64,000 nucleotides of DNA from Amycolatopsis sp. NBC_01480 (lineage in GTDB: Bacteria > Actinomycetota > Actinomycetes > Mycobacteriales > Pseudonocardiaceae). Positions 1 through 64,000 of this stretch are shown here, one piece after another. The translations under genes were made by a program, and so were the position numbers. Below the pieces are notes generated by a model that was not told the DNA's origin, did no database searches, and worked only from the letters and a program-made list of their open reading frames with translations. The DNA lies in assembly GCF_036227205.1 (NCBI RefSeq), contig NZ_CP109442.1:2604001-2668000 (forward strand), read 5' to 3'. Numbering within the stretch: the stretch's first letter is position 1; every line of letters begins with the position of its first letter.

Positions 1-2221
1 GCGGCTCGCCTTCCGGCAGCAGCTCGGTGACGTACGGGCCGAAGCGGCCTTCCTTGGCCACGATCTCGTGCCCGCTCACCGGGTCGGTGCCCAGCACGCG
101 GCCCTCCTGCGGCGTCGCGAACAGCTTCTCCGCGATCTCCGGCGTCAGCTCGTCCGGCGGCTGGTCCTCGGGCAGGTTCGCGCGCTGTGACTGGCCGTCC
201 ACCTCACGCTCGAGGTATGGCCCGTAGCGCCCGACCCGGACGACGACCTTGTGCCCGTCGGCGTCGTTGAACAGCGGGATCGAGTTGATCTCGCGCGCGT
301 CGATGTCCTCGACGCTGCCGTCGACCAGCTTCTTCAGCCCGCCGAGCCGGCCGATCGAGCCGTCGACGCCCATGTCGCCGCCGAAGTAGAACTTCGACAG
401 CCACTGCGCGCGCTGCTCGTCGCCGTTGGCGATGCGGTCGAGCTCGTCCTCCATGCCGGCGGTGAAGTCGTAGTCCACCAGCCGCTCGAAGTGCCGCTCC
501 ATCAGGCCGATCACGGCGAACGCGACCCAGGAGGGGACCAGCGCAGACCCCTTCTTCCACACGTAGCCGCGGTCCTGGATGGTCTTGATGATCGACGCGT
601 ACGTGGACGGCCGGCCGATGCCCAGCTCTTCCAGCTTGCTGACCAGGCTGGGCTCGGAGTAACGCGCCGGCGGCGACGTGGTGTGCCCGTCCGCCGACAG
701 GTCGGCCGCGGTCAGGCCCTGGTCCTTGACCAGCACCGGCAGGCGGCTCTGCTTGTCGTCGGCCTCGCCGCCGGCCTCGGTGTCGACCGCCTCGACGTAC
801 GCCTTCAGGAAGCCGGAGAAGGTGATCGTGCGGCCGGAAGCGGCGAACGTGCACTCCTCGCCGGAGGTCGCGGTGCCCACGATGCGCACCGACATGGTGG
901 TGCCCTTCGCGTCCGCCATCTGCGACGCGATCGTGCGCTGCCAGATCATCTCGTACAGCCGGAACTCGTCGGAGTCCAGCTCGCTCGCCACCTGGCCGGG
1001 GGTCCGGAAGACCTCGCCCGACGGCCGGATCGCCTCGTGGGCCTCCTGCGCGTTCTTGACCTTGCGCGTGTACTGGCGCGGCGACGGCGAGACGTATTCC
1101 TTGCCGTACAGCTGCGTCGCCTGGCTGCGCGCGGCCGTGATCGCCGACTCCGAAAGCGTCGTGGAGTCGGTACGCATATAGGTGATGTAACCGTTCTCGT
1201 ACAGCTTCTGCGCGATCCGCATCGTGCGCTCGGAGGTGAACCGCAGCTTGCGGCCCGCCTCCTGCTGCAGCGTCGAGGTCATGAACGGCGCGTACGGCTT
1301 TCGCGTGTACGGCTTCTCCTCGACGCTGGAGACCTTGAAGTCACGCTTGTCCAGCGCCTGGGCCAGCGCCTGCGCGTCGGCCTCGGCCAGCACGCGGATC
1401 TCGGCGGACGAGCCCTTCAGCTGGCCGGTCGAGTCGAAGTCGCGGCCGGTCGCCAGGCGCGCGCCGTCGACGGCGACGAGGCGGGCCGGGAAGTTCCGCG
1501 GCGCCGCGTCCTCGCCTGCGTCCATGGTCGCCGAGATGTCCCAGTACGAAGCCGAAGTGAAGCGCATCCGCTCGCGCTCGCGCTCCACCACGATCCGGGT
1601 CGCCACCGACTGCACGCGGCCCGCCGAGAGCTTCGGCATGACCTTCTTCCACAGCACCGGCGAGACCTCGTAGCCGTAGAGGCGGTCGAGGATCCGGCGG
1701 GTCTCCTGCGCGTCGACGAGGTCGACGTCCAGCTCCCGGGTGGCGTTCGCGGCGGCCAGGATCGCCTGCTCGGTGACCTCGTGGAACACCATGCGGCGGA
1801 CGGGCACCTTGGGCTTGAGCGTCTCGAGCAGGTGCCAGGCGATGGCCTCGCCCTCGCGGTCGGGGTCCGTCGCGAGGTAGAGCTCGTCGACGTCCTTCAG
1901 CAGCCCCTTCAGCTCGGTGACCTTGGACTTCTTGTCCGGGGTGACCACGTACAGCGCCTTGAAGCCGTTGTCGACGTCGACGCCGAGCCGCGCCCACGAC
2001 TCGCCCTTGTACTGGGCCGGGACGTCGGCGGCACCGCGGGGCAGGTCGCGGATGTGCCCGACGGACGACTCGACGACGTAGTCGCGCCCCAGGTATGGGG
2101 CGATCTTGCGGGCCTTCGTGGGCGACTCGACGATCACCAGCCGCCGACGCCCGGCGGCGTCCGACCCGGTGCCGTTCTTCTTGGTCCGTGCTGCTGCCAC
2201 GCTGCCCTGCTCTCCGCTCAT
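1..2221 (-). CDS. topA: DNA topoisomerase I (3' part runs off window start)
   Basis: Type IA topoisomerase that relaxes negatively supercoiled DNA through a 5'-phosphotyrosyl intermediate. From ATG at 2221 the minus strand stays open for 740 codons to the window edge. The order is: a basic N-terminus, the Toprim domain (VIVESPTKARK near residue 28 and DREGEAIAWHL near 120), RRILDRLYGYEVSP, then YITYMRTDST with the catalytic Tyr near residue 340. The last part is the actinobacterial C-terminal repeat region (GRYGPYLE, GRFGPYV), so only the very end is missing. The Toprim acidic motif reads TDPDREGEA where TDGDREGEA is usual. It is the counterpart of Rv3646c and diverges from the protease gene. 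Identity is secure; the exact start is likely. Confidence 0.97.
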   Translation of the reverse strand, partial: MSGEQGSVAAARTKKNGTGSDAAGRRRLVIVESPTKARKIAPYLGRDYVVESSVGHIRDLPRGAADVPAQYKGESWARLGVDVDNGFKALYVVTPDKKSKVTELKGLLKDVDELYLATDPDREGEAIAWHLLETLKPKVPVRRMVFHEVTEQAILAAANATRELDVDLVDAQETRRILDRLYGYEVSPVLWKKVMPKLSAGRVQSVATRIVVERERERMRFTSASYWDISATMDAGEDAAPRNFPARLVAVDGARLATGRDFDSTGQLKGSSAEIRVLAEADAQALAQALDKRDFKVSSVEEKPYTRKPYAPFMTSTLQQEAGRKLRFTSERTMRIAQKLYENGYITYMRTDSTTLSESAITAARSQATQLYGKEYVSPSPRQYTRKVKNAQEAHEAIRPSGEVFRTPGQVASELDSDEFRLYEMIWQRTIASQMADAKGTTMSVRIVGTATSGEECTFAASGRTITFSGFLKAYVEAVDTEAGGEADDKQSRLPVLVKDQGLTAADLSADGHTTSPPARYSEPSLVSKLEELGIGRPSTYASIIKTIQDRGYVWKKGSALVPSWVAFAVIGLMERHFERLVDYDFTAGMEDELDRIANGDEQRAQWLSKFYFGGDMGVDGSIGRLGGLKKLVDGSVEDIDAREINSIPLFNDADGHKVVVRVGRYGPYLEREVDGQSQRANLPEDQPPDELTPEIAEKLFATPQEGRVLGTDPVSGHEIVAKEGRFGPYVTELLPEGEP

Positions 2222-2536
2222 CTCCGCGCCGTCGCCTCGGTGGCGACGACACCATCCCTACCCCTCGACGAGGGGTGCTGCGCCCGCGTCTCGACCTGTC
2301 AGTGTGCACGCTCCGGAGAGCGTCACCACGGCTAGGTGGCCTGACACGCCGTTCGATCCCTGTTCACCGGATCGCCGCTGACCTCGGTGATGTTTCCTTT
2401 CCACACCTAGCACGTGACGTCCGACACGTGCCGCGCAGGGTATCGCGTAAGCGCCTGGATACCCTCCGTTCGACGGTGGTGGGCCCGAGGTCGGCAACGC
2501 TTCACTTACTACCTCCTCGAGCCGAAAGGAACCACC

Positions 2537-3352
2537 ATGACCCGACGCCTCCTCGGCGGCGTGCTTGCCGCGATGGCCGCGTTCGCCCTGGTCACCGCAC
2601 CTGAGGCGAGTGCCGCGACCACCACGTTCTCCGGCACGGTGGCCCTGTCCAACTGCTCCGGCTCGGTGGTCAAACCGGCCGACACCCCGGACACCGCGCC
2701 GGCTTTGGTGATGTCGAACGGGCACTGCCTCGAGTCCGGCTTCCCGAGTCCCGGCGAAGTCATCACCGGACAGGACTCCAGCCGTACCTTCGACCTACTG
2801 TCCTCCGACGGCCAGAGCACACTCGGCACCCTCCAGGCGAAGAAGATCATCTACGCCACGATGACCGACACCGACGTGTCGCTCTACCAGCTGACCTCGA
2901 CCTACGCCCAGATCAAGCAGCAGTACGGCGTCTCGCCGCTCGAGCTCGTCACCACGCACCCGACCGCGAGCACGCACATCGACGTGGTCTCCGGGTACTG
3001 GAAGAAGATCTACTCCTGCTCGATCGACGGGTTCGTGCACGAGCTGCACGAGAACGGCTGGGTCTGGAAGGACTCGATCCGCTACACGCCGGAGTGCAAG
3101 ACCATCGGCGGCACCTCGGGCTCGCCGATCGTCGAGACCGCGACCGGCAAGGTCATCGGCATCAACAACACGTCGAACGAGAACGGCGAACGCTGCACGC
3201 TGAACAACCCGTGCGAGGTCGACGAGTCCGGCAACGTCACCGTCCACCCCGACACCAAGTACGGCGAGGAGACCTACGGTATTCCCGCCTGTCTGAGCCC
3301 GGCGAACGAAATCGCGCTCGACCAGGCCGGCTGCACCCTGCCCAAGCCCTAG
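2537..3352 (+). CDS. secreted trypsin-like serine protease (S1)
   Basis: A 271-residue exported protease-like protein. The ATG at 2537 follows AAAGGA at 2525-2530. A signal peptide (MTRRLLGGVLAAMAAFALV) should be cut after ASA near residue 29. The chymotrypsin-fold triad is visible as His in SNGHC, Asp in DTDVSLYQL and Ser in GGTSGSP. Several Cys pairs (SNC/GHC, YSC/PEC, RCTLNNPC) suggest disulfides, as expected for a secreted enzyme. Substrate unknown. It stands alone; its TAG stop shares the palindrome CTAG (3349-3352) with the convergent gene, and a 9-bp hairpin lies just downstream. Family call is firm, role is not. Confidence 0.85.
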   Translation: MTRRLLGGVLAAMAAFALVTAPEASAATTTFSGTVALSNCSGSVVKPADTPDTAPALVMSNGHCLESGFPSPGEVITGQDSSRTFDLLSSDGQSTLGTLQAKKIIYATMTDTDVSLYQLTSTYAQIKQQYGVSPLELVTTHPTASTHIDVVSGYWKKIYSCSIDGFVHELHENGWVWKDSIRYTPECKTIGGTSGSPIVETATGKVIGINNTSNENGERCTLNNPCEVDESGNVTVHPDTKYGEETYGIPACLSPANEIALDQAGCTLPKP

Positions 3353-4359
3353 CCGGCCACCCCCAGCAAGTACTGAAGGGGACTCTCGTCGCTCTGGTCG
3401 CGACGCGGGTCCCCTTCGGCGCGTCCGGCGGCCCGGCCCCGGCGGGAGCCCTCGCCGCGCCTGTTCCGACGACGGTCGCCTTCGGCCGGCGAGCCGTTGC
3501 GGGCGGTCTTCTGAACGCCGTCCTCGGCCTCGGACTCGGACAAGACGCCACGCACGCCGCGAGTCTGGCCGTCATCGGCACCCTCGTCCGGCGCGCGACG
3601 ACCGCGCGCGGCGACACCACGACGGCTCTCCCCGGCCCTGCTGTCCTTCTCCCCACTCTCCCCGTCGCCGTCCGGGGCTCCTTCGCGCACGGCCTCCTCA
3701 GCGCGGTCCTCGGACCCGCTCAGGCCGCTTTCCCGCTCGGGGTTCGGATCGCGGCTGAGGTCGGGCCACGCGGCCTCGGCCCCGGCGGGCGGCTCGCCGA
3801 TCAGCTCGACCAGGCTGTCCAGCCGGCGCCGCCCGTTCACGCGGACCGCGGGCGCCTCCGCCTTCGGCCCCAGCAATCGGGCATGGACACCCAGCGGGGC
3901 CAACGCGGCGAGCAGTCCCTCGTGCATCCGCGGCGCCAGCGGGTCGACGCCCAGCAGGTAGCCCGACGGGCCCGGCCGTCCGCTCGCCAGCGCCCACATC
4001 CTCAGCATCGCGCCGCTCAGGCGGAAACCGTCCGGGACCGCCTTGCCCGAGTCGTCTTCCGCCGGGCCGGTGCAGCCCGCGCGCAGCCACCGCAGCGCGA
4101 GCGGCAGGAGGTCGACGCGGAAGGACGTGCGCACCTGCGGGCTGCCGCATTCGGCCACGGCGACCTGCGCGTCTGCCCCCCGGCGACGGCACTCCCGCGC
4201 CAGCACGTGCGCGCGCCACGGCTCCTCGACCACCACGGACAGCCGCGCCGCCGTGCGCCCGAAGCCGGTGATCTGCCCCTGGCCGCACAGCAGCCCGGCC
4301 AGGTCCGGGAGCCCCGGGCCGATGGCCTCGGCCGAGAACAGCGAGATCGTCCGATCCAC
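3349..4359 (-). CDS. WhiA-like (LAGLIDADG-type fold) protein with charged tail, LexA-box gene
   Basis: A 336-residue protein that I do not recognise as a named family. Residues 1-200 resemble the LAGLIDADG-like half of the sporulation and division regulator WhiA in layout. They hold a first half ending RTSFRVDLLPLALRW, then GAMLRMWALASG, a hydrophobic strand YLLGVDP, LAALAPLGVHARLLG, and VRVNGRRRLDSLVELIG. The WhiA C-terminal helix-turn-helix is absent; residues 201-336 are a Glu/Arg/Gly-rich, probably disordered tail. GTG 4359 was chosen because a -10 (TATCAT, 4367-4372) lies 7 nt upstream; ATG 4368 overlaps that hexamer. A LexA-type box covers 4371-4386, so the gene is probably SOS-induced. 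Similarity to WhiA is by eye. Confidence 0.6.
   Translation of the reverse strand: MDRTISLFSAEAIGPGLPDLAGLLCGQGQITGFGRTAARLSVVVEEPWRAHVLARECRRRGADAQVAVAECGSPQVRTSFRVDLLPLALRWLRAGCTGPAEDDSGKAVPDGFRLSGAMLRMWALASGRPGPSGYLLGVDPLAPRMHEGLLAALAPLGVHARLLGPKAEAPAVRVNGRRRLDSLVELIGEPPAGAEAAWPDLSRDPNPERESGLSGSEDRAEEAVREGAPDGDGESGEKDSRAGESRRGVAARGRRAPDEGADDGQTRGVRGVLSESEAEDGVQKTARNGSPAEGDRRRNRRGEGSRRGRAAGRAEGDPRRDQSDESPLQYLLGVAG
3375..3417. terminator. inverted repeat after the protease gene
   Basis: GAAGGGGAC (3375-3383) pairs perfectly with GTCCCCTTC (3409-3417) over a 25-nt loop, 22 nt after the protease stop. It fits a terminator for the protease. It also lies inside the 3' coding end of the convergent WhiA-like gene, whose tail it would encode. 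Confidence 0.5.
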
Positions 4360-4370
4360 GCCGATCATGA

Positions 4371-4386
4371 TAGAACACAAGTTCGA
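4371..4386 (-). promoter_or_regulatory. LexA (SOS) box overlapping -10 of WhiA-like gene
   Basis: On the minus strand the sequence reads TCGAACTTGTGTTCTA, 11 of 12 fixed positions of the actinobacterial/Bacillus LexA consensus TCGAAC-N4-GTTCGA. The last TA of the box begins the -10 hexamer TATCAT, followed by 7 nt and GTG. LexA bound here would block the promoter. Confidence 0.75.
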
Positions 4387-4430
4387 TTGGACGCGAGTGC
4401 TGCGCGCCGGTTTTTCGCCGGAAGAGTGAC

Positions 4431-5036
4431 TTACTGGGGCGCCGGCGGCACCACGAGCTGCTGACAGCCGGGCGCGCGCTTGCCCGCCGCGCTCAGCTCC
4501 GGCGTCGCGTCAAGGGCCTTGAGGAGGTCGAGCTTCGCGACTTCGTCCAGGGTGCTGCGGGCTTCGCCGAGCGCGGCCCTGGTCGCGTCCGTGTCCCGCG
4601 CCGAGTCGATCTGCCGGCGCGCCCGATCGGCCCGCTGGCGCACGGAACTGAAGTCGTGCAACAACTCCCCGCGTGCTTGCTCGTCGCCGGCGAGCGGCGG
4701 CGGCCCGAGCCGGTCGAGCCCGGCGACAGTCTCGTCGATCCCGCCGACCACGGACTCGAGCAGCCGGCTGGACGTCAGCGACGCCTGCTGCGGGGAGGTG
4801 GGGTCGACGGTCGGCAGGTTCGAAAGCGTCCGCACCAGGTGCGTCACCGCTCCGCAGTAGCCGTCCGCCCAAGTGGCGGCCGGATCGGCCTGGCTCGAGG
4901 TGCCGGACTGGCTCGAGGTGTCCGATTGCCCGCCCTGGCGAGCCTGCGGGGACGCCGGCGGCTGCTGCCCGCAGCCGGCGAGTCCGATCCCGATACCCGT
5001 TGCCAGCGCGGCAAGAACGCTCAACCGCGGCCGCAC
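4431..5036 (-). CDS. Ala-rich lipoprotein
   Basis: A 201-residue exported lipoprotein of unknown function. From GTG 5036 the N-terminus is basic (MRPRLSV), then hydrophobic, and ends in the lipobox LAGC. The start is fixed by AGGAGGT at 5043-5049, spaced 6 nt from this GTG; an upstream in-frame GTG at 5042 directly abuts the SD. A Ser/Gln-rich linker follows the lipidated Cys, then a mostly helical domain with heptad-like Leu/Val spacing (residues about 60-190) and two Cys (GYC near the start of the domain, PGC near the end). It ends beside the WhiA-like promoter. Probably lineage-specific. Confidence 0.7.
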   Translation of the reverse strand: MRPRLSVLAALATGIGIGLAGCGQQPPASPQARQGGQSDTSSQSGTSSQADPAATWADGYCGAVTHLVRTLSNLPTVDPTSPQQASLTSSRLLESVVGGIDETVAGLDRLGPPPLAGDEQARGELLHDFSSVRQRADRARRQIDSARDTDATRAALGEARSTLDEVAKLDLLKALDATPELSAAGKRAPGCQQLVVPPAPQ

Positions 5037-5138
5037 CCGCACACCTCCTGCCCGTCGACGTCTCGGCCCCGACCGTACCGATCCGAGAATTATTCGCAAG
5101 CCTCCGACCATAGTTCGGGAAGAAGTTTCCGCCGACGC

Positions 5139-5178
5139 GAACGGGCCCGGCACGCTGTTGTGCGTGCCGGGCCCGTTC
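5139..5178 (-). terminator. strong terminator of hppA
   Basis: A perfect 17-bp stem (GAACGGGCCCGGCACGC, 5139-5155, with its complement at 5162-5178) closes a 6-nt loop. It starts 18 nt after the hppA stop. Confidence 0.85.
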
Positions 5179-5196
5179 GGGTTCTGCCTTGGCAGG

Positions 5197-7458
5197 TCAG
5201 GCTTTCGCCTCTGCCGGGGTGTCGGCGATCACCGTGCCGCGGCGCTTGGACACCACGACCGCGGCGACGATCACCGCGAGCGCGACCAGCGCGATCACGA
5301 TGCGCCACGTGGTGTTGGCGCCGCCGCCGAGGGTCAGGCTGACGACCGCGGGCGCGATCAGCACCGAGACCAGGTTCATCACCTTGATCAGCGGGTTGAT
5401 CGCCGGGCCGGCGGTGTCCTTGAACGGGTCACCGACGGTGTCACCGATGATGGTGGCCTCGTGCGCGTCCGAGCCCTTGCCGCCGTGGTTGCCGTCCTCG
5501 ACGAGCTTCTTGGCGTTGTCCCAGGCCCCACCGGAGTTGGCCAGGAAGATCGCCATCAGCGTGCCGGTCGCGATCGCGCCGGCCAGGTAGCCGGCCAGCG
5601 CGCCGGTGCCGAGGCCGAAGCCCACGGCGATCGGGGCGAACACCGCGAGCAGGCCCGGGGTGGCGAGCTCACGCAGCGAGTCGCGCGTGACGATGTCCAC
5701 GACCTTGCCGTACTCCGGCCGCGTGGTGCCCTCCATGATGCCCGCGATCTCGCGGAACTGGCGGCGCACCTCCTGCACCACCGCGCCGGCCGCGCGCGAA
5801 ACCGCGTTGACGGCCAGGCCCGAGAACAGGAACACCACGGCCGCGCCGACGATGACGCCGACCAGCGTGGACGGGTTGACCACGTTCGCGATGAACTCGC
5901 CGGTGCCGCCGACCGCCTTCGTGATCGCGTCCGAATAGGACCCGAACAGCGCCGTGGCCGCGAGGACCGCCGTGGCGATCGCGATGCCCTTGGTGATGGC
6001 CTTGGTGGTGTTGCCCACCGCGTCCAGCTCCGTGAGGATCTGCGCGGCCTTCTCGTCGACGTCGCCCGACATCTCGGCGATGCCCTGCGCGTTGTCGGAG
6101 ACCGGGCCGAAGGTGTCCATCGCGACGATGACACCGACGGTGGTCAGCAGGCCGGTGCCGGCGAGCGCGACGGCGAACAGCGCGATGCCACCGCCCAGCA
6201 GGTACGCGCCGAAGACCGCCGCGGCGATCACCAGAGCGGTGTACACAGCGGACTCGAAGCCGACCGAGATGCCGGACAGGATGACCGTGGCCGCACCGGT
6301 TTCCGACGTCTTGCCGACGTCCTGGACCGGCTTGTACTCGGTGCCCGTGTAGTAACCGGTGATCTTCAGGATGATCGCGGCGAGCACGATGCCGATGATC
6401 ACGGCGACGGTGGCGATGACCGCGGGGTTGCCGGACGTGCCGGCGAAGTCCGCGCCGAAGTCGGAGAAGCTGCTCGGCAGGTACACGAACGCGGCGATCG
6501 CCGACAGCACCGCGGAGATCACCGCGGAGATGTAGAACGAGCGGTTGATCGTGACCAGGCCGCCCTCGCCGACGCGCGCCCTCGTGATGTAAATGCCGAT
6601 CACCGCGGTGATCACGCCGATGGCGGGCACGATCAGCGGGAAGATCAGGCCGTGCGCCCCGAACGCGGAGCTGCCCAGGATCAGGGCGGCGACGAGCATC
6701 ACGGCGTAGGACTCGAACAGGTCCGCGGCCATGCCGGCGCAGTCACCGACGTTGTCGCCCACGTTGTCCGCGATGGTCGCGGCGTTGCGCGGGTCGTCTT
6801 CCGGGATGCCCTGCTCGACCTTGCCGACCAGGTCCGCGCCGACGTCGGCGGCCTTGGTGAAGATACCGCCGCCGACACGCATGAACATGGCGATCAGCGC
6901 GGCACCGAAGCCGAAGCCCTCCAGCACCTTCGGGGCCTGGCCGGTGTAGACGAGCACGACGACCGCGGCACCGAACAGGCCGAGGCCGACGGTGATCATG
7001 CCGACCACGCCGCCGGTGCGGAACGCCACGCGCATCGCGATCTCGCGCCCGCCTTCCTCGCGCGACGCGGCCGCGACGCGCAGGTTCGCCTGCGTCGCCA
7101 GCCACATGCCGAGGTAGCCGATGGTGAACGAGAACACCGCGCCGATGAGGAAGAAGATGGAGCGCCCGATGCGCTCGTTCCAGTCGTCAGCGGGGAGCGC
7201 GAACAGCAGCAGGAACACGATCACGCCGAAAACGGCCAGCGTGTTTCGCTGCCGTTTGAGGTAAGCGGCCGCACCTTCCTGCACTGCCTTGGCGATGTCC
7301 TGCATCTTGGCGGTGCCCTGGCCCGCGGCCAGCACCTCCTTGAGCAGCACGTAACCGATGGCGAGTGCGGCAAGGGCGACCACGGCGACCACACCGACGA
7401 TGGTGTAGCCACCCCCGGTGAGCGTGATGCCGCCCTCCGCGAGGAACTGCCGGGACAT
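5197..7458 (-). CDS. hppA: membrane-bound proton-translocating pyrophosphatase
   Basis: A 753-residue integral membrane pump that couples PPi hydrolysis to H+ export. About 16 membrane helices are visible. The PPi/Mg site motifs are present: GGGIFTKAADVGADLVGKVEQGIPEDDPRN, DNVGDNVGDCAGMAADLFESY and, near the C-terminus, NSGGAWDNAKK. The motif GNTTKA carries Lys at the position that in this family marks the K+-independent subtype, so it should be an H+-pumping, K+-insensitive enzyme. The ATG has a good SD (AGGAGG) 6 nt upstream. It is monocistronic, with a strong terminator behind it, and is divergent from the helicase gene. Confidence 0.96.
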   Translation of the reverse strand: MSRQFLAEGGITLTGGGYTIVGVVAVVALAALAIGYVLLKEVLAAGQGTAKMQDIAKAVQEGAAAYLKRQRNTLAVFGVIVFLLLFALPADDWNERIGRSIFFLIGAVFSFTIGYLGMWLATQANLRVAAASREEGGREIAMRVAFRTGGVVGMITVGLGLFGAAVVVLVYTGQAPKVLEGFGFGAALIAMFMRVGGGIFTKAADVGADLVGKVEQGIPEDDPRNAATIADNVGDNVGDCAGMAADLFESYAVMLVAALILGSSAFGAHGLIFPLIVPAIGVITAVIGIYITRARVGEGGLVTINRSFYISAVISAVLSAIAAFVYLPSSFSDFGADFAGTSGNPAVIATVAVIIGIVLAAIILKITGYYTGTEYKPVQDVGKTSETGAATVILSGISVGFESAVYTALVIAAAVFGAYLLGGGIALFAVALAGTGLLTTVGVIVAMDTFGPVSDNAQGIAEMSGDVDEKAAQILTELDAVGNTTKAITKGIAIATAVLAATALFGSYSDAITKAVGGTGEFIANVVNPSTLVGVIVGAAVVFLFSGLAVNAVSRAAGAVVQEVRRQFREIAGIMEGTTRPEYGKVVDIVTRDSLRELATPGLLAVFAPIAVGFGLGTGALAGYLAGAIATGTLMAIFLANSGGAWDNAKKLVEDGNHGGKGSDAHEATIIGDTVGDPFKDTAGPAINPLIKVMNLVSVLIAPAVVSLTLGGGANTTWRIVIALVALAVIVAAVVVSKRRGTVIADTPAEAKA

Positions 7459-7712
7459 TCGTCCTCCTGGGAACGCCGTTGGCCAGCGCGGACTCGTCGT
7501 CCCCGGCGTGCCTGCGCTGGCATTGGATCTGTACCGAGCGACACGCTATCCGTGCGGCAATGCACGTCTCACATGACTCTCGCCACAGACGGTGTGGATT
7601 GCGGGAGTGTATTGGTAGTGCTCAGCGGCCCGGCAGGGCGTCCCGGACACAGCACATTCCGTAACCTTGTGTGATTGGTCACTGGATCGATCTCGTTTCC
7701 GCCGAACCGGTT

Positions 7713-7735
7713 CTGTCGGTGCCCTGTGCGAAGCT
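7713..7735 (+). promoter_or_regulatory. RecA-NDp (PafBC-type) damage promoter of the helicase
   Basis: CTGTCGGTG (7713-7721), an 8-nt gap, then GAAGCT (7730-7735) match the actinobacterial LexA-independent damage motif TTGTCRGTG-N8-TANNNT at 8 of 9 box positions and at the A and T of the -10. GTG 7742 follows after 6 nt, so the transcript would be leaderless. Confidence 0.6.
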
Positions 7736-7741
7736 CTGCTC

Positions 7742-10700
7742 GTGGTGGGAGAGCGAGGACGGAGGCTGCTGAGCCGGGTCACAGCCGGGATTCCGGAAAG
7801 CGAGAACCCGGTGACGCACGTGGCCGAGCTGCCGACGCGCGCGGCGGTTTTCGCGCCGTGGCCGGAGTGGGCCGCGGGCGAGGTGGTGTCCGCGTTCGCG
7901 GAGGCCGGGGTGAGCACGCCGTGGGCGCATCAGGCGGAGGCGGCCGAGCTGGCGAAAGCGGGCCGGCACGTGGTGGTGTCGACCGGCACGGCGTCCGGGA
8001 AGTCGCTGGCCTACCAGCTGCCGGTCCTGTCCGAGCTGGCCGCCGGCGCGGAAACGACCACGCTGTATCTCGCGCCCACCAAGGCACTCGGCGCCGACCA
8101 GCTGCGGTCGGTGTCCTCTTTGGACATACCGGGCGTGCGCGCGGCGTCGTTCGACGGCGACACCCCGATGGCCGAGCGCGACTGGGTCCGCGCGCACGCG
8201 AACTGGGTGTTCACCAACCCCGACATGCTGCACCGCGGCATCCTCTCCGCGCACGGCCGGTGGGCGCAGTTCTTCCGCCGGCTGTCGTACGTCGTGGTCG
8301 ACGAATGCCACAGCTACCGCGGGGTGTTCGGCTCCCACGTCGCGCTGCTGCTCCGGCGGCTGCGGCGGGTGGCGGAGCATTACGGGGCCGATCCGGTGTT
8401 CGTGCTGGCGTCGGCGACCACGGCGGATCCGGCGGCGTTCGCGTCGCGGCTGACCGGCGTCGGCTGTCAAGCGGTCACCGACGACGCGTCACCCCGGGGT
8501 GCACGCACGGTAGCGCTGTGGGAGCCGCCGCTGCTCGATGAGCTGACCGGCGAAAACGGCGCGCCGGTGCGGCGTTCGGCCGGCTCGGAGGCGTCGCGGA
8601 TCCTCACGGAGCTGGTCGTGGAGGGCGCTCGTTCGCTGGCGTTCGTCCGCTCGCGGCGCGGGGCGGAGCTCACGGCGCTGGGCGCGCGGCGTCTGTTGTC
8701 CGAAGTGGACCCGGCGCTGGCGGAAACCGTGGCGGCGTACCGGTCGGGCTTCCTGCCGGAGGAGCGTCGCGCGTTGGAAGCGGCGCTGTTGTCCGGACGG
8801 CTGCTGGGCGTGGCGACCACCAACGCGCTGGAGCTGGGCGTCGACATCGCGGGCCTGGACGCCGTCGTGCTCGCCGGCTACCCGGGCACGCTGGCGTCGT
8901 TCTGGCAGCAGGCGGGGCGCGCGGGCCGTTCGGGCGACGAGGCGCTGGTGCTGTTCGTGGCCAGGGACGATCCGCTCGACACGTACCTGGTGCACCACCC
9001 GGCGGCGCTGCTGGACCGTCCGGTCGAGACGGCAGTGCTGGACCCGACGAACCCGTACGTGCTGGGCCCGCAGCTGGCGTGCGCCGTCGCCGAGCTGCCG
9101 CTCACCGAGCCGGAGCTGGCAACCTTCGGCGGCGACGCGGCGCGCGCGGTGCTCGCGGACCTGGCGGAGGAGAAGCTGCTGCGCCGCCGCTCGAGCGGCT
9201 GGTACTGGACGTCCCGCGACCGCCCCCACGCCGAAGTCGGCATCCGCGGCTCCGGCGGCGACGAGATCGCGGTGGTGGAAGCGGACTCCGGCCGCATGCT
9301 CGGCACCGTCGACCCGGGCTCGGCGTGCTTCGCCGTCCACCCGGGCGCCGTCTACCTCCACCAGGGCTCGTCGTACGTCGTCGACGAGCTGGACCTGGAA
9401 ACCGGGCTGGCGCTGGTGCACGCCGAGGACCCGGACTGGAACACCTCGCCGCGCGAGATCGTGGACATCTCCGTGCTGAACACCCAATCGCAGTGCACGC
9501 ACGCCGGCGTCACGGTCGCGCTCGGCGAGGTCGCAGTGACGTCCCAGGTCGTGGGCTACCTCCGCCGCCGCCCGTCCGGCGAGGTGCTGGACCACACGCC
9601 CCTGGACCTGCCTGAGCAAAGCCTCCACACGAGGGCAGTCTGGTACACGGTGTCGAGTGACCTGCTGGGCCCGGCGGAGGTGACGGGCGGAAGAGCTGGT
9701 TGGGGATCCCGCTCTGCGGCTGGGGCTGTTGCCGGTGCTGGGCCGTCTGACCCGCTGCTTCCGGCGGGGGCCGTTGCTGCGCCCTTGGCTGCCGAGGCCA
9801 GACCTTCGGCGGGGACTGGAGTTGCAGCGCCCACCGCGACCGAGGCCAAGTCTTGGGTGGAGACCTCGTCGCCGCTCACAACCGACGCCGGTCCGCCGAC
9901 GGAAACCAGCGCGGCGACGCCGGACTCGCCCGCTGCCGCACCTCCGGCAGGGACCGGAGAATCCGTGACCGCGCCACCGATGGAGACCATGCCCCTCGCT
10001 GAGACCGGACCCGAGCCGGTGGCGGGGACCGGCGAGGCTGCAACGCCAGCTGCGACCGGAGCCAAGCTGCCGGGGCGGACCGGCAAGACCGCGGCTCCGG
10101 CCACGGTCAGAACCGAGGTGTCAGCGGGAACCGGGAAACCCGTGCCGCCGACTACGGCGGGGGCCGAACTATCGGTGGGGACCGAGGAGACCGTGGCACC
10201 CGTTGTGGCCAGGCCCGAGCCGTCGGTGGGGACCGAAGAGACAGCGACGCCCGTTGCAGCCGGGCCCGAGCCGTCGGTGGGGACCGAAGAAGCCGTTGGA
10301 GTCAGGGCCGAGCCTTTGGTGGAGACCGTGGCGCCCGTTGCCGCTGGGGCTGAGCCGTCGGTGGGGACCACGGAGGCTACGGCGCCCATTGCGACCGGGA
10401 GCGAACCTCCGGTGGGGACCGAGGAGACCAGTGCAGCCGGGGCCGAGCCATTGGTGGGGACCGAGGAGACCGTGGCACCCGTTGTGGCCGGGGCCGAGCC
10501 GTCGGTGGAGACCGAAGTTGTGGCGCCGGTGGGGACCGGGGGCGCCGGCAAGGCACCGGGGGGTGCCGGGTTGATCCCGGCACGCGTCCCCGGTGCCCTG
10601 CATGCCGCCGAGCACGCGGCGATCGGCCTGCTACCGCTGTTCGCTACGTGCGACCGCTGGGACATCGGCGGGGTGTCTACCGCGTGGCACGAAGACACCG

Positions 10701-10969
10701 GGGAGGCAACGGTGTTCGTGCACGATGGGCATCCCGGGGGTGCGGGATTTGCCGACCGCGGTTATGCCGCGATTGTCCCGTGGCTGGCCGCTACGCGGGA
10801 GGCGATCGTCTCCTGCGAGTGCCCGACGGGCTGCCCGTCCTGCGTTCAGTCGCCGAAGTGCGGGAACGGCAACGATCCGCTGGACAAGGCAGGGGCAGTG
10901 GCCGTACTGGATACCGTGCTCGGGGCGTTGCGTCAGCACGGGGACCAGTGTGGCCACGGTGGTGCGTGA
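7742..10969 (+). CDS. Mrf-like DExH helicase (DUF1998) with ~300-residue repeat insertion
   Basis: A superfamily 2 helicase related to Bacillus MrfA (mitomycin repair factor) and Rv3649. Visible parts: Walker A GTASGKS near residue 85, the DECH box VVVDECHSYRG near 185, SATT, the C-terminal helicase motif QQAGRAGRSG near 395, then the DUF1998/Mrf zinc domain with four Cys (CECPTGCPSC...KCGNG) near 1020. GTG 7742 is chosen from the leaderless promoter 6 nt upstream. The protein is 1075 residues whereas relatives are near 770. The excess is a Pro/Ala/Thr/Glu-rich, partly tandem-repeated stretch (residues ~648-946) placed exactly between SSDLLGPAEV and RVPGALHAAEHAAIG, which are adjacent in relatives. 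A DNA repair role is inferred from the family. Confidence 0.9.
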   Translation: MVGERGRRLLSRVTAGIPESENPVTHVAELPTRAAVFAPWPEWAAGEVVSAFAEAGVSTPWAHQAEAAELAKAGRHVVVSTGTASGKSLAYQLPVLSELAAGAETTTLYLAPTKALGADQLRSVSSLDIPGVRAASFDGDTPMAERDWVRAHANWVFTNPDMLHRGILSAHGRWAQFFRRLSYVVVDECHSYRGVFGSHVALLLRRLRRVAEHYGADPVFVLASATTADPAAFASRLTGVGCQAVTDDASPRGARTVALWEPPLLDELTGENGAPVRRSAGSEASRILTELVVEGARSLAFVRSRRGAELTALGARRLLSEVDPALAETVAAYRSGFLPEERRALEAALLSGRLLGVATTNALELGVDIAGLDAVVLAGYPGTLASFWQQAGRAGRSGDEALVLFVARDDPLDTYLVHHPAALLDRPVETAVLDPTNPYVLGPQLACAVAELPLTEPELATFGGDAARAVLADLAEEKLLRRRSSGWYWTSRDRPHAEVGIRGSGGDEIAVVEADSGRMLGTVDPGSACFAVHPGAVYLHQGSSYVVDELDLETGLALVHAEDPDWNTSPREIVDISVLNTQSQCTHAGVTVALGEVAVTSQVVGYLRRRPSGEVLDHTPLDLPEQSLHTRAVWYTVSSDLLGPAEVTGGRAGWGSRSAAGAVAGAGPSDPLLPAGAVAAPLAAEARPSAGTGVAAPTATEAKSWVETSSPLTTDAGPPTETSAATPDSPAAAPPAGTGESVTAPPMETMPLAETGPEPVAGTGEAATPAATGAKLPGRTGKTAAPATVRTEVSAGTGKPVPPTTAGAELSVGTEETVAPVVARPEPSVGTEETATPVAAGPEPSVGTEEAVGVRAEPLVETVAPVAAGAEPSVGTTEATAPIATGSEPPVGTEETSAAGAEPLVGTEETVAPVVAGAEPSVETEVVAPVGTGGAGKAPGGAGLIPARVPGALHAAEHAAIGLLPLFATCDRWDIGGVSTAWHEDTGEATVFVHDGHPGGAGFADRGYAAIVPWLAATREAIVSCECPTGCPSCVQSPKCGNGNDPLDKAGAVAVLDTVLGALRQHGDQCGHGGA
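9684..10577 (+). repeat. in-frame repeat expansion inside the helicase gene
   Basis: About 900 nt coding for low-complexity sequence. From about 10165 to 10530 a 51-nt (17-residue) unit is clear, consensus AEPSVGTEETVAPVVAG, with about eight copies; some have lost 9 nt and none breaks the frame. Upstream copies are more decayed (TGKTAAPATVRTEVSAG, TGKPVPPTTAGAELSVG). The DNA core is GAGCCGTCGGTGGGGACCGA. Confidence 0.9.
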
Positions 10970-11009
10970 AACTTCGGGTGGTGCGGGCTGTCTGCCGGGT
11001 TGGGACCGG

Positions 11010-11630
11010 TCAGGCGGCCGAGGGCTCCACGAGCAGCAGAGCCTGCTCGTCGGCCAGTGCGCGCACGAGGACGTCGTGAACCTCGTCCGCGTCCGGCAGC
11101 TGCCAGCCGCAGACCTCGGGCTTGACCCGCCAGTGCACAACCCCGTGCTGGAACGGCGAAGGCGGCAGCGGGATGTAGCTGCCGGCGCTGTGCCACTGCA
11201 CGGTTGCGTGCTCGGCGAGCTCGGCCGGAATGCGGTCGGCCGCGGTGGTGAGGAACAGCCAGCGGCCGTTCGGCATCGCGACGATCGGGGCGGGGTGCCC
11301 GAGCGTGCGGAGGAGGCGAGCGGCGCGCTTGCCCAGCTCGTCGTCCACCTCGATGGCGTCCAGCACGGTGCCGGTGGCCACAAGGAGGCTGTGGGTACGG
11401 TCGGAGAACCAGGTGGCGACCTCGTGGGCGTGCGTGCCGATCAGCTCGCGCCAGTTTTCGCGCACGGGCGCCGGGCGCTGCCAGGTCAGGTCGTCCCCCT
11501 CACCGGTGATCGGCGCCGGGGTCGCCCCCGGGAGCACCGGCCAGCCACGCCAAGCGAGGCCGATCGCCTCCGCCCGCAGTTCGATGCGGAAGGCGCTCCG
11601 CCAGCTGTCCGGCCAATTCGCGTCCAACAT
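11010..11630 (-). CDS. small primase-polymerase (prim-pol)-like protein
   Basis: A 206-residue protein resembling the N-terminal bifunctional DNA primase/polymerase domain found in actinobacteria and their plasmids. The start of that domain is seen in AEAIGLAWRGWPVLPGATPAP, followed by DLTWQRPAPV, LLVATGTVLDAIEVDDELG (the acidic metal-site region), MPNGRWLFLTT, and HSAGSYIPLPPSPFQHGVVHWRVKP. ATG 11630 follows GGCAGGAAAG; a longer reading from 11717 adds an unsupported leader. No helicase or replication gene is next to it. Called from fold-level resemblance, so activity is uncertain. Confidence 0.65.
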   Translation of the reverse strand: MLDANWPDSWRSAFRIELRAEAIGLAWRGWPVLPGATPAPITGEGDDLTWQRPAPVRENWRELIGTHAHEVATWFSDRTHSLLVATGTVLDAIEVDDELGKRAARLLRTLGHPAPIVAMPNGRWLFLTTAADRIPAELAEHATVQWHSAGSYIPLPPSPFQHGVVHWRVKPEVCGWQLPDADEVHDVLVRALADEQALLLVEPSAA

Positions 11631-12798
11631 TGCTTTCCTGCCTTCAAGTTCGGTATCTCGCGCCGTCCGGGTCGGGGCCGTGGTGGCGCATGTCTCACTA
11701 AACGGCAACTTGCACATTGCGCGGAAGGCCCACGCGACAACCGGTGGTTACTGGGCGATGAACGCCCGGTAGTCCACCGCCCGGCCGATACCGACCAGCC
11801 GATCACCGTCCGCCGATGACCGGTTCGGCCACCGCTCACCGTCCTCACCACCGGGTTCGACACTTTCGGCCCCCACCGCTCGCGGGTTGGGGCACACGCG
11901 CCGTTCCTGGCCGTGACCTGGTCTTTCGACCGCTCGCCGTACACCACCGACCGCTGCTCGCGACCGTCCGCCGCTCGTCGCCGGCCTCCCTTCTCATCAG
12001 CCCGGCGATGATCAACTCGACGTTCCACTCACCGGCGCAACCACTCCCATCCCCACGACGACGAACGGCCGACGACGCGCTCACGCCTGGACATCCCCGC
12101 CCGATCCGACCTGGTCAACCCAGCTCTGCGGGCCAAACCCGCCGCGGGCCGCACGGTCCCGGGTTGAGACCGGACGACTGGAGGGCGGTCCGGACCTGAC
12201 CGGATGGGGAGGCCCGCCTGACGGGGAGACCCGGTCGGCGGCACGGTCTGGCCGGTTCGGAGACGGTCGGCTTCGGCGGCCCAGCCCGTCGGTCGGCCCA
12301 GCCGATCGGTCGGCCAGGTCGGTCGGCCCAGCCGGTCGGTCGGCCAGGTCGGTCGGCCCAGCCGGTCGGTCGGCCAGGTCGGTCGGCCCAGCCGGTCGGT
12401 CGGTCGGCCAGGTCGGTCGGCCCAGCCAGTCGGTCGGTCGGCCAGGTCGGTCGGCCCGGCCGGGTGACCCAGTCGGGCGGTCCTGCCGGTGGCGGCCCGG
12501 CCGGTCGGGTGGCCCGGCCAGCCTGGTCGGTTCGGCGGCCCGGTCGGCGGTGAGGCTTGGTCGGTTCGGAGCCCGGTCGGCCTGATCGGCCCAGCCGGTC
12601 GAGAGGCCAGCCGGTCGAAAGGCCAACCGGTCGGTCGGCTTGGTCGGTCGACAGGCCCCACCAGTCGGGAGCCCAGTCGGCTTGGTTGGCCTCTCCTGGT
12701 CCGAATCGCCCTGGCGAGAACGACTTTGGGCCCGTCCGCCCCTGCCGAGCCGGTCCGAGATCACCCGGCCTTCCGGGTCTGAGCAAGATCCGGACCGC
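11631..12798. other. 1.2 kb non-coding stretch upstream of the prim-pol gene
   Basis: I see no supportable gene. Long open frames occur on several frames, as expected for GC-rich repeats, and their translations are simple Arg/Pro/Gly/Asp repeats. The left part (11640-12200) is unique sequence that should hold the prim-pol promoter; the right part is the GGTCGG-rich minisatellite. Confidence 0.6.
12230..12700. repeat. GGTCGG-rich minisatellite
   Basis: The core at about 12300-12460 has three near-identical 30-nt units (GGTCGGTCGGCCAGGTCGGT followed by CGGCCCAGCC) and then two 34-nt units that differ by one extra CGGT. Degenerate GGTCGG-containing copies extend on both sides. The units abut with no spacers, so this is not a CRISPR. 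Confidence 0.85.
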
Positions 12799-13152
12799 TC
12801 AATTGGGCAGACCGACAGGACCGGCGCGGGCCCGCGCCGTGGGTGGTGGCAGTCCGGGGACGGGAGTGCGGGCAGCGCGGACCTCGACCAAGGCGTCGCG
12901 CTGGTCCCAATGGCAGTTGGTCACTTCGGCACCTTGGTGATCAGCTACCTCCCGAGCACGTTCGCAAGCCTTCGCGGGCCCGTCGGCAGAGTGGGCCGCG
13001 GCTGCGAGCGCGCCGAGGTCGGCCGCCGCCTCGACCCGATGCCTCGCGGCAACCGCCGCACCGAGCCAACAAGCGGCAGCCCCCAACCAAACGACCGCGG
13101 CAACCGCGAGGGCAGTCCAGACGGTCGCCACCCCTCCATCGCCCCGGAACAT
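12799..13152 (-). CDS. TadG/TadE-like secreted pseudopilin (Rv3654c-like)
   Basis: A 117-residue protein with an N-terminal prepilin-type region: basic residues and GDGGVATV, then a hydrophobic helix (WTALAVAAVVWLGAAACWL) and a polar domain with two Cys (KACERA, TNCHW). It matches the short TadE-like protein that ends the Tad cluster in mycobacteria. ATG 13152 was chosen because the family starts right before this motif and GAGG lies 6 nt upstream. The frame stays open to ATG 13512, which overlaps the tadE stop (TGATG); that reading adds 120 repeat-rich residues. Pilus role is inferred from context. Confidence 0.65.
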   Translation of the reverse strand: MFRGDGGVATVWTALAVAAVVWLGAAACWLGAAVAARHRVEAAADLGALAAAAHSADGPAKACERAREVADHQGAEVTNCHWDQRDALVEVRAARTPVPGLPPPTARARAGPVGLPN

Positions 13153-13189
13153 CGACCGCCTCACCTCGTCACGTCCGCGGGACACCGTC

Positions 13190-13325
13190 GGTCCCGCCCC
13201 TTGACCTCGCCGCAGCTCCAGCCGGCTCACCTCTTCACTTCGCCGCTGCGCGGGCTGGCCCGCCTCCTCGCTCCGGTGCAGCGGCTGGCTCGCCTCGTGA
13301 CTTCGGCGTAGCGGCCGGTCTGGCT
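13190..13325. repeat. degenerate ~32-nt tandem repeats in the tad operon
   Basis: About four diverged copies of a unit close to GGCTGGCTCGCCTCGTGACT followed by TCGGCGTAGC lie between tadE and the tadG-like gene. Translated on the minus strand they give HRSEEAGQPAQRRSEEVSR-type repeats. Confidence 0.6.
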
Positions 13326-13511
13326 CGTTCGTTTGGCGCAGTGGGTAGCACTGCCGGACGGAAGCCGGCGTCGACCCAAGGCTCTGTGGTTCGTGTGATC
13401 GGCGTGATTTCTCAAGCGCTGCAAGCAAAATCGCCTCGCCAACCGGCACAGCGACGGGCATCGCTGGAGTTGCCCGGGCTGGGCGCAAGGTCGTTTCGAT
13501 GGGTCGGGACA

Positions 13512-13991
13512 TCAGGTTGGCCCACCTTGTCCAGTGGATCCGTCGCTCGGCGGTGTCGCGCGCGAGTTGCTTGGCGGCGTGGCGGGCGGATCGGTCGGCG
13601 GCGTGAGTGGGGAAGGCGGGGGCACCGACACCGGTTGATCAGCAGGGTCGGTTCCCGGCTCTGCGATGGCGAAGGCCGTGCCGCCTAGGTGAATGCCCGG
13701 AAGGAAACCGGCGAGGGCGTCGGTGGTTACTTCGGCGGTTATGCCGTCGCTGGAGCGGCGGAGTGACAGCTTTGCGCCGTGCGGGGCGATCGTCTGCACT
13801 ACGGCGTCGGCGGCGCCCGGTTGGCCGGCGGCAGTCAGCCGGGCTGCCTCGCGGGCAGCGTCGAGACAGCGGATGTGCCCGCTCAGCGCGCCGATGCCCG
13901 CCATCAGCATCGCCAGCACAGCCGTCAGCGCGCCCAACGAGATGGCGGCTTCGACCGTGACGAAACCACCGTCCCGGCGACGGCCGGGCAT
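13512..13991 (-). CDS. tadE: TadE-like pseudopilin
   Basis: A 159-residue minor pilin-like protein of the Tad/Flp system. The N-terminus MPGRRRDGGFVTVEAAISL has the prepilin signature with Glu in TVEAA, followed by a hydrophobic helix (LGALTAVLAMLMAGIGAL) and the conserved CLDAAREAARLTAAG. A C-terminal Pro-rich tail of about 40 residues (PPPSPLTPPTDPPATPPS) is unusual. ATG 13991 overlaps the stop of the upstream pilin gene (TGATG), which supports translational coupling. It should be processed and exported with the pilus machinery encoded upstream. Confidence 0.85.
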   Translation of the reverse strand: MPGRRRDGGFVTVEAAISLGALTAVLAMLMAGIGALSGHIRCLDAAREAARLTAAGQPGAADAVVQTIAPHGAKLSLRRSSDGITAEVTTDALAGFLPGIHLGGTAFAIAEPGTDPADQPVSVPPPSPLTPPTDPPATPPSNSRATPPSDGSTGQGGPT

Positions 13992-14155
13992 CAGGTGGCC
14001 ACCGTCAGGGCCCGCTGGATCAAGCCCGACAACGCGGTCGAGATCGAGTCCCCGGTCAGCAGTGCGTAGAGGGCGAGGGCGAACGCCGCGGCCGCCACCG
14101 TGCCGATGGCGTACTCGGCCGTGGTCGTTCCCTCGTCTCCGCGGAGGAGGTGCAT
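13991..14155 (-). CDS. Flp-type pilin subunit (DUF4244)
   Basis: A short gene of 54 codons. The protein begins MHLLRGDEGTTTAEYAIGT, in which GTTTAEYA is the class IVb prepilin site with Glu at +5, followed by a hydrophobic helix (VAAAAFALALYALLT) and a short C-terminal segment ending RALTVAT. It matches the DUF4244 pilin-like proteins found at this place in actinobacterial tad clusters and is probably the major structural subunit. AGAAAGGA lies 10 nt before ATG 14155. Its stop overlaps the tadE start. Confidence 0.85.
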   Translation of the reverse strand: MHLLRGDEGTTTAEYAIGTVAAAAFALALYALLTGDSISTALSGLIQRALTVAT

Positions 14156-14188
14156 CGTCGTGGGTCCTTTCTGTCCATTGTGGATTTC

Positions 14189-14899
14189 TCATAACTGGCT
14201 GCCGATCCGCTCGGCCAGGCCGAGCACCACGGGCAGCACGCCGAGGCAGAAGAACGCGGGCAGGAAACAGAGGCCGACGGGCAGCGCCAGCGCGACCCCC
14301 GCCCGTTCCGCACGCTCCTCTGCCTCGACACCGAGGCCATCGCGCAGGCGACGGGCAAGTTCGTCCGCAGTCGTGGCGAGGGTGGTGCCCGCCCGAGCGG
14401 TGCGGGTTGCGGCGATGGCCAGTTCGTCCAGGCCGGGCCGCGCGCGCGTCGGCGCCCAGGCCTGCGCTGGGTCGGCGCCGAGCGCGAGGAGGCTCGCCGT
14501 GGAGTGGAGCGCCTTCGCTGTCTCCGGCGGAGCACCCCGGCCGACGGCATCGAGTGCGGTCGGCACGGGCAAGCCGGTGCGCAGGCAAGCGGCGAGAAGG
14601 TCGAGGGTCGCCGCGGATCGGAGCCGTTCGCTGATGTCGGCGTCAGGATCCTTGCGACGGCGGGAACGACGCAACGCCCACCAGCCACCGAAGCCGACGA
14701 TCACACCGGCCGGCACACCCGCGACGAACATCGCGGAGGCGCCCGCGACCACAGCGGTCGCGACGTGCATGACGGCCGGGCTGGGCAGGCGCAGTCTGAC
14801 CGCGGGCGTCGGGGCCAGGTGACGCGGGCGGACCGCGCTCGGCCAGATCACGAGCGCGACGGCGGCGAGCATCATTGCCGCTCCGGTGGTCCAGGTCAT
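14189..14899 (-). CDS. tadC: TadC-like inner-membrane pilus assembly protein (T2SS F family)
   Basis: A 236-residue membrane platform protein of the Tad system. Hydrophobic helices lie near residues 3-20, 45-75 and at the C-terminus (ALPVGLCFLPAFFCLGVLPVVLGL), around a cytoplasmic type II secretion F domain (LRSAATLDLLAACLRTGLPVPTALDAVG, LDELAIAATRTARAGTTLA). ATG 14899 is the start that matches the family; the frame continues upstream into repeat-derived sequence that I do not count as coding. It should partner with the TadB-like protein upstream to anchor the TadA ATPase. Confidence 0.85.
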   Translation of the reverse strand: MTWTTGAAMMLAAVALVIWPSAVRPRHLAPTPAVRLRLPSPAVMHVATAVVAGASAMFVAGVPAGVIVGFGGWWALRRSRRRKDPDADISERLRSAATLDLLAACLRTGLPVPTALDAVGRGAPPETAKALHSTASLLALGADPAQAWAPTRARPGLDELAIAATRTARAGTTLATTADELARRLRDGLGVEAEERAERAGVALALPVGLCFLPAFFCLGVLPVVLGLAERIGSQL

Positions 14900-15035
14900 T
14901 CCGGCACCGCCTCTGGGCTGGTGGCAGAGATGTTTGGCTGGGCGGCTCCTGGCTGTTGCATGGAGTGCGGCGCGAGTCGCCGGTGGACCTGGCTGGGCGG
15001 CATCGGGGTGACTCGACGATGCGGTCGGTACCTCG

Positions 15036-15312
15036 TCACGGCAGTGCTGTGGTCGCGCTGGACGCGATCCATCACGACGGCGACCGCGCGGCGAGGTACG
15101 CAGATCGTCACGGCAGCGCGGTGGGAACGCTGGACGCGATCCATCACGACGGTGACCTCGTGGCGGGATGGGTGCTTCGTCACGGCTGCGCGGTGGGAGC
15201 GCTTCATCACGGCGGTGGCCTCGTCGTGGGATGGGCACGTTGTCACGGCGGCGTGGCGGGGGCGCTGGACGCGGTCCGTCACGACGGCGACTTTGTGGAG
15301 GTGTGGGCTGGT
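15036..15312. repeat. ~72-nt tandem repeats between tadB and tadC
   Basis: Four copies of a unit beginning CGTCACGGCAGCGCGGTGGG and containing TGGACGCGATCCATCACGAC start near 15036, 15108, 15180 and 15240; the third is shortened. They separate two tad genes that usually overlap or nearly touch. Confidence 0.8.
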
Positions 15313-15362
15313 GTCTCCGTCGGCTGGGAGGAAGGCGGAGTGCAGTGAGGTGGATTGGGCGG

Positions 15363-16124
15363 TCATCGCGGGGCCGTCCGGGTGGTGAGGGTGCGGGACC
15401 AGGCCGTGCCGGCCCAGAGGAGGGCGGCGCCGGCGATCAGGAAGGCCTGGCCCAGGAGCGTGCGCGTCAGGACCCGCAGCGGATCGGCGCCGATGGCCTG
15501 GCCCAGGAGTAGGCAGAGCGGCGGTAGCCCGGTTAGCACCGTGGCGCTCATGCGCGGGCCGGCCATTTTCGCGTGCAGGCGGCGGGCGAAAGTCGTTGTC
15601 GCGTCTACGTCTCGGCGGGCGGCGTCCAGGACGTCGGCCATCGGGAGGCCGTGGCGGCGGGCGAGGGTCCAAGCCGTGGCCAGTTCTGGGAGCGCCGTCG
15701 ATTCGAGGGCGCCGTCGAGACGGGCGGCGGTTGTGAGGTTGCGCAGTTCACCGGCCAGCTCGGGGACAGCGTCGGCCGCCGCCTCGGCCGCGTGGATGGG
15801 GTGGGCGCCGGCGCGAAGCTCCGCGACCATCGTGCGGAGGACGGTCGACGTTCGCTCCGCGCGGGCCAACGCGTGCGCCGTTTCCCTTCTGCTGCAACAT
15901 TCCTGGCGGAACGCGATGGTGACCAGCACCGTAGCGACGGCACCTCCCATGCCGATGAGAGGCAGGGCGACGAACGTCGGCAGCAGCCAGCGCCAGCGAC
16001 GGGCCAACTCCGGGAGCGCACGCGCGTTGATGCGGAACCGGGACGGTGGTTGCAGCCGGCTCGGGATCTCGGGCCAGCAGAGCAGCCCGACGCCGAAACA
16101 GAGCAGGGGCCACGCGGTGATCAT
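15363..16124 (-). CDS. tadB: TadB-like inner-membrane pilus assembly protein (T2SS F family)
   Basis: A 253-residue platform protein with an N-terminal helix ([14 protein letters not shown]), a second helix pair near 45-70, the T2SS F cytoplasmic domain ([52 protein letters not shown]) and two C-terminal helices. ATG 16124 overlaps the tadA stop as ATGA, so the two are translationally coupled. With TadC it should form the membrane base of the Flp pilus. Confidence 0.87.
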
Positions 16125-17263
16125 GGCGTCTCCTCTTGGAAGAGGGCGCGGTCGAGCGTCCAGCGGCCGGCGCGCCAGACCGGGACGACCTGGACCTCGC
16201 CGTCGACCGAGCGAAGGACAGCCACTTCGGTGAGCTTGCGGCGTCCACCGGGAGCGCGACGCATATGCAGAACGACGCGGACGGCCGCGGCCAGTTGGCT
16301 GTGCAGCGCCTCGCGGCCCAGCCCACCGAGAGCTGCCAGCGCTTCGAGACGGGCGGGGACTTCGGCCGGTGAATTGGCGTGGAGCGTGCAGGCACCGCCT
16401 TCGTGGCCGGTGTTGAGCGCGTTCAGGAGTGAGCAGACCTCCGCGCCGCGAACCTCGCCGACGACCAGGCGGTCCGGGCGCATGCGCAGCGCCTGACGGA
16501 CCAGCTCGGGCAGCTCGACGGCACCGGCACCCTCCACATTGGCCGGTCGAGCGACCAGGCTGACGAACTGCGGGTGCCCCGGACGCAGCTCACCCGCGTC
16601 CTCGACACAGACGATGCGCTCCGACGGGGACACCGCGCCCAGGAGCGCGCCGAGCAGGGTCGTCTTGCCGGCGCCGGTGCCGCCCGTGACGAGGAAGGCC
16701 AGCCGTCGCGAAAGAACGGAGCGCAGGATGCGGGCTCCGGACGCGTCGAAAACGCCGAGTGCGCGGAGGGCGTCGAGGTCGTGCGTCGCGGGGCGGAGAA
16801 CGCGCAAGGAGAGGCAGGTGCCGTTGGCGGCGATCGGGGGCAGAACCGCGTGGAGGCGGATGCGGCCGCCCACGCCGGAGCCGGGGAGCCAGCCGTCGAC
16901 GTACGGCTGGGCGTCGTCGAGCCTGCGGCCCGCCGCGAGCGCGAGTCGTTGCGCGAGACGGCGGACGGCCTCCTCGTCGGCGAAACGGACCGCCGTGCGA
17001 GTGAGCCCCGCGGGGCCGTCGGACCAGACCTGGTCGGGTGCGGTGACGAGGACATCCGTGACAGCCGGGTCATCGAGCAGCGTCGCGAGGGGGCCGGCGC
17101 CGACGAACTCGTCTCGGGCCTGGCGGACGGCGTCCAGGACGGCGTCGTGACTGAGCGCACCGCCAGCTTCCGCACGCACCGCTTCGGCGACGGCCACGGG
17201 ATCGGCCGGACGGCTGTCGCCCGCCAGTCGATGACGGACCCGCTCGACGAAGTCGGTGGTCAT
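16121..17263 (-). CDS. tadA: TadA-type secretion ATPase
   Basis: A 380-residue CpaF/TadA-family ATPase that drives pilus assembly. Motifs in order: an N-terminal domain with [15 protein letters not shown], Walker [12 protein letters not shown] near residue 190, an Asp box region [12 protein letters not shown], Walker B region [16 protein letters not shown] and the His box [16 protein letters not shown] 17263 is the family-consistent start; extending upstream adds only Arg-rich sequence. It is the first gene of a coupled tadA-tadB pair and follows ssd after 411 nt. Confidence 0.93.
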
Positions 17264-17674
17264 GCCGCGACCGCGAATCGGTTGTGGGCGGCGCCGACCG
17301 ATTTCGCGAGACTGTCGCAAGTGGACGACGGGTGGCGGCGCTCCGGTGCGTTCTGGAGAAGGGGTGTGGGGGCGGGCATGGCGGGCTCCGGAGGTCGGGG
17401 TTGGCGGCTGCGGGGTGGAGCTGACGGCAGGCGGGGTGGCGGGCGCTCGGGCATGAGTGGTGGGGCTGACACGGGGCGCTGGGTGACGGGCGCTCGGACG
17501 TGAGTGATGGGGCGGGGCTGGGCTGGGCTCAGGCGAGATGAGGAGTGCGTGGATGAGGTGAGCGGCATGGGCGGAGCGGCGAGGATGCGGGCAGGGTCAG
17601 TGACAGGGCGGCGCAGCGGGATGTGTGGGCGTGCGAGGCCGGAGGGGGTTCGGTGGCCGATCCGCGTCCGGCAG
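17264..17674. other. 411-nt gap between ssd and tadA
   Basis: No gene seen. The plus strand is strongly G-rich, with an imperfect direct repeat (GGGCGCTCGGGCATGAGTGG near 17445 and GGGCGCTCGGACGTGAGTGA near 17488). It should contain the tadA promoter or leader. Confidence 0.5.
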
Positions 17675-18748
17675 TCACGCGGCGGCGTAACCGGGTGGGG
17701 CTGGAGTCGCGTGGTCCTGTGCGGCGGCGAGGATCGCGCGGGCCGTGGTGGTCAGAGGGCCTCGGGAGTGGAGGGTGAACTCGCCGGTCTCCAGGGACTC
17801 GGCCAGGCGGCGTTCGGGCGGCAGGGTGGCCAGCAGGGGCGGGCCGAGGAGCGCGGTAGTGCTCGACGGGGATGCGCCGGTGATCGAGCGTCCACTTGCG
17901 ACTACCGACAGTCGGTCGGTGTGGGCGGACAGGATGCGGAGAACCTGTTTCGCCGCCATGCACGCGCGGAACTCCTGCGGGACGAGCAGCACGACCAGGT
18001 CGGCGATGGCGCTTACGGCCAGTGCGCCGTCGTCCAGGGAGCGGGACAGGTCGCAGACGACGGTCCGGCCCGCGCGACGGCCGGCGGTCACGACTGCGGA
18101 CAAGGCGTCCGGAGTCGGGCCCGGGCCTTCGCGGCCGCAGGACAGCACCGGGAGCGCACCGCGGGACGGCAAGGCCTCGACGAGGCTCGGGATCGAGACG
18201 CGGCCTGACAGGCGCACCTCCGGCCAGCGAAGACCTTCCTCTTTCTCCAGGCCCAGCAGCAGGTCCACGCCACCGCCGAGGGGGTCACAGTCAACTAGGA
18301 GCGCAGGTGACAAGCGGCTGGCTTCGAGCGCGACGGCGGCGGCCAACACCGAGGCACCCGCACCGCCACGGCCGCCGACCACGGCGATCACCGGGCCGGG
18401 CGAGCCGGGTGGGCCGTCGACCACGTCGGCGAACGCGACTGTCAAGCCCTCCTCGTCGTCGGGCAGGCAGAGGACCTGGTCGGCGCCGACGGCGAACGCG
18501 CGGCGCCACGTCTCCTCGCCTGGCGTGCCCTTGCACACCAGCACCACGCCGGCCCGGCGGGCCAGGCCGACGCGGACGGCCGCGGCTTCCTCGTCCAGCA
18601 CCACGAGTGGCGCGCGGGTCCAGCGGCCGCGGGCGGCCAGCAGATCGGGCTCGCGGTCGAGTTCGCAGCCCGCGGCGGCGGCCACGCGCAGGATCTCGTC
18701 GAGCACCGTCTCGTCGGTGGCGACGACAAGCGGACGTTCCGTGGCCAT
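17675..18748 (-). CDS. ssd: septum-site/CpaE-like ATPase (Ssd, Rv3660c-like)
   Basis: A 357-residue MinD/CpaE-superfamily protein. An N-terminal receiver-like region (residues 1-110) precedes a deviant Walker A VVGGRGGAGASVLAAA near 125, the Walker A' and B region LLVDCDPLGGGVDLLLGLE, then TVVCDLSRSLDD and VVLLVPQEFRACMAAKQVL. This family is linked both to tad clusters (TadZ role, polar placing of the pilus machine) and, in M. tuberculosis, to inhibition of septation. ATG 18748 has GGGGAGG 4 nt upstream. Two DnaA boxes lie about 80-110 nt upstream. Confidence 0.88.
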   Translation of the reverse strand: MATERPLVVATDETVLDEILRVAAAAGCELDREPDLLAARGRWTRAPLVVLDEEAAAVRVGLARRAGVVLVCKGTPGEETWRRAFAVGADQVLCLPDDEEGLTVAFADVVDGPPGSPGPVIAVVGGRGGAGASVLAAAVALEASRLSPALLVDCDPLGGGVDLLLGLEKEEGLRWPEVRLSGRVSIPSLVEALPSRGALPVLSCGREGPGPTPDALSAVVTAGRRAGRTVVCDLSRSLDDGALAVSAIADLVVLLVPQEFRACMAAKQVLRILSAHTDRLSVVASGRSITGASPSSTTALLGPPLLATLPPERRLAESLETGEFTLHSRGPLTTTARAILAAAQDHATPAPPGYAAA

Positions 18749-18828
18749 GGTCCCTCCCCGGGAGTAGTGGGCCGGACCACCACCGTCGCCGGACCGGCGG
18801 GCCCGCCGCAACGGCCGCCGTCCCGGCC

Positions 18829-18855
18829 TGTGGATAACCGGGGTCCTGTGGACAA
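18829..18855. promoter_or_regulatory. pair of DnaA boxes upstream of ssd
   Basis: TGTGGATAA (18829-18837) and TGTGGACAA (18847-18855) are exact reverse complements of TTATCCACA and TTGTCCACA, the classical and the actinobacterial DnaA boxes, in the same orientation with starts 18 nt apart. No other origin feature is near. Confidence 0.6.
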
Positions 18856-19384
18856 CCCGGCCGACGAAATCGATTCAGCCCGCCGAACTGTCGGAGGAAT
18901 GCGGCAGAATTCGCCCCAGGGGGGCGCGGGAATTCCGGCGCGGCCATGGTGGTGGCGGAAGACGTCCCGGACTTCTGCCGATACGGCGGAAAAACCACAC
19001 GAACGTCCCGGAAATGGCGTCATGAGAGGCTGGGAGGCTCGCGGGAGCGGAAATCGGAGGCAGCAACCTGGGGAGGGCGGATATCCGGGCTGGATCGAGA
19101 CAGACGTGAAAGTTTGGATAGGGCGGTGATTCTGGCGAGAATTCCCGGGAGGCGGGGATTAGGCAGCCCGGGCTCAGGGAACGTTGGCGCGAGCGGCACG
19201 GCAACCCAGTCGTAGCAACCGTGACAGGGCGCCCGGGCGTTGGCACGGGCAGGGCAGCAAACTGGGTGTGTTGAGCCAAGAGGGCGTGCTCAGCCAGGCG
19301 GAAACTGGGCGGGGTTGAAGCCGGGGAAAAGGCAGAAAACAAGGAAACGTTGGGTGAGCGGAACCGCAGAAACGGAAACCTGAG

Positions 19385-19485
19385 CAGAATAGAGGGCGGC
19401 CCTCGCCAGGGGGGAGGGACGAGGGCCGCCAGGGGTTCAGCCCCGGGGGGTCGGACTGAACCGGGCCCGGTTGGACACCGGGCTC
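19385..19485 (-). ncRNA. 6C small RNA
   Basis: The minus strand forms two hairpins, each with a CCCCCC run in its loop. One is GGTTCAG/CTGAACC (19434-19462) with loop TCCGACCCCCCGGGG. The other is GGCGGCCCTCG/CGAGGGCCGCC (19395-19430) with loop TCCCTCCCCCCTGG. This is the signature of the actinobacterial 6C RNA (B11 in M. tuberculosis), which lies at the same place between Rv3660c and Rv3661. A -10 (TACAGT) is at 19490-19495, putting the 5' end near 19483. The second hairpin, followed by CTCTATTCT, serves as terminator. Confidence 0.9.
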
Positions 19486-19626
19486 CTCCACTGTAGCTCC
19501 GCCGGGCACCGGTTGGCCTGCCAGTCGACACCTACGATTCGGTAACGGCATCCGAAGCCGGAAGTTCTGTCCTGTCATGGATTTTCGCACCGGGCAGGCG
19601 CGCCGGTGTTCGATCAACGCGAGATC

Positions 19627-19649
19627 CTGTCGGTCCCTTCTCCTATCCT
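19627..19649 (+). promoter_or_regulatory. RecA-NDp-like damage promoter of the HAD gene
   Basis: CTGTCGGTC (19627-19635), exactly 8 nt, then TATCCT (19644-19649). That is 7 of 9 positions of TTGTCRGTG plus a consensus TANNNT -10 at the correct spacing. GTG 19656 follows after 6 nt. Confidence 0.45.
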
Positions 19650-19655
19650 GATCAC

Positions 19656-20501
19656 GTGGCCGAACCCAGCAGCGCACCGCCGCGCGAAACCCGCCCCGAC
19701 GCTCCCCCGCGCGCCGTCGCGGCGTTCTTCGATCTCGACAAGACGATCATCGCTTCTTCCAGCGCACTGGCGTTCAGCAAACCATTACTCAGAGAAGGTC
19801 TCATCAACCGTCGCGCGGCATTGCGGAGCGCGTACGCGCAACTCGTCTTCTCGCTCGCCGGGGCCGACGCGGACAAGACCGAGCGGATGCGCGCCGAGGT
19901 CTCGGCGCTCTGCGCGGGCTGGGACGTCGCGCAGGTTTCCGCGATCGTGCGGGAGACGTTGCACGACGTCGTCGACCCACTTGTTTACGTCGAGGCCGCC
20001 GAGCTCATCGGGCAGCACCTCGCCGACTGTTACGACGTGGTGGTCCTGTCGGCCACCGGCGAGGAGGTGGCGGCACCCGTCGCGGCGATGCTCGGCGCCA
20101 CCCGCTGCGTCGCCACGCGCATGCAGATCGCCGAAGGCCGCTACACCGGCGAGGTCGACTTCTACTGTTACGGCGACAACAAAGCTGTCGCCGCGAAGCA
20201 GCAAGCCGCGACGTACGGGTACAACCTCGCCGACTGTTACGCCTACACCGACTCGAGCACCGACGTCCCGCTGCTGGAAGTCGTCGGGCACCCGCACGCG
20301 GTGAACCCGGACAAGCTGCTGCGCCGGGAGGCGGGCGAGCGCGGCTGGCCGATCCTCACGTTCGAGCGCCCGATGTCGCTGCGCAGCCGGATCCCGGCGC
20401 GCTCGGCGGGGATGGTGGCGCTCGGTGTGGGCGCCGTCGCGGCCGGCGCGACCTGGTACAGCCTGAGCCGTCGCCGTCGGTCCCGCGGCCCTCGGCCATG
20501 A
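19656..20501 (+). CDS. HAD-IB family hydrolase (Rv3661-like, SerB-type)
   Basis: A 281-residue HAD phosphatase. Motif I is AFFDLDKTII (nucleophile Asp and acid Asp near residues 26 and 28), motif II is VVVLSATGEE, motif III includes Lys in GDNKAVAAKQQ, and motif IV is YAYTDSSTDVPLLEVVGHPHAVNPD. This is the SerB-like arrangement, but substrates of this clade are mostly unknown. A C-terminal hydrophobic segment (AGMVALGVGAVAAGATWYSL) followed by Arg-rich RRRRSRGPRP predicts a tail anchor. The GTG start is supported by a -10 6 nt upstream (leaderless). Divergent from the 6C RNA, as in mycobacteria. Confidence 0.88.
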   Translation: MAEPSSAPPRETRPDAPPRAVAAFFDLDKTIIASSSALAFSKPLLREGLINRRAALRSAYAQLVFSLAGADADKTERMRAEVSALCAGWDVAQVSAIVRETLHDVVDPLVYVEAAELIGQHLADCYDVVVLSATGEEVAAPVAAMLGATRCVATRMQIAEGRYTGEVDFYCYGDNKAVAAKQQAATYGYNLADCYAYTDSSTDVPLLEVVGHPHAVNPDKLLRREAGERGWPILTFERPMSLRSRIPARSAGMVALGVGAVAAGATWYSLSRRRRSRGPRP

Positions 20502-21484
20502 GCACCCGCCCGGCGGTACCGGACGGTAGTTTTCCTTGTCCAGCCAACGATTATCCGTCGCGCAGGGTGGCCGTGTCACTAGATCGAGCCTCTGTACCGG
20601 TGCACCCGTACGCGCACTTGAAGTGACCGGGCTCACGGCGTAGAAAGAAGGTGCGGACGTTGAGCCGGCCAGGACAGAGGTAGAAGAGAAGCCTCTGTCA
20701 CCCCGGGAAACCTCCGTGCGCGGACTCCGGGTACCCACGCGCAGCACGCCGCGGGAGGCTCGTCGTCTAGGGACTGCGTACCGGGACGCCGGACGCCGAG
20801 TCCATGAAGGTACGACCAGAGTTGCACGCTTGGTCGCCCGAGATGTTTCGCGCTTGCAGGCGGCGCCCGTTGGCCATCGGCCGACGGGCGCCGCCAGTGT
20901 TGGGGGGGGTAAAACCGGCGCGGCTCCGGTGAGGTTGAAATGCTTCCGGCCGAACTGCCGGTGTTCTGCGGGCCGAACCGGTCGGTTTCTTGGGGGCGAG
21001 CCGCCGGAGACACCTGCGAAGTCACTACTGCCTCCGGCCTAGCCCGCTCGTGTGGCGAGCTCCCAGTGACCGCCGGCCAAACCACCAGCCGACGAAACCG
21101 CCGGCGCTTCCGGCGAATCGCCAGTCCGGCGAGCCACGAGCTGCGTCCGGTCAAGCCGCCAGGCCGGCAATGTCACCGGTACTTCCAGCCGAGTCGCCGG
21201 CCCGGCGAGCCGCCAGTGTTTCCGGCCCGGTCGCCAGTCCAGCGAATCCGCTTGTGACGTTCGGCCGGGTCGCCAGCGCGGGCGAGACCGCCAGTGACCT
21301 CCGGCCGGGTCGTTGGTCCGGGCGAGGCACGCCTCGCACCAAGCCACAAAAGAACCCCTGATCAGCGCGGTAGTTCCTGCGCTCGGCCGATGGACAACGC
21401 CGGGTCCGGTGAGTAGCTTCCCGATACCGGCGCCTCCGAGTGGACTTCTGACCACCCGAGGGCGCACGACACTGGGAGGCCATT
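20502..21484. other. ~1 kb gap between HAD gene and nagZ
   Basis: No convincing gene. It holds a possible structured RNA (20660-20790), a 12-bp hairpin (GGCGGCGCCCGT at 20859-20870 with its complement at 20884-20895), a run of eight or more G, a block of degenerate repeats, and the nagZ promoter region. Confidence 0.5.
20950..21330. repeat. degenerate CCGGCGAG/CGCCAGT repeats
   Basis: Many imperfect copies of a unit of about 38-50 nt built from GGTCGCCAGTCCGGCGAG and ACCGCCAGTGACCTCCGGCC. Clear examples start near 21057, 21113, 21190, 21226 and 21268. It does not code convincingly in any frame. Confidence 0.6.
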
Positions 21485-23323
21485 TTGACGACCCGACTCG
21501 CGCGCTCGCGCCCGCGCCCGCGGAGGATTCATGCGCTCGCCGTGCCCCTCGCCGGTTTGCTCGCGTTTGGCGGGGTCGGGGCTGCGTCCGGCACGACAGC
21601 CGCGCCGGGGCAGCCGATGAGTGCTGACGCGCAGCTCGACGCCGCTGCGAATCAGGCTTTGCGCGGGCTGAGCCTCGAGGAGAAGGTCGGGCAGCTGTTC
21701 GTCACCTGGGTCAACGGGAAGTCCGCCGACGAGGTCAACCCCAAGAACCAGGCTGACTTCGGCGTCGACACCGCGGCGCAGGCGGTCGCGAAGTACCACC
21801 TCGGCGGGGTCATCTACTTCAACAACGACAGCCGCGACAACTTCGACAACCCCACTCAGGTCGCGAAGCTCTCCAATGGGCTCCAGCAGGCCGCCGTGAC
21901 CAGCGGGGCGCACATTCCGCTGCAGATCGGCACCGATCAGGAGGGCGGCACCGTCACCCGGATGGGCGCGCCGGCCACCGAGTTCCCCAACTCGATGGCG
22001 ATCGCGGCCGGGCGGAGCACCGACAGCGCGCACCAGGCCGCCACGATCATCGGCCACGAGCTGCGCGCGGTCGGCATCAACCAGGACTTCGCGCCCGACT
22101 CCGACGTCAACTCCAACCCGGCCAACCCGGTGATCGGCGTCCGCTCGTTCGCCGGGCAGCCGGGGCTGGCGAGCCAGTTCGTGACCGCCGAGGTGAAGGG
22201 CTACCAGGAGTCGGGGCTGCCGTCGGCCACCGTTTCGTCCACCGCGAAGCACTTCCCCGGCCACGGCGACGCCGCCACCGACAGCCACACCGGCCTGCCG
22301 CGCATCGACCGCACCGAGGAGCAGTGGCGTGCGATCGACGTGCCGCCGTTCAAGGCCGCGATCGCCGCGGGCATCGACTCGATCATGAGCGCGCACATCC
22401 AGTTCCCGAGCCTCGACCCGTCCGGCGAGCCCGCGACGCTGTCGAAGCCGATCATCACCGGCAAGCTCCGGAACGAGCTGGGCTACAACGGCGTCGTGAT
22501 CACCGACTCACTGGAGATGCAGGGCGTGCGCGAGCTGCACAGCGACGCCGAAATCCCCGTGCTGGCGCTGAAAGCGGGCATCGACCAGCTGCTGATGCCG
22601 GTGCACCTGGACGTCGCGATCAACGCCGTGCTGGCCGCCGTGAAGTCGGGCGACCTGCCGATGCAGCGGATCGACCAGAGCGTGCTGCGCGTGCTCAAGC
22701 TGAAGCTCAAGCGCGGGATCCTCTACGCGCCGTTCACCAACCCGGCGCAGGTCCCGCAGAAGGTCGGCACGCCCGCCCACCTCGCCACCGCGCAGGGCAT
22801 CGCGGACCGCTCCGTCACCGCGATCGCCAACGACGCCGGCTTGCTGCCGCTCAAGCAGAAGCCCGCGACCGCGCTGGTCACCGGCTGGGGCGTGGCCAGC
22901 ACGCAGACGCTCGCCGACAAGCTGACCGCCCACGGCACCAAAGCCTCCGTGCTCCAGACCGGCCAGACGCCGTCCGACGCGCTCATCACGCAGGCCGCGA
23001 CAGCCGCGAAGAGCACCGACCTGGTTGTGGTGCTGACCAACAACCTCGGCGGTTTTCCCTTGCAGAACAAGCTGTTGCAGGCGCTGATGGACACCGGCAA
23101 GCCCGTGGTCGCGGTCGCCGCGCAGATCCCGTACGACGCCGGTTACGCCAACCCGGTGCCGACCTGGCTCGCCACCTACGGCTACATCGGGCCGTCGCTG
23201 GAGGCGCTCGCCAAGGTGATCCTCGGCGAGACGAAGCCGGCCGGGAAGCTGCCGGTGGACGTCCCGGCGGGCGCCGACGTGCAGACCGTCAAGTACCCCT
23301 TCGGACATGGGCTGACCTGGTGA
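21485..23323 (+). CDS. nagZ: secreted beta-N-acetylglucosaminidase (GH3, NagZ type)
   Basis: A 612-residue exported GH3 enzyme that removes GlcNAc from the non-reducing end of muropeptides. A long basic signal peptide (residues 1-40) is followed by the catalytic barrel with QIGTDQEGGTV, the NagZ signature KHFPGHGDAATDSH (Asp-His dyad as acid/base) and VITDSLEM with the catalytic Asp nucleophile. A second domain (about 430-612) resembles the Bacillus NagZ C-terminal domain. The start is TTG 21485 with GGGAGG at 21474-21479. It overlaps namZ by 4 nt (GTGA). Bacillus YbbD is the closest functional model. Confidence 0.93.
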   Translation: MTTRLARSRPRPRRIHALAVPLAGLLAFGGVGAASGTTAAPGQPMSADAQLDAAANQALRGLSLEEKVGQLFVTWVNGKSADEVNPKNQADFGVDTAAQAVAKYHLGGVIYFNNDSRDNFDNPTQVAKLSNGLQQAAVTSGAHIPLQIGTDQEGGTVTRMGAPATEFPNSMAIAAGRSTDSAHQAATIIGHELRAVGINQDFAPDSDVNSNPANPVIGVRSFAGQPGLASQFVTAEVKGYQESGLPSATVSSTAKHFPGHGDAATDSHTGLPRIDRTEEQWRAIDVPPFKAAIAAGIDSIMSAHIQFPSLDPSGEPATLSKPIITGKLRNELGYNGVVITDSLEMQGVRELHSDAEIPVLALKAGIDQLLMPVHLDVAINAVLAAVKSGDLPMQRIDQSVLRVLKLKLKRGILYAPFTNPAQVPQKVGTPAHLATAQGIADRSVTAIANDAGLLPLKQKPATALVTGWGVASTQTLADKLTAHGTKASVLQTGQTPSDALITQAATAAKSTDLVVVLTNNLGGFPLQNKLLQALMDTGKPVVAVAAQIPYDAGYANPVPTWLATYGYIGPSLEALAKVILGETKPAGKLPVDVPAGADVQTVKYPFGHGLTW

Positions 23324-24600
23324 CCATCAACCGCAGGCGCTTCCTGGCCGTCCCGGCGCTGGCCGTGCCCGTCCTCGCGAGCGGATCGGCCGTCGCCCAA
23401 GCCCAACCACCGGCCCAACCCCAACCCGAACCGCAGGCCGAAGCGCACGTCCTCACCGGCGCCGAGCAGCTGGCAGCACAAGGCTGGAAGCCCCTCGCCG
23501 GACGCAAGCTCGGCGTCCTGTCCAACCCGACCGGCGTGCTCGCGAACGGCGACCACATCGTCGATTCGATGGTCGCCGCGGGCGTGCGCCCTGTGGCGGC
23601 TTTCGGGCCGGAGCACGGGTTCCGCGGCAGCGCGCAGGCCGGCGGCTCCGAAGGCGACTACACCGACCCGCGCACGGGCATCCCGGTGTACGACGCGTAC
23701 GGCGCCAACCCCGCGAAGCTCGCGACGATGTTCACGAAGGCCGGCCTCGACACCGTCGTCTTCGACATCGCCGACGTCGGCGCGCGCTTCTACACCTACA
23801 TCTGGTCGCTTTACACGGCGATGGTCGCGGCGGCGAAGGTCGGCGCGGCGTTTGTCGTGCTGGACCGGCCGAATCCGATCGGCGGACGGCTGGCCGGGCC
23901 GGTGCTCGACCCGAAGTTCGCGTCCGGGGTCGGCCTCAAGCCGATCGCTCAGCAGCACGGAATGACGGTCGGCGAGCTGGCCCGGTTCTTCGCCGCCGAG
24001 TTCCTGCCCGGCGAGGGGGTGCGGCTGGACCACCTCGAAATCGTCCAGGTGCGCGGGTGGCGGCGCGACACGTTCTTCGCCGGCACGGGCCAGCGCTGGG
24101 TCATGCCGAGCCCGAACATGCCGACGCCGGACACCGCGCTCGTCTACCCCGGCACCGGGATGTTCGAAGGCACCCTGTTCACCGAGGGCCGCGGCACCAC
24201 GCGCCCGTTCGAGATCGTCGGCGCGCCCGGCGTCGACTGGCATTGGCGTGACGCGCTCGAGGAGCAGCAGCTGCCCGGCGCCGCGTTCCGCGAGACCTAC
24301 TTCGTGCCCACGTTCGGCAAGTTCGTGAACGAGACCTGCGGCGGCGTCCAGCTCACGGTCACCGACCCGCGCTCGTTCGACGCGATCCGCACCGCCGTGA
24401 CGATGTTCGTCACCGCCAAGCAGATCGCGCCGAAGCAGTTCGGCTGGCGGCCCGACCTCGCCATCGACAAGCTGTCCGGCTCCGACCGGCTGCGGACCAT
24501 GGTCGACGCGGGCGCGGGCGTCGAGGAGATCACCGGCGCCTGGCGCGCCGAGCTCGCCGAGTTCGACCGGACCCGCCGTCGCTACCTGATCTACCGCTGA
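23320..24600 (+). CDS. namZ: exo-beta-N-acetylmuramidase (DUF1343, NamZ/YbbC-like)
   Basis: A 426-residue exported protein of the DUF1343 family, whose Bacillus member NamZ releases MurNAc from the non-reducing end of peptidoglycan fragments. The N-terminus NRRRFLAVPALAVPVL looks like a Tat signal. Domain motifs: GVLSNPTGV, FGPEHGFRGSAQAG, IPVYDAYG, DTVVFDIADVGARFYTYIW, VVLDRPNPIGG, SPNMPTPDTALVYPGTGMFEGT and SEGRGTTRPFEIVGAPG-like TEGRGTTRPFE. GTG 23320 overlaps the nagZ stop, so the two are coupled. It should act after or beside NagZ outside the membrane. Confidence 0.9.
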   Translation: MTINRRRFLAVPALAVPVLASGSAVAQAQPPAQPQPEPQAEAHVLTGAEQLAAQGWKPLAGRKLGVLSNPTGVLANGDHIVDSMVAAGVRPVAAFGPEHGFRGSAQAGGSEGDYTDPRTGIPVYDAYGANPAKLATMFTKAGLDTVVFDIADVGARFYTYIWSLYTAMVAAAKVGAAFVVLDRPNPIGGRLAGPVLDPKFASGVGLKPIAQQHGMTVGELARFFAAEFLPGEGVRLDHLEIVQVRGWRRDTFFAGTGQRWVMPSPNMPTPDTALVYPGTGMFEGTLFTEGRGTTRPFEIVGAPGVDWHWRDALEEQQLPGAAFRETYFVPTFGKFVNETCGGVQLTVTDPRSFDAIRTAVTMFVTAKQIAPKQFGWRPDLAIDKLSGSDRLRTMVDAGAGVEEITGAWRAELAEFDRTRRRYLIYR

Positions 24601-24610
24601 GGAGACCGCC

Positions 24611-26380
24611 ATGCGTGCTAGGAAAGTGCTCGTCGCGACCCTCGGCGCCCTGGTCGCGGCCGCGACACTGACCAGTGCAGGAGCCGCCGCCATCACCACC
24701 GACAGCCACGACCCGCTGGCCGGGCGCTTCGACCGGCCGCGCCACGGGTTCGCCTCGCCCACCACGACGCTGCGCGAGGGGCGGCCGTCCGACGTCGGCC
24801 TCACCGACCAGCCGATCCGCGACGCCGAGCAGTTCCTGTCGGACTGGACCAAGCCGGACGCGACCGGGCACCCGCACTTCTCCGGCGCCGTGGGCCTGCT
24901 CGCGCACGACGGCGTGGTCGTGGACCGCTACGCCGTCGGCGGGGCCCTGCGCTACGCCGACGTGAACGGCACCGAGCTGCCGCCGGACCAGCAGGTCCCG
25001 ATGCGCGACGACACGATCTTCGACATGGCGTCGATCTCGAAGCTGTTCACCTCGATCGCCGCGCTGCAGCTGATCGAGCAGGGCAAGGTGGACGTCAACG
25101 CGCCGGTCGCGCGCTACCTGCCGGAGTTCGCGGTGAACGGCAAGGGGGCGGTGACCGTCGAGCAGCTGCTGACGCACACGTCCGGCTTCGACGCCGACCC
25201 CGTGCCGTCGCTGTGGCAGGGCTATCCCGACATCCCGTCGCGCCGCAAGGCCGTGCTGGACAGCCCGCTGAAGAACGCGCCGGGCACCACCTACCTGTAC
25301 TCCGACCTGAACATGCTCAACCTCGGCTTCCTGGTCGAGAAGCTCACTGGCGAACCGCTGGACAAGGTGGTCCACGACCGGATCACGGCGCCGCTGGGCA
25401 TGGTCGACACGGGCTACAACCCGCCCGCTTCGAAGCTGAACCGGATCGCCGCCACCGAGTACGAGTCGAACCCGCCGCGCGGCCTGGTGCGCGGCCAGGT
25501 GCACGACGAAAACGCGTGGTCCCTCGGCGGGGTCGCCGGCCACGCGGGCGTCTTCTCCACGGCGAGCGACATGGCCGTGCTCAGCCAGGCCATCCTCAAC
25601 GGCGGCGCCTACCGCGGCCACCGCATCCTCTCCCCGGACACGGTCGAGAAGATGCTGACGAACTACAACCAGAAGTTCCCCGACGACTCCCACGGCCTCG
25701 GCTTCGAGCTGGACCAGCCTTGGTACATGGGCGCGTTGTCCTCGCCGGTCACCGCGGGCCACACCGGCTTCACCGGGACGACGCTGGTGATCGACCCCGA
25801 GTCGCGCTCGTTCGCGCTGCTGCTGACCAACCGCGTGCACCCGACGCGCAACTGGGGCTCCATCAACACCGCGCGCCAGGTCTGGGCGACGTCGCTGGCG
25901 AAGGCGATGGCCGTGAAGCCCGTCGAAGGCCGCGACGCGTGGTACGCGGGCCTCGGCAACAGCAGCACGGCTACGCTGAGTACACAGCCTCTGACGCCGC
26001 GAGCCGGCGGGCCCCTTCAGGTGTCCTTCGCTGCCTTCGTGGACACGGAGGGGCCGACTGATCCATTACAGCTGGAATCGACCACCGACGGGGTTTCTTG
26101 GCAACCAGTCAAGCTCCGGGCGACCGGGCCGGGCGCACCGGCCGGGGAGGTGACGTCGCTCTCCGGGCACGGGCACCGCGCCTGGTGGCGCGTTACGGCC
26201 GAGGTGCCGGCGACGGGCGTTACAACGCTGCGCTGGCGTTACAGCACCGATCCGAAATACACCGGCCGCGGAGTTTCCCTGGACGGTGTGAAAGTCACCG
26301 AGCGCGGCCGGACGGTACTCGATGGTGAGCGGAATCCGTCGGCCCTGACCGCTTCCGGCTGGATTTTGACCGGTCGGTGA
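24611..26380 (+). CDS. secreted serine beta-lactamase-fold hydrolase (AmiE/YbbE-like)
   Basis: A 589-residue exported penicillin-binding/beta-lactamase-fold protein. A signal peptide ends near AGAAA (residue 26). Active-site motifs: SISK (Ser nucleophile and Lys), YSDLN as the second box and HTGFTGT as the KTG-like third box, plus LLTHTSGF. In Bacillus the homologous gene between nagZ and murP encodes AmiE, an N-acetylmuramyl-L-Ala amidase, so peptide removal from MurNAc is the likely role here. About 135 C-terminal residues (from AWYAGLG) form an extra beta-rich domain. The ATG is 8 nt after GAGGAG. A palindrome overlaps the stop. Confidence 0.85.
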   Translation: MRARKVLVATLGALVAAATLTSAGAAAITTDSHDPLAGRFDRPRHGFASPTTTLREGRPSDVGLTDQPIRDAEQFLSDWTKPDATGHPHFSGAVGLLAHDGVVVDRYAVGGALRYADVNGTELPPDQQVPMRDDTIFDMASISKLFTSIAALQLIEQGKVDVNAPVARYLPEFAVNGKGAVTVEQLLTHTSGFDADPVPSLWQGYPDIPSRRKAVLDSPLKNAPGTTYLYSDLNMLNLGFLVEKLTGEPLDKVVHDRITAPLGMVDTGYNPPASKLNRIAATEYESNPPRGLVRGQVHDENAWSLGGVAGHAGVFSTASDMAVLSQAILNGGAYRGHRILSPDTVEKMLTNYNQKFPDDSHGLGFELDQPWYMGALSSPVTAGHTGFTGTTLVIDPESRSFALLLTNRVHPTRNWGSINTARQVWATSLAKAMAVKPVEGRDAWYAGLGNSSTATLSTQPLTPRAGGPLQVSFAAFVDTEGPTDPLQLESTTDGVSWQPVKLRATGPGAPAGEVTSLSGHGHRAWWRVTAEVPATGVTTLRWRYSTDPKYTGRGVSLDGVKVTERGRTVLDGERNPSALTASGWILTGR

Positions 26381-26393
26381 CCGGCCGGTCACC
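26376..26393. terminator. palindrome at the amiE-like stop
   Basis: GGTGACCGGCCGGTCACC is a perfect 18-nt palindrome that includes the TGA stop codon. It may act as a weak terminator of the nagZ-namZ-amiE operon, or as an operator. Confidence 0.35.
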
Positions 26394-26462
26394 AGGAGCC
26401 CACCATCGCGGCCCGCTCAGCGGGCCACCCACCCTGATGCAGCGACACTAAGTTGCCAAGTC

Positions 26463-26500
26463 GTTAGCTTGACCTCGTTAACAACCTCGACCTGGTTAGC
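26463..26500. promoter_or_regulatory. triple GTTARC direct repeat upstream of murR-like gene
   Basis: GTTAGC (26463-26468), GTTAAC (26477-26482) and GTTAGC (26495-26500), the first two followed closely by a CCT, lie in an AT-richer patch between the amiE-like gene and murR. This is a plausible autoregulatory operator for the RpiR-type repressor; the site has no literature match that I know. Confidence 0.4.
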
Positions 26501-26591
26501 GACTTTCTGGACAACGATTAATCGCAAATCGAAGTCCGCAGACACGGACGGGTTGCGATCCTGCCGAAGGATGTGGGTAGCCTTGTCGCAA

Positions 26592-27593
26592 ATGCCAACG
26601 GTTAGTAACTTTCCGACGGTGGACGATGCCGAATCTGTAGTCATCACGGCACCGTCCGAGCACATCGCAGCTCAGCCGACTGTGCGTGACGCGGACTCGA
26701 GCCCGCTGGTCCGCATCCGGTCGCTGCTGCCGGGCCTCGCGCGAGCCGAGCAACGGGTCGCGAAGGTCGTGCTGGAGAACCCGGCCTCGGTCGCCAGACG
26801 CAGCATCACCGAGGTCGCGCTGTCGGCGAGCACCAGCGAGACCACGGTGACGCGCTTCTGCAAGGCGGTCGGCGTCGGCGGCTACCCGCAGCTGCGCATC
26901 GCGCTGGCCGCGGACACCGCCCGCACTGAGGCGCGCACCACGCGCAACCTCGGCGGCGAGATCGGCCCGGAGGATGACCTGGCCGCCGTGATCGGCAAGG
27001 TCAGCTTCGCCGACGCGCGCGCGGTCGAGGAGACCGCCGAGCAGCTCGACGTGGCGACCATGCAGCAGGTCATCGACCTGGTCGCGGGCGCCGGCCGCGT
27101 GGACGTGTACGGCGTGGGCGCGAGCGCCTTCGTCGCCGCCGACCTGCAGCAGAAGCTGCACCGCATCGGCCGCGTCTGCTTCGCGTGGTCCGACACGCAC
27201 ATCATGCTGACCTCGGCCGCGGTGCTGAGCCCGGGCGACGTCGCGATCGGCGTCTCGCACACTGGCGCGACCACCGACACCGTCGAGGCGCTGCGGGTCG
27301 CGCGCGAGCACGGCGCCGTCACCGTCGCGGTGACGAACTTCCCGCGCTCCCCGATCACCGAAGTGGCCGACCACGTGCTGACCACGGCGGCGCGCGAGAC
27401 CACGTTCCGCTCCGGGGCCACGGCGAGCCGGATCGCCCAGCTCACCGTCATCGACTGCCTGTTCATCGGTGTCGCCCAGCGGCACATGGACGCCTCGGTC
27501 AGCGCACTGGACGCGACGAGGGACGCGGTCGGCTCGCACCGGCTCGGGGTCAGGCCCGACGGTCGCCGCCGTCCGCGGGAAACCGGTAAGTGA
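26592..27593 (+). CDS. murR: RpiR-family regulator (MurR-like)
   Basis: A 333-residue regulator with an N-terminal RpiR helix-turn-helix (LVRIRSLLPGLARAEQRVAKVVLENP, ITEVALSASTSETTVTRFCKAVGVGGYPQLR) and a C-terminal SIS sugar-phosphate domain (VDVYGVGASAFVAADLQQKLHRIG, GVSHTGATTDTVEALRVAREHGA). Its place next to murQ and the NagZ/NamZ/AmiE genes points to MurNAc-6-phosphate as effector, as for Bacillus and E. coli MurR. ATG 26592 is preferred because a -10-like TAGCCT lies 8 nt upstream and no SD is visible. It overlaps murQ by 4 nt. Confidence 0.88.
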   Translation: MPTVSNFPTVDDAESVVITAPSEHIAAQPTVRDADSSPLVRIRSLLPGLARAEQRVAKVVLENPASVARRSITEVALSASTSETTVTRFCKAVGVGGYPQLRIALAADTARTEARTTRNLGGEIGPEDDLAAVIGKVSFADARAVEETAEQLDVATMQQVIDLVAGAGRVDVYGVGASAFVAADLQQKLHRIGRVCFAWSDTHIMLTSAAVLSPGDVAIGVSHTGATTDTVEALRVAREHGAVTVAVTNFPRSPITEVADHVLTTAARETTFRSGATASRIAQLTVIDCLFIGVAQRHMDASVSALDATRDAVGSHRLGVRPDGRRRPRETGK

Positions 27594-28540
27594 ACCGAGA
27601 AGTGAGGCGCATGATGTCCGTCCCCTGCCAGGCGGTGCACGTCGATTCGCCGACCGAACAACGGAATCCCCGCACCACGGACATCGACCTGATGTCCACG
27701 ATGGGGATCCTCGGCGCCATCAACGCCGAGGACCGCCGGGTGCCCGACGCGGTGGCCGCGGTGCTGCCGCAGCTGGCGCGCGCCGTGGACTACGCGGTGG
27801 AGGCCCTGCACGGCGGCGGGCGGGTGCACTACGTCGGGGCCGGCACGTCCGGCCGGCTGGCGACGCTGGACGCGGCCGAGCTGGTGCCGACGTTCAACGT
27901 GCCGCCGGACTGGTTCGTCGCGCACCACGCGGGCGGCGAGAAGGCCCTGCGCCAGGCCGTGGAGAACGCCGAGGACGACGAGGAGGCGGGCGCGGCCGAG
28001 CTGGCCGCGGTCGTCCGCCCCGGCGACTTCGTGCTCGGCCTGGCCGCGTCCGGCCGCACGCCGTTCGTCCTCGGCGCGCTCAAGGCAGCCAACCGGGCCG
28101 GCGCGCACACCGGGCTGGTCTCGGCCAACCCGAGCGCGGCCAAGCCGGCCGGGGTCGACGTGCTGATCGCCGTGGCCACCGGGGCCGAGGTGATCGCGGG
28201 CTCCACCCGGATGAAGGCGGGCACCGCGCAGAAGCTGATCCTCACCGCCTTCTCCACGGCGACGATGATCAAGCTGGGCAAGACCTATTCGAACCTGATG
28301 GTCAGCATGCGCGCCACCAACGCGAAGCTGCGCGGCCGCACGATCCGCATCCTGCAGGAGGCCACCGGCATGACCATGGCCGACTGCTCGGACGCGCTGA
28401 CCGAGGCGGGCGGCGACCTCAAGACCGCGCTGGTGCACCTGCTGTCGGGCTCCGACGTCGGCCGCTCCGCCGAGGCACTGGAGGCCACCGGCGGGCACGT
28501 CCGCAAGGCACTGGACACCCTCCGGCTGCGAGCCGGCTGA
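27590..28540 (+). CDS. murQ: N-acetylmuramic acid 6-phosphate etherase
   Basis: A 316-residue cytoplasmic enzyme that cleaves the lactyl ether of MurNAc-6-P to give GlcNAc-6-P and D-lactate. Family motifs are clear: TEQRNPRTTDIDLMSTMGILGAIN, the SIS phosphate site YVGAGTSGRLATLDAAE, FVLGLAASGRTPFV, EVIAGSTRMKAGTAQKLIL and TYSNLMVSMRATNAKL. GTG 27590 overlaps the murR stop; ATG 27611, seven codons in and preceded by GTGAGG, is an alternative. No kinase or PTS gene that would make its substrate is present in the window. Confidence 0.95.
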   Translation: MNREVRRMMSVPCQAVHVDSPTEQRNPRTTDIDLMSTMGILGAINAEDRRVPDAVAAVLPQLARAVDYAVEALHGGGRVHYVGAGTSGRLATLDAAELVPTFNVPPDWFVAHHAGGEKALRQAVENAEDDEEAGAAELAAVVRPGDFVLGLAASGRTPFVLGALKAANRAGAHTGLVSANPSAAKPAGVDVLIAVATGAEVIAGSTRMKAGTAQKLILTAFSTATMIKLGKTYSNLMVSMRATNAKLRGRTIRILQEATGMTMADCSDALTEAGGDLKTALVHLLSGSDVGRSAEALEATGGHVRKALDTLRLRAG

Positions 28541-28586
28541 CCACTACCTGAACCGGCACGCGCGGGGGCAGCGCGCTGGTGCCGTC

Positions 28587-28627
28587 AAGGCCTCCTTACC
28601 CGCGTCCCACGCCGGTAAGGAGGCCTT
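28587..28627. terminator. terminator hairpin after murQ
   Basis: AAGGCCTCCTTACC (28587-28600) and GGTAAGGAGGCCTT (28614-28627) form a perfect 14-bp stem with a 13-nt loop, 47 nt after the murQ stop. Confidence 0.8.
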
Positions 28628-28728
28628 AACCGCGTCTGGCGCCGGCAAGGGCGTCCGGGGGCCTATTGCGGTTCATCTGTTCACCTGCCTAACCTCTCAG
28701 GTGTTGTCGGCGAGAGGCGTGAGCGGCG

Positions 28729-29841
28729 ATGGACGAGTCGGACAGCGGCGCACAGCCGGGCCTGTCCCGGGCGGAATGGGCGTCGATCGCCGGGATGGCC
28801 GGGGTCGTGCTGCTGTTGAACCTGGTCGGCTGGGGCCTGCTCGTGCTGGTCGTCGCGCCGCAGCACTACGCGCTCGGGGCGTCCGGCGCGTTCGGGATCG
28901 GGCTCGGCGTCACGGCCTTCACGCTCGGCATGCGGCACGCGTTCGACGCCGACCACATCGCCGCCATCGACAACACCACCCGCAAGCTGATGTCCGACGG
29001 CCAGCGCCCGCTGTCGGTCGGGTTCTGGTTCTCGCTCGGCCATTCGACGATCGTGTTCGCGCTGTGCCTGCTGCTTTCGCTGGGCGTGCGCGCGCTGGCC
29101 GGCCAGCTGGAGGACGACTCGTCGACGCTGCACGAGACGACGGGCCTGATCGGCACGTCCGTCTCGGGGGTTTTCCTCTACCTCATCGCGATCATGAACC
29201 TGGTGGTGCTGATCGGGATCATCCGCGTCTTCGCGAAGATGCGCCGCGGCGAGCTGGACGAGGCCGCGCTGGAGCGCCACCTCGACAACCGCGGCTTCAT
29301 GAACCGCTTGCTGCGCGGTGCGACGAAGGCCGTGCGCAAGCCGTGGCACATCTACCCCGTGGGCCTGCTGTTCGGGCTCGGCTTCGACACCGCCACCGAG
29401 ATCGGGCTGCTCGTGCTCGCGGCGGGCGCGGCGGCGTTCGCGCTGCCCTGGTACGCGATTCTCGTGCTGCCGATCCTGTTCGCCGCCGGGATGAGCCTGT
29501 TCGACGCCGCCGACGGGGTGTTCATGAACTTCGCCTACGGCTGGGCGTTCGCCCGGCCGATCCGCAAGATCTACTACAACATCACCGTGACGGCGCTGTC
29601 CGTGGCCGTCGCGCTGGTGATCGGGACCGTCGAGCTGGTCTCGATCCTGGCCGAGAAGCTCGACATCACCCACGGCCCGCTCGCCGCGATCGCCGCGGTG
29701 AACCTGGACTACGTCGGCTTCGCCATCATCGGCCTGTTCGTGGTGACCTGGCTGCTGGCGCTGGCGGTCTGGCGGTTCGGCCGGATCGAGGAGAAATGGT
29801 CCGCGCGGCTGAGCACCACCACCGAGCCCGCGCAGCCGTAA
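28729..29841 (+). CDS. NiCoT-family nickel/cobalt permease
   Basis: A 370-residue permease with eight or more membrane helices. The NiCoT metal signature is intact: RHAFDADHIAAIDN (HX4DH motif) in helix II, LGHSTIVFALC, and LFGLGFDTATEIGLL. It imports Ni2+ or Co2+ for cofactor enzymes; selectivity cannot be told from sequence. The ATG has a weak SD. An inverted repeat CACCT...AGGTG (28684-28704) in the promoter region could be an operator. No metalloenzyme gene is adjacent. Confidence 0.93.
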   Translation: MDESDSGAQPGLSRAEWASIAGMAGVVLLLNLVGWGLLVLVVAPQHYALGASGAFGIGLGVTAFTLGMRHAFDADHIAAIDNTTRKLMSDGQRPLSVGFWFSLGHSTIVFALCLLLSLGVRALAGQLEDDSSTLHETTGLIGTSVSGVFLYLIAIMNLVVLIGIIRVFAKMRRGELDEAALERHLDNRGFMNRLLRGATKAVRKPWHIYPVGLLFGLGFDTATEIGLLVLAAGAAAFALPWYAILVLPILFAAGMSLFDAADGVFMNFAYGWAFARPIRKIYYNITVTALSVAVALVIGTVELVSILAEKLDITHGPLAAIAAVNLDYVGFAIIGLFVVTWLLALAVWRFGRIEEKWSARLSTTTEPAQP

Positions 29842-29844
29842 CGG

Positions 29845-30567
29845 CTATCCGGCCGCCGAAGAGATGCTGCGGGCTTCACTGGCCCCGGTTTCGAAGGCCT
29901 CGCAACAGAACAGCAGCCAGTCGCGCACGCCGTCCGGGCTGCCGCCGGCGAACCCTGCGGCCAGCTCGACGTACTTCGGCACCCGCCGGAAGAACGCCAC
30001 CTCGGGCACAGTCAGCGCCTTCGGGTCGAGGCCGGTCGCGATCATCGACAGCCGGGCCGCCGCGCGGGCGACCACCCCGTCCGCGGAGCCGAACGGTTGC
30101 AGCGCAAGCAATTCCCCGTGCACCACGGCCGTGAGGACCGGGCCGGGCACCGTCGTCGCGCCGGTGATCAGCTGGGCCAGCAGCTCCAGCCGCGAGCCGC
30201 CGGCGCGCGGGCGGCCGAGCGCGTCGGGATCGTCGACGAGGTCCGAAGCGGCGAGGACGTGCAGCCGGGCCAGCGCCTGCAACGGCGCCCGCCGCCACGT
30301 CGGCAGCAGTGCTTCCAGCGACTCGGCAACGCGCAGGGAACCGGCCAGCAGCGGGTCCGTCACCGCGCCGTCAGCAGGCAGCTCCGGGTTCGCGCCGTCG
30401 ATGCCGGCCGACGCGCGCGCCGCCCGGACCGACGCCTCGGCCGCCGTCTCCGCGCCACCACGCAGGTTCGCGGGCAGCCGGTGGACGGCGAACACCGCGT
30501 CCTGCGCCGACTTCGCCGCCGCCGCAACGCCTTCGAGCGCCAGCAACGGCTTCAGCGGATCGGTCAT
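29845..30567 (-). CDS. Fic/Fido-like protein with degenerate motif
   Basis: A 240-residue helical protein of a widespread actinobacterial family that is often labelled oxidoreductase. The segment VVHGELLALQPFGSADGVVARAAARL aligns in layout with the Fic motif HPFxxGNGRxxR, but the catalytic His is Gln (QPF) and the GNGR loop reads SADG, so AMP transfer in the usual way is unlikely. ATG 30567 overlaps the stop of the upstream phosphoribosyltransferase gene (ATGA), indicating a coupled pair. Function unknown; the Fido relation is my reading of the motif. Confidence 0.6.
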   Translation of the reverse strand: MTDPLKPLLALEGVAAAAKSAQDAVFAVHRLPANLRGGAETAAEASVRAARASAGIDGANPELPADGAVTDPLLAGSLRVAESLEALLPTWRRAPLQALARLHVLAASDLVDDPDALGRPRAGGSRLELLAQLITGATTVPGPVLTAVVHGELLALQPFGSADGVVARAAARLSMIATGLDPKALTVPEVAFFRRVPKYVELAAGFAGGSPDGVRDWLLFCCEAFETGASEARSISSAAG

Positions 30568-31061
30568 GCGTCGAGCACCTGACCCTCGCGCTTGACCACG
30601 GGCGGCAGCACCGACCACGGGAAGTTGATCCACCGGTCGGTCTTGCGCCACACGTACTCGGCCTTGACCGTCGAGGTCGGCTTCTCGTAGATCACCGCGC
30701 ACCGGACGTCGGCCACGTGGTCGGCGCAGAAGTCGCGGACCAGCTTGAGCGTGGCGCCGGTGTCGGCCACGTCGTCGGTGACGAGCACCTTCTTGCGCGT
30801 GAGGTCCACGACGTTCGGCACCGGCGGCAGCATCACCGGCAGGTCGAGGCGCTGGTCGATGCCGGTGTAGAACTCGACGTTCATCACGTGCAGGTTCTTC
30901 ACGTCCAGCGCGTAACCGAGCGCGCCGGCGACGAAGAGACCGCCGCGCGCGATGGAGAGGATGAGGTCGGGCGCGAACCCGTCCGCCGCCACCTCCTCGG
31001 CCAGCTCCCTGCTGGCCGAGCCGAACAACTCCCAGGTGAGCTCTTCCCGCTCTTCGGCCAT
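30564..31061 (-). CDS. type I phosphoribosyltransferase
   Basis: A 165-residue PRTase. The PRPP motif is KVLVTDDVADTGATLKLV and the flexible-loop region is LILSIARGGLFVAGALGYALDVKNL, giving a xanthine/hypoxanthine PRTase-like fold. A W-x-x-PW motif (RWINFPWSVLPP) near the C-terminus is typical of the short XGPRT-like group in actinobacteria. ATG 31061 is chosen because GCGGGGA lies just upstream and the frame before it encodes no conserved sequence. Base specificity is not decided. First gene of a two-gene operon with the Fic-like gene. Confidence 0.88.
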   Translation of the reverse strand: MAEEREELTWELFGSASRELAEEVAADGFAPDLILSIARGGLFVAGALGYALDVKNLHVMNVEFYTGIDQRLDLPVMLPPVPNVVDLTRKKVLVTDDVADTGATLKLVRDFCADHVADVRCAVIYEKPTSTVKAEYVWRKTDRWINFPWSVLPPVVKREGQVLDA

Positions 31062-31177
31062 GTCCCCGCCCTCTCGCTCGATCGTTCCCGCGAGCATAAG
31101 CATCGGCCAAGTGGACTGTTGAAACGAGCTGAAAATGGCTCTTATGAGGAGCCACATGCAGGTCGTAGCTTGAGTCC

Positions 31178-31759
31178 ATGAGCGACTGGAGCGAGCACCC
31201 GACCCTGTCCGGCCGTCACGTGCGCCTCGAGCCGCTTTCGCCGGACCACGCGAAGGGCCTCTTCGAAGCCGCGCAGGATCCCGGCATCTGGTCCTGGATG
31301 AGCCAGCGGATGCCCGAGGACGTGGCCGCGGCGGAGCTGATGGTCGAGACCGCGCTGGCCGAGCCGGGACGATTCGCGTGGGCCCAGATCGACGTCGCGT
31401 CCGGCCGGGTCGCGGGCTCCACGTCGTACTACCAGATCGTGGCCAAACACCGGATCCTGTCGATCGGGCACACCTGGCTCGGACCGGACTGGCAGCGGAC
31501 CGCGCTCAACACCGAGGCGAAGTTCCTGTTGCTGCGCAACGCTTTCGAGGTGCTCGGCGCCCAGCGCGTCGCGTGGGAGACCGACAGCCGGAACCTCCGT
31601 TCGCAGCGCGCGATCGAACGGCTCGGCGCGCTGCGCGAGGGCCTGCTGCGCGCGCACCGCATCCGCCCGGACGGCAGTTCGCGCGACACGGTGCTGTATT
31701 CGATGACCGACGCTGAATGGCCCGGGGTCCGCGCCCGACTGCTGGCCCGGCTCGGCTGA
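31178..31759 (+). CDS. GNAT acetyltransferase, RimJ/RimL type
   Basis: A 193-residue N-acetyltransferase. It has the RimJ/RimL layout: RLEPLSPDHAKGLFEAAQDPGIWSWM at the start, the acetyl-CoA-site region IGHTWLGPDWQRTALNTEAKFLLLRNAFE, then RVAWETDSRNLRSQRAIERLGALREGLLRAHRIRPDG near the end. Target (protein N-terminus or small molecule) unknown. A -10 (TAGCTT) lies 6 nt before the ATG, so the mRNA is probably leaderless. Confidence 0.88.
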   Translation: MSDWSEHPTLSGRHVRLEPLSPDHAKGLFEAAQDPGIWSWMSQRMPEDVAAAELMVETALAEPGRFAWAQIDVASGRVAGSTSYYQIVAKHRILSIGHTWLGPDWQRTALNTEAKFLLLRNAFEVLGAQRVAWETDSRNLRSQRAIERLGALREGLLRAHRIRPDGSSRDTVLYSMTDAEWPGVRARLLARLG

Positions 31760-31766
31760 CCGGCTT

Positions 31767-31806
31767 GTGAGTGTTTATGACGGTTAGAACCGTCATAAAC
31801 ACTCAC
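31767..31806. terminator. 19-bp palindromic terminator
   Basis: GTGAGTGTTTATGACGGTT (31767-31785), loop AG, and its perfect complement (31788-31806). It terminates the GNAT gene and is the same kind of palindrome as the one split by the IS110 element near 57.6 kb, including the AG loop. Confidence 0.9.
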
Positions 31807-31895
31807 GAGCAACGCTGCTGCAACCTTGTCCTGGGCGGACTAACGTCGCTAGCGTGCCGTGAGCCGCGGGTTCGCACTACAGGAGGCCTTGCACC

Positions 31896-33875
<1,980 letters not shown>

Positions 33876-33888
33876 GTTCTTCGCGGTT

Positions 33889-33922
33889 GGCAGGGGCGCA
33901 CCCGCTCGGGGGCGCCCCTGCC
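33889..33922 (+). terminator. acs terminator
   Basis: GGCAGGGGCGC (33889-33899) pairs with GCGCCCCTGCC (33912-33922), 14 nt after the acs stop. Confidence 0.8.
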
Positions 33923-33948
33923 CGCATGATTACCCCGAATGGCGGCCA

Positions 33949-33964
33949 TCGAACGCTTGTTCTA
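33949..33964 (+). promoter_or_regulatory. LexA (SOS) box upstream of DUF6319 gene
   Basis: TCGAACGCTTGTTCTA matches 11 of 12 fixed positions of TCGAAC-N4-GTTCGA. Its final TA is the start of the -10 hexamer TAAGAT (33963-33968), the same geometry as the box at 4371-4386. Confidence 0.7.
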
Positions 33965-34013
33965 AGATGTGCCGCTGTACCCCACCCCAGATCCGGGCAA
34001 GGAGACGACACGT

Positions 34014-34520
34014 ATGACCGTGGAAGCCTTGACGCACGACGAGGACACTGCGGCCGAAGCGGTGACGGCGTCAGCGCCGCAGGCCGCGGACGCCCCGGCA
34101 GTCACCGAGCCCACGTCCTCGACTTCGTCACCGGAGCCGTCCGCGGACTCGGCCTCGACCTCCGCTTCGGCTGAGGAGAAGCCGGCCGAGGAGGCGCCGA
34201 AGCCGAAGCGCGGGCGTCCCAAGGCCACCGCCGCGTCGGCGGCGAAGAAGACCCGCACGGTGGAGCTGATCCTCACCGTCACCGGCACGGCCGACGGCGA
34301 GTGGCAGGCCGAGCTGAAGAACGGCAGCAAGTGGGTCGCGAAGGGCCTGGAGATCCCGGCCGCCGCCGTCTCGCGCGCGGCGAAGGAGCTGCACTCCGAC
34401 CTGTCCGGCCCGATCGACGAGGTCATCAACCAGGCCCGTGACGCGCAGGCCGCGAAGGTCGCGCAGCTCGAGGCCGAGCTCGAGGCCGCCAAGCAGGCTT
34501 TGGCGGACCTCGACGTCTGA
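34014..34520 (+). CDS. DUF6319-type protein with RGRP motif
   Basis: A 168-residue protein. The first ~65 residues are an acidic Ala/Ser/Thr/Glu-rich disordered tail, then PKPKRGRPKATAAS, an AT-hook-like RGRP core that suggests DNA binding. A compact domain follows (TVELILTVTGTADGEWQAELKNGSKWVAKGLEIPAAAVSRAAKELH), and a C-terminal helix with coiled-coil spacing (AAKVAQLEAELEAAKQALADL). ATG 34014 has AAGGAG 9 nt upstream. The LexA-type box at the promoter makes DNA-damage induction likely. Function unknown; a nucleoid-associated role is only an inference. Confidence 0.75.
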   Translation: MTVEALTHDEDTAAEAVTASAPQAADAPAVTEPTSSTSSPEPSADSASTSASAEEKPAEEAPKPKRGRPKATAASAAKKTRTVELILTVTGTADGEWQAELKNGSKWVAKGLEIPAAAVSRAAKELHSDLSGPIDEVINQARDAQAAKVAQLEAELEAAKQALADLDV

Positions 34521-34554
34521 CGTTCTGTGTTGCGCGGGAAGGCCCGGCGTCCCT

Positions 34555-34965
34555 TCAAGGGGTGCCGGGCTTTCTCATCTCCGCCTCGACGAAGCCGAGC
34601 CGCCGGTTCATCCCGATCGCGGCCGTGTTCCGCGGGTGGTGGAACGTCCGGAGCCACTGGTGCCCGGACGCGCGGACGAACCCGATGGCCGGCAGTTTCA
34701 GCGCCAGCGACAGGCCTCGCCTGCGGCACGGGGCGAGGACACCCGTCATCTCGGTGAAGCACTCCGCGGGGTGCTTCGACGTCGCGGACATGCCAACCCA
34801 CCCGCCGCCGTCGATCGCGAGTACGACCCCCTCCGGCACGAAGCCGGGGACTTCGATGTACTCGTCATAGCTGTAGAACTCGCCGTGGAATCCCGTCACG
34901 TCCAGTTCGAGCCGCCTCAGGCGAGTGGCGGCTGTTCCGGCAGCGGTGACTTGAACTCGACCCAC
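34555..34965 (-). pseudogene. GNAT acetyltransferase remnant (C-terminal half)
   Basis: A frame of 136 codons whose residues ~30-136 look like the second half of a GNAT enzyme: FYSYDEYIEVPGFVPEGVVLAIDGGGWVGMSATS, EMTGVLAPCRRRGLSLALKLPAIGFVRASG and FHHPRNTAAIGMNRRLGFVEAE. The N-terminal half expected for the family is missing, and the first residues overlap the 3' end of the cupin gene by 49 nt. It could still be a short functional protein, but truncation next to the cupin-MFS pair looks more likely. Confidence 0.55.
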
Positions 34966-35252
34966 GTACTGTCCACAATGGCCTCAACGTGGTGCGTCAC
35001 CCCGCGCGGGTGCAGGATCGACTCCCCCGGCCGCAGCGAAGCTTCGACGCCGCCGACCATGCCCGTCAGGTGGCCTTCGAGCAGGTAGACGATGCTGTCG
35101 TGGTCGTGGCTGTGCGGGGGCGAGGCCACGCCGGCCGGGTAGTGGATCTCGTAGGCCAGGCCGCTCGGCGCGCGTTGCAGCTCGCGCACGCGGCCGGTGC
35201 CGCCGAGCAGCGGGCGACCCTCCACTGTAGACAGAGCGTGCCACTCGCTCAC
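34917..35252 (-). CDS. small cupin-domain protein
   Basis: A 111-residue single cupin. Motif 1 is PPHSHDHDSIVYLLEGHLTG (metal ligands His, His, Glu-type positions) and motif 2 is PGESILHPRGVTHHVEA. It probably binds a divalent metal and either a small carboxylic or aromatic compound. GTG 35252 overlaps the MFS stop (GTGA), so it is translated together with the transporter. Substrate unknown. Confidence 0.85.
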   Translation of the reverse strand: MSEWHALSTVEGRPLLGGTGRVRELQRAPSGLAYEIHYPAGVASPPHSHDHDSIVYLLEGHLTGMVGGVEASLRPGESILHPRGVTHHVEAIVDSTWVEFKSPLPEQPPLA

Positions 35253-36544
35253 TCCGGATCCCTGCCGCCCCTGGCGATCAGCACCCCGACGAGGCTCACG
35301 ACGGCGGTGACGGCGAGGTAGCACGCCACCGCGACCCAGGTGTCGTAACCCGCGAGCAGGGCGGTGAACAACAGCGGCGCCGGAGCTCCGCCGATTACGC
35401 CGGCGAGAGTGTAGGCCAGCGAGCTGCCGGTGTAGCGCAGCCGTTCCGAGAACTGCTCGGTGACGAGGGCGGCCTGCGGGCCGTAAAGCGCCGAGTGGAT
35501 GACCAGCGCCAGCAGCACGCCGATGATCAACGCGGCGAACGAGCCGGCGCCCACCATCGGGAAGAACACAAACGGCCAGATCCCCGCCGCGATCACCGCC
35601 ACCAGGGTCAGCCCACGCCGTGAAACCCGGTCCGAAAGCGCGCCGAACGCCGGGATCAGCACGAGCTGCAGCGCCGAGCCGATCATCACCGCCGCGAGGC
35701 CCTGGCCGCGGGAAAGCGTTGTGTGCGAAGTGATGTACGTGAGGACGAAGACGGTGAAGAGCGCGTACAGCACGTCCGGGCACACCCGCACCAGCACGGC
35801 GGCGGCGAGCGCGCGGCGCTCCTCGCGGAAGACCTCCGAGATCGGCGCGGACGGGCGTTCGCCGAGTTCCGCGATGCGGCGGAACACCGGCGTCTCCTCC
35901 AGCTTCAGCCGGATCCATAGGCCGAACCCGACCAGCGCGCCGGACAGCAGGAACGCCACGCGCCAGCCCCACGACGTGAACTGCGCGTCGGTGAGCAGGG
36001 CGGCGAGCAGCGCCAGGACGCCGTTGGCCAGCAGGTTTCCGGCCGGCGGGCCGATCTGCGCGGCGGACGCCCAGAACCCGCGTTTCGCCGGATCACCGAA
36101 CTCACTGGACAGCAGCACGGCGCCGCCCCACTCGCCGCCGATTCCCACGCCCTGCGCGAACCGCAGCGCGACGAGCAGGATGGCCGCGAAGCCGCCGACA
36201 GCCGCGTACGTGGGCAGCAAGCCGATGAGGAACGTGCTCACGCCTGTGAGGATCAGCGTCACGACGAGCACGCGCTTGCGCCCCAGCCGGTCGCCGAGCC
36301 GGCCGAACACGAAGCCGCCGAGCGGACGTGCGAGATAGCCGACCGCGTACGTCGAGAACGCGGCCATGGTGCCCGCGAGCGCGTCGCCGGAGGGGAAGAA
36401 GAGGTGGCCGAAGATGGTCGCCGACGCCACCGAGTAGGCCGCGAAGTCGTACCACTCGAGGGCAGTGCCGGACAGGCTGGCCGCGAACGCGCGGCGGAGG
36501 GAGCGGCGGTCAGCGCCCGGCGCCGTGGTGACGTCTGGTGTCAT
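35249..36544 (-). CDS. MFS transporter, metabolite:H+ symporter type
   Basis: A 431-residue, 12-helix carrier of the MHS subfamily (shikimate, alpha-ketoglutarate and proline/betaine type). Typical parts: SLSGTALEWYDFAAYSV in helix 1, the loop motif GRLGDRLGRKRVL, RFAQGVGIGGEWGGAVLL and a second RxGR-like GALSDRVSRRGL loop. ATG 36544 is closest to the promoter; ATG 36562 sits inside the palindrome. The pairing with a cupin and a divergent DUF2848 gene suggests uptake and breakdown of an organic acid. Confidence 0.9.
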   Translation of the reverse strand: MTPDVTTAPGADRRSLRRAFAASLSGTALEWYDFAAYSVASATIFGHLFFPSGDALAGTMAAFSTYAVGYLARPLGGFVFGRLGDRLGRKRVLVVTLILTGVSTFLIGLLPTYAAVGGFAAILLVALRFAQGVGIGGEWGGAVLLSSEFGDPAKRGFWASAAQIGPPAGNLLANGVLALLAALLTDAQFTSWGWRVAFLLSGALVGFGLWIRLKLEETPVFRRIAELGERPSAPISEVFREERRALAAAVLVRVCPDVLYALFTVFVLTYITSHTTLSRGQGLAAVMIGSALQLVLIPAFGALSDRVSRRGLTLVAVIAAGIWPFVFFPMVGAGSFAALIIGVLLALVIHSALYGPQAALVTEQFSERLRYTGSSLAYTLAGVIGGAPAPLLFTALLAGYDTWVAVACYLAVTAVVSLVGVLIARGGRDPE

Positions 36545-36552
36545 AGTGCGGA

Positions 36553-36567
36553 TATACTCCATGTATA
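36553..36567. promoter_or_regulatory. TATAC-N5-GTATA operator between divergent genes
   Basis: A perfect inverted repeat TATACTCCATGTATA lies in the 57-nt gap between the MFS gene and the DUF2848 gene. It resembles GntR-family operators and could control both. No regulator gene is next to it. Confidence 0.5.
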
Positions 36568-36601
36568 CACGACCTGACGCAAGACTCCCGGAGGTATTCG
36601 G

Positions 36602-37267
36602 ATGCTGCGCTTCACCCTGCCCGACGGCACGGAGGCGGAAACGCCCGTACACACGCTGCTGAACGCCGGCTACGCGGGCCGCAGCCAGGACGACGTGGCG
36701 GCGCACGTGAAAGAGCTGGCTGAGCTGGGCGTTCCCGCGCCGAAGGTGACTCCCGCGCTGTACCCGGTGGCGCCGTACCTGGCGATGCAGACGGACTCCG
36801 TGCCGGCCCAACACGCCCGCACCTCCGGCGAGGCGGAGTGGGCGCTGGTCGTCACGCCGTCCGACGTGCTGCTGACCGCGGCCTGCGACCACACCGACCG
36901 GGCACTGGAGGTGCACGGGGTGGCGTGGAGCAAAAACGCGGGCCCGGACGTGCTGGCCCGCCGAGCGTGGCGCCTCTCGGATGTCGCCGACCACCTGGAC
37001 ACCCTCCGCCTCACCGCGCACGTCGACGGCGCCCTCCTGCAGGACGGCACCCTGGCCGAGCTGCTGACCCCCGCGTACTGGCTCGACGAGCTGCGCGCCC
37101 GCGGCCTGGCCACCCCGGGCACCGTGCTGCTGTCCGGCACCATCCCGATGGACCCGGCCGTCGACCAGTTCGGCACCCACTGGCAGGTCACCCTCACCGA
37201 CCCCGAGACCGACGCGGTGATCGACCTCGCCTACGACGTGCGGCTGCTGCCGGAGCCGACGGAGTAA
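36602..37267 (+). CDS. DUF2848 family protein
   Basis: A 221-residue protein, recognisable by the DUF2848 N-terminal pattern (LRFTLPDGT..., NAGYAGRSQDDVAAHVKELAELGVPAPKVTPALYPVAPYLAMQTD) and the C-terminal GTVLLSGTIPM, which resembles the fumarylacetoacetate hydrolase fold. ATG 36602 follows GGAGG by 8 nt. It diverges from the MFS-cupin pair with a shared palindromic operator, so all three probably serve one catabolic path. Reaction unknown. Confidence 0.8.
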   Translation: MLRFTLPDGTEAETPVHTLLNAGYAGRSQDDVAAHVKELAELGVPAPKVTPALYPVAPYLAMQTDSVPAQHARTSGEAEWALVVTPSDVLLTAACDHTDRALEVHGVAWSKNAGPDVLARRAWRLSDVADHLDTLRLTAHVDGALLQDGTLAELLTPAYWLDELRARGLATPGTVLLSGTIPMDPAVDQFGTHWQVTLTDPETDAVIDLAYDVRLLPEPTE

Positions 37268-37400
37268 ACCGGGGCTGCCAGGGAACGGGTTACCCGGATA
37301 AGGCAAGGCAAAAATAACCGAGGACACCCTTCCTTAACCGGATCAACGCCACAAAACCAGGATCTCGCAAACCTCCCCATTCCGTGTTTCACTATTCATC

Positions 37401-38126
37401 GTGACCGAGACGATGGACGCCGCTGAGGCGCATGCGCATGAGCCGCACGAGGGGATCGGGGGGAAGCTGAACTGGTTGCGGGCCGGGGTTCTCGGGGCGA
37501 ACGACGGGATCGTGTCCGTCGCCGGGATCGTGGTGGGGGTCGCGGGGGCGACGGTGAACAGCACGGCGATCCTCACTGCCGGAATTGCCGGACTGGTGGC
37601 CGGCGCGTTTTCGATGGCCGGTGGGGAATACGTCAGCGTCAGCACCCAGCGCGACACCGAACAGGCGTTGCTGCAGCTCGAGAAGCAAGAGCTGAAATCA
37701 ATGCCCGAGGCCGAGGAACGGGAACTCGCGCAAATCTACGAAGGCAAGGGCCTTTCGCCCGAGCTGGCCGCGCAGGTGGCGCGTGAGCTGACCGCGAAGG
37801 ACGCGTTCCAGGCGCACGCCGAGGCCGAGCTGGGCATCGACCCGGACAACCTCACCAGCCCGTGGCAGGCGGCGTGGGCCTCGCTGCTCGCGTTCTCCGT
37901 CGGGGCGCTGCTGCCGTTGCTGGCGATCGCCTGGGCGAGCGTGTCGGTCCGGGTCTGGGCCTGCGCGGCGGCCGTGGTCGTCGGCCTCACCCTGACCGGG
38001 TTCGTCAGCGCGAAGCTCGGTGACGCGAAGGTGGGGCGCGCGATCCTGCGCAACGTCGGCGTCGGCGCCCTGACCATGCTCGTCACGTATTTCGTCGGGG
38101 TGCTGTTCGGTACCACCGTCGGCTGA
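37401..38126 (+). CDS. VIT1/CCC1-family transporter
   Basis: A 241-residue Fe2+/Mn2+ transporter-like membrane protein. The family start is clear (KLNWLRAGVLGANDGIVSVAGIVVGVAGA), then SMAGGEYVSVSTQRDTEQALL, a cytoplasmic Glu/Ala-rich helical stretch (residues ~85-150) with the metal-binding Glu residues, and three C-terminal helices. His-rich HAHEPHEG precedes helix 1. GTG 37401 is the best start by similarity. It probably exports or stores iron or manganese. It stands apart with 36 nt to the next gene. Confidence 0.92.
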   Translation: MTETMDAAEAHAHEPHEGIGGKLNWLRAGVLGANDGIVSVAGIVVGVAGATVNSTAILTAGIAGLVAGAFSMAGGEYVSVSTQRDTEQALLQLEKQELKSMPEAEERELAQIYEGKGLSPELAAQVARELTAKDAFQAHAEAELGIDPDNLTSPWQAAWASLLAFSVGALLPLLAIAWASVSVRVWACAAAVVVGLTLTGFVSAKLGDAKVGRAILRNVGVGALTMLVTYFVGVLFGTTVG

Positions 38127-38162
38127 GGGAACAGCCCGGACGGCGAGGGTGTTGCGCGTTAC

Positions 38163-38594
38163 ATGCCGAAGCCATTCAGTGATGCCGACCGAGACGAATT
38201 CCTCGCCGGCGCGCACATCGCCGTGCTGTCCGTCGCCGCCGATGACGGCCGCCCGCCGGCGAGCGTGCCGATTTGGTACGACTACACCCCGGGCGGCGAT
38301 TTCGTGATCAACACCGGCGCCAGACACCGCAAGTCCCGGCTCATCCGGAAGGCCGGCGTGGTGACGCTGGTCGTGCAGCGCGAGGAACCGCCCTACCAGT
38401 ACGTCATCGTCGAGGGCACCGTGGTCGACGCCGCCACGCCGTCGCCGTTGTCCGCCCGGGAGGCCATCGCCATCCGCTACTTCGGCGAGGAAGGCGGGCG
38501 CGAGTTCGCCGACCGCATGGACGGCACCGCCAGCGTGCTGTTCACCATCCGCCCCGACCGCTGGACCACCGCGGACTACTCCGGCGACTTCTGA
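38163..38594 (+). CDS. pyridoxamine 5'-phosphate oxidase-like flavin/F420 protein
   Basis: A 143-residue split-barrel protein. The PPOX pattern is visible: FLAGAHIAVLSVAADDGRPPASVPIWYDYTPGGDFVINTGARHRKSRLIRKAGVVTLVVQREE, ending RPDRWTTADYSGDF. Members bind FMN or F420 and act as small reductases, or have no known function. It may be co-transcribed with the VIT1-like gene 36 nt upstream. A terminator hairpin follows. Confidence 0.85.
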   Translation: MPKPFSDADRDEFLAGAHIAVLSVAADDGRPPASVPIWYDYTPGGDFVINTGARHRKSRLIRKAGVVTLVVQREEPPYQYVIVEGTVVDAATPSPLSAREAIAIRYFGEEGGREFADRMDGTASVLFTIRPDRWTTADYSGDF

Positions 38595-38601
38595 CCGGCA
38601 C

Positions 38602-38633
38602 GCGAGTGGCGGCCCGGCCGGGGCCGCCACTCG
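38602..38633. terminator. bidirectional terminator
   Basis: GCGAGTGGCGGCCC (38602-38615) and GGGCCGCCACTCGC (38620-38633) form a 14-bp stem with a 4-nt loop between the convergent PPOX and POT genes. Confidence 0.85.
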
Positions 38634-38642
38634 CGCACGGAC

Positions 38643-40100
38643 CTAGTGCACGCCCTTCATCAACCGCCGGATGAACGGGATGAGCGCGAACAGCGCCAGC
38701 CCGATCACGATCGCGACCCCGCCGATGATGCTGAAGTACGGCGTCTCGTTGTCCACCGAGTACGACTCGGCGAGCTTGCCCGACATTGCCGTGCCCAGTG
38801 AGACGGACAGGAAGTTCAGCGCCACCATCTGCGTCCGGAACGCCTCCGGTGCGAGCTTCGTCGACAGCGACAGCCCGACCGGCGAAAGCATCAGCTCCGC
38901 AATCGTGAACACCAGCAGGATGCCGGCCAGCGCGATCAATGGGCTGCCGTTCTTCCCGGTGTTCACCATCGGCAGGAACAGCAGGAACGCCGCGCCCATC
39001 AGCACGGTGCCGAGCACGAACTTCATCGGCGTCGACGGCTGCTTCGGGCCGAGCTTGACCCAGATCGCGGCGATCACCGGGGCGAACACGATGATGAACA
39101 CCGGGTTGATCGAGTTGACCCAGGACACCGGCATCGTCCAGCCGAACAGGCCGCGGTCGAGCCGCTGGTCCGCGTAGGCCGCGACCACAGTGGACTGCTG
39201 CTGGTACAGCGAGAAGAACGCCGCGCTGGCGATGTACATCGGGATGAACGAGAACACCCGGCTGCGCTCTTCCGAGGTGATCTTCCGGCTGGTAAGGATC
39301 ATCACGAAGTAGCCGATCGAAATGGCCACCACGACGTAGACGACCACGTCCGCGAGGTTGTCCGGCGTGATCACCCCCGAGATGATGAGCACCGCGATCA
39401 CGGCGACGATCAGCACGGCGCCGGCGATGGTCATCAGGCGCTTCGAGGCGGGCAGCGGGTTCGGGATCTCCGACGCCCGCGCGCCCAGGTTCTTGCGGCC
39501 GATCGTGTACTGGGTCAGGCCCAGCGCCATGCCGATCGCGGCCAGGCCGAAGCCGAGGTGGAAGCCGACCTCCTGCTGCGCGAGGCCGGTGAGCAGCGGG
39601 CCGATGAACCCGCCGAGGTTGATGCCCATGTAGAAGATCGTGAAGCCGGCGTCGCGGCGCTCGTCACCCTCGGCGTAGAGCGTGCCGACGACGGCGGTCG
39701 CGTTGGCCTTCAGCCCGCCCGAGCCGATGGCGACGAGCGCGAGGCCGACGCCGATGCCGGTCAGCCCCGGCAGCAGCGCCAGGCTGATGTGGCCGAGCAT
39801 GATCAGGATCGCGCTGTAGAACAGCGTCCGCTCGGAGCCCAGCAGCCGGTCGGCCACCCACGCCCCGATCACGGAGCACAGGTAGACCGTGCCGCCGTAC
39901 GCGCCGACGATGCCCAGCGCGGCGCTCTGGTCGATGCCGAGCCCGCCCTGGTCGACCTTGTAATAAAGGTAGATCGCGAGAATGCCGAGCATCCCGTAGT
40001 ACGAGAACCGCTCCCACATCTCGACGCCGAAGAGGTTCGCCAGCCCTCGTGGGTGCCCGAAGAACCTCGTGTCCTGCTGGACCTCGTTGGAGGTACTCAC
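38643..40100 (-). CDS. POT/PTR-family proton-dependent oligopeptide transporter
   Basis: A 485-residue carrier with 12-14 helices that imports di- and tripeptides with protons. The POT signatures are present: GVEMWERFSYYGMLGILAIYLY (ExxERFxYY) in helix 1, GAWVADRLLGSERT and FTIFYMGINLGGFIGPLLTG. GTG 40100 starts MSTSNEVQQDTRFFGHPRGL; no strong SD is visible. It may also recover peptides released during cell-wall turnover, but no operon link shows this. Confidence 0.93.
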   Translation of the reverse strand: MSTSNEVQQDTRFFGHPRGLANLFGVEMWERFSYYGMLGILAIYLYYKVDQGGLGIDQSAALGIVGAYGGTVYLCSVIGAWVADRLLGSERTLFYSAILIMLGHISLALLPGLTGIGVGLALVAIGSGGLKANATAVVGTLYAEGDERRDAGFTIFYMGINLGGFIGPLLTGLAQQEVGFHLGFGLAAIGMALGLTQYTIGRKNLGARASEIPNPLPASKRLMTIAGAVLIVAVIAVLIISGVITPDNLADVVVYVVVAISIGYFVMILTSRKITSEERSRVFSFIPMYIASAAFFSLYQQQSTVVAAYADQRLDRGLFGWTMPVSWVNSINPVFIIVFAPVIAAIWVKLGPKQPSTPMKFVLGTVLMGAAFLLFLPMVNTGKNGSPLIALAGILLVFTIAELMLSPVGLSLSTKLAPEAFRTQMVALNFLSVSLGTAMSGKLAESYSVDNETPYFSIIGGVAIVIGLALFALIPFIRRLMKGVH

Positions 40101-40314
40101 AACTTTTCGTCCCTGCTCTAGACAACGCTGTCGTGCTCGATTCGCATGCTAGAAGGCGAACTGGTGAACGGGACACCAGCACCGGGTGTGGGGAGGGTCA
40201 TGATGATCACGGGACACGCCCGATCGTGCGTTAAAATGTCGTCAATGGTGCGCCGGGAAGTCTGGTCGGCAACGGTGTTCGTGTTGCCCGCCCGCTTCTC
40301 GGAGGTTCTTGCCT

Positions 40315-41520
40315 GTGATCGCTTCCCGCCCGGCCCGGATGGCCACTGAATTCGCCCGTTACCTGCGCACCGAGACCACCGGCGGGATCATCCTGCTGGT
40401 GGCCACCGCGGTCGCGCTGATCTGGGCGAACTCGCCGCTCGGTGACGTTTACCAGTCGGTGCGCGACTTCCGCATCGGTCCCGGCTTCCTGCACCTGAAC
40501 CTGTCGATCGGAGACTGGGCGAAGGACGGCTTGCTCGCCCTGTTCTTCTTCGTCGCCGGGCTGGAGCTCAAGCGCGAACTCGTGGTCGGCGAGCTGTCCC
40601 GGTTCAAGCAGGCGGTGCTGCCGGTGATCGCGGCGGTCGGCGGCATGGTCGTGCCCGCGGTCTTCGCGCTGGCCGTGGTCTGGGGCTCGCCGGGCGCCGA
40701 CCGCGCGTGGGCCATCCCGGTGGCCACGGACATCGCGTTCGCCCTCGGGGTGCTGGCGCTGACGGCGTCGAACCTGCCGAGCAGCGCGCGCGTCTTCCTG
40801 CTGTCCCTGGCGGTGGTCGACGACCTGGGCGCGATCCTGGTGATCGCCATCGTGTTCACCACGGGGTTCAATTTCGTCGCGGCGGGCATCGCGGTTGTCG
40901 CGCTCGCGCTGTACGCATTCCTTCAGCACAAGCGCGTGCGCACGGCGTGGCTGTACGTGCCGCTCGCGCTGATCGTGTGGGTCGCGGTGCACTCGGCGGG
41001 CATCCACGCGACGATCGCCGGCGTCGCGCTCGGCCTGCTCACACGAGTGCGGCCGGACGAGGGCGAAGCCGAATCACCCGCGCTGCGCCTGGAACACCGG
41101 CTTCAGCCGTGGTCGGCTGCCGTCGCGGTGCCGCTCTTCGCGCTCTTCGCCGCGGGTATCTCGGTGAGCGTTCACGCGCTGGGCGAAGTCTTCACCACGG
41201 CGTTGCCGCTGGCCGTCCTGATCGGACTGATCGGCGGGAAGTTCGTCGGCATCCTCGGCGCGAGCCTGCTGGCCGTCCGGCTCCGCATCGCCGAAAAACC
41301 CAGCGGCACGGGCTGGCGCGACATCGCCGCGCTGGCTCTGCTCGGCGGCGTCGGGTTCACCGTGAGCCTGCTGATCGCCGATCTGGCGCTTGAAGGCGAG
41401 GCTGCAGAACTCGCGAAGGCGGCCGTGCTGATCGCCTCGGCGATCGCCTCGCTGGCCGCCGCGGCGCTGCTGGTCCGGCGCAGCCGGGCCCACGCACGGG
41501 CTGACACCGGCGAAGACTGA
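40315..41520 (+). CDS. nhaA: Na+/H+ antiporter NhaA
   Basis: A 401-residue, 12-helix antiporter that exports Na+ in exchange for H+. Key elements: FFFVAGLELKRELVVGEL, PVATDIAFALGVLAL (helix IV Asp) and LSLAVVDDLGAILVIA with the paired Asp of the ion site. The end carries GGVGFTVSLLIADLAL. GTG 40315 is preferred because GGAGG at 40301-40305 is 9 nt away; TTG 40309 is only 3 nt from it. Monocistronic. Confidence 0.94.
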   Translation: MIASRPARMATEFARYLRTETTGGIILLVATAVALIWANSPLGDVYQSVRDFRIGPGFLHLNLSIGDWAKDGLLALFFFVAGLELKRELVVGELSRFKQAVLPVIAAVGGMVVPAVFALAVVWGSPGADRAWAIPVATDIAFALGVLALTASNLPSSARVFLLSLAVVDDLGAILVIAIVFTTGFNFVAAGIAVVALALYAFLQHKRVRTAWLYVPLALIVWVAVHSAGIHATIAGVALGLLTRVRPDEGEAESPALRLEHRLQPWSAAVAVPLFALFAAGISVSVHALGEVFTTALPLAVLIGLIGGKFVGILGASLLAVRLRIAEKPSGTGWRDIAALALLGGVGFTVSLLIADLALEGEAAELAKAAVLIASAIASLAAAALLVRRSRAHARADTGED

Positions 41521-41588
41521 CGCAGCCGATCCCGACACTCCCGGCAGTCCGTCGCGCCCGGGGATCGGGTCCGTGGCACGATGACCCG

Positions 41589-42086
41589 GTGAGCAGCCCC
41601 AAACACGAGCGAACCGGCCCCGACGGCGTGGGGGCCGTGCCCTACCTGCCCCTCTCCAGCGATGAGGAGGCCGCGGCGGGCGAGCAGTCCATCGGCAAGC
41701 TGGTCGGCGACGCCACACAGCACATTTCGACGCTGGTCCGGGCCGAGGTCGAGCTGGCGAAGTCGGAGCTGATCGGCGAGGTGAAGAAGGCGCTGAAGGG
41801 CGCTGTCTTCTTCCTGATCGCGCTGGCCGTGCTGCTCTACAGCACGTACTTCCTCTTCCTCTTCGTGGCGGAGATCCTGTCCGACTGGTGGGGCGTGCGC
41901 TGGCCGGCGTTCCTCACCGTGTTCGGCCTGATGCTGATCACCACGCTGGTCACGGCGTTCATCGGCTGGCGCAAGGTGAAGAAGCTGAAGGCGCCGGAGC
42001 GCACCATCGGCAGCGTCAAGGAGACGGCCGCGGCGCTGAAGCCGCGCCGCGCCGCCGAAGACGACCTGCCCGCGACCAGCGCCTGA
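41589..42086 (+). CDS. phage-holin-superfamily III membrane protein (Rv3669-like)
   Basis: A 165-residue protein of the actinobacterial Holin-X family (PF07332 type). An amphipathic segment (SIGKLVGDATQHISTLVRAEVELAKSELIGEVKKALKG) precedes two membrane helices (AVFFLIALAVLLYSTYFLFLFVA and PAFLTVFGLMLITTLVTAFIGW) and a basic tail. Despite the name it is a chromosomal gene at the Rv3669 position, and a lytic role is doubtful. It lies 38 nt before the EphE-like gene and probably shares its transcript. Confidence 0.88.
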   Translation: MSSPKHERTGPDGVGAVPYLPLSSDEEAAAGEQSIGKLVGDATQHISTLVRAEVELAKSELIGEVKKALKGAVFFLIALAVLLYSTYFLFLFVAEILSDWWGVRWPAFLTVFGLMLITTLVTAFIGWRKVKKLKAPERTIGSVKETAAALKPRRAAEDDLPATSA

Positions 42087-42124
42087 CCCGGCGCCGGCGT
42101 TCCCTCGCTGAGGCGGTGCACGCG

Positions 42125-43057
42125 GTGTCGTCCAAGCCCGATCCGTCGATCGTCCGCACCGACGGCCCGTGGACGCACCGTGACGTCTCCGCCAACGGCA
42201 TCCGGCTGCACGTCGCCGAGGCGGGCGACGGGCCGCTGGTCCTTTTCCTGCACGGGTTCGGCGAGTTCTGGTGGGCCTGGCACCACCAGCTGCCCGCGCT
42301 GGCCGAGGCGGGCTACCGCGCCGTCGCCGTCGACCTGCGCGGCTACGGCGACTCCGACAAACCCCCGCGCGGCTACGACGCGTGGACGCTCGCCGGTGAC
42401 GTCGGTGGCCTGATCAAAGCCCTCGGCGCCCGTCGCGCCCATCTCGTCGGCCACGCCTGGGGCGGGATGCTCGCCTGGACGGTGGCCGCCCTGCACCCCC
42501 GGCTCGTCGCCTCCGTGACGGCCGTCGGCGCGGCGCACCCGCTGGCGCTGAAGTCCGCGGTCAAGCGCTCCGCGTGGCACGTCCGCCGCAGCCAGGCCCG
42601 CGCCGTCGGGCACCTGTTCCGCTTCCAGGTGCCGATGGCGCCGGAGAAGTGGCTGGTGCGCGACAGCGCCGCGGCGGTCGAGGGGCTCTTCCACTCCTGG
42701 TCCGGCCCCGGCTGGCGGTCCTCACCGGACTTCGCCGTGAGCGCCGGCCGGTTCCGCCAGGCGATGCTGGTGCCGGGCGTCGCGCACTCCGCGCTGGAGT
42801 ACTACCGCTGGGCCTTCCGCGCCCAGTTCCGCGGCGAGGGCAGGCGGTTCACCGACGCGGTGGACAAACGCGTGGCCGCGCCCCTGCTGCAGCTGCACGG
42901 CGCCGTGGACACCTGCATCGTCCCGGAGACCGCGCTGGAATCCGTGCACTGGGCCGGGCCGCACACCGAGCCCCGGATCTGGAACGGCATCGGGCACTTC
43001 CCGCACCTCGAAGACCCGGACCGCGTGACGAAGTCCATTGTGGACTTCATCGGCTGA
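42125..43057 (+). CDS. ephE: alpha/beta-hydrolase, EphE-like, no nucleophile at the elbow
   Basis: A 310-residue alpha/beta-hydrolase similar to the EphE epoxide hydrolase group (Rv3670). The oxyanion motif is FLHGFGEFWWAWHHQLPALAEAGYRAVAVDLRGYGDSDKP and the C-terminal His is in GIGHFPHLEDP. The nucleophile elbow reads VGHAWGG: the position expected to be Asp or Ser is Ala, so classical catalysis should fail. GTG 42125 is chosen because GAGG lies about 10 nt upstream; GTG 42116 is possible. Divergence of the active site is stated from sequence alone. Confidence 0.8.
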   Translation: MSSKPDPSIVRTDGPWTHRDVSANGIRLHVAEAGDGPLVLFLHGFGEFWWAWHHQLPALAEAGYRAVAVDLRGYGDSDKPPRGYDAWTLAGDVGGLIKALGARRAHLVGHAWGGMLAWTVAALHPRLVASVTAVGAAHPLALKSAVKRSAWHVRRSQARAVGHLFRFQVPMAPEKWLVRDSAAAVEGLFHSWSGPGWRSSPDFAVSAGRFRQAMLVPGVAHSALEYYRWAFRAQFRGEGRRFTDAVDKRVAAPLLQLHGAVDTCIVPETALESVHWAGPHTEPRIWNGIGHFPHLEDPDRVTKSIVDFIG

Positions 43058-43087
43058 CCGGTCGCCCGCGCTGGTCGCGTCCCGCTT

Positions 43088-44272
43088 TCAGCTCGCGCAG
43101 GCGCCGGTGCTCACGTTCGTCGTCTGCGACGGGGCGGCGTCGACCTCCGAGCGGACCTGTTCGGCGGTCAGTGTGAAGCCCGTGTCCGGGTCCTCCACCG
43201 CCGCGCCGAAGACCACGCCGATCACGTCGCCGTCCGGCGTGAGCATCGGGCCGCCGGAGTTGCCGCTGCGGATGCTCGCGCGGACGGTGAACACGTCCCG
43301 CTGCACGGTGTTCGCCTCGTAGATGTCCGGGCCACGCAGGTTGATCCGGCCGCGCACGCGGGCGGCCGTCGCCTTGTACGGGCCGTCGAGCGGGTAGCCC
43401 AGCACGATCGCGCTGTCGCCCGCGCCCGCGGTCTGGGCGGCGAACGGCAGAGCGGGCGCGCGCAGGCCCGGCACCGCGAGCACGGCGATGTCGACCTCCG
43501 GGTTGAAGTACACGACCCGCGCCCGGTAGTCGCCCGAGGTGGACTCGATGCCGACCTCGTCGGTGCCCGCGACCACGTGCGCGTTGGTCATCACGCGCTG
43601 CGGCGCGATCACGAAACCGCTGCCCTCCAGCGCCCGCGAGCACGACGGCGCGGTGCCGCGGATCTTCACGACGCTCGGGTGCACGCGGGTGACGACCGCA
43701 CTGGCGTCCAGCGACGAGTCCGGCGGCGAGGTGTCCGCCGAAGGCGCCTTCTCGAACGGCGACACCGCGGACGGGAAGCCCGACGCGTCGAGCAGCTTGC
43801 GCAGGTCGGTCGGGAAGCCCTGGGCCGCGGCCGGCATCGCGTCGTTGACCTTGCCCAGCACCACCGAGGAGTTGATCGCCTTGGCCAGCCCCGGCACGGC
43901 GGAGACGGTGGTCAGCGGGTTCGCCACCAGCCACGCGACCACGAACACCGCGGCCGCCTGCACGATCGCGCCCAGCGTTTTGTCCACTCCGGACAGCTTG
44001 TCGGGATTGATCTTCTGGCGCAGCCGCCGCCCGACCCAGACCCCGATCGTCTCGCCGAGCACCACGAGGAACACCACGGTGCCGAACGCGAATGCCACCT
44101 TCGCGACCTGGTTGTCGAACAGCTCCACCACGTACGGCGCGAGCTTCACCCCGAGCACGGCGCCGATGCCGACGCCGATCAGCGCGGGCAGGGCCACGAT
44201 CACGCCTTGGAACGCGCCGGAGACCGCGGCGAGGACCGCGAGCAGCAGTACCAGGACATCAACCCAGTTCAC
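43088..44272 (-). CDS. marP: membrane-anchored periplasmic serine protease MarP
   Basis: A 394-residue protein with four N-terminal helices of the CvpA type (residues 1-130; VDVLVLLLAVLAAVSGAFQGVI, ALPALIGVGIGAVLG...) and a C-terminal chymotrypsin-fold protease. Triad: His in TNAHVVAG, Asp in NPEVDIAVLAV, Ser in RSGNSGGPM. Two Cys (PSCSRAL near the protease start and GACAS at the C-terminus) match the regulatory disulfide known in M. tuberculosis MarP, which is needed for acid resistance and controls the peptidoglycan hydrolase RipA. Last gene of the nth-tlpA-nudix-marP series. Confidence 0.95.
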   Translation of the reverse strand: MNWVDVLVLLLAVLAAVSGAFQGVIVALPALIGVGIGAVLGVKLAPYVVELFDNQVAKVAFAFGTVVFLVVLGETIGVWVGRRLRQKINPDKLSGVDKTLGAIVQAAAVFVVAWLVANPLTTVSAVPGLAKAINSSVVLGKVNDAMPAAAQGFPTDLRKLLDASGFPSAVSPFEKAPSADTSPPDSSLDASAVVTRVHPSVVKIRGTAPSCSRALEGSGFVIAPQRVMTNAHVVAGTDEVGIESTSGDYRARVVYFNPEVDIAVLAVPGLRAPALPFAAQTAGAGDSAIVLGYPLDGPYKATAARVRGRINLRGPDIYEANTVQRDVFTVRASIRSGNSGGPMLTPDGDVIGVVFGAAVEDPDTGFTLTAEQVRSEVDAAPSQTTNVSTGACAS

Positions 44273-44276
44273 CTGG

Positions 44277-44975
44277 TCACCCCCGCTCTTCGGCCGCGTT
44301 CCGGGCCTGGTGTTCGGCCAACGCTACGTCAAGGTCCCGCACGTCGCCGGTGTCCCACTCCCGTTCCCAGCCGCCCAGTGACAACAGCGTGGACAGCAGG
44401 CCGGCGGTGAAGCCCCAGACGAACAGGCCGTCGACGTCGAACGCCGGGCCCTTCCACGGCGCGCCGGACTTCTGCACCTGGAACCGGCGGGCCGGGTCGG
44501 TCAGGTCGGCCAGCGAGACGCGCGCGACCGCGGCCGTCTCGCCGGGATCGACGGCGTGCACCGGCGACGGCGTCTGCCAATACGCGAGCACGGGCGTCAC
44601 CGCGAAGCGCGAGACGGGCACGAACAGCTCCGGCAGCACCGCGATCGGCAGCACGCCGGACGGGTCGACGCCGGTCTCCTCCTCGGCCTCGCGCAGGGCC
44701 GTGCCGACCGGGCCGCCGTCGCCGTCCTCGGCGCCGCCGCCCGGGAACGAGACCTGGCCGGCGTGCGAGCCGAGGGTGTCGGCGCGGCGCTGGAGCAGCA
44801 CGTCCGGGCCGTCGGCGCGCTCGCCGAACAGGATCAGCACGGCGGCCGAGCGCGTCAGCAGGTCCTCCGGCGGGGCGAACCGGGTGAACGCCCGGCTGTC
44901 GACCTCGGCGGACACCTTGACCAGCGGCCGCAGCCACTCGGGCACGGCTTCGGGTGCGACGAGCGGTCCGGTCAT
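44277..44975 (-). CDS. NUDIX hydrolase, CoA pyrophosphatase-like (Rv3672c-like)
   Basis: A 232-residue NUDIX enzyme. The box GGGAEDGDGGPVGTALREAEEETGVD fits GX5EX7REUXEEXGU with a slightly different first part, and the upstream LLQRRADTLGSHAGQVSFPGG is the CoA-type (UPF0035) motif, so hydrolysis of CoA or its derivatives is likely. ATG 44975 overlaps the stop of the upstream tlpA-like gene (ATGA). It precedes marP by 4 nt. Confidence 0.9.
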   Translation of the reverse strand: MTGPLVAPEAVPEWLRPLVKVSAEVDSRAFTRFAPPEDLLTRSAAVLILFGERADGPDVLLQRRADTLGSHAGQVSFPGGGAEDGDGGPVGTALREAEEETGVDPSGVLPIAVLPELFVPVSRFAVTPVLAYWQTPSPVHAVDPGETAAVARVSLADLTDPARRFQVQKSGAPWKGPAFDVDGLFVWGFTAGLLSTLLSLGGWEREWDTGDVRDLDVALAEHQARNAAEERG

Positions 44976-45577
44976 GAATTGTCCTTCACAGCGGTACGCA
45001 CCTGATCAGTGTTGTCGAACAAGCGTGGACTCCCGATGAACCGGACCTGCCCGCCCGCGGTGACCAGGTAGGAGGCCGGGAGGGAGGACGGCACCTTCAG
45101 CGCCGTGCGGATCGGCCCGGTCTGGCCGTCGCCGTCGAAAACCGAGGGCAGGTGGACGCCGAGCTGGGCCAGCAGCCCGAGGCCGTCCTTGGCGGGGCTG
45201 GCCACCTGCACGCCGAGCACGCGCGCCGCGCCGGGCTCCGCGGCGTACCGGTCCAGCACCGGCAGCTCGGTGCGGCACGGCACGCACCACGACGCCCACA
45301 CGTTCACCAGCACCGGGCCGCCGCCCAGCGCCTTGCCGACGTCCACGCGGGAGCCGTCGCCGAGGCAGTCGGCCTGGATTCCGGCCAGGTCCTGGACACC
45401 CGCGCCGGCGGACGGCGCCGGGCACGGCCGCAGCGCCGCCTGCGCGCGGACCGCGGCGAGGTCGCCGGTGGCCGGCGCGGCGCTCTTCGCATCGCCGCCG
45501 CGCGTGGTCAGCAGGGCCACGAGCAGCGCGACCACCAGGACCGCGCCGCCGAGGGCCCATTTGGTGACTGCCGTCAC
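44972..45577 (-). CDS. TlpA-like membrane thioredoxin (Rv3673c-like)
   Basis: A 201-residue exported thiol-disulfide protein. An uncleaved N-terminal anchor ([17 protein letters not shown]) leads to a thioredoxin fold with [19 protein letters not shown] (CVPC active site) and cis-Pro region [11 protein letters not shown]. Two more Cys (RPCPAPS and QADCLGD) lie before the fold. It probably keeps extracytoplasmic Cys of partners such as MarP or cytochromes in the right state. It overlaps nth upstream and the NUDIX gene downstream by 4 nt each. Confidence 0.92.
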
Positions 45578-46335
45578 CCGCGCGCCGCCAGCTCGAGGAT
45601 GTGCTCACGCTCCTGCCCCTTGACCAGCTTCGCGGCCGCTTCGAACTCGGTCGGCCCGGCGCCGAACGACGGGCAGTCCTTCTTCAGCGGGCAGGCGCCG
45701 CAGGCGGGCTTGCGGGCGTGGCAGACGCGGCGGCCGTGGAAGATCACGCGGTGGGACAGCATCGTCCACTCCTTGCGCGGGATCAGCTCGCCGACCGCGT
45801 GCTCGACCTTGACCGGGTCCTCCTCCGCGGTCCAGCCCCAGCGACGGACGAGCCGGCCGAAGTGGGTGTCCACGGTGATCCCCGGCACGTCGAAGGCGTT
45901 GCCGAGCACGACGTTCGCGGTCTTGCGGCCGACCCCGGGCAGCGTGACCAGGTCCTCCAGCCGGCCGGGCACCTCGCCGCCGAAGCGCTCGGTCAGCGCG
46001 GCGCCGAGGCCCATCACCGAGTTGGCCTTCGCGCGGAAGAACCCGGTGGTGCGGAGGAATTCCTCCAGCTCGGCCCGGTCCGCGCCGGCGTAATCGGCGG
46101 CGGTGCGGTAGCGCTTGAACAGCGCGGGCGTGACCAGGTTCACCCGCACGTCCGTGGTCTGTGCCGAAAGGACGACCGCGACCAGCAGTTCCAGCGGAGT
46201 GGTGAAATCCAGCTCGGCCTTCGCGTCGGGATAAACCTCGTCGAGGCAACGCTTCATACGCCGGGCGCGTCTCACCAAGGCGAGCCGGCTTTCACCGGCG
46301 CCCTCGCGGGGGGCGTTCGTGGCGGCAGGTGGCAC
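45574..46335 (-). CDS. nth: endonuclease III
   Basis: A 253-residue DNA glycosylase/AP lyase for oxidised pyrimidines. The helix-hairpin-helix [20 protein letters not shown] carries the catalytic Lys, [11 protein letters not shown] the catalytic Asp, and C-X6-C-X2-C-X5-C ([17 protein letters not shown]) binds the 4Fe-4S cluster. GTG 46335 has a -10 (TAGGCT) 6 nt upstream, so one transcript is leaderless. A second, PafBC-type promoter lies 120 nt further up. First gene of the nth-tlpA-nudix-marP operon, all with 4-nt overlaps or tight gaps. Confidence 0.96.
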
Positions 46336-46454
46336 CCCGATAGCCTACGGGCGAGTCGGACGAGCCGGGCGGGAGCACCCACCGGTGGGCGGCCGACACG
46401 CCAGAGCACCACCTCGGCGCACGCGTGTCCGCCATGAGCGAGGATCTGGAGTCC

Positions 46455-46477
46455 ATGCTTACTTTTGTCACCGACAG
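46455..46477 (-). promoter_or_regulatory. RecA-NDp (PafBC-type) damage promoter toward nth
   Basis: On the minus strand CTGTCGGTG (46477-46469), 8 nt, then AAGCAT (46460-46455). That is 8 of 9 box positions with the A and T of the -10 conserved, placed 120 nt upstream of nth. Confidence 0.5.
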
Positions 46478-46492
46478 TAGTGGATGTGTGTC

Positions 46493-46744
46493 ATGACCGT
46501 CTGGTTCGTGATCCTGGTCCCGCTGGTGATCATGTTCTTCGCGCTCTTCATGGAGCGTGTGGAGAGCCGGCTCAAGCACGTCGCCGTGCAGGAGAACGAG
46601 GTCGAAGAATTCCTGGAGCAGGCCCAGCCCAACGAGGTCAGGGCCCTGTACGGGCACGGAATCGGCCGCGCGCTCGAGCTGTTCCGGCTGCGCCGGCTCG
46701 GCGGAAGGGCAGCCAGGCTTCGCGCGCGGCGCGTGCGGAGTTAG
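46493..46744 (+). CDS. small membrane protein (Rv3675-like)
   Basis: An 83-residue protein with one N-terminal membrane helix (MTVWFVILVPLVIMFFALFMERVE) and a basic, helical cytoplasmic tail (VEEFLEQAQPNEVRALYGHGIGRALELFRLRRLG). It occupies the Rv3675 position between nth and crp. ATG 46493 is used; ATG 46484 adds three residues. Function unknown. Confidence 0.75.
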   Translation: MTVWFVILVPLVIMFFALFMERVESRLKHVAVQENEVEEFLEQAQPNEVRALYGHGIGRALELFRLRRLGGRAARLRARRVRS

Positions 46745-46904
46745 GCTCCACGTTCGTGCGAGATCGTCTCCGGCCGCCGCGGGCAACGCGGCGAGCCGAC
46801 GGGCGATCTCGCCGACACGCCCTAGACTGACGCGAAAGTGATCGGCGACACGGGCCTCCACCAGCGGAGGAGCGTGATCGTTTCTCGACGAGGAGGCACC
46901 CGAG

Positions 46905-47579
46905 GTGGACGAAACCCTGGCCCGTGCGGGCATTTTCCAGGGTGTTGAGCCGGCGGCCGCGGAGGCTCTGGCCCAGACCTTGGAATCCGTGGAGTTCCCC
47001 CGCGGCCATGTCATCTTCAACGAGGGCGAGCCCGGCGACAAGCTGTACATCATCCAGTCCGGCAAGGTGAAGATCGGCCGCAAGTCCCCGGACGGCCGCG
47101 AGAACCTGCTGGGCATCTTCGGCCCGTCCGACATGTTCGGCGAGCTGTCCATCTTCGACCCCGGCCCCCGCACGTCCAGCGCGACGACGGTGACCGAGGT
47201 CCGCGCGGTCACCATGGACCGCCCGGCGCTGCGCCAGTGGATCTCCACCCGGCCGGAGATCGCCGAGCAGCTGCTGCGCGTGGTCGCCAGGAGGCTGCGC
47301 CGGACGAACAACATGGTCGCCGAGCTGATCTTCACCGACGTCCCCGGCCGCGTGGCCCGGGCGCTGCTGCAGCTCGCGCAGCGCTTCGGCAGCCAGGAAG
47401 CCGGCCTGCTGCGGGTCACGCACGACCTCACGCAGGAAGAGATCGCGCAGTACGTCGGCGCTTCCCGCGAGACCGTGAACAAGGCGCTGGCCGACTTCGC
47501 GCACCGCGGCTGGCTGCGGCTCGAAGGCAAGAGCGTGCTGATCCTCGACCCGGAGCGGCTGGCGCGGCGCGCCCGTTGA
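46905..47579 (+). CDS. crp: cAMP receptor-type regulator (Crp, Rv3676-like)
   Basis: A 224-residue CRP/FNR regulator. The cyclic nucleotide domain (residues 1-125) has the phosphate-binding cassette [20 protein letters not shown]. The helix-turn-helix is [40 protein letters not shown]. In mycobacteria the counterpart is a global cAMP-responsive regulator of respiration, rpf and whiB genes. GTG 46905 has AGGAGG about 10 nt upstream. Monocistronic, with a strong terminator. Confidence 0.95.
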
Positions 47580-47611
47580 TCCCCTGCGCGGGGTAACCCC
47601 CGCGGTTTTCC

Positions 47612-47649
47612 CGAAGGCCACCCCCGTTTCGCGCGGCGGGTGGCCTTCG
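47612..47649 (+). terminator. crp terminator with T-rich tail
   Basis: CGAAGGCCACCC (47612-47623) pairs with GGGTGGCCTTCG (47638-47649) and is followed by TGTTTTTCTTT, a textbook rho-independent form that is rare in this GC-rich DNA. Confidence 0.9.
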
Positions 47650-47659
47650 TGTTTTTCTT

Positions 47660-48000
47660 TGTCAGGCAAGGAAGTTCTGGCAAAAACAAACGAGGAGCCG
47701 GGCGCCACCCCCGACGTGGCGCACCGGCTCCTCGCTCGCGCGCGGACCATCCCCCGACGACCCGCGCTCCCGCCCTCCGGACCAGGCCCCGACCCGTATG
47801 CCAGAGGGAGCTGGGAGTTGTGCTGTTGTACAACCATCATGGCCCATACCCACGAATTCAAGGCCATTCACTCTCAAGGACGCCACTTCTGCGGTTTCGT
47901 TGCACGAGTTCACCGAGAATCCATACAGCGTTACGGGATCGAGACCTCAGGCACTGAACCCATCCTTCCATGCCGGCAGTGACGCACCTGACCGTCAAAT
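47660..48000. other. gap between crp and MFS gene
   Basis: Only the crp terminator and the MFS promoter region are recognisable. Small open frames on both strands (for example 47662-47913 minus) have no family resemblance and no SD, so I do not call them. Confidence 0.45.
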
Positions 48001-48004
48001 AATT

Positions 48005-48048
48005 GGTACTCACGTACCACTCTGTTGCATACTGGTACGCGTGTCCCA
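48005..48048 (+). promoter_or_regulatory. operator-promoter of the MFS gene
   Basis: GGTACTCACGTACC (48005-48018) is an inverted repeat. The pattern GGTAC-N6-CCACTCT (48005-48022) recurs at 48034-48051 as GGTAC-N6-CCACTCT. Between them CATACT (48028-48033) lies 7 nt before GTG 48041, a leaderless promoter flanked by two copies of the possible operator. Confidence 0.5.
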
Positions 48049-49297
48049 CTCTGCCCAGTCCGAAGGCCGGACCACGCTAGCCGACTACCGCACCGCCCTG
48101 ACCGCTCCCGGCTCGCGCCGCGCGGTTCTGGCGTCCGTGCTCGCCCGGCTGCCGATCGCGATGATCGGCATCTCGGCGCTGCTCTACGTCCAGCGTGAGA
48201 CGGGTTCGTTCGCCACCGCGGGCTTGGTCTCGGCCAGCTCGCTGGCCGGCGTCTCGGTGGGCGCGGTGATCCAGGGGCGGCTGATCGACCGCTTCGGCCC
48301 GACGCGCCCGCTGCTCGTCACGGCGCTGGTGCTCACGCTGTCGATGACCATGCTCGCCCTCGCGATCGAGGCCCACGCGGCGACGATCCTGCTGGTCGCG
48401 CTGGCGGCGCTGACCGGGCTTTCGGAGCCGATGGTGGGCTCGGCCTCGCGGGCGCTGTGGACCCGGCTGCTGCCCGCGGGGAGCGCGCGCAACGCCGCGT
48501 TCTCCTATGAAGCGATCAGCATGGAGATGTTCTTCATCCTCGGCCCCGGTATCGCGGGCCTGCTGGTGACGGCCCCCTGGCCGGGCACCGGCATGGTCGC
48601 GGGCACGGCGGCGATGGTCGTCGGCGCGACGCTGTTCGCGCTGAGCCCGGCCGTCCGCGCGTGGGGCCCGGCGCCGCGAACGAAGAAGCCCCTGCTGGGC
48701 GCCCTCGCCGGCCCGGGCATGCGCACGCTGGCACTCGCAGCGCTCGGCTTCGGCATGGTGATCGGTTTCGTCGAGGTCGCCGTGCCGGCTGCGGCAACGG
48801 AGTCCGGCCACGCTTCGTTGAGCGGTCTGCTGCTTTCGGCGTGGTCGCTGAGCTCTGTGGCGTTCGGCGTGGCGTACAGCCTCCACCCGTGGCCGCGCCG
48901 GCTGGGCCTGCGCCTGCCGGTGCTGCTCGGTGGTTTCGGCGCGCTGGTCGCGCTGCTGGCGCTGCCGTCGTCCCTGTGGGCCTTGGCGATCCTGATGCTC
49001 CTGGCCGGCGCCATGATCACCCCGCAGTCGACCACCCACTCGGCGGCGATCGAGCTGGTCGCGCCCCGCGGCACGGCCGCGGAGGCCTTCGGCTGGGTGC
49101 TGACGGCGGTCACGCTGGGGCTCGCCGCGGGCCAGTCGGTGAGCGGTTACCTGGTGGAGCACGCGGGCACGAGCGCGGCATTTCTGGCGGCGGGGGTGGC
49201 TGGGGTTGTGATGGCCGTTGTGGTTTGGACGCTGCGCGGCACGGTTCGGCCGGTGGTTTCGGCTGCGCCTGCGGAACTGGTCGGCGTGGGACGGTAG
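48041..49297 (+). CDS. MFS transporter
   Basis: A 418-residue, 12-helix major facilitator with no clear substrate. Helix 1 begins PIAMIGISALLYVQRETGSFATAGLVSA, the first loop has GRLIDRFGPTRPLL, and later GLSEPMVGSASRALWTRLLPAG is typical of the drug/sugar-efflux-like actinobacterial group. GTG 48041 is fixed by the -10 seven nt upstream. The gene interrupts the order crp to MBL hydrolase seen in mycobacteria, so it is probably an insertion together with the DnaN paralogue that follows. Confidence 0.85.
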   Translation: MSHSAQSEGRTTLADYRTALTAPGSRRAVLASVLARLPIAMIGISALLYVQRETGSFATAGLVSASSLAGVSVGAVIQGRLIDRFGPTRPLLVTALVLTLSMTMLALAIEAHAATILLVALAALTGLSEPMVGSASRALWTRLLPAGSARNAAFSYEAISMEMFFILGPGIAGLLVTAPWPGTGMVAGTAAMVVGATLFALSPAVRAWGPAPRTKKPLLGALAGPGMRTLALAALGFGMVIGFVEVAVPAAATESGHASLSGLLLSAWSLSSVAFGVAYSLHPWPRRLGLRLPVLLGGFGALVALLALPSSLWALAILMLLAGAMITPQSTTHSAAIELVAPRGTAAEAFGWVLTAVTLGLAAGQSVSGYLVEHAGTSAAFLAAGVAGVVMAVVVWTLRGTVRPVVSAAPAELVGVGR

Positions 49298-49320
49298 TCC
49301 CCTCGCTGCTGCCGCGGGCA

Positions 49321-49367
49321 GCGGATGACGCTTCCCCTGCACTGAGCGCGGCGAAAGCGTCATCCGC
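49321..49367. terminator. hairpin between MFS and clamp genes
   Basis: GCGGATGACGCTT (49321-49333) pairs perfectly with AAGCGTCATCCGC (49355-49367). It lies 24 nt after the MFS stop and separates it from the next promoter. Confidence 0.65.
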
Positions 49368-49410
49368 CGCTTCCCAGATCAGCAGCCATTTCCGGCTTCG
49401 ACCGCCGGAA

Positions 49411-49433
49411 TTGTCGGTGGGCGGGGCTAGCTT
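49411..49433 (+). promoter_or_regulatory. perfect RecA-NDp (PafBC) promoter of the DnaN paralogue
   Basis: TTGTCGGTG (49411-49419), exactly 8 nt, TAGCTT (49428-49433), then 7 nt to ATG 49441. Every defined position of TTGTCRGTG-N8-TANNNT is matched, and the transcript would be leaderless. Confidence 0.85.
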
Positions 49434-49440
49434 TGCGGGC

Positions 49441-50508
49441 ATGGATCTGACGTCCCCAGTGCGGCCGCTGTCGGCGGCTGCTAGTGCCGCGGTCCGGCTG
49501 CTGCCGCGGCAGGCTTTGCTGCGGCTGCGCGCCGACGAAAGCGGAGTCGTGGTCGCGGGCAGCGACCGTGACCTCGCCGTGCGGTTCGCGTGCGCGGCCA
49601 CCACGCACACCGACGGCGAAGTGCTCGTTCCCGCGACGCCGCTCGCCGAGACGCTGCGCATGCTAGACAGCGAGCTGGTCCGGCTGGTCGTCGAGGGCAG
49701 CCGGCTCGCGGTGCGGGTCGAGGGTGCCCGGTTCGCCCTGCCGCTGCTGGACCGCGACCTGCGGTCAGAGCCACCCTCGCCGCCTCTGGTGTCCGAAGTA
49801 GACGGTGCACTCCTGGCAACGGCTCTGCGCACCGTGGCGGGCACGGCGGCGAAGGACGACCCGCTACCCGTCTTCACCGGGGTCCGGATCCAGGCCGGCG
49901 GCGAGGGCCTGCGGCTGACCGCGTCGGACCGGTACCGGATGGCGGTCGCGCGGCTGCCGGTGCGGCGTGCCGAGGGGCCGCTCGACGTGCTCGTCCCGGC
50001 CGTCCTGCTCACCGAGGCCGCGCGGCACGCCCACGGCGTCCTCGGCCTGCACGGCGACGGCAGCCGGTTCGGCCTGAGCTGGGCCGGCGGCGCGGTCACC
50101 ACCGCGGTCCTGGACGCGGGTTTCCTGTCGGAGGACGCGATCCCGTCCGACGCCGTCGATACCGAAGTGGAGATCGACGCGGACGCGCTCGCCGCCGCGG
50201 TTCGGCGGGTTGGCGTTTACTCCGAGGACCGACGCATCCTCACCCTGGAGGTCGGCGACGCGCACGTTCGCCTCGCCAGCTCTCGCCAAGACACCGGCGA
50301 AGCGGAGGAAACGCTGAAGGCAAACGTTTGCGGCGGCCGCACCTCACCGTCCTTCCAGGCGAAGTACCTCCTGGAAGCCCTGGCTCCGTTCTCCGGCGGC
50401 GACGTCCGGCTCACCATCCAGCCCGGGATGCGCGCGTGTGTCCTGCGTTCCGTCGAGGCGAAGGAGGTCGAGCTGACGTACTACCTGATGCCCATGCTGC
50501 CCCGCTGA
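49441..50508 (+). CDS. DNA polymerase III beta clamp paralogue, damage-controlled
   Basis: A 355-residue protein with the three-domain layout of the sliding clamp but well diverged. Domain 1 (1-125) holds LPRQALLRLRADESGVVVAGSDRDLAVRF and VLVPATPLAETLRML. Domain 2 (~127-235) has LPVFTGVRIQAGGEGLRLTASDRYRMAVARLPV, the best-kept clamp block. Domain 3 (~240-355) has AKYLLEALAPFSGGDVRL and ends YYLMPMLPR, like the YLLMPVR tail of DnaN. The housekeeping dnaN should lie near oriC beside dnaA, so this is a second clamp. ATG 49441 is set by the leaderless PafBC-type promoter. It probably serves a repair or translesion polymerase; that role is inferred. Confidence 0.85.
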   Translation: MDLTSPVRPLSAAASAAVRLLPRQALLRLRADESGVVVAGSDRDLAVRFACAATTHTDGEVLVPATPLAETLRMLDSELVRLVVEGSRLAVRVEGARFALPLLDRDLRSEPPSPPLVSEVDGALLATALRTVAGTAAKDDPLPVFTGVRIQAGGEGLRLTASDRYRMAVARLPVRRAEGPLDVLVPAVLLTEAARHAHGVLGLHGDGSRFGLSWAGGAVTTAVLDAGFLSEDAIPSDAVDTEVEIDADALAAAVRRVGVYSEDRRILTLEVGDAHVRLASSRQDTGEAEETLKANVCGGRTSPSFQAKYLLEALAPFSGGDVRLTIQPGMRACVLRSVEAKEVELTYYLMPMLPR

Positions 50509-50593
50509 CGGCAAAAAAGGCCGCTCGCATCCGAACACCCGAACACCCGGAAGCGAGCGACCCGACTCAGCAAGAGAACTCAGGCGAAAGAAC

Positions 50594-50848
50594 TCAGGCG
50601 GCGGACTCGGCCCGCACGGCCGCTTCCACCTCGTCGAAGCTCGGGTTCACCAAGGCGGTCGAGCCGATGATCACGGTCGGCACGGTCTCGTTGCCGTTGG
50701 CCACCGCGCGCACTCGCTCGGCCGCGCCCGGGTCTTCCCAGATGTTGATCTCCTTGACGTTCAGGCCGCTCGCCATCAACGGGCGCCGCAGCGCCGCGCA
50801 GAAGCCGCAGCCCGGCCGCCAGTAGAACTCGACCTCGACGTCACTCAT
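50594..50848 (-). CDS. mycoredoxin-like glutaredoxin
   Basis: An 84-residue thioredoxin-fold protein with the N-terminal YWRPGCGFCAALRRPLM (CGFC active site), INIWEDPGAAERVRAVANGNETVPTVIIG (cis-Pro TVP) and LVNPSFDEV. This is the mycoredoxin pattern, so it should reduce mycothiol mixed disulfides. ATG 50848 overlaps the stop of the MBL hydrolase gene (ATGA). Confidence 0.9.
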   Translation of the reverse strand: MSDVEVEFYWRPGCGFCAALRRPLMASGLNVKEINIWEDPGAAERVRAVANGNETVPTVIIGSTALVNPSFDEVEAAVRAESAA

Positions 50849-51618
50849 CGCGCGTCCTCCGAAGAACGTAGGTAGTCCAGCTGCGCCTGCACGCTCAGCT
50901 CGGCAGGCGCCCACAGTGCCTGGTCGACGTCGGCGTAGACGACCTCGACCACCTGGCGCGGAGTCGCGTCCGCGCCGAGCACCCCCAAGGCGGAACGCAC
51001 CTGGTCCAGCCGCTGTTCCCGGTGCGACAGGTACTCGCGCGCGGTCGCGGGCAGATCGGCCAGCTCGGGGCCGTGCCCGGGCAGGCCGGGGGTGCCGCCG
51101 GGCAGCTCGATCAGCCGACGCAGGGAGCGCAGGTAGTCGCCGAGATCGTGCAGCACAGTGGTGCCGCGGCCCAGGATCGTGTCGCCGGTCAGGATCTGGC
51201 CCGCGACGTGCAATGACACGGAATCGTCCGTATGCCCGGGGGTGTGCAGCACCTCGAAGCTCAGGCCGCCGGCGGTCAGCACGTCGCCGTCCGCGAACGG
51301 CTCCGCGCCCAGGCACAGCGACGCGTCGAACGCCCGCACCGGCGCCCCGACCTTCTCTGCCAGCCAAGGCGCGCCCTCGGCGTGGTCCGGATGGTGGTGG
51401 GTCAGCACGATCAGCTCGACCGGTCCGACGGCCGCGAGCAGCTCCAAATGCTCCAGGTCGCGGTAGCCCGGGTCGACGACCACGGCGGCGGGCGCGTCCG
51501 GCGCGCGCAGCACCCAGCTGTTCGTGCCCTCCAGCGTCATCATCGACGGGTTGTTCTCCAACAGCACCGAAGCTGTCTCGGAAACACGGCGCAGCTCGCC
51601 GTACGCGGGCGCGGTCAC
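50845..51618 (-). CDS. metallo-beta-lactamase-fold hydrolase (Rv3677c-like)
   Basis: A 257-residue MBL-fold enzyme. The metal motif is LTHHHPDHAEGAPWL (HxHxDH), then HTPGHTDDSVSLHVAGQILTGDTILGRGTTVLHD with the further His and Asp ligands, and GHGPEL near 155. A C-terminal helical domain (REYLSHREQRLDQVRSALG) resembles the LACTB2-like group, which includes RNA endonucleases and thioesterases. It starts at GTG 51618, 1 nt after the stop of the NUDIX gene, and overlaps the mycoredoxin gene. Confidence 0.9.
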   Translation of the reverse strand: MTAPAYGELRRVSETASVLLENNPSMMTLEGTNSWVLRAPDAPAAVVVDPGYRDLEHLELLAAVGPVELIVLTHHHPDHAEGAPWLAEKVGAPVRAFDASLCLGAEPFADGDVLTAGGLSFEVLHTPGHTDDSVSLHVAGQILTGDTILGRGTTVLHDLGDYLRSLRRLIELPGGTPGLPGHGPELADLPATAREYLSHREQRLDQVRSALGVLGADATPRQVVEVVYADVDQALWAPAELSVQAQLDYLRSSEDAR

Positions 51619-51619
51619 T

Positions 51620-52444
51620 TCAGGCCTCCGTCGGATTCAGCACAACGCGGATGTGGTCGCCATCCCGGATCAGCGTCGGAGTGGTCCGGACGATCTCCCG
51701 GTGCGACGCGAGCGCCTCGTCCGCCGTGGCGAACGCCTCCAGCTCGCTGAGCATCAGCCAGGTGGGCGGCATCAGCATGCGGCGGCCTTCGCGGGCGTCG
51801 GCGATCGCGTCCCGCGGGAGTTGCCAGCCGACGGCGTCGGCTTCGGAGGTCGCGCCGTCCGCGCGCTGGCCTTCGGGGAGCTTCGCGGCGAAGAACCGCG
51901 TGTCGTAACGGCGCGGCTCCTGCTCGGGCGTAACCCAGTGCGCCCACGGCAGCAGCAGGTCGGCGCGCAGCGTCAGACCGGCGTCGGCGAGGAAGCCGGC
52001 GAGCGAGATTTCCTTGCTCTCCAAGGCTTTCCGGGCGTCGCGGTACGGCGAGACGTCGGCGACCACGCCGTCCTCCGCGCCCGCGAGCAAAACGCCGGAT
52101 TCCTCGAACGTCTCGCGCACCGCGCCGCACACCAGCGCACGGGCGAGGCCATCGTCACAGGTGAACTGCCCGGCCCACCAGCTCGGCGGCGGCCCGGCCC
52201 AGCTCACGGACGCGTCGGCGTCGCGCGGGTCCACCCCGCCGCCGGGGAAAACGGTCATCCCGCCCGCGAACGGCATGCCCTTGACGCGGTGCTGGAGGAA
52301 GACCTCGAGGCCGGCCGCGCCGTCGCGCAGGAGGATCACCGTCGCCGCGTCCCTGGGCCGGGCGGGCGGCCCGTCGGCGTTCCCCCTCGTCGCGATGCCG
52401 GGATTCACGGGGATGTCGAAGACGAACTCACGGGGCCGATCCAC
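51620..52444 (-). CDS. NUDIX hydrolase, NUDT19/CoA type
   Basis: A 274-residue protein with a split NUDIX box: FPGGGVDPRDADASVSW, an insertion, then GAVRETFEESGVLLAG. The extra loop is typical of the NUDT7/NUDT19-like acyl-CoA hydrolases. PWAHWVTPEQEPRRYDTRFFAAKLPEGQ follows, also a NUDT19 feature. GTG 52444 has a -10 (TATGTT) 6 nt upstream, so it is leaderless. It heads the NUDIX-MBL-mycoredoxin operon. Confidence 0.88.
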   Translation of the reverse strand: MDRPREFVFDIPVNPGIATRGNADGPPARPRDAATVILLRDGAAGLEVFLQHRVKGMPFAGGMTVFPGGGVDPRDADASVSWAGPPPSWWAGQFTCDDGLARALVCGAVRETFEESGVLLAGAEDGVVADVSPYRDARKALESKEISLAGFLADAGLTLRADLLLPWAHWVTPEQEPRRYDTRFFAAKLPEGQRADGATSEADAVGWQLPRDAIADAREGRRMLMPPTWLMLSELEAFATADEALASHREIVRTTPTLIRDGDHIRVVLNPTEA

Positions 52445-52501
52445 CCGGGCAACATACCTCGCATCCCGGGCGGACGGCCGGACACTTGTGGCATCTCATA
52501 C

Positions 52502-52538
52502 GACAACGGCGGACCGGGATGCCCGGTCCGCCGTTGTC
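52502..52538 (-). terminator. 17-bp terminator
   Basis: GACAACGGCGGACCGGG (52502-52518) and its perfect complement (52522-52538) enclose a 3-nt loop, 16 nt after the stop of the minus-strand gene at 52555. Confidence 0.88.
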
Positions 52539-52554
52539 ACAAGCACCAAACGCG

Positions 52555-53724
52555 TCAGGAGTTGGACCAGCGCTGGTCGCCGCCGCTGCGGGACGCGCCG
52601 TTGAGGCGCAGCTTCGCCGCCTCGGCCCGTTCCCGTTCGGCCAGCTCCGCGTGCAGCTCACGCAGCAGCGCGCGGTCCCGCTCGGACAGGCTCGGGTCTT
52701 CCAGGTCAAGCGCGGGCAGGTCGACGACCTCGTGCATGCTCGGCTTGCCCGCGGCGATCTCGCGGCCCTTCTCCGGGTCTTCGGCCAGCGCCTGCCGCAG
52801 CTGCGCGACCTCGGCCGGCGTCAGGTCGGCAGTGCGTTCCGCGCGGGTCTCCGAATCGGACCGCGACCCACGCGAGTTGTCCTGCGGCAACGGAGGCGGC
52901 GGCGTGGGAGGCGCCGGCGGCGGGCTCGGCTGGCTCCGCTCGATCGGCACCACGGGCGCGATCGGCTCGGCGGCCTGCGCGCGCATGCTGTGCCGGCTCG
53001 GCGACTCGACGACCGGCTCCGGCACGGCGGCCGGGACAGGCGGCGGGGGCGGCGTCACCGGCTCGGGCGCGCGGTACTCCGCGGGCGACGAGTGCGTGCT
53101 GCCCGTGACCCACACCGGCGTCGCGACGGCACCGGCCGACTGGTGGTACGAGGACCGGGCGACCCCGGGGCCGCTGACCTCGACGACCGACCGGATGCCC
53201 GCGCGGCGCAGCGCCGTGTCGACGCGGAACGCGACCGCGGGCGGGTTGCCTTCGGGGCCCAGCTCGACGAGCACCACCCGCTGCGGCAGCGCGCCCGGCA
53301 CACTGCCCGCCGGGGTGTTGCGCCACACCGCGTGCACGGACCGGACGTCCGGCAGCACCTGCAGCGTGCGGTCCAGCGCCTCGGCCAGCCCGAACTCCGG
53401 CTGGTTGTCGCCGGTGAACCGGTGGCTGTGCACCTGCTCGGCTTCGTCGACCAGCAGGTCGTTGGCCAGTGTGGCGTCCGACCGGCTCATCTCGAGCACC
53501 AGCGCCAGCTCACGCTGCTCCGTCGAGCTCACCGGGATCCGGCCCGCGATCAGCGTGCCGGTGGTCAGCTCGACCGCCTCGTCGATGTGCGCGCGGGCGA
53601 TCAGCTCGCGCGCCTCGGTGAGTGCGCTGTCATCGATCCGGCCCGCCAAGGCCAGTAACAGGTTGTGCAGGCGCAGTGGCACCGAAAACCCGTCCATGGG
53701 CGGGCCATCGTGGACCTCCACCAT
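52555..53724 (-). CDS. uncharacterised protein with Pro-rich linker
   Basis: A 389-residue cytoplasmic protein that I do not recognise. Residues 1-215 form a folded region (SVPLRLHNLLLALAGRIDDSALTEARELIARAHIDEAVELTTGTLIAGRIPVSSTEQRELALVLEMSRSD, later RVVLVELGPEGNPPAVAFRVDTALRRAG). A long Pro-rich linker (VTPPPPPVPAAVPEP..., PSPPPAPPTPPPPLP) and a C-terminal helical tail with charged heptads (SLSERDRALLRELHAELAERERAEAAKLRL) follow. ATG 53724 follows a GGGAGGGAG SD by 2 nt. It lies 38 nt after another unknown gene and may share its transcript. Confidence 0.7.
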   Translation of the reverse strand: MVEVHDGPPMDGFSVPLRLHNLLLALAGRIDDSALTEARELIARAHIDEAVELTTGTLIAGRIPVSSTEQRELALVLEMSRSDATLANDLLVDEAEQVHSHRFTGDNQPEFGLAEALDRTLQVLPDVRSVHAVWRNTPAGSVPGALPQRVVLVELGPEGNPPAVAFRVDTALRRAGIRSVVEVSGPGVARSSYHQSAGAVATPVWVTGSTHSSPAEYRAPEPVTPPPPPVPAAVPEPVVESPSRHSMRAQAAEPIAPVVPIERSQPSPPPAPPTPPPPLPQDNSRGSRSDSETRAERTADLTPAEVAQLRQALAEDPEKGREIAAGKPSMHEVVDLPALDLEDPSLSERDRALLRELHAELAERERAEAAKLRLNGASRSGGDQRWSNS

Positions 53725-53762
53725 TGCTCTGCTCCCTCCCAGCTCGCCTGGCGGCACGAGCG

Positions 53763-54392
53763 TTAAGCGGCGACGAGTCGATTGCCCGAGCCCGCGGCGC
53801 CGACGCAGACCAGCTCGGAATTGGCGAGCGCGGCCCGGTGGTACCCGGGAAGGTCGAAGCGCGGCGGGATGACCTCGACGCTGGGCTCCTCGTCTCCCAG
53901 GACCCGCAGCACGCGCTGCAGTTCCCCGGTGAGCCTCGGCTGCCCGGTCGTCGCCGTCACCAGCAGGACCCGCTTGGCCCCGCCTTCACCGACCACACCG
54001 AGGTGCCGCCAGCTTTGCCGCACTTCCCCCACATCCACGCGCCCACGCAACGTTGCGTGGAGCAAGACGGACACAGAGTCGACGGAGTTCACCCATTCGG
54101 GCGCACTCTGCGTGAATGTGTACCTGGTCTCGGTGACGTCGTCTACCCCCAGGGTGGAACTCACCTGGTGCCAGTCGGCGCCGTGCGGGATCAGACCCGC
54201 GACGAGCAGGCGGTACTCGGTCTGGTCCAGATCGATCCTGTGCTTAAGCAAAGACCTGGGGAGGGTGCGCGCGAGCGTGCCCATCGCGCCCTCGCCGAGC
54301 CAGTCCCGGAATCGCCACAGCAGCTGGTCGGGCGTGCGGCCCGCCAGCCGGATCAGCAGCTCGTGCAGGGACTGTTCGATGTCGGGATCCAC
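53763..54392 (-). CDS. uncharacterised protein
   Basis: A 209-residue protein without a recognisable family. The first ~60 residues are helical (PDIEQSLHELLIRLAGRTPDQLLWRFRDWLGEGAMGTLARTLPRSLL). A mixed region with HGADWHQVSSTLGVDDVTETRYTFTQ and a possible nucleotide-fold part (AKRVLLVTATTGQPRLTGELQRVLRVLG) follows. GTG 54392 overlaps the RidA stop by one nt. It probably forms one transcript with the 52555-53724 gene, as the two stand side by side. Confidence 0.65.
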   Translation of the reverse strand: MDPDIEQSLHELLIRLAGRTPDQLLWRFRDWLGEGAMGTLARTLPRSLLKHRIDLDQTEYRLLVAGLIPHGADWHQVSSTLGVDDVTETRYTFTQSAPEWVNSVDSVSVLLHATLRGRVDVGEVRQSWRHLGVVGEGGAKRVLLVTATTGQPRLTGELQRVLRVLGDEEPSVEVIPPRFDLPGYHRAALANSELVCVGAAGSGNRLVAA

Positions 54393-54847
54393 TACCGCAC
54401 CTCCACGATGAGTTCGACCTCCACGGGCGCCCCGATCGGCAGCTCCGCGACGCCGACGGCCGAGCGGGCGTGCACGCCCGCGTCGCCGAAGACCTCGCCC
54501 AGCAGCTCGGAGGCGCCGTTGACCACAGCGGGCTGGCCGGTGAAGCCGTCCGCGGACGCGACGAAGCCGACCACCTTCACGATGCGCACCACCGAGTCGA
54601 TGCCGACGAGCGCGTGCACCGCGGCGAGGGCGTTCAGCGCCGCCGTGCGGGCGTGCCCCTTCGCCTCCTCGGGGCTGACTTCCGCGCCGACCTTGCCGGT
54701 CGCGGCGAGCACGCCGTCGACGAACGGCAGCTGGCCGGACGTGTAGACGTGCGAGCCGCTCTGCACGGCCGGCACGTACGCGGCCAGCGGCGCGGCGACG
54801 CCGGGCAGCTCGATGCCGAGCTCGGTGAGCCGGGAGCTCCAAGTCAT
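54392..54847 (-). CDS. RidA family protein (Rv3678c-like)
   Basis: A 151-residue YjgF/YER057c/UK114-fold protein. It has the YjgF-like layout LPGVAAPLAAYVPAVQSGSHVYTSGQLPFVDG, TAALNALAAVHALVGIDSVVRIVKVVGFV and ARSAVGVAELPIGAPVEVELIVEV. The conserved Arg of enamine deaminases is present (ARSAVGV). ATG 54847 is used; upstream sequence belongs to the DUF4177 gene. The position matches Rv3678c. Confidence 0.9.
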   Translation of the reverse strand: MTWSSRLTELGIELPGVAAPLAAYVPAVQSGSHVYTSGQLPFVDGVLAATGKVGAEVSPEEAKGHARTAALNALAAVHALVGIDSVVRIVKVVGFVASADGFTGQPAVVNGASELLGEVFGDAGVHARSAVGVAELPIGAPVEVELIVEVR

Positions 54848-54858
54848 GACGGTCCCCC

Positions 54859-55026
54859 TCAGCCCTTCGCGCGCTTGAGGTAGGCGACGTGCTGCTCGCC
54901 GCTCGGGTTGGGCAGCACCGTCACCAGTTCCCAGCCGTCCTCGCCCCACTGGTCGAGGATCTGCTTCGTCGCGTGGATCAGCAGGGGGACGGTGGCGTAC
55001 TCGAATTTCACACCGGTGGCGCTCAT
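54859..55026 (-). CDS. DUF4177 family small protein
   Basis: A 55-residue protein with the DUF4177 pattern KFEYATVPLLIHATKQILDQWGEDGWELVTVLP. ATG 55026 has a -10 (TACGCT) 7 nt upstream, so the mRNA is leaderless. Eleven nt separate it from ridA, and the genes downstream on the minus strand may be read from the same promoter. Function unknown. Confidence 0.85.
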   Translation of the reverse strand: MSATGVKFEYATVPLLIHATKQILDQWGEDGWELVTVLPNPSGEQHVAYLKRAKG

Positions 55027-55214
55027 GCGAGGGAGCGTAACCAAGGCGGCAAGGGCGTCCGTGAGGCGTCCGCCTAACAGGTCGCCACCCGAACAGGTGA
55101 ACGACTCACCGACCGTAGTTCGATGTGGCTTACTTCACACTCGGTCGCGAGCAGCCGGGCCGGTTCTCGCCGAACCGGACACACACGACGGCCCGGGCCG
55201 CTAGCGTGCCGGCT

Positions 55215-55463
55215 GTGGAGACCTGGCGGATCGTCGCGACGGCGCTGCTCGCGGCCGCCGGACTGCCGCTGGTTCTGGTCGTGATGGCGAAAGTGCGCGA
55301 CCGGGTGGACAGCTCGGCCCAGGTCGCGATCGGCGGGGCGGTGACGCTCACCGCACTGGTCGTGGTGGCCGTGCTCACCCTGACCGTGCTCCCGGGGGCG
55401 CTCACCTGGATCGTCGTGGGGGCGGTGGCCGCTGCGTTCGGCGTCATGATGCTCGCCAGCTGA
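55215..55463 (+). CDS. small membrane protein with three hydrophobic segments
   Basis: An 82-residue protein with three hydrophobic segments (VATALLAAAGLPLVLVVMA, VAIGGAVTLTALVVVAVLTLTV and ALTWIVVGAVAAAFGVMML) and short basic loops. GTG 55215 is supported by TAGCGT 7 nt upstream (leaderless). It precedes the two ArsA-like genes by 22 nt and may be part of that membrane-linked system. No family recognised. Confidence 0.6.
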   Translation: METWRIVATALLAAAGLPLVLVVMAKVRDRVDSSAQVAIGGAVTLTALVVVAVLTLTVLPGALTWIVVGAVAAAFGVMMLAS

Positions 55464-55485
55464 AAGCCGGTTTAGGGTGAACATC

Positions 55486-56490
55486 GTGACCACACCCCCC
55501 GCCGGCTGGACCGACGAGCTCTCCCGGGCCCGCCTGCACTTCGTCACCGGCAAGGGCGGTACCGGCAAGACCACGCTGACCGCGGCGCTGGGCCTCGCGC
55601 TCGCCCGTGAGGGCCGCCGCGTGCTGCTGATCGAGGTCGAGGGACGCCAGGGCATCGCCCAGCTCTTCGACACCGAACCGCTGCCGTACGCCGAGCAGCG
55701 CATCGCGTCCGTGCCCGGCGGCGGCGAGCTGCGCGCGCTGCACATCGACGTCGAGGCCGCGCTGCTCGAGTACTTCGAGATGTTCTACAACCTGGGCTTC
55801 GCCGGCCGGACGCTGCGGCGGATGGGCGCGATCGAGTTCGCCACCACGCTGGCGCCGGGCCTGCGCGACGTCCTGCTCACCGGGAAGATCAAGGAGTGCG
55901 TCGGCCGCACGGAGTCCGACGGGCGCCACACCTACGACGCCGTGGTCGTCGATTCGCCGCCGACCGGCCGCGTGGTGAAGTTCCTCGACGTCACCAAGGC
56001 CCTCACCGACCTCGCCAAGACCGGCCCGATCCGCGGCCAGGCCGACGGCGTCGTGCGGCTGCTGCACTCCGGCGAGACCGCGGTGCACCTGGCCACGCTG
56101 CTGGAGGAGATGCCGGTCCGCGAGACGGTGGAGGCGGTGGCCGAGCTCGACGGCGCCGACCTGCGCCCGGGCGCGGTCATGGTCAACCGGGTCCGGCCGC
56201 CGCGGCTGCCCGCGCGCTCGGTGACCGCGGCCGCGGACGGGCGCGTGGACGCCGCGCGGGTGCGCAGCGGGCTGGCGTCGGCCGGGGTGAAGCTGCCCGA
56301 CGACACGCTGGACGCGCTGGTCGAGGAGACCGTGGAGCACGCCGTGCGCGTGGCCGCGGAGCAGCGGGCGCGCGAGCAGCTGGCCGAGGCCGACCTGCCG
56401 ACGCTGGAGGTGCCGGAGCTCACCGACGGCGTCGACGTCGCGGGCCTCTACGAGCTCGCCGAGGCGCTGGTGGAACAAGGGGTGCGCTGA
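55486..56490 (+). CDS. ArsA/Get3-like ATPase 1 (Rv3679-like)
   Basis: A 334-residue ATPase of the ArsA/Get3 class. It has the deviant Walker [36 protein letters not shown] and the Walker B area [23 protein letters not shown] 55486 is chosen because TAGGGT lies 7 nt upstream; GTG 55477 lies inside that promoter. In mycobacteria the Rv3679-Rv3680 pair forms one complex linked to stress from glycerol metabolites and toxic compounds, not arsenite. It overlaps the second ATPase gene by one nt (TGATG). Confidence 0.92.
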
Positions 56491-57617
56491 TGAGCACGGC
56501 GATCGACATCGACGCGCTGCTGGACGACGCCGACAGCCGCGTGGTCGTGTGCTGCGGCTCCGGCGGCGTCGGCAAGACGACCACCGCGGCGGCGCTCGCC
56601 GTGCGCGCGGCCGAGCGCGGCCGCCGGACCGTGGTGCTCACGATCGACCCGGCGCGCCGCCTCGCGCAGGCGCTGGGCCTGCGCGAGCTGAGCAACCACC
56701 CGAAGCAGGTGAAGGTCGAAGGCTTCGAGCCCAAGGGCGAGCTGTGGGCGATGATGCTCGACATGCGCCGCACGTTCGACGACATGGTGCGCGTGCACGC
56801 CGGGCCGGAGCGGGCCGAGCAGCTGCTGCAGAATCCCTTCTACCAGACCATTTCCACGTCGTTCTCCGGGACGCAGGAGTACATGGCGATGGAGAAGCTG
56901 GGCCAGCTCGCCGCCACCGATGAGTGGGACCTGATCGTGGTGGACACCCCGCCGAGCCGGTCGGCGCTGGACTTCCTGGACGCGCCGACGCGCCTGTCCA
57001 GCGCGCTCGACGGCCGCATGATCCGCCTGCTCACCGGCCCGGCGAAGGCCGGCGGCTGGGGCCTGCGGAAGGTGGTCAGCGCGGGTTTCTCGATGTTCGC
57101 GAAGGCCGTGTCGACGATCATCGGCGGCCAGCTGCTGGCCGACGCGTCCTCTTTCATGCAGGCCTTCGACAGCATGTTCGGCGGGTTCCGCGAGCGCGCG
57201 CGCAAGACCGCGGAGCTGCTGCGCTCCAGCGGCACGTCGTTCCTCGTGGTGGCCGCGCCGGAGCCGGACGCGCTGCGTGAGGCGTCCTACTTCGTCGAAC
57301 GGCTGGCCGGCGAGTCGATGCCGCTCGCCGGGCTGGTGGCGAACCGGACGCACCCGGTGCTGGCGCAGCTTTCCGCCGCGGAGGCGCTGGCCGCCGCCGA
57401 GTCGCTGGTCAAGAGCGAGACGTCCGCCCCGCTGGCCGAGGCCGTGCTGCGGCTGCACGCCGACCGCGTCGTCCTCGCCGACCGCGAGAACCGGCTCCTG
57501 TCGCGCTTCACCCTGGCCCATCCGGAGGTGCCGCTGGTCCGCGTGCCCGCGCTGGCCGGCGACGTGCACGACCTCGACGGCCTGCGCGACATCGGCGTGA
57601 AGCTCGTGAGTGGCTAG
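56490..57617 (+). CDS. ArsA/Get3-like ATPase 2 (Rv3680-like)
   Basis: A 375-residue partner ATPase. Walker A is [19 protein letters not shown], then [17 protein letters not shown] (the switch I Asp), [21 protein letters not shown] and a helical insertion near 180-230 ([35 protein letters not shown]) of the kind that binds hydrophobic clients in Get3. ATG 56490 overlaps the stop of ATPase 1. The gene ends GTGAGTGGCTAG, so its stop codon is inside the palindrome that the IS110 element has split. Confidence 0.93.
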
Positions 57618-57624
57618 ACCGGTT
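57606..57624. terminator. left arm of terminator palindrome split by IS110
   Basis: GTGAGTGGCTAGACCGGTT pairs with AACCGGCATAGCCACTCAC at 59208-59226 at 17 of 19 positions. With the IS removed, the arms would enclose a loop AG, as in the intact palindrome at 31767-31806. It was probably the bidirectional terminator between the second ArsA-like gene and whiB4. Confidence 0.8.
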
Positions 57625-57626
57625 AG

Positions 57627-57856
57627 TTGGGGTCGCCCTTGCGGGCGTGCCTTTGTGGGCTGAAAATTGTGGTTGGCTGCCTGTTGACGTCGTGGTTCTT
57701 TGGTTGTGGTGGAGGCCGTCGGTTAGTCGGGCGCTGGGAACTGCGTGGTGGGCCTTTGACTGTTGCTTCGAGCACGCGGATCAGATTCTGTGTTTCCCTG
57801 GTGGTTCCCCGGGCAGCCGTTGGTTGTCCCGGGGACGCTGCTGGGAGGTGGGTGTG
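57627..57856 (+). ncRNA. candidate bridge RNA region of the IS110 element
   Basis: The 230-nt non-coding left end is where IS110-group elements encode their bridge RNA. GGTTCT (57694-57699) copies the flank plus core on one side of the insertion (complement of AGAACC, 59206-59211), and CGGTTAG (57720-57726) copies the other side (57620-57626). Weaker matches to the IS ends follow: AACT (57739-57742), and CGGATCAG (57777-57784) against CGGGTCAG at the right end. The order target guides then donor guides is that known for IS621. No fold was computed. Confidence 0.5.
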
Positions 57857-59125
57857 ATGCTGGCCGAGGCGCAGGATCATGAGGAGATCATCGAGCGGGT
57901 CGCGGCGATTGATGTGGGCAAGGCCGAGGTGATGTGTTGTGTGCGGGTGCCTGATCGGGTTCATCCGGGTCGGCGGTTGCAGGAGGTGCGGCCGTATTCG
58001 ACGATGACGCGGTCGTTGCTGCTGCTCTCGGACCGGCTCGCGGAGCTGGGTGTCACCCGCGTGGTGATGGAGGCGACCTCGGATTACTGGAAGCCGGTGT
58101 TTTATCTGCTGGAGCGGCCGGGGCGGCAGGTGTGGCTGGTCAACGCCCGTGATGTGAAGCATCTGCCGGGGCGGCCCAAGACCGACCGGCTGGACGCGGT
58201 GTGGTTGTGCAAGGTCGCCGAGCGGCAGATGCTGCGCCCGAGTTTCGTGCCTCCGCCCGAAGTTCGGCGGTTGCGGGACCTGACCCGCTATCGCTGTGAT
58301 CTGGTCCGGGCCCGCACGAGTGAGAAGAACCGGGTGGAGAAGCTGCTCGAAGACGCCTGCATCAAACTCTCGGTGGTCGCGTCGGATATTTTCGGGGTGT
58401 CCGGGCGGGCGATGATGGCGCAGCTGATTGACGGGCAACGCAACGCGCAGCAGTTGGCGCAGCTGGCGAAGGCGGGAATGCGCCGCAAGATCCCGGTCCT
58501 GGAGGAAGCGCTGACCGGCCGGTTCACCGATCACCACGCGTTCCTGCTGGCGACGATGCTGCGCCGGATCGACGGCATCGACGCCGACCTCACGGCGGTG
58601 GAGACCGAGGTCGAGCAGGCGCTGGCCCCTTTCGCGGTGGCGGTGGCCCGGCTCGATGAGATCATCGGCGTGGGTGTCACCGCGGCCTCGGTGATCATCG
58701 CCGAGATCGGTGTGGACATGTCCCGGTTCCCCACCCCCGCGCACCTGAGCTCCTGGGCGAAGTTCGCGCCGGGAGTGTCGGAATCCGCGGGTCGGCGCAA
58801 GGGCCGCTCCGCGACCGGGCACGGCAACCGCTACCTCGCCTCGGTACTCGGGGAGATCGCTGTCGTCGTCGGCAGAACGGACACCTTCCTCGGAGAACGT
58901 TACCGGCGCATCGCGAGACGGCGGGGTACCAACCGTGCGATCGTCGCGGTCGGGCGATCCATCCTGGTGATCGTCTGGCATCTGCTGTCCGACTCCGAGG
59001 CCCGCTACCGGGACCTCGGGGCGGAGTTCTACCAGCGGCAACGCGGCACCGAACGCCAGAAAGCCGGCCACATCCGCCAGCTCCAAGCACTCGGCTACCA
59101 CGTCACCCTCGAACCCGTCGCCTGA
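57857..59125 (+). CDS. IS110 family transposase (DEDD recombinase)
   Basis: A 422-residue recombinase. The N-terminal RuvC-like DEDD domain shows AAIDVGKAEV (first Asp), RVVMEATSDYWKPVFYLL (Glu) and GRPKTDRLDAVWLCKVAE (two Asp). A coiled-coil-like region follows, then the transposase_20 domain with IIGVGVTAASVIIAEIG, FPTPAHLSSWAKFAPGVSESAGRRKGRSATGHGNRYLASVL, which includes the serine-rich loop needed for catalysis. ATG 57857 follows GGGAGG by 8 nt. Full length and intact, so probably active. Confidence 0.93.
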   Translation: MLAEAQDHEEIIERVAAIDVGKAEVMCCVRVPDRVHPGRRLQEVRPYSTMTRSLLLLSDRLAELGVTRVVMEATSDYWKPVFYLLERPGRQVWLVNARDVKHLPGRPKTDRLDAVWLCKVAERQMLRPSFVPPPEVRRLRDLTRYRCDLVRARTSEKNRVEKLLEDACIKLSVVASDIFGVSGRAMMAQLIDGQRNAQQLAQLAKAGMRRKIPVLEEALTGRFTDHHAFLLATMLRRIDGIDADLTAVETEVEQALAPFAVAVARLDEIIGVGVTAASVIIAEIGVDMSRFPTPAHLSSWAKFAPGVSESAGRRKGRSATGHGNRYLASVLGEIAVVVGRTDTFLGERYRRIARRRGTNRAIVAVGRSILVIVWHLLSDSEARYRDLGAEFYQRQRGTERQKAGHIRQLQALGYHVTLEPVA

Positions 59126-59242
59126 CCACACCGGCCAGCACACCCCACAACCCACCCGGCTCCGCCGGGCGCTGTCGCACGCCCGGTCACCATCATTTTC
59201 GGGTCAGAACCGGCATAGCCACTCACGAGGTTCGGTTAGGGC

Positions 59243-59539
59243 TCAGCCGACGCGGGCGCCCTCCAGCGCGTCCCGCTTCGCGGCCTCCAGCAGATCGGAC
59301 CAGCTGATCACGTCCGGCCGCCGGCGCAGCAGCGCCCGCCGCTCGCGTTCGGTCATCCCGCCCCACACGCCGAAGTTGATCCGGCCGTCGAGCGCCTCGG
59401 CGAGGCACTCCGTGCGGACCGGACAGCCGGTGCACACCGCCTTCGCCCGGTTCTGCTCGGCACCGCGCACGAAGAGCCCGTCCGGATCGGCGTCGCGGCA
59501 CGACGCACTGACCCGCCAGCTCGACTGGTTGGTTTCCAT
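59243..59539 (-). CDS. whiB4: WhiB-family iron-sulfur regulator WhiB4
   Basis: A 98-residue WhiB protein. Four Cys (ASCRDAD, AVCTGCPVRTEC) bind a 4Fe-4S cluster, followed by INFGVWGGMTERERRALLRRRP (GVWGG turn and basic DNA-binding tail). Rv3681c (WhiB4) holds the same place between the ArsA-like pair and ponA2 and acts as a redox-sensitive, DNA-compacting regulator. The stop is only 37 nt from the right end of the IS110 element. The ATG has a GGGAG-rich SD. Confidence 0.95.
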   Translation of the reverse strand: METNQSSWRVSASCRDADPDGLFVRGAEQNRAKAVCTGCPVRTECLAEALDGRINFGVWGGMTERERRALLRRRPDVISWSDLLEAAKRDALEGARVG

Positions 59540-59879
59540 ACCCCCAGCTCCCTACCCTGGTGTCCCGACACCAGCGAAGGTGAAGCTCCCGCTCCCACCC
59601 CCGCGAGCGTCCCTCCCTCATAGCTCCCACGTCGGCCACGGCACCTCCCCGGCGCCGTGCCTCCATTCAGCCCAGCAGAGCTCCCACTCGCACTGGACCG
59701 TCCGTCGGCATTCTTCGTGAGACGTTGACGGACTGTAGGGGTCCTCGGTTCCCTCGCCAAGACCTAAGATGCATTCCGTTACCGGAAGTCACCGAAGTTG
59801 GTCCGATTTGTCACGCCCGGTCCGTGCCGACGGGTGTGAGGTCACGAGCGCGTGACGGGCCTTCAGTACCCTGGCCTAC
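59540..59879. promoter_or_regulatory. divergent whiB4-ponA2 promoter region
   Basis: A 340-nt gap without a gene. On the plus strand TACCCT (59867-59872) lies 7 nt before GTG 59880, giving a leaderless ponA2 transcript. The rest is comparatively AT-rich around 59760-59810 and should hold the whiB4 promoter. Confidence 0.6.
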
Positions 59880-62024
59880 GTGCGCAAAACGGACGGTCTC
59901 TTCAAGCTCATCGGCCTCTGTCTGCTCGCGGGGGTGCTCGTCGCCGGAATTCTGTTCCCTGTAGTGGGCGCGGCCGGGGTTGCGTCGAACCAGGCGAGCG
60001 AGACGGTCGAACAGACCTCGACCGATCTGGCGGACATCCCGCCGCCCTTGGTGACCACCGTCACGGACTCCGCCGGCAAGCCGATCGCCACGCTGTACGA
60101 CCAGTACCGCATCCCGGTGGCCGCGGACCAGATCAACGACGCCACGAAGTGGGCCCTGGTGTCGGTCGAGGACAAGCGCTTCTACGAGCACCACGGCGTG
60201 GACTGGCAGGGCACGCTGCGCGCCGCGGTGTCCAACGGCGCCGGCGGCGACACGCAGGGCGCCTCGACGCTCACGCAGCAGTACGTCAAGAACTACCTGA
60301 TCAACGTCGTCTACCGCGGTGACAAGACCGGGCAGGAGAAGGCGCAGGAGCAGAGCCTGGCGCGCAAGCTCAAGGAAGCCCGGATCGCGATCAACCTCGA
60401 GTCGAAGCTGTCGAAGCAGCAGATCCTCGCGGGTTACCTGAACATCGTCGAGTTCTCGCGCCAGATCTACGGCATCGGCGCGGCCGCGCACGCGTACTTC
60501 AACACCACCCCCGAGCAGCTGACGGTGCCGCAGTCCGCGCTGCTGGCGGGCCTGGTGAACAACCCAGCCGTGAACGACCCGTGGAAGCACCCGGACAAGG
60601 CCACCGCGCGCCGGAACCTGGTGCTGGACCGCATGGTCGACAACAAGAAGCTGGCGAAGGCCGACGCGGACCGCTTCAAGGCGACCCCGCTCGGCGTGGT
60701 GGCGGACGCCCCGGCGAAGCCAGCGGCGAACTGCACCGGCGCCGGGCCGGAGAACGGCTTCTTCTGCCAGTACGTCGAGGACTACCTGCTGAAGGCGGGC
60801 TTCAACAAGGACGACCTGTACACCGGCGGCTACACGATCAAGACCACATTGGACGAGAAGGCCAACCACGAGGCGAAGGTCTCGGCGGAGACGCAGGTCT
60901 CGAAGACCCAGAAGAACGTGGCGAACACGCTTTCCTTGGTGCGTCCGGGAAAGACCCGGCACGAGGTGGTGGCGCTGGCCGCGAACCGCGACTACGGCAA
61001 CGACGCGGAGGCCGGGCAGACGACGTACGCGCTGCCTTCGGGCGTCTACAACACCGGTGGCGCGGGGTCGAGCTACAAGATCTTCACCACGGCCGCCGTG
61101 CTGGACAAGGGAATCGCCGGGATCTACAGCAACATCCCGGTCGGCGACAGTTATACGTCACACGTGTTCACCGGTGGTGGCAACCACTGCCCGCCGACCG
61201 GTCCTCCGCTGAATTCCCGCTGGTACTGCGTCGGCAACGCCGGGCACTACGGCGCCTCGAACACTCTTCAGGGCGCGCTGGCGACCTCGCCGAACACCGC
61301 GTTCGTCGCGCTGGAGGACCAGCTCGGCAGCACCGCGCCGGGCATCGACATGGCCATCAAGCTGGGCATGCGCAACACGATGGCCAGCGACACCGGTGGC
61401 CAGCCGGTGGATCCGAAGGACCCGAAGAGCGCGCCCCAGTCCAAGGTGTACGCCCCGACGCCCACCAACCCGGGTTACGGCGCGTTCACCCTGGGCTTCA
61501 GCCCGACCAACGGCCTCGAACTCGCGAACGTCGCGGCGACCCTGCTCAGCGGCGGCTCCTGGTGCCCGGCGACGCCGCTGGCCGGCGTCACCGACCGAAA
61601 CGGGAAAGCCGTGCCGGTCAAGGAAGCCGCCTGTGAGCAGGTCGTGCCCGAAGGCCTCGCGAACACGATGGTCGTCGGCATGAGCAAGGACGACCAGGCG
61701 GGCGGCACCTCGGCCGCGGCCGCCGCGGCGGTCAACTGGAACCGCCCGATCCTCGGCAAGACCGGCACGACGCAGAACAACGGCTCGGCCACCTTCGTCG
61801 GCGGCACCCCGCAAATGGCGGGCGCCGCCATGGTGTTCCGCCCCGAAGGCGGCACCGGCGGCCTCTGCTTCCGCGCCGTCGGCAACGTCACCACCTGCGG
61901 CACCGGCAACATGTTCGGCGGCAAAACCCCGGCCCAGACCTGGTTCGGCGCGATGACGAACATCATGGCCGACCAGCCGATCGCCGATTTGCCCGCGGAG
62001 GATCCGAAGTACACGGGCCACTGA
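59880..62024 (+). CDS. ponA2: bifunctional class A penicillin-binding protein, PonA2 type without PASTA
   Basis: A 714-residue peptidoglycan synthase. One N-terminal membrane helix (LIGLCLLAGVLVAGILFPVVGAAG) is followed by a GT51 glycosyltransferase (VEDKRFYEHHGVDWQGTLRAAVSNGAGGDTQGASTLTQQYVKNYL) and the transpeptidase with SSYK (Ser nucleophile), SPN and GKTGTTQNN boxes. The protein stops at EDPKYTGH soon after the transpeptidase, so the C-terminal PASTA domain of mycobacterial PonA2 is absent. The GTG start is leaderless. A 15-bp terminator follows. Confidence 0.94.
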   Translation: MRKTDGLFKLIGLCLLAGVLVAGILFPVVGAAGVASNQASETVEQTSTDLADIPPPLVTTVTDSAGKPIATLYDQYRIPVAADQINDATKWALVSVEDKRFYEHHGVDWQGTLRAAVSNGAGGDTQGASTLTQQYVKNYLINVVYRGDKTGQEKAQEQSLARKLKEARIAINLESKLSKQQILAGYLNIVEFSRQIYGIGAAAHAYFNTTPEQLTVPQSALLAGLVNNPAVNDPWKHPDKATARRNLVLDRMVDNKKLAKADADRFKATPLGVVADAPAKPAANCTGAGPENGFFCQYVEDYLLKAGFNKDDLYTGGYTIKTTLDEKANHEAKVSAETQVSKTQKNVANTLSLVRPGKTRHEVVALAANRDYGNDAEAGQTTYALPSGVYNTGGAGSSYKIFTTAAVLDKGIAGIYSNIPVGDSYTSHVFTGGGNHCPPTGPPLNSRWYCVGNAGHYGASNTLQGALATSPNTAFVALEDQLGSTAPGIDMAIKLGMRNTMASDTGGQPVDPKDPKSAPQSKVYAPTPTNPGYGAFTLGFSPTNGLELANVAATLLSGGSWCPATPLAGVTDRNGKAVPVKEAACEQVVPEGLANTMVVGMSKDDQAGGTSAAAAAAVNWNRPILGKTGTTQNNGSATFVGGTPQMAGAAMVFRPEGGTGGLCFRAVGNVTTCGTGNMFGGKTPAQTWFGAMTNIMADQPIADLPAEDPKYTGH

Positions 62025-62038
62025 GTCTCGGCTGCCTA

Positions 62039-62075
62039 TGCCTGTGCCCGGCTTCAAACCAGCCGGGCACAGGCA
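62039..62075 (+). terminator. ponA2 terminator
   Basis: TGCCTGTGCCCGGCT (62039-62053) and its perfect complement (62061-62075) enclose a 7-nt loop, 15 nt after the ponA2 stop. Confidence 0.88.
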
Positions 62076-62400
62076 GCTCATACGGAGCTTCGAACCGTCG
62101 GCGGGATGAATCTTTTCTACTGCAACCACGCTTACCCGGAATCGCCGGTTCAGATTGTGCGCCACGATTTGATTTTTCAAGTGGACCGCACAATTTTAGC
62201 CACCTAAATAGGAGCTAACCGCAATGGGGGATACTCGGCGAGGGATCCTTGCCCGTGGACAGCCAGTATTCAGCAGTCATGAACAACCGTCTCGACGATG
62301 TTCTTGACTCAGCGGACGCTGAACCGCGACCCCGGTCGCCGTCCCTGACTACTCCATCGATTCGACACCACCACAGCGACCGCAGGAATACACTCTTGGA
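62076..62400. other. AT-richer gap after ponA2
   Basis: Base composition drops clearly below that of the neighbours (62150-62225 is near even AT/GC). A 27-codon frame at 62224-62307 has AGGAG 10 nt before its ATG, but I cannot support it as a gene. A -10 for the next gene is at 62389-62394. Confidence 0.4.
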
Positions 62401-62877
62401 GTGATGATCTCGCGACGGGTACTAGCCGTGGTGTGCGGTGCGATCGCAATGGTGACGTGCTGTACGGCCTGCACCAGCCCTGCCGACAAGCTGCGGCCGG
62501 TTGCCACGAAAGCCGCACGGGCCAAAGCAACAGGAGCCTTAGGCCAGTTGCGAGCGACGACTCCGCCGACTTCGGAATCGATCGACCGGACTATCGCCGA
62601 GATCACGCACGACTGGAACAACGGCGGCAGCACAGTCTTACTGGGAAATGACTTCTCGCCCAACGGTCGGTTCACCGCTCGATACGCGTTCTTCGCACTG
62701 GTGGGTGATGGATTCTCCGGACAGTACGAGCAGCTCGCCGTGCGACTCTGCGTTTCCTACTCCGGTGACCCGAGAAGGCCTAGTGCGGTAGAAATGGCCG
62801 ACCTGACGTGTCCATCCGGGTTGCCAGACCCAAGCGACAGCGTCCCGGTGGACCGAGAAGTCAAGCTTGCCGACTGA
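62401..62877 (+). CDS. small lipoprotein of unknown function
   Basis: A 158-residue exported protein. Basic start (MMISRRVLA), hydrophobic core and a lipobox-like CTAC (MVTCCTACTSPAD). The mature part has a Thr/Ser-rich stretch and a domain with two Cys (VRLCVSYSG, DLTCPSG) that could form a disulfide. GTG 62401 has TACACT 6 nt upstream (leaderless); ATG 62404 is the next codon. Codon choice and GC are less extreme than in neighbours, which suggests recent arrival. Confidence 0.7.
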   Translation: MMISRRVLAVVCGAIAMVTCCTACTSPADKLRPVATKAARAKATGALGQLRATTPPTSESIDRTIAEITHDWNNGGSTVLLGNDFSPNGRFTARYAFFALVGDGFSGQYEQLAVRLCVSYSGDPRRPSAVEMADLTCPSGLPDPSDSVPVDREVKLAD

Positions 62878-63179
62878 GCGTCAAACCTTTGATGGTTCTC
62901 ACAAGAGTAGTCCGACAGCGGCTTTGTGACCAATAGCATCCGCGTAATTATTTTCCGTATGCGGAGGTCTGGCTGTCCGATTGATCGCGGTGATGGCCCC
63001 GCCTGCGTCAGGCAGGGAGGATCAGTACCAGCCGGCGAGGACCATCTCACCGTTGACCGGCCCGCCGGCGCGGAAGACCCAGCTCGGGCTCGAGTTGTCG
63101 TGTTGACTGGAACTGCCGGCGCCACTCGGTCCCAGCTCCCCGAGACCGGGCGGCCGCGCCGGAAGCCGTCACCGGGCCC

Positions 63180-63860
63180 GCTGCCATGGCAATGTTCAGC
63201 GCTGCCGCTAGGCGCCTACTGTCAAACAAGGCGCCGCGGGTCCTTCGCCGAGCTGCGAGACAGCACAACACCCAGCCGTGCCCGGAAGCTTGCCCCGCAG
63301 CCGCAGTGGCCGTGTATCCAGGTCCGCGCGCCATCTGCGGGACCAGACCCGTCCGTCGGGAATGGCTGATCCCCACCACGCACTCGTAGAAACCCAGGCC
63401 GACGCGTGCGCGTCTGACAGCCCGGCGAGCGGCTGGTCGCCGAAGCGTTCCGGCGCCATGTGGTCGAGCAGGCCGACGATGCGCCCGCAGTGGTGGCTCT
63501 CGCCCTCTGCGTCATCAGGCCAGTTGCGAGGGCGGGCAGCAGCGGCGATTGACGATCGGGTCATTGACGTCGCGTCCCTCGACCAAGCGCCGGTCAAGGT
63601 AGAGCCGGCGAGCGCTCTCGCCGTGATCGTGGATCGGGATCACGTGCGGCTCGCACAACCACGCCATCACCTGCGGCTAACGGCGGACCGGGCGTGGAAG
63701 GCCTCGTCCACCAGGTAGGCGTCCGACAGGCGCTTCAACGCCACCACGCGGTCGTGCACCCGTCGTACTCGCGGTGCATTTCGCCGATGGCGCCGCGGCC
63801 CAGGAGCGTGTCGGATCGTAGCCAGCACGTTCCCCCAACGGGGCGAGCGTTCTCCAACCG
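63180..63860 (-). pseudogene. decayed Ser/Thr protein kinase gene
   Basis: Pieces of a Hanks-type kinase can be read on the minus strand in changing frames. They are a P-loop DTLLGRGAIGEMHREYD near 63820, RVVALKRLSDAYLVDEAFHAR near 63710-63755, a stop, [13 protein letters not shown]...[14 protein letters not shown], then a gap where the catalytic loop should be. After it come RIVGLLDHMAPERFGDQPLAGL near 63450-63490 (APE region), FYECVVG joined by a frameshift to DQPFPTDG, and AKDPRR near 63240. Frameshifts, stops and a missing HRD/DFG part make it a clear remnant. Confidence 0.75.
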
Positions 63861-63975
63861 TTGGCCGCTGTCGCCATGACACCCACTCAAACGACTCATC
63901 GTGACGGAACGCGACTAAGGGTTACAGCCTTACCGCGGCGGCGCGCCACACCGTCGAACACGTATCCTCGACTTC

Positions 63976-64000
63976 GTGAGCACGCTCAGTAACACCAGCA
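63976..64000 (+). CDS. start of a gene cut by the window end
   Basis: GTG 63976 opens MSTLSNTS before the edge. TATCCT (63963-63968) lies exactly 7 nt upstream, the leaderless pattern seen elsewhere here. Position suggests the counterpart of Rv3683 (metallophosphoesterase), but eight codons cannot show it. Confidence 0.4.

Follow-up and report, generated by a model that had tools for sequence, protein, structure and literature searches.

A second beta sliding clamp behind a very probable PafBC promoter in Amycolatopsis and many of its relatives

Introduction

The single bacterial beta clamp, DnaN, is treated as a hub at which enzymes of replication, translesion synthesis, mismatch repair and ligation compete. 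In Escherichia coli, UV induces beta*, a short DnaN that is made from an internal start inside dnaN and not from a separate gene. According to excerpts of the respective articles, eukaryotes have a damage-response clamp, 9-1-1, beside the replicative one (PMC9690074), and two second DnaNs, GriR and MypR, have been published as self-resistance genes connected with griselimycin and mycoplanecin (PMC10817943).

In mycobacteria, PafBC bound to single-stranded DNA redirects SigA RNA polymerase to a class of promoters (PMC11804915, excerpt) for which the consensus tTGTCRgtg - 8 nt - TannnT has been given (PMC5656591, excerpt). Neither "dnaN" nor "sliding clamp" occurs in the latter paper, the one article on the PafBC regulon examined for these terms. 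For Streptomyces venezuelae, an initial search suggested that the mycobacterial PafBC motif was not conserved (PMC9380542, excerpt).

Here we analyzed a window of 64,000 nucleotides from Amycolatopsis sp. NBC_01480 (contig NZ_CP109442.1, positions 2,604,001 to 2,668,000). A preliminary description, made from the letters alone, had proposed a damage-inducible second sliding clamp in this window, held that bacteria normally have one clamp, and knew of no described system of this kind. The second statement needs qualifying, given that several actinomycete families besides this one have second clamps and that GriR and MypR are published. The third needs it too: second DnaNs are known as self-resistance proteins (PMC10817943, excerpt), but we found no damage-controlled second bacterial clamp among open-licence PMC articles, subscription papers lying outside the scope of this search.

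Results

The ATG at position 49441 opens a frame of 355 codons, dnaN2, that ends at 50508 (49441..50508, forward strand, as are all dnaN2 features given below; 355 aa plus stop). Its product matched PF00712 (domain I, 49516..49755, aa 26-105), PF02767 (domain II, 49798..50037, aa 120-199) and PF02768 (domain III, 50140..50496, aa 234-352), each above the Pfam cut-off, and is thus the full three-domain DnaN paralogue that had been proposed. The predicted structure has the half-ring fold and inter-domain arrangement of DnaN superfamily clamps. PF02768 had two matches in the 10.1 Mb host genome, dnaN2 and a canonical dnaN 0.6 Mb away, so that dnaN2 is not the only clamp gene of this organism and the second clamp is real. 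DnaN2 shared 32% identity (aligned part) with the genome's own DnaN and 94% with a protein of another Amycolatopsis. In the NCBIfam search, it scored 127.9 bits against the dnaN equivalog TIGR00663, below the cut-off of 137.65, and we therefore consider it a paralogous clamp and not DnaN proper. The dN/dS ratio of dnaN2 was ~0.12 in the closest pair, with a median of 0.15 (66 pairs); judged by these ratios, purifying selection maintains the gene.

The upstream promoter element TTGTCGGTG (49411..49419) is a perfect PafBC-type consensus and is followed, 8 nt further on, by the -10 element TAGCTT (49428..49433) and a 7-nt gap (49434..49440) before the start codon, as read from the sequence. The complete TTGTCGGTG-GGCGGGGC-TAGCTT (49411-49433) has no second perfect occurrence in the window and places at the start of dnaN2 the TTGTCRGTG-N8-TANNNT arrangement expected of the PafBC regulon. 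Across the host genome, the strict motif occurred at 27 sites, compared to none for a reversed-pattern control. A downstream frame was chosen for all 27, a judgement call where the start was not close. Besides dnaN2, this gave 26 genes, of which four had no Pfam match. The products encoded behind the motif included UvrA, an NAD-dependent ligase, a protein with a UvrB-interaction domain (Mfd-like), a proteasomal ATPase, RarA/MgsA, an exonuclease/GIY-YIG fusion and an AAA/RecF-like protein; others, such as glyoxalases, transporters and hydrolases, had no evident repair role. Two of the 27 motif-linked genes were glyoxalase-like. The R position of the motif was G at 27/27 sites and never A.

The host genome encodes both PafB and PafC, as an adjacent pair of pafB- and pafC-like genes near a pup-ligase match, with WYL and WCX domains in both proteins and HTH_PafC in one; an NCBIfam search of the two proteins returned no match. 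Given the 27 sites against none in the control, the pafB/pafC-like genes and the conserved position of the motif at 77 of 80 loci (see below), the sequence preceding dnaN2 is very probably a PafBC promoter, and the perfect TTGTCGGTG-N8-TAGCTT that the preliminary description reported is present. A gap of 6-8 nt also fits the leaderless ATG proposed there, with the transcription start deduced from this gap, implying a transcript that would be leaderless or nearly so.

Among the 30 loci fetched from the genus (the window's own included), all carried the motif with N8, matching at 12/12 positions in 29 and at 11/12 in one, and all had a gap of 6-7 nt between motif and ATG. Eighteen further loci from the genus, family or order (L060-L077) had scores of 8-12 and, in every case, a start codon 6-7 nt past the motif; four canonical dnaN genes scanned beside them scored 7-8, and a partial match (L079) had no such motif site. 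In a scan of named genomes, 80 of 114 relatives were kept, 79 of them from genera that we take to belong to Pseudonocardiaceae and one from a Nocardia sp. The motif was found in 77 of these 80 loci, at 9-12/12, with N8 spacing and 6-8 nt before an in-frame start, and was missing in three (L086, L093, L137). Scores of at least 10 were reached on the forward strand in 69/80 loci and on the opposite strand of these stretches in 0/80, where the best scores were 7 in 13, 8 in 49 and 9 in 18; in part, these 80 loci also belong to the genus set, and common descent connects them, so that they are not independent trials.

We detected dnaN2 in 32/35 genomes of the same genus, with one copy broken, while 3/35 had none. 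The broken copy (L195, genome G001) retains an intact 12/12 promoter, and its frame is broken towards the C-terminus. In other genera of the family, dnaN2 was present in 16/34 genomes (G167 by partial match) and missing in 18/34, and in other families of the order, it was present in 2/207, as judged by match strength. The usual gene order in a synteny set of 25 loci (24 representatives plus the window, with a codon filter that overlooked dnaN2 itself in four) was nth - crp - MFS - dnaN2 - MBL - NUDIX, named by reading. In the window, the crp-like gene (46905..47579, forward strand; cluster C3, 19/25 loci) and the MFS-like transporter gene (47798..49297, forward strand; cluster C0, 23/25 loci) lie upstream, and the metallo-beta-lactamase-fold gene (50845..51618, reverse strand; cluster C5, 15/25 loci) lies downstream. 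A. alkalitolerans had different neighbours around dnaN2.

The MFS-like gene, searched with a query from 48053, was retained in 8/8 family genomes without dnaN2, none of which had a dnaN2 match (E 1e-3) in the 1.5 kb past it. In seven of the eight, an MBL-like gene followed the MFS gene, within ~75 nt in five and at 0.7-1.0 kb in two; it was not seen there in the remaining one. Taken from these comparisons, dnaN2 is a discrete unit at a mostly fixed site, and a dispensable one, given its lack in 18/34 family and 3/35 genus genomes and its breakage in one. In genome G173 (L072, L200), the canonical DnaN was 91% identical to that of the host, compared to 44% for DnaN2, which points to a replacement or transfer of dnaN2 in that genus.

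We compared functional sites between 109 DnaN2 and 21 canonical DnaN sequences in E. coli numbering, after dropping one DnaN2 of odd length (L086). Besides the genome's own DnaN, the canonical set comprised 19 family sequences and a single one from family f5, and site roles, including those of I78 and L273, were taken from an excerpt of PMC11139829. Two positions of the dimer core differed together. I78, present in 21/21 canonical sequences, is T71 in the window (49651..49653) and T in 108/109 DnaN2, and L273, which is V in 21/21 canonical sequences, is Y260 in the window (50218..50220) and Y in 98, F in 10 and H in 1 of 109 DnaN2. The dimer interface strand, R97-F98-A99-L100 (49729..49740; E. 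coli R105-F106-S107-L108), had R97 in 109/109 and F98 as F in 102 and Y in 7. The acidic stretch E287-A-E-E290 (50299..50310) corresponds to E. coli E301-E304. Charged interface residues were kept, with R105 in 109/109, R269 in 109/109 and E304 in 106/109, so that the residues by which a clamp would dimerise into a ring appear conserved in modified form. A mixed ring with DnaN would set I78 against Y273, a clash, and T78 against V273, a hole; the paired, near-fixed core substitutions therefore favour DnaN2 as a separate homodimer.

The partner pocket was also altered. In subsite I, E. coli L155 is F145 (49873..49875), with F in 105/109 DnaN2. Pocket positions 173-177 read D163-R-Y-R-M167 (49927..49941), where Y165 (102/109) replaces the F of canonical clamps (H in E. 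coli) at position 175 and M167 (101/109) replaces L177. In subsite II, N320 is Q306 (50356..50358), with Q in 106/109. The C-terminal tail YYLMPML (50479..50499; E. coli Y359-R365) keeps the pocket proline P363 as P351, in 109/109 DnaN2. In the window's DnaN2, L replaces both P242 and R365; of the 109 sequences, 54 have L at the R365 position and 53 have R. At an 85% threshold and with the DnaN2 set reduced to 67 sequences non-redundant at 90%, a single choice of set and threshold, 28/366 positions were fixed differently between DnaN2 and canonical DnaN, including 6/25 positions from the literature versus 22/341 others (Fisher p 0.007). The inner helices carried a mean charge of +2.4 in DnaN2, compared to -0.4 for the relatives' canonical DnaN and +6 for the E. 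coli clamp.

Searching for possible clients in the host genome, we found three DnaE matches and seven IMS-family matches. LexA-like boxes were found at imuA-imuB-dnaE2 and one dinB, near which the only PafBC-like sites were 10/12 matches without the TA of the -10 element. At a dinB-like gene, a LexA-like palindrome overlaps the start codon (L178:1765-1778), as a leaderless gene of the SOS response might have it. The genome also has a further imuA-imuB-like pair, its second, and a third dnaE (L176:2190-4492, L177:7554-10895), which lie ~15 kb apart and resemble a split second mutasome operon. Another DinB-like gene (L179:1045-2323, reverse strand) has a PafBC-like site of 11/12, 8 nt before its GTG, and scores of at least 10 were found in 11/15 of its orthologues. 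This motif was present in 6/10 genomes with dnaN2 and 5/5 without, and the gene is thus not tied to dnaN2. By a simple pattern, no clamp-binding motif was found in its protein, while ImuB and the LexA-type DinB have one, and we regard this polymerase as a candidate DnaN2 client and no more. RarA, considered as a co-regulated loader, was likewise not tied to dnaN2, with the motif at 10/12 or better in 5/12 genomes with dnaN2 and 4/9 without. No specific DnaN2 partner was therefore found among the rarA and DinB-like candidates examined.

A clamp search across the class (216 genomes, E 1e-55) revealed other second clamps. Family f31, which corresponds to Streptosporangiaceae by its relatives Microbispora, Streptosporangium, Nonomuraea and others, had two or more clamps in 18/18 genomes. 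The first eight of its second clamps were 46-49% identical to the canonical DnaN of their respective hosts versus 26-28% to DnaN2, carried the pocket changes P242I, L247R (V in E. coli), N320Q and P363S, and had a canonical dimer core, with I78 in seven and V in one. Sixteen second clamps from the 18 genomes were read (L228-L235, L257, L260-L262, L265, L267, L270, L272), leaving out the third clamp of G417 (score 6); the motif reached at least 10/12 in 11/16, and the other five scored 8-9 in a similar place. In Streptomyces (f33), two of three second clamps scored 11. These motifs, of the TTGTCAGTG type and 11/12 in two Streptomyces genomes (L264, L276), contrast with the report from S. venezuelae of a motif that is seemingly not conserved. 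The f31 and Streptomyces promoters lie 42-74 nt before the clamp match, compared to the leaderless-type spacing at dnaN2. Second clamps of family f32 reached 10/12 in 0/6 cases, so that PafBC control does not follow from the presence of a second clamp. In f31, f32, f33 and related families, 1/21 of the genes treated as canonical dnaN reached 10/12. Some other clamps, from f13, f15 and G345 (scores 7-9), do not enter these motif counts.

In a tree of 97 sequences, DnaN2 was recovered as a single clade (100); the second clamps of f31 grouped in another (98), nested among f31 dnaN (86, 72). A common origin of all motif-bearing second clamps was rejected (p-AU 0.0036), and a common origin of DnaN2 and the f31 clamps alone was weakly rejected, at a borderline level (p-AU 0.045, p-SH 0.059). 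Given the tree and the rejection of a single origin for the motif-bearing clamps, second clamps linked to PafBC very probably have two or more origins. Descent of DnaN2 from within the dnaN of the family itself was not rejected (p-AU 0.12-0.14), and the branching of DnaN2 outside canonical clamps may therefore reflect long-branch attraction.

Weak third clamp matches were rejected as DnaN2, since 9/12 fetched regions were, by reading, fusions of a MerR-type helix-turn-helix with clamp domains. Such fusions, in which the helix-turn-helix is joined to clamp domains II-III (L184, L185, L186, L188-L193), occur in several genomes of the order and span roughly 350-385 codons, with one in a longer frame.

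Discussion

Our results confirm the observation made in the preliminary description and bear out its interpretation in part. They make it somewhat probable that the product of dnaN2 is a second beta clamp reserved for conditions of DNA damage, with its own homodimeric ring and a pocket retuned for repair or tolerance clients. By analogy with mycobacteria, from which we infer the induction, damage would lead to accumulation of single-stranded DNA and thereby to activation of PafBC, which would direct SigA RNA polymerase to TTGTCGGTG-N8-TAGCTT and yield a nearly leaderless dnaN2 mRNA. The protein, predicted to fold as a clamp half-ring, would form a homodimeric ring via the core in which T and Y take the place of I78 and L273, as the fixed paired substitutions suggest, and would presumably be loaded by the housekeeping loader. 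L155F, F175Y, L177M and N320Q, together with L at P242 and R365 in the window's DnaN2, would retune the usual pocket, which might then prefer clients for repair, gap filling or translesion synthesis to the replicase. DnaN would stay with the replicase while DnaN2 served repair and tolerance enzymes, which would make DnaN2 a bacterial parallel to checkpoint or repair clamps. More tentatively, actinomycetes may have repeatedly evolved a damage-controlled second clamp with its own ring and clients, dividing a replicative from a repair clamp in roles like those of PCNA and 9-1-1.

Given that GriR and MypR are described as self-resistance DnaNs (PMC10817943, excerpt), the leading alternative is inducible tolerance to clamp-binding natural products, in which griselimycin-type peptides would block the DnaN pocket, forks would stall, PafBC would fire and a clamp with an altered pocket would take over replication. 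According to the same excerpt, mycoplanecin A induces the recA and radA damage reporters and is bonded by R365 of E. coli DnaN, a residue that is L in the window's DnaN2, and pocket residues are among those changed in DnaN2. However, R365 is kept in about half of DnaN2, and of the reduced binding of griselimycin-type peptides expected of a GriR/MypR-type clamp, DnaN2 displays the pocket changes only. Nor does dnaN2 lie in a biosynthetic gene cluster; it has a conserved syntenic site, flanked by crp/MFS-like genes on one side and MBL/NUDIX-like genes on the other. The MFS gene beside it is found just as regularly where dnaN2 is missing (8/8), a distribution by which we also rejected a combined efflux and target swap with this gene. 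The dimer core is changed as well, which drug escape would not need. The conserved gene order away from any cluster, the altered core and the PafBC-type promoter thus speak against drug tolerance as the whole answer, and we consider it unlikely.

In a further alternative, DnaN2 would act as a brake, competing for the clamp loader or for polymerases and slowing replication under damage without itself supporting synthesis. Such a competitor might well have a damage-type promoter and an altered pocket, but the inner-ring charge and P363 are kept, more than a pure decoy needs, and this role seems improbable. Even less probable is the mixing with DnaN that the preliminary description had considered, whereby hetero-rings with one normal and one altered pocket would change which polymerase holds the fork. 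Such rings could draw on F106, R269, E304 and the interface strand, which are common to DnaN and DnaN2; however, the core is changed on both sides at once, with I78T and L273Y/F near-fixed (108/109 each), and a hetero-interface would be mismatched. This argument covers DnaN2 only, given that the second clamps of Streptosporangiaceae keep the canonical core.

If a dedicated damage clamp is indeed what dnaN2 encodes, some bacteria would resolve the competition at the clamp by making a second, inducible hub, and how fork access is divided under damage becomes a question that this clamp makes testable. A damage-induced clamp with another pocket could also alter the response of soil actinomycetes to clamp-targeting antibiotics.

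Comparison with known systems

DnaN2 shares with housekeeping DnaN the three domains, the half-ring curvature, the dimer-interface strand and the C-terminal pocket tail, and differs from it in its PafBC-type promoter, its diverged dimer core and pocket, and its dispensability. Like the proposed dnaN2 product, beta* of E. coli is a damage-inducible form of the clamp, but unlike that product, it does not come from a separate gene. With the mycobacterial PafBC regulon, the host genome has in common the promoter consensus, the regulator genes and repair genes behind the motif. GriR and MypR resemble dnaN2 in being a second dnaN in an actinomycete genome; however, mypR and griR lie with biosynthetic clusters near transposase genes (PMC10817943, excerpt), whereas dnaN2 occupies a conserved chromosomal site and has a damage-type promoter, and we set DnaN2 apart from these proteins by their description. 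The second clamps of Streptosporangiaceae and Streptomyces are like dnaN2 in having a PafBC-like motif and, in the former, a changed pocket, but unlike DnaN2, they have a canonical dimer core and a promoter 42-74 nt off, and they do not form one clade with it. Finally, the eukaryotic 9-1-1 clamp is a heterotrimer that acts in checkpoint signalling and has no sequence relation to DnaN2, so that the likeness between the two would be an analogy of function only.
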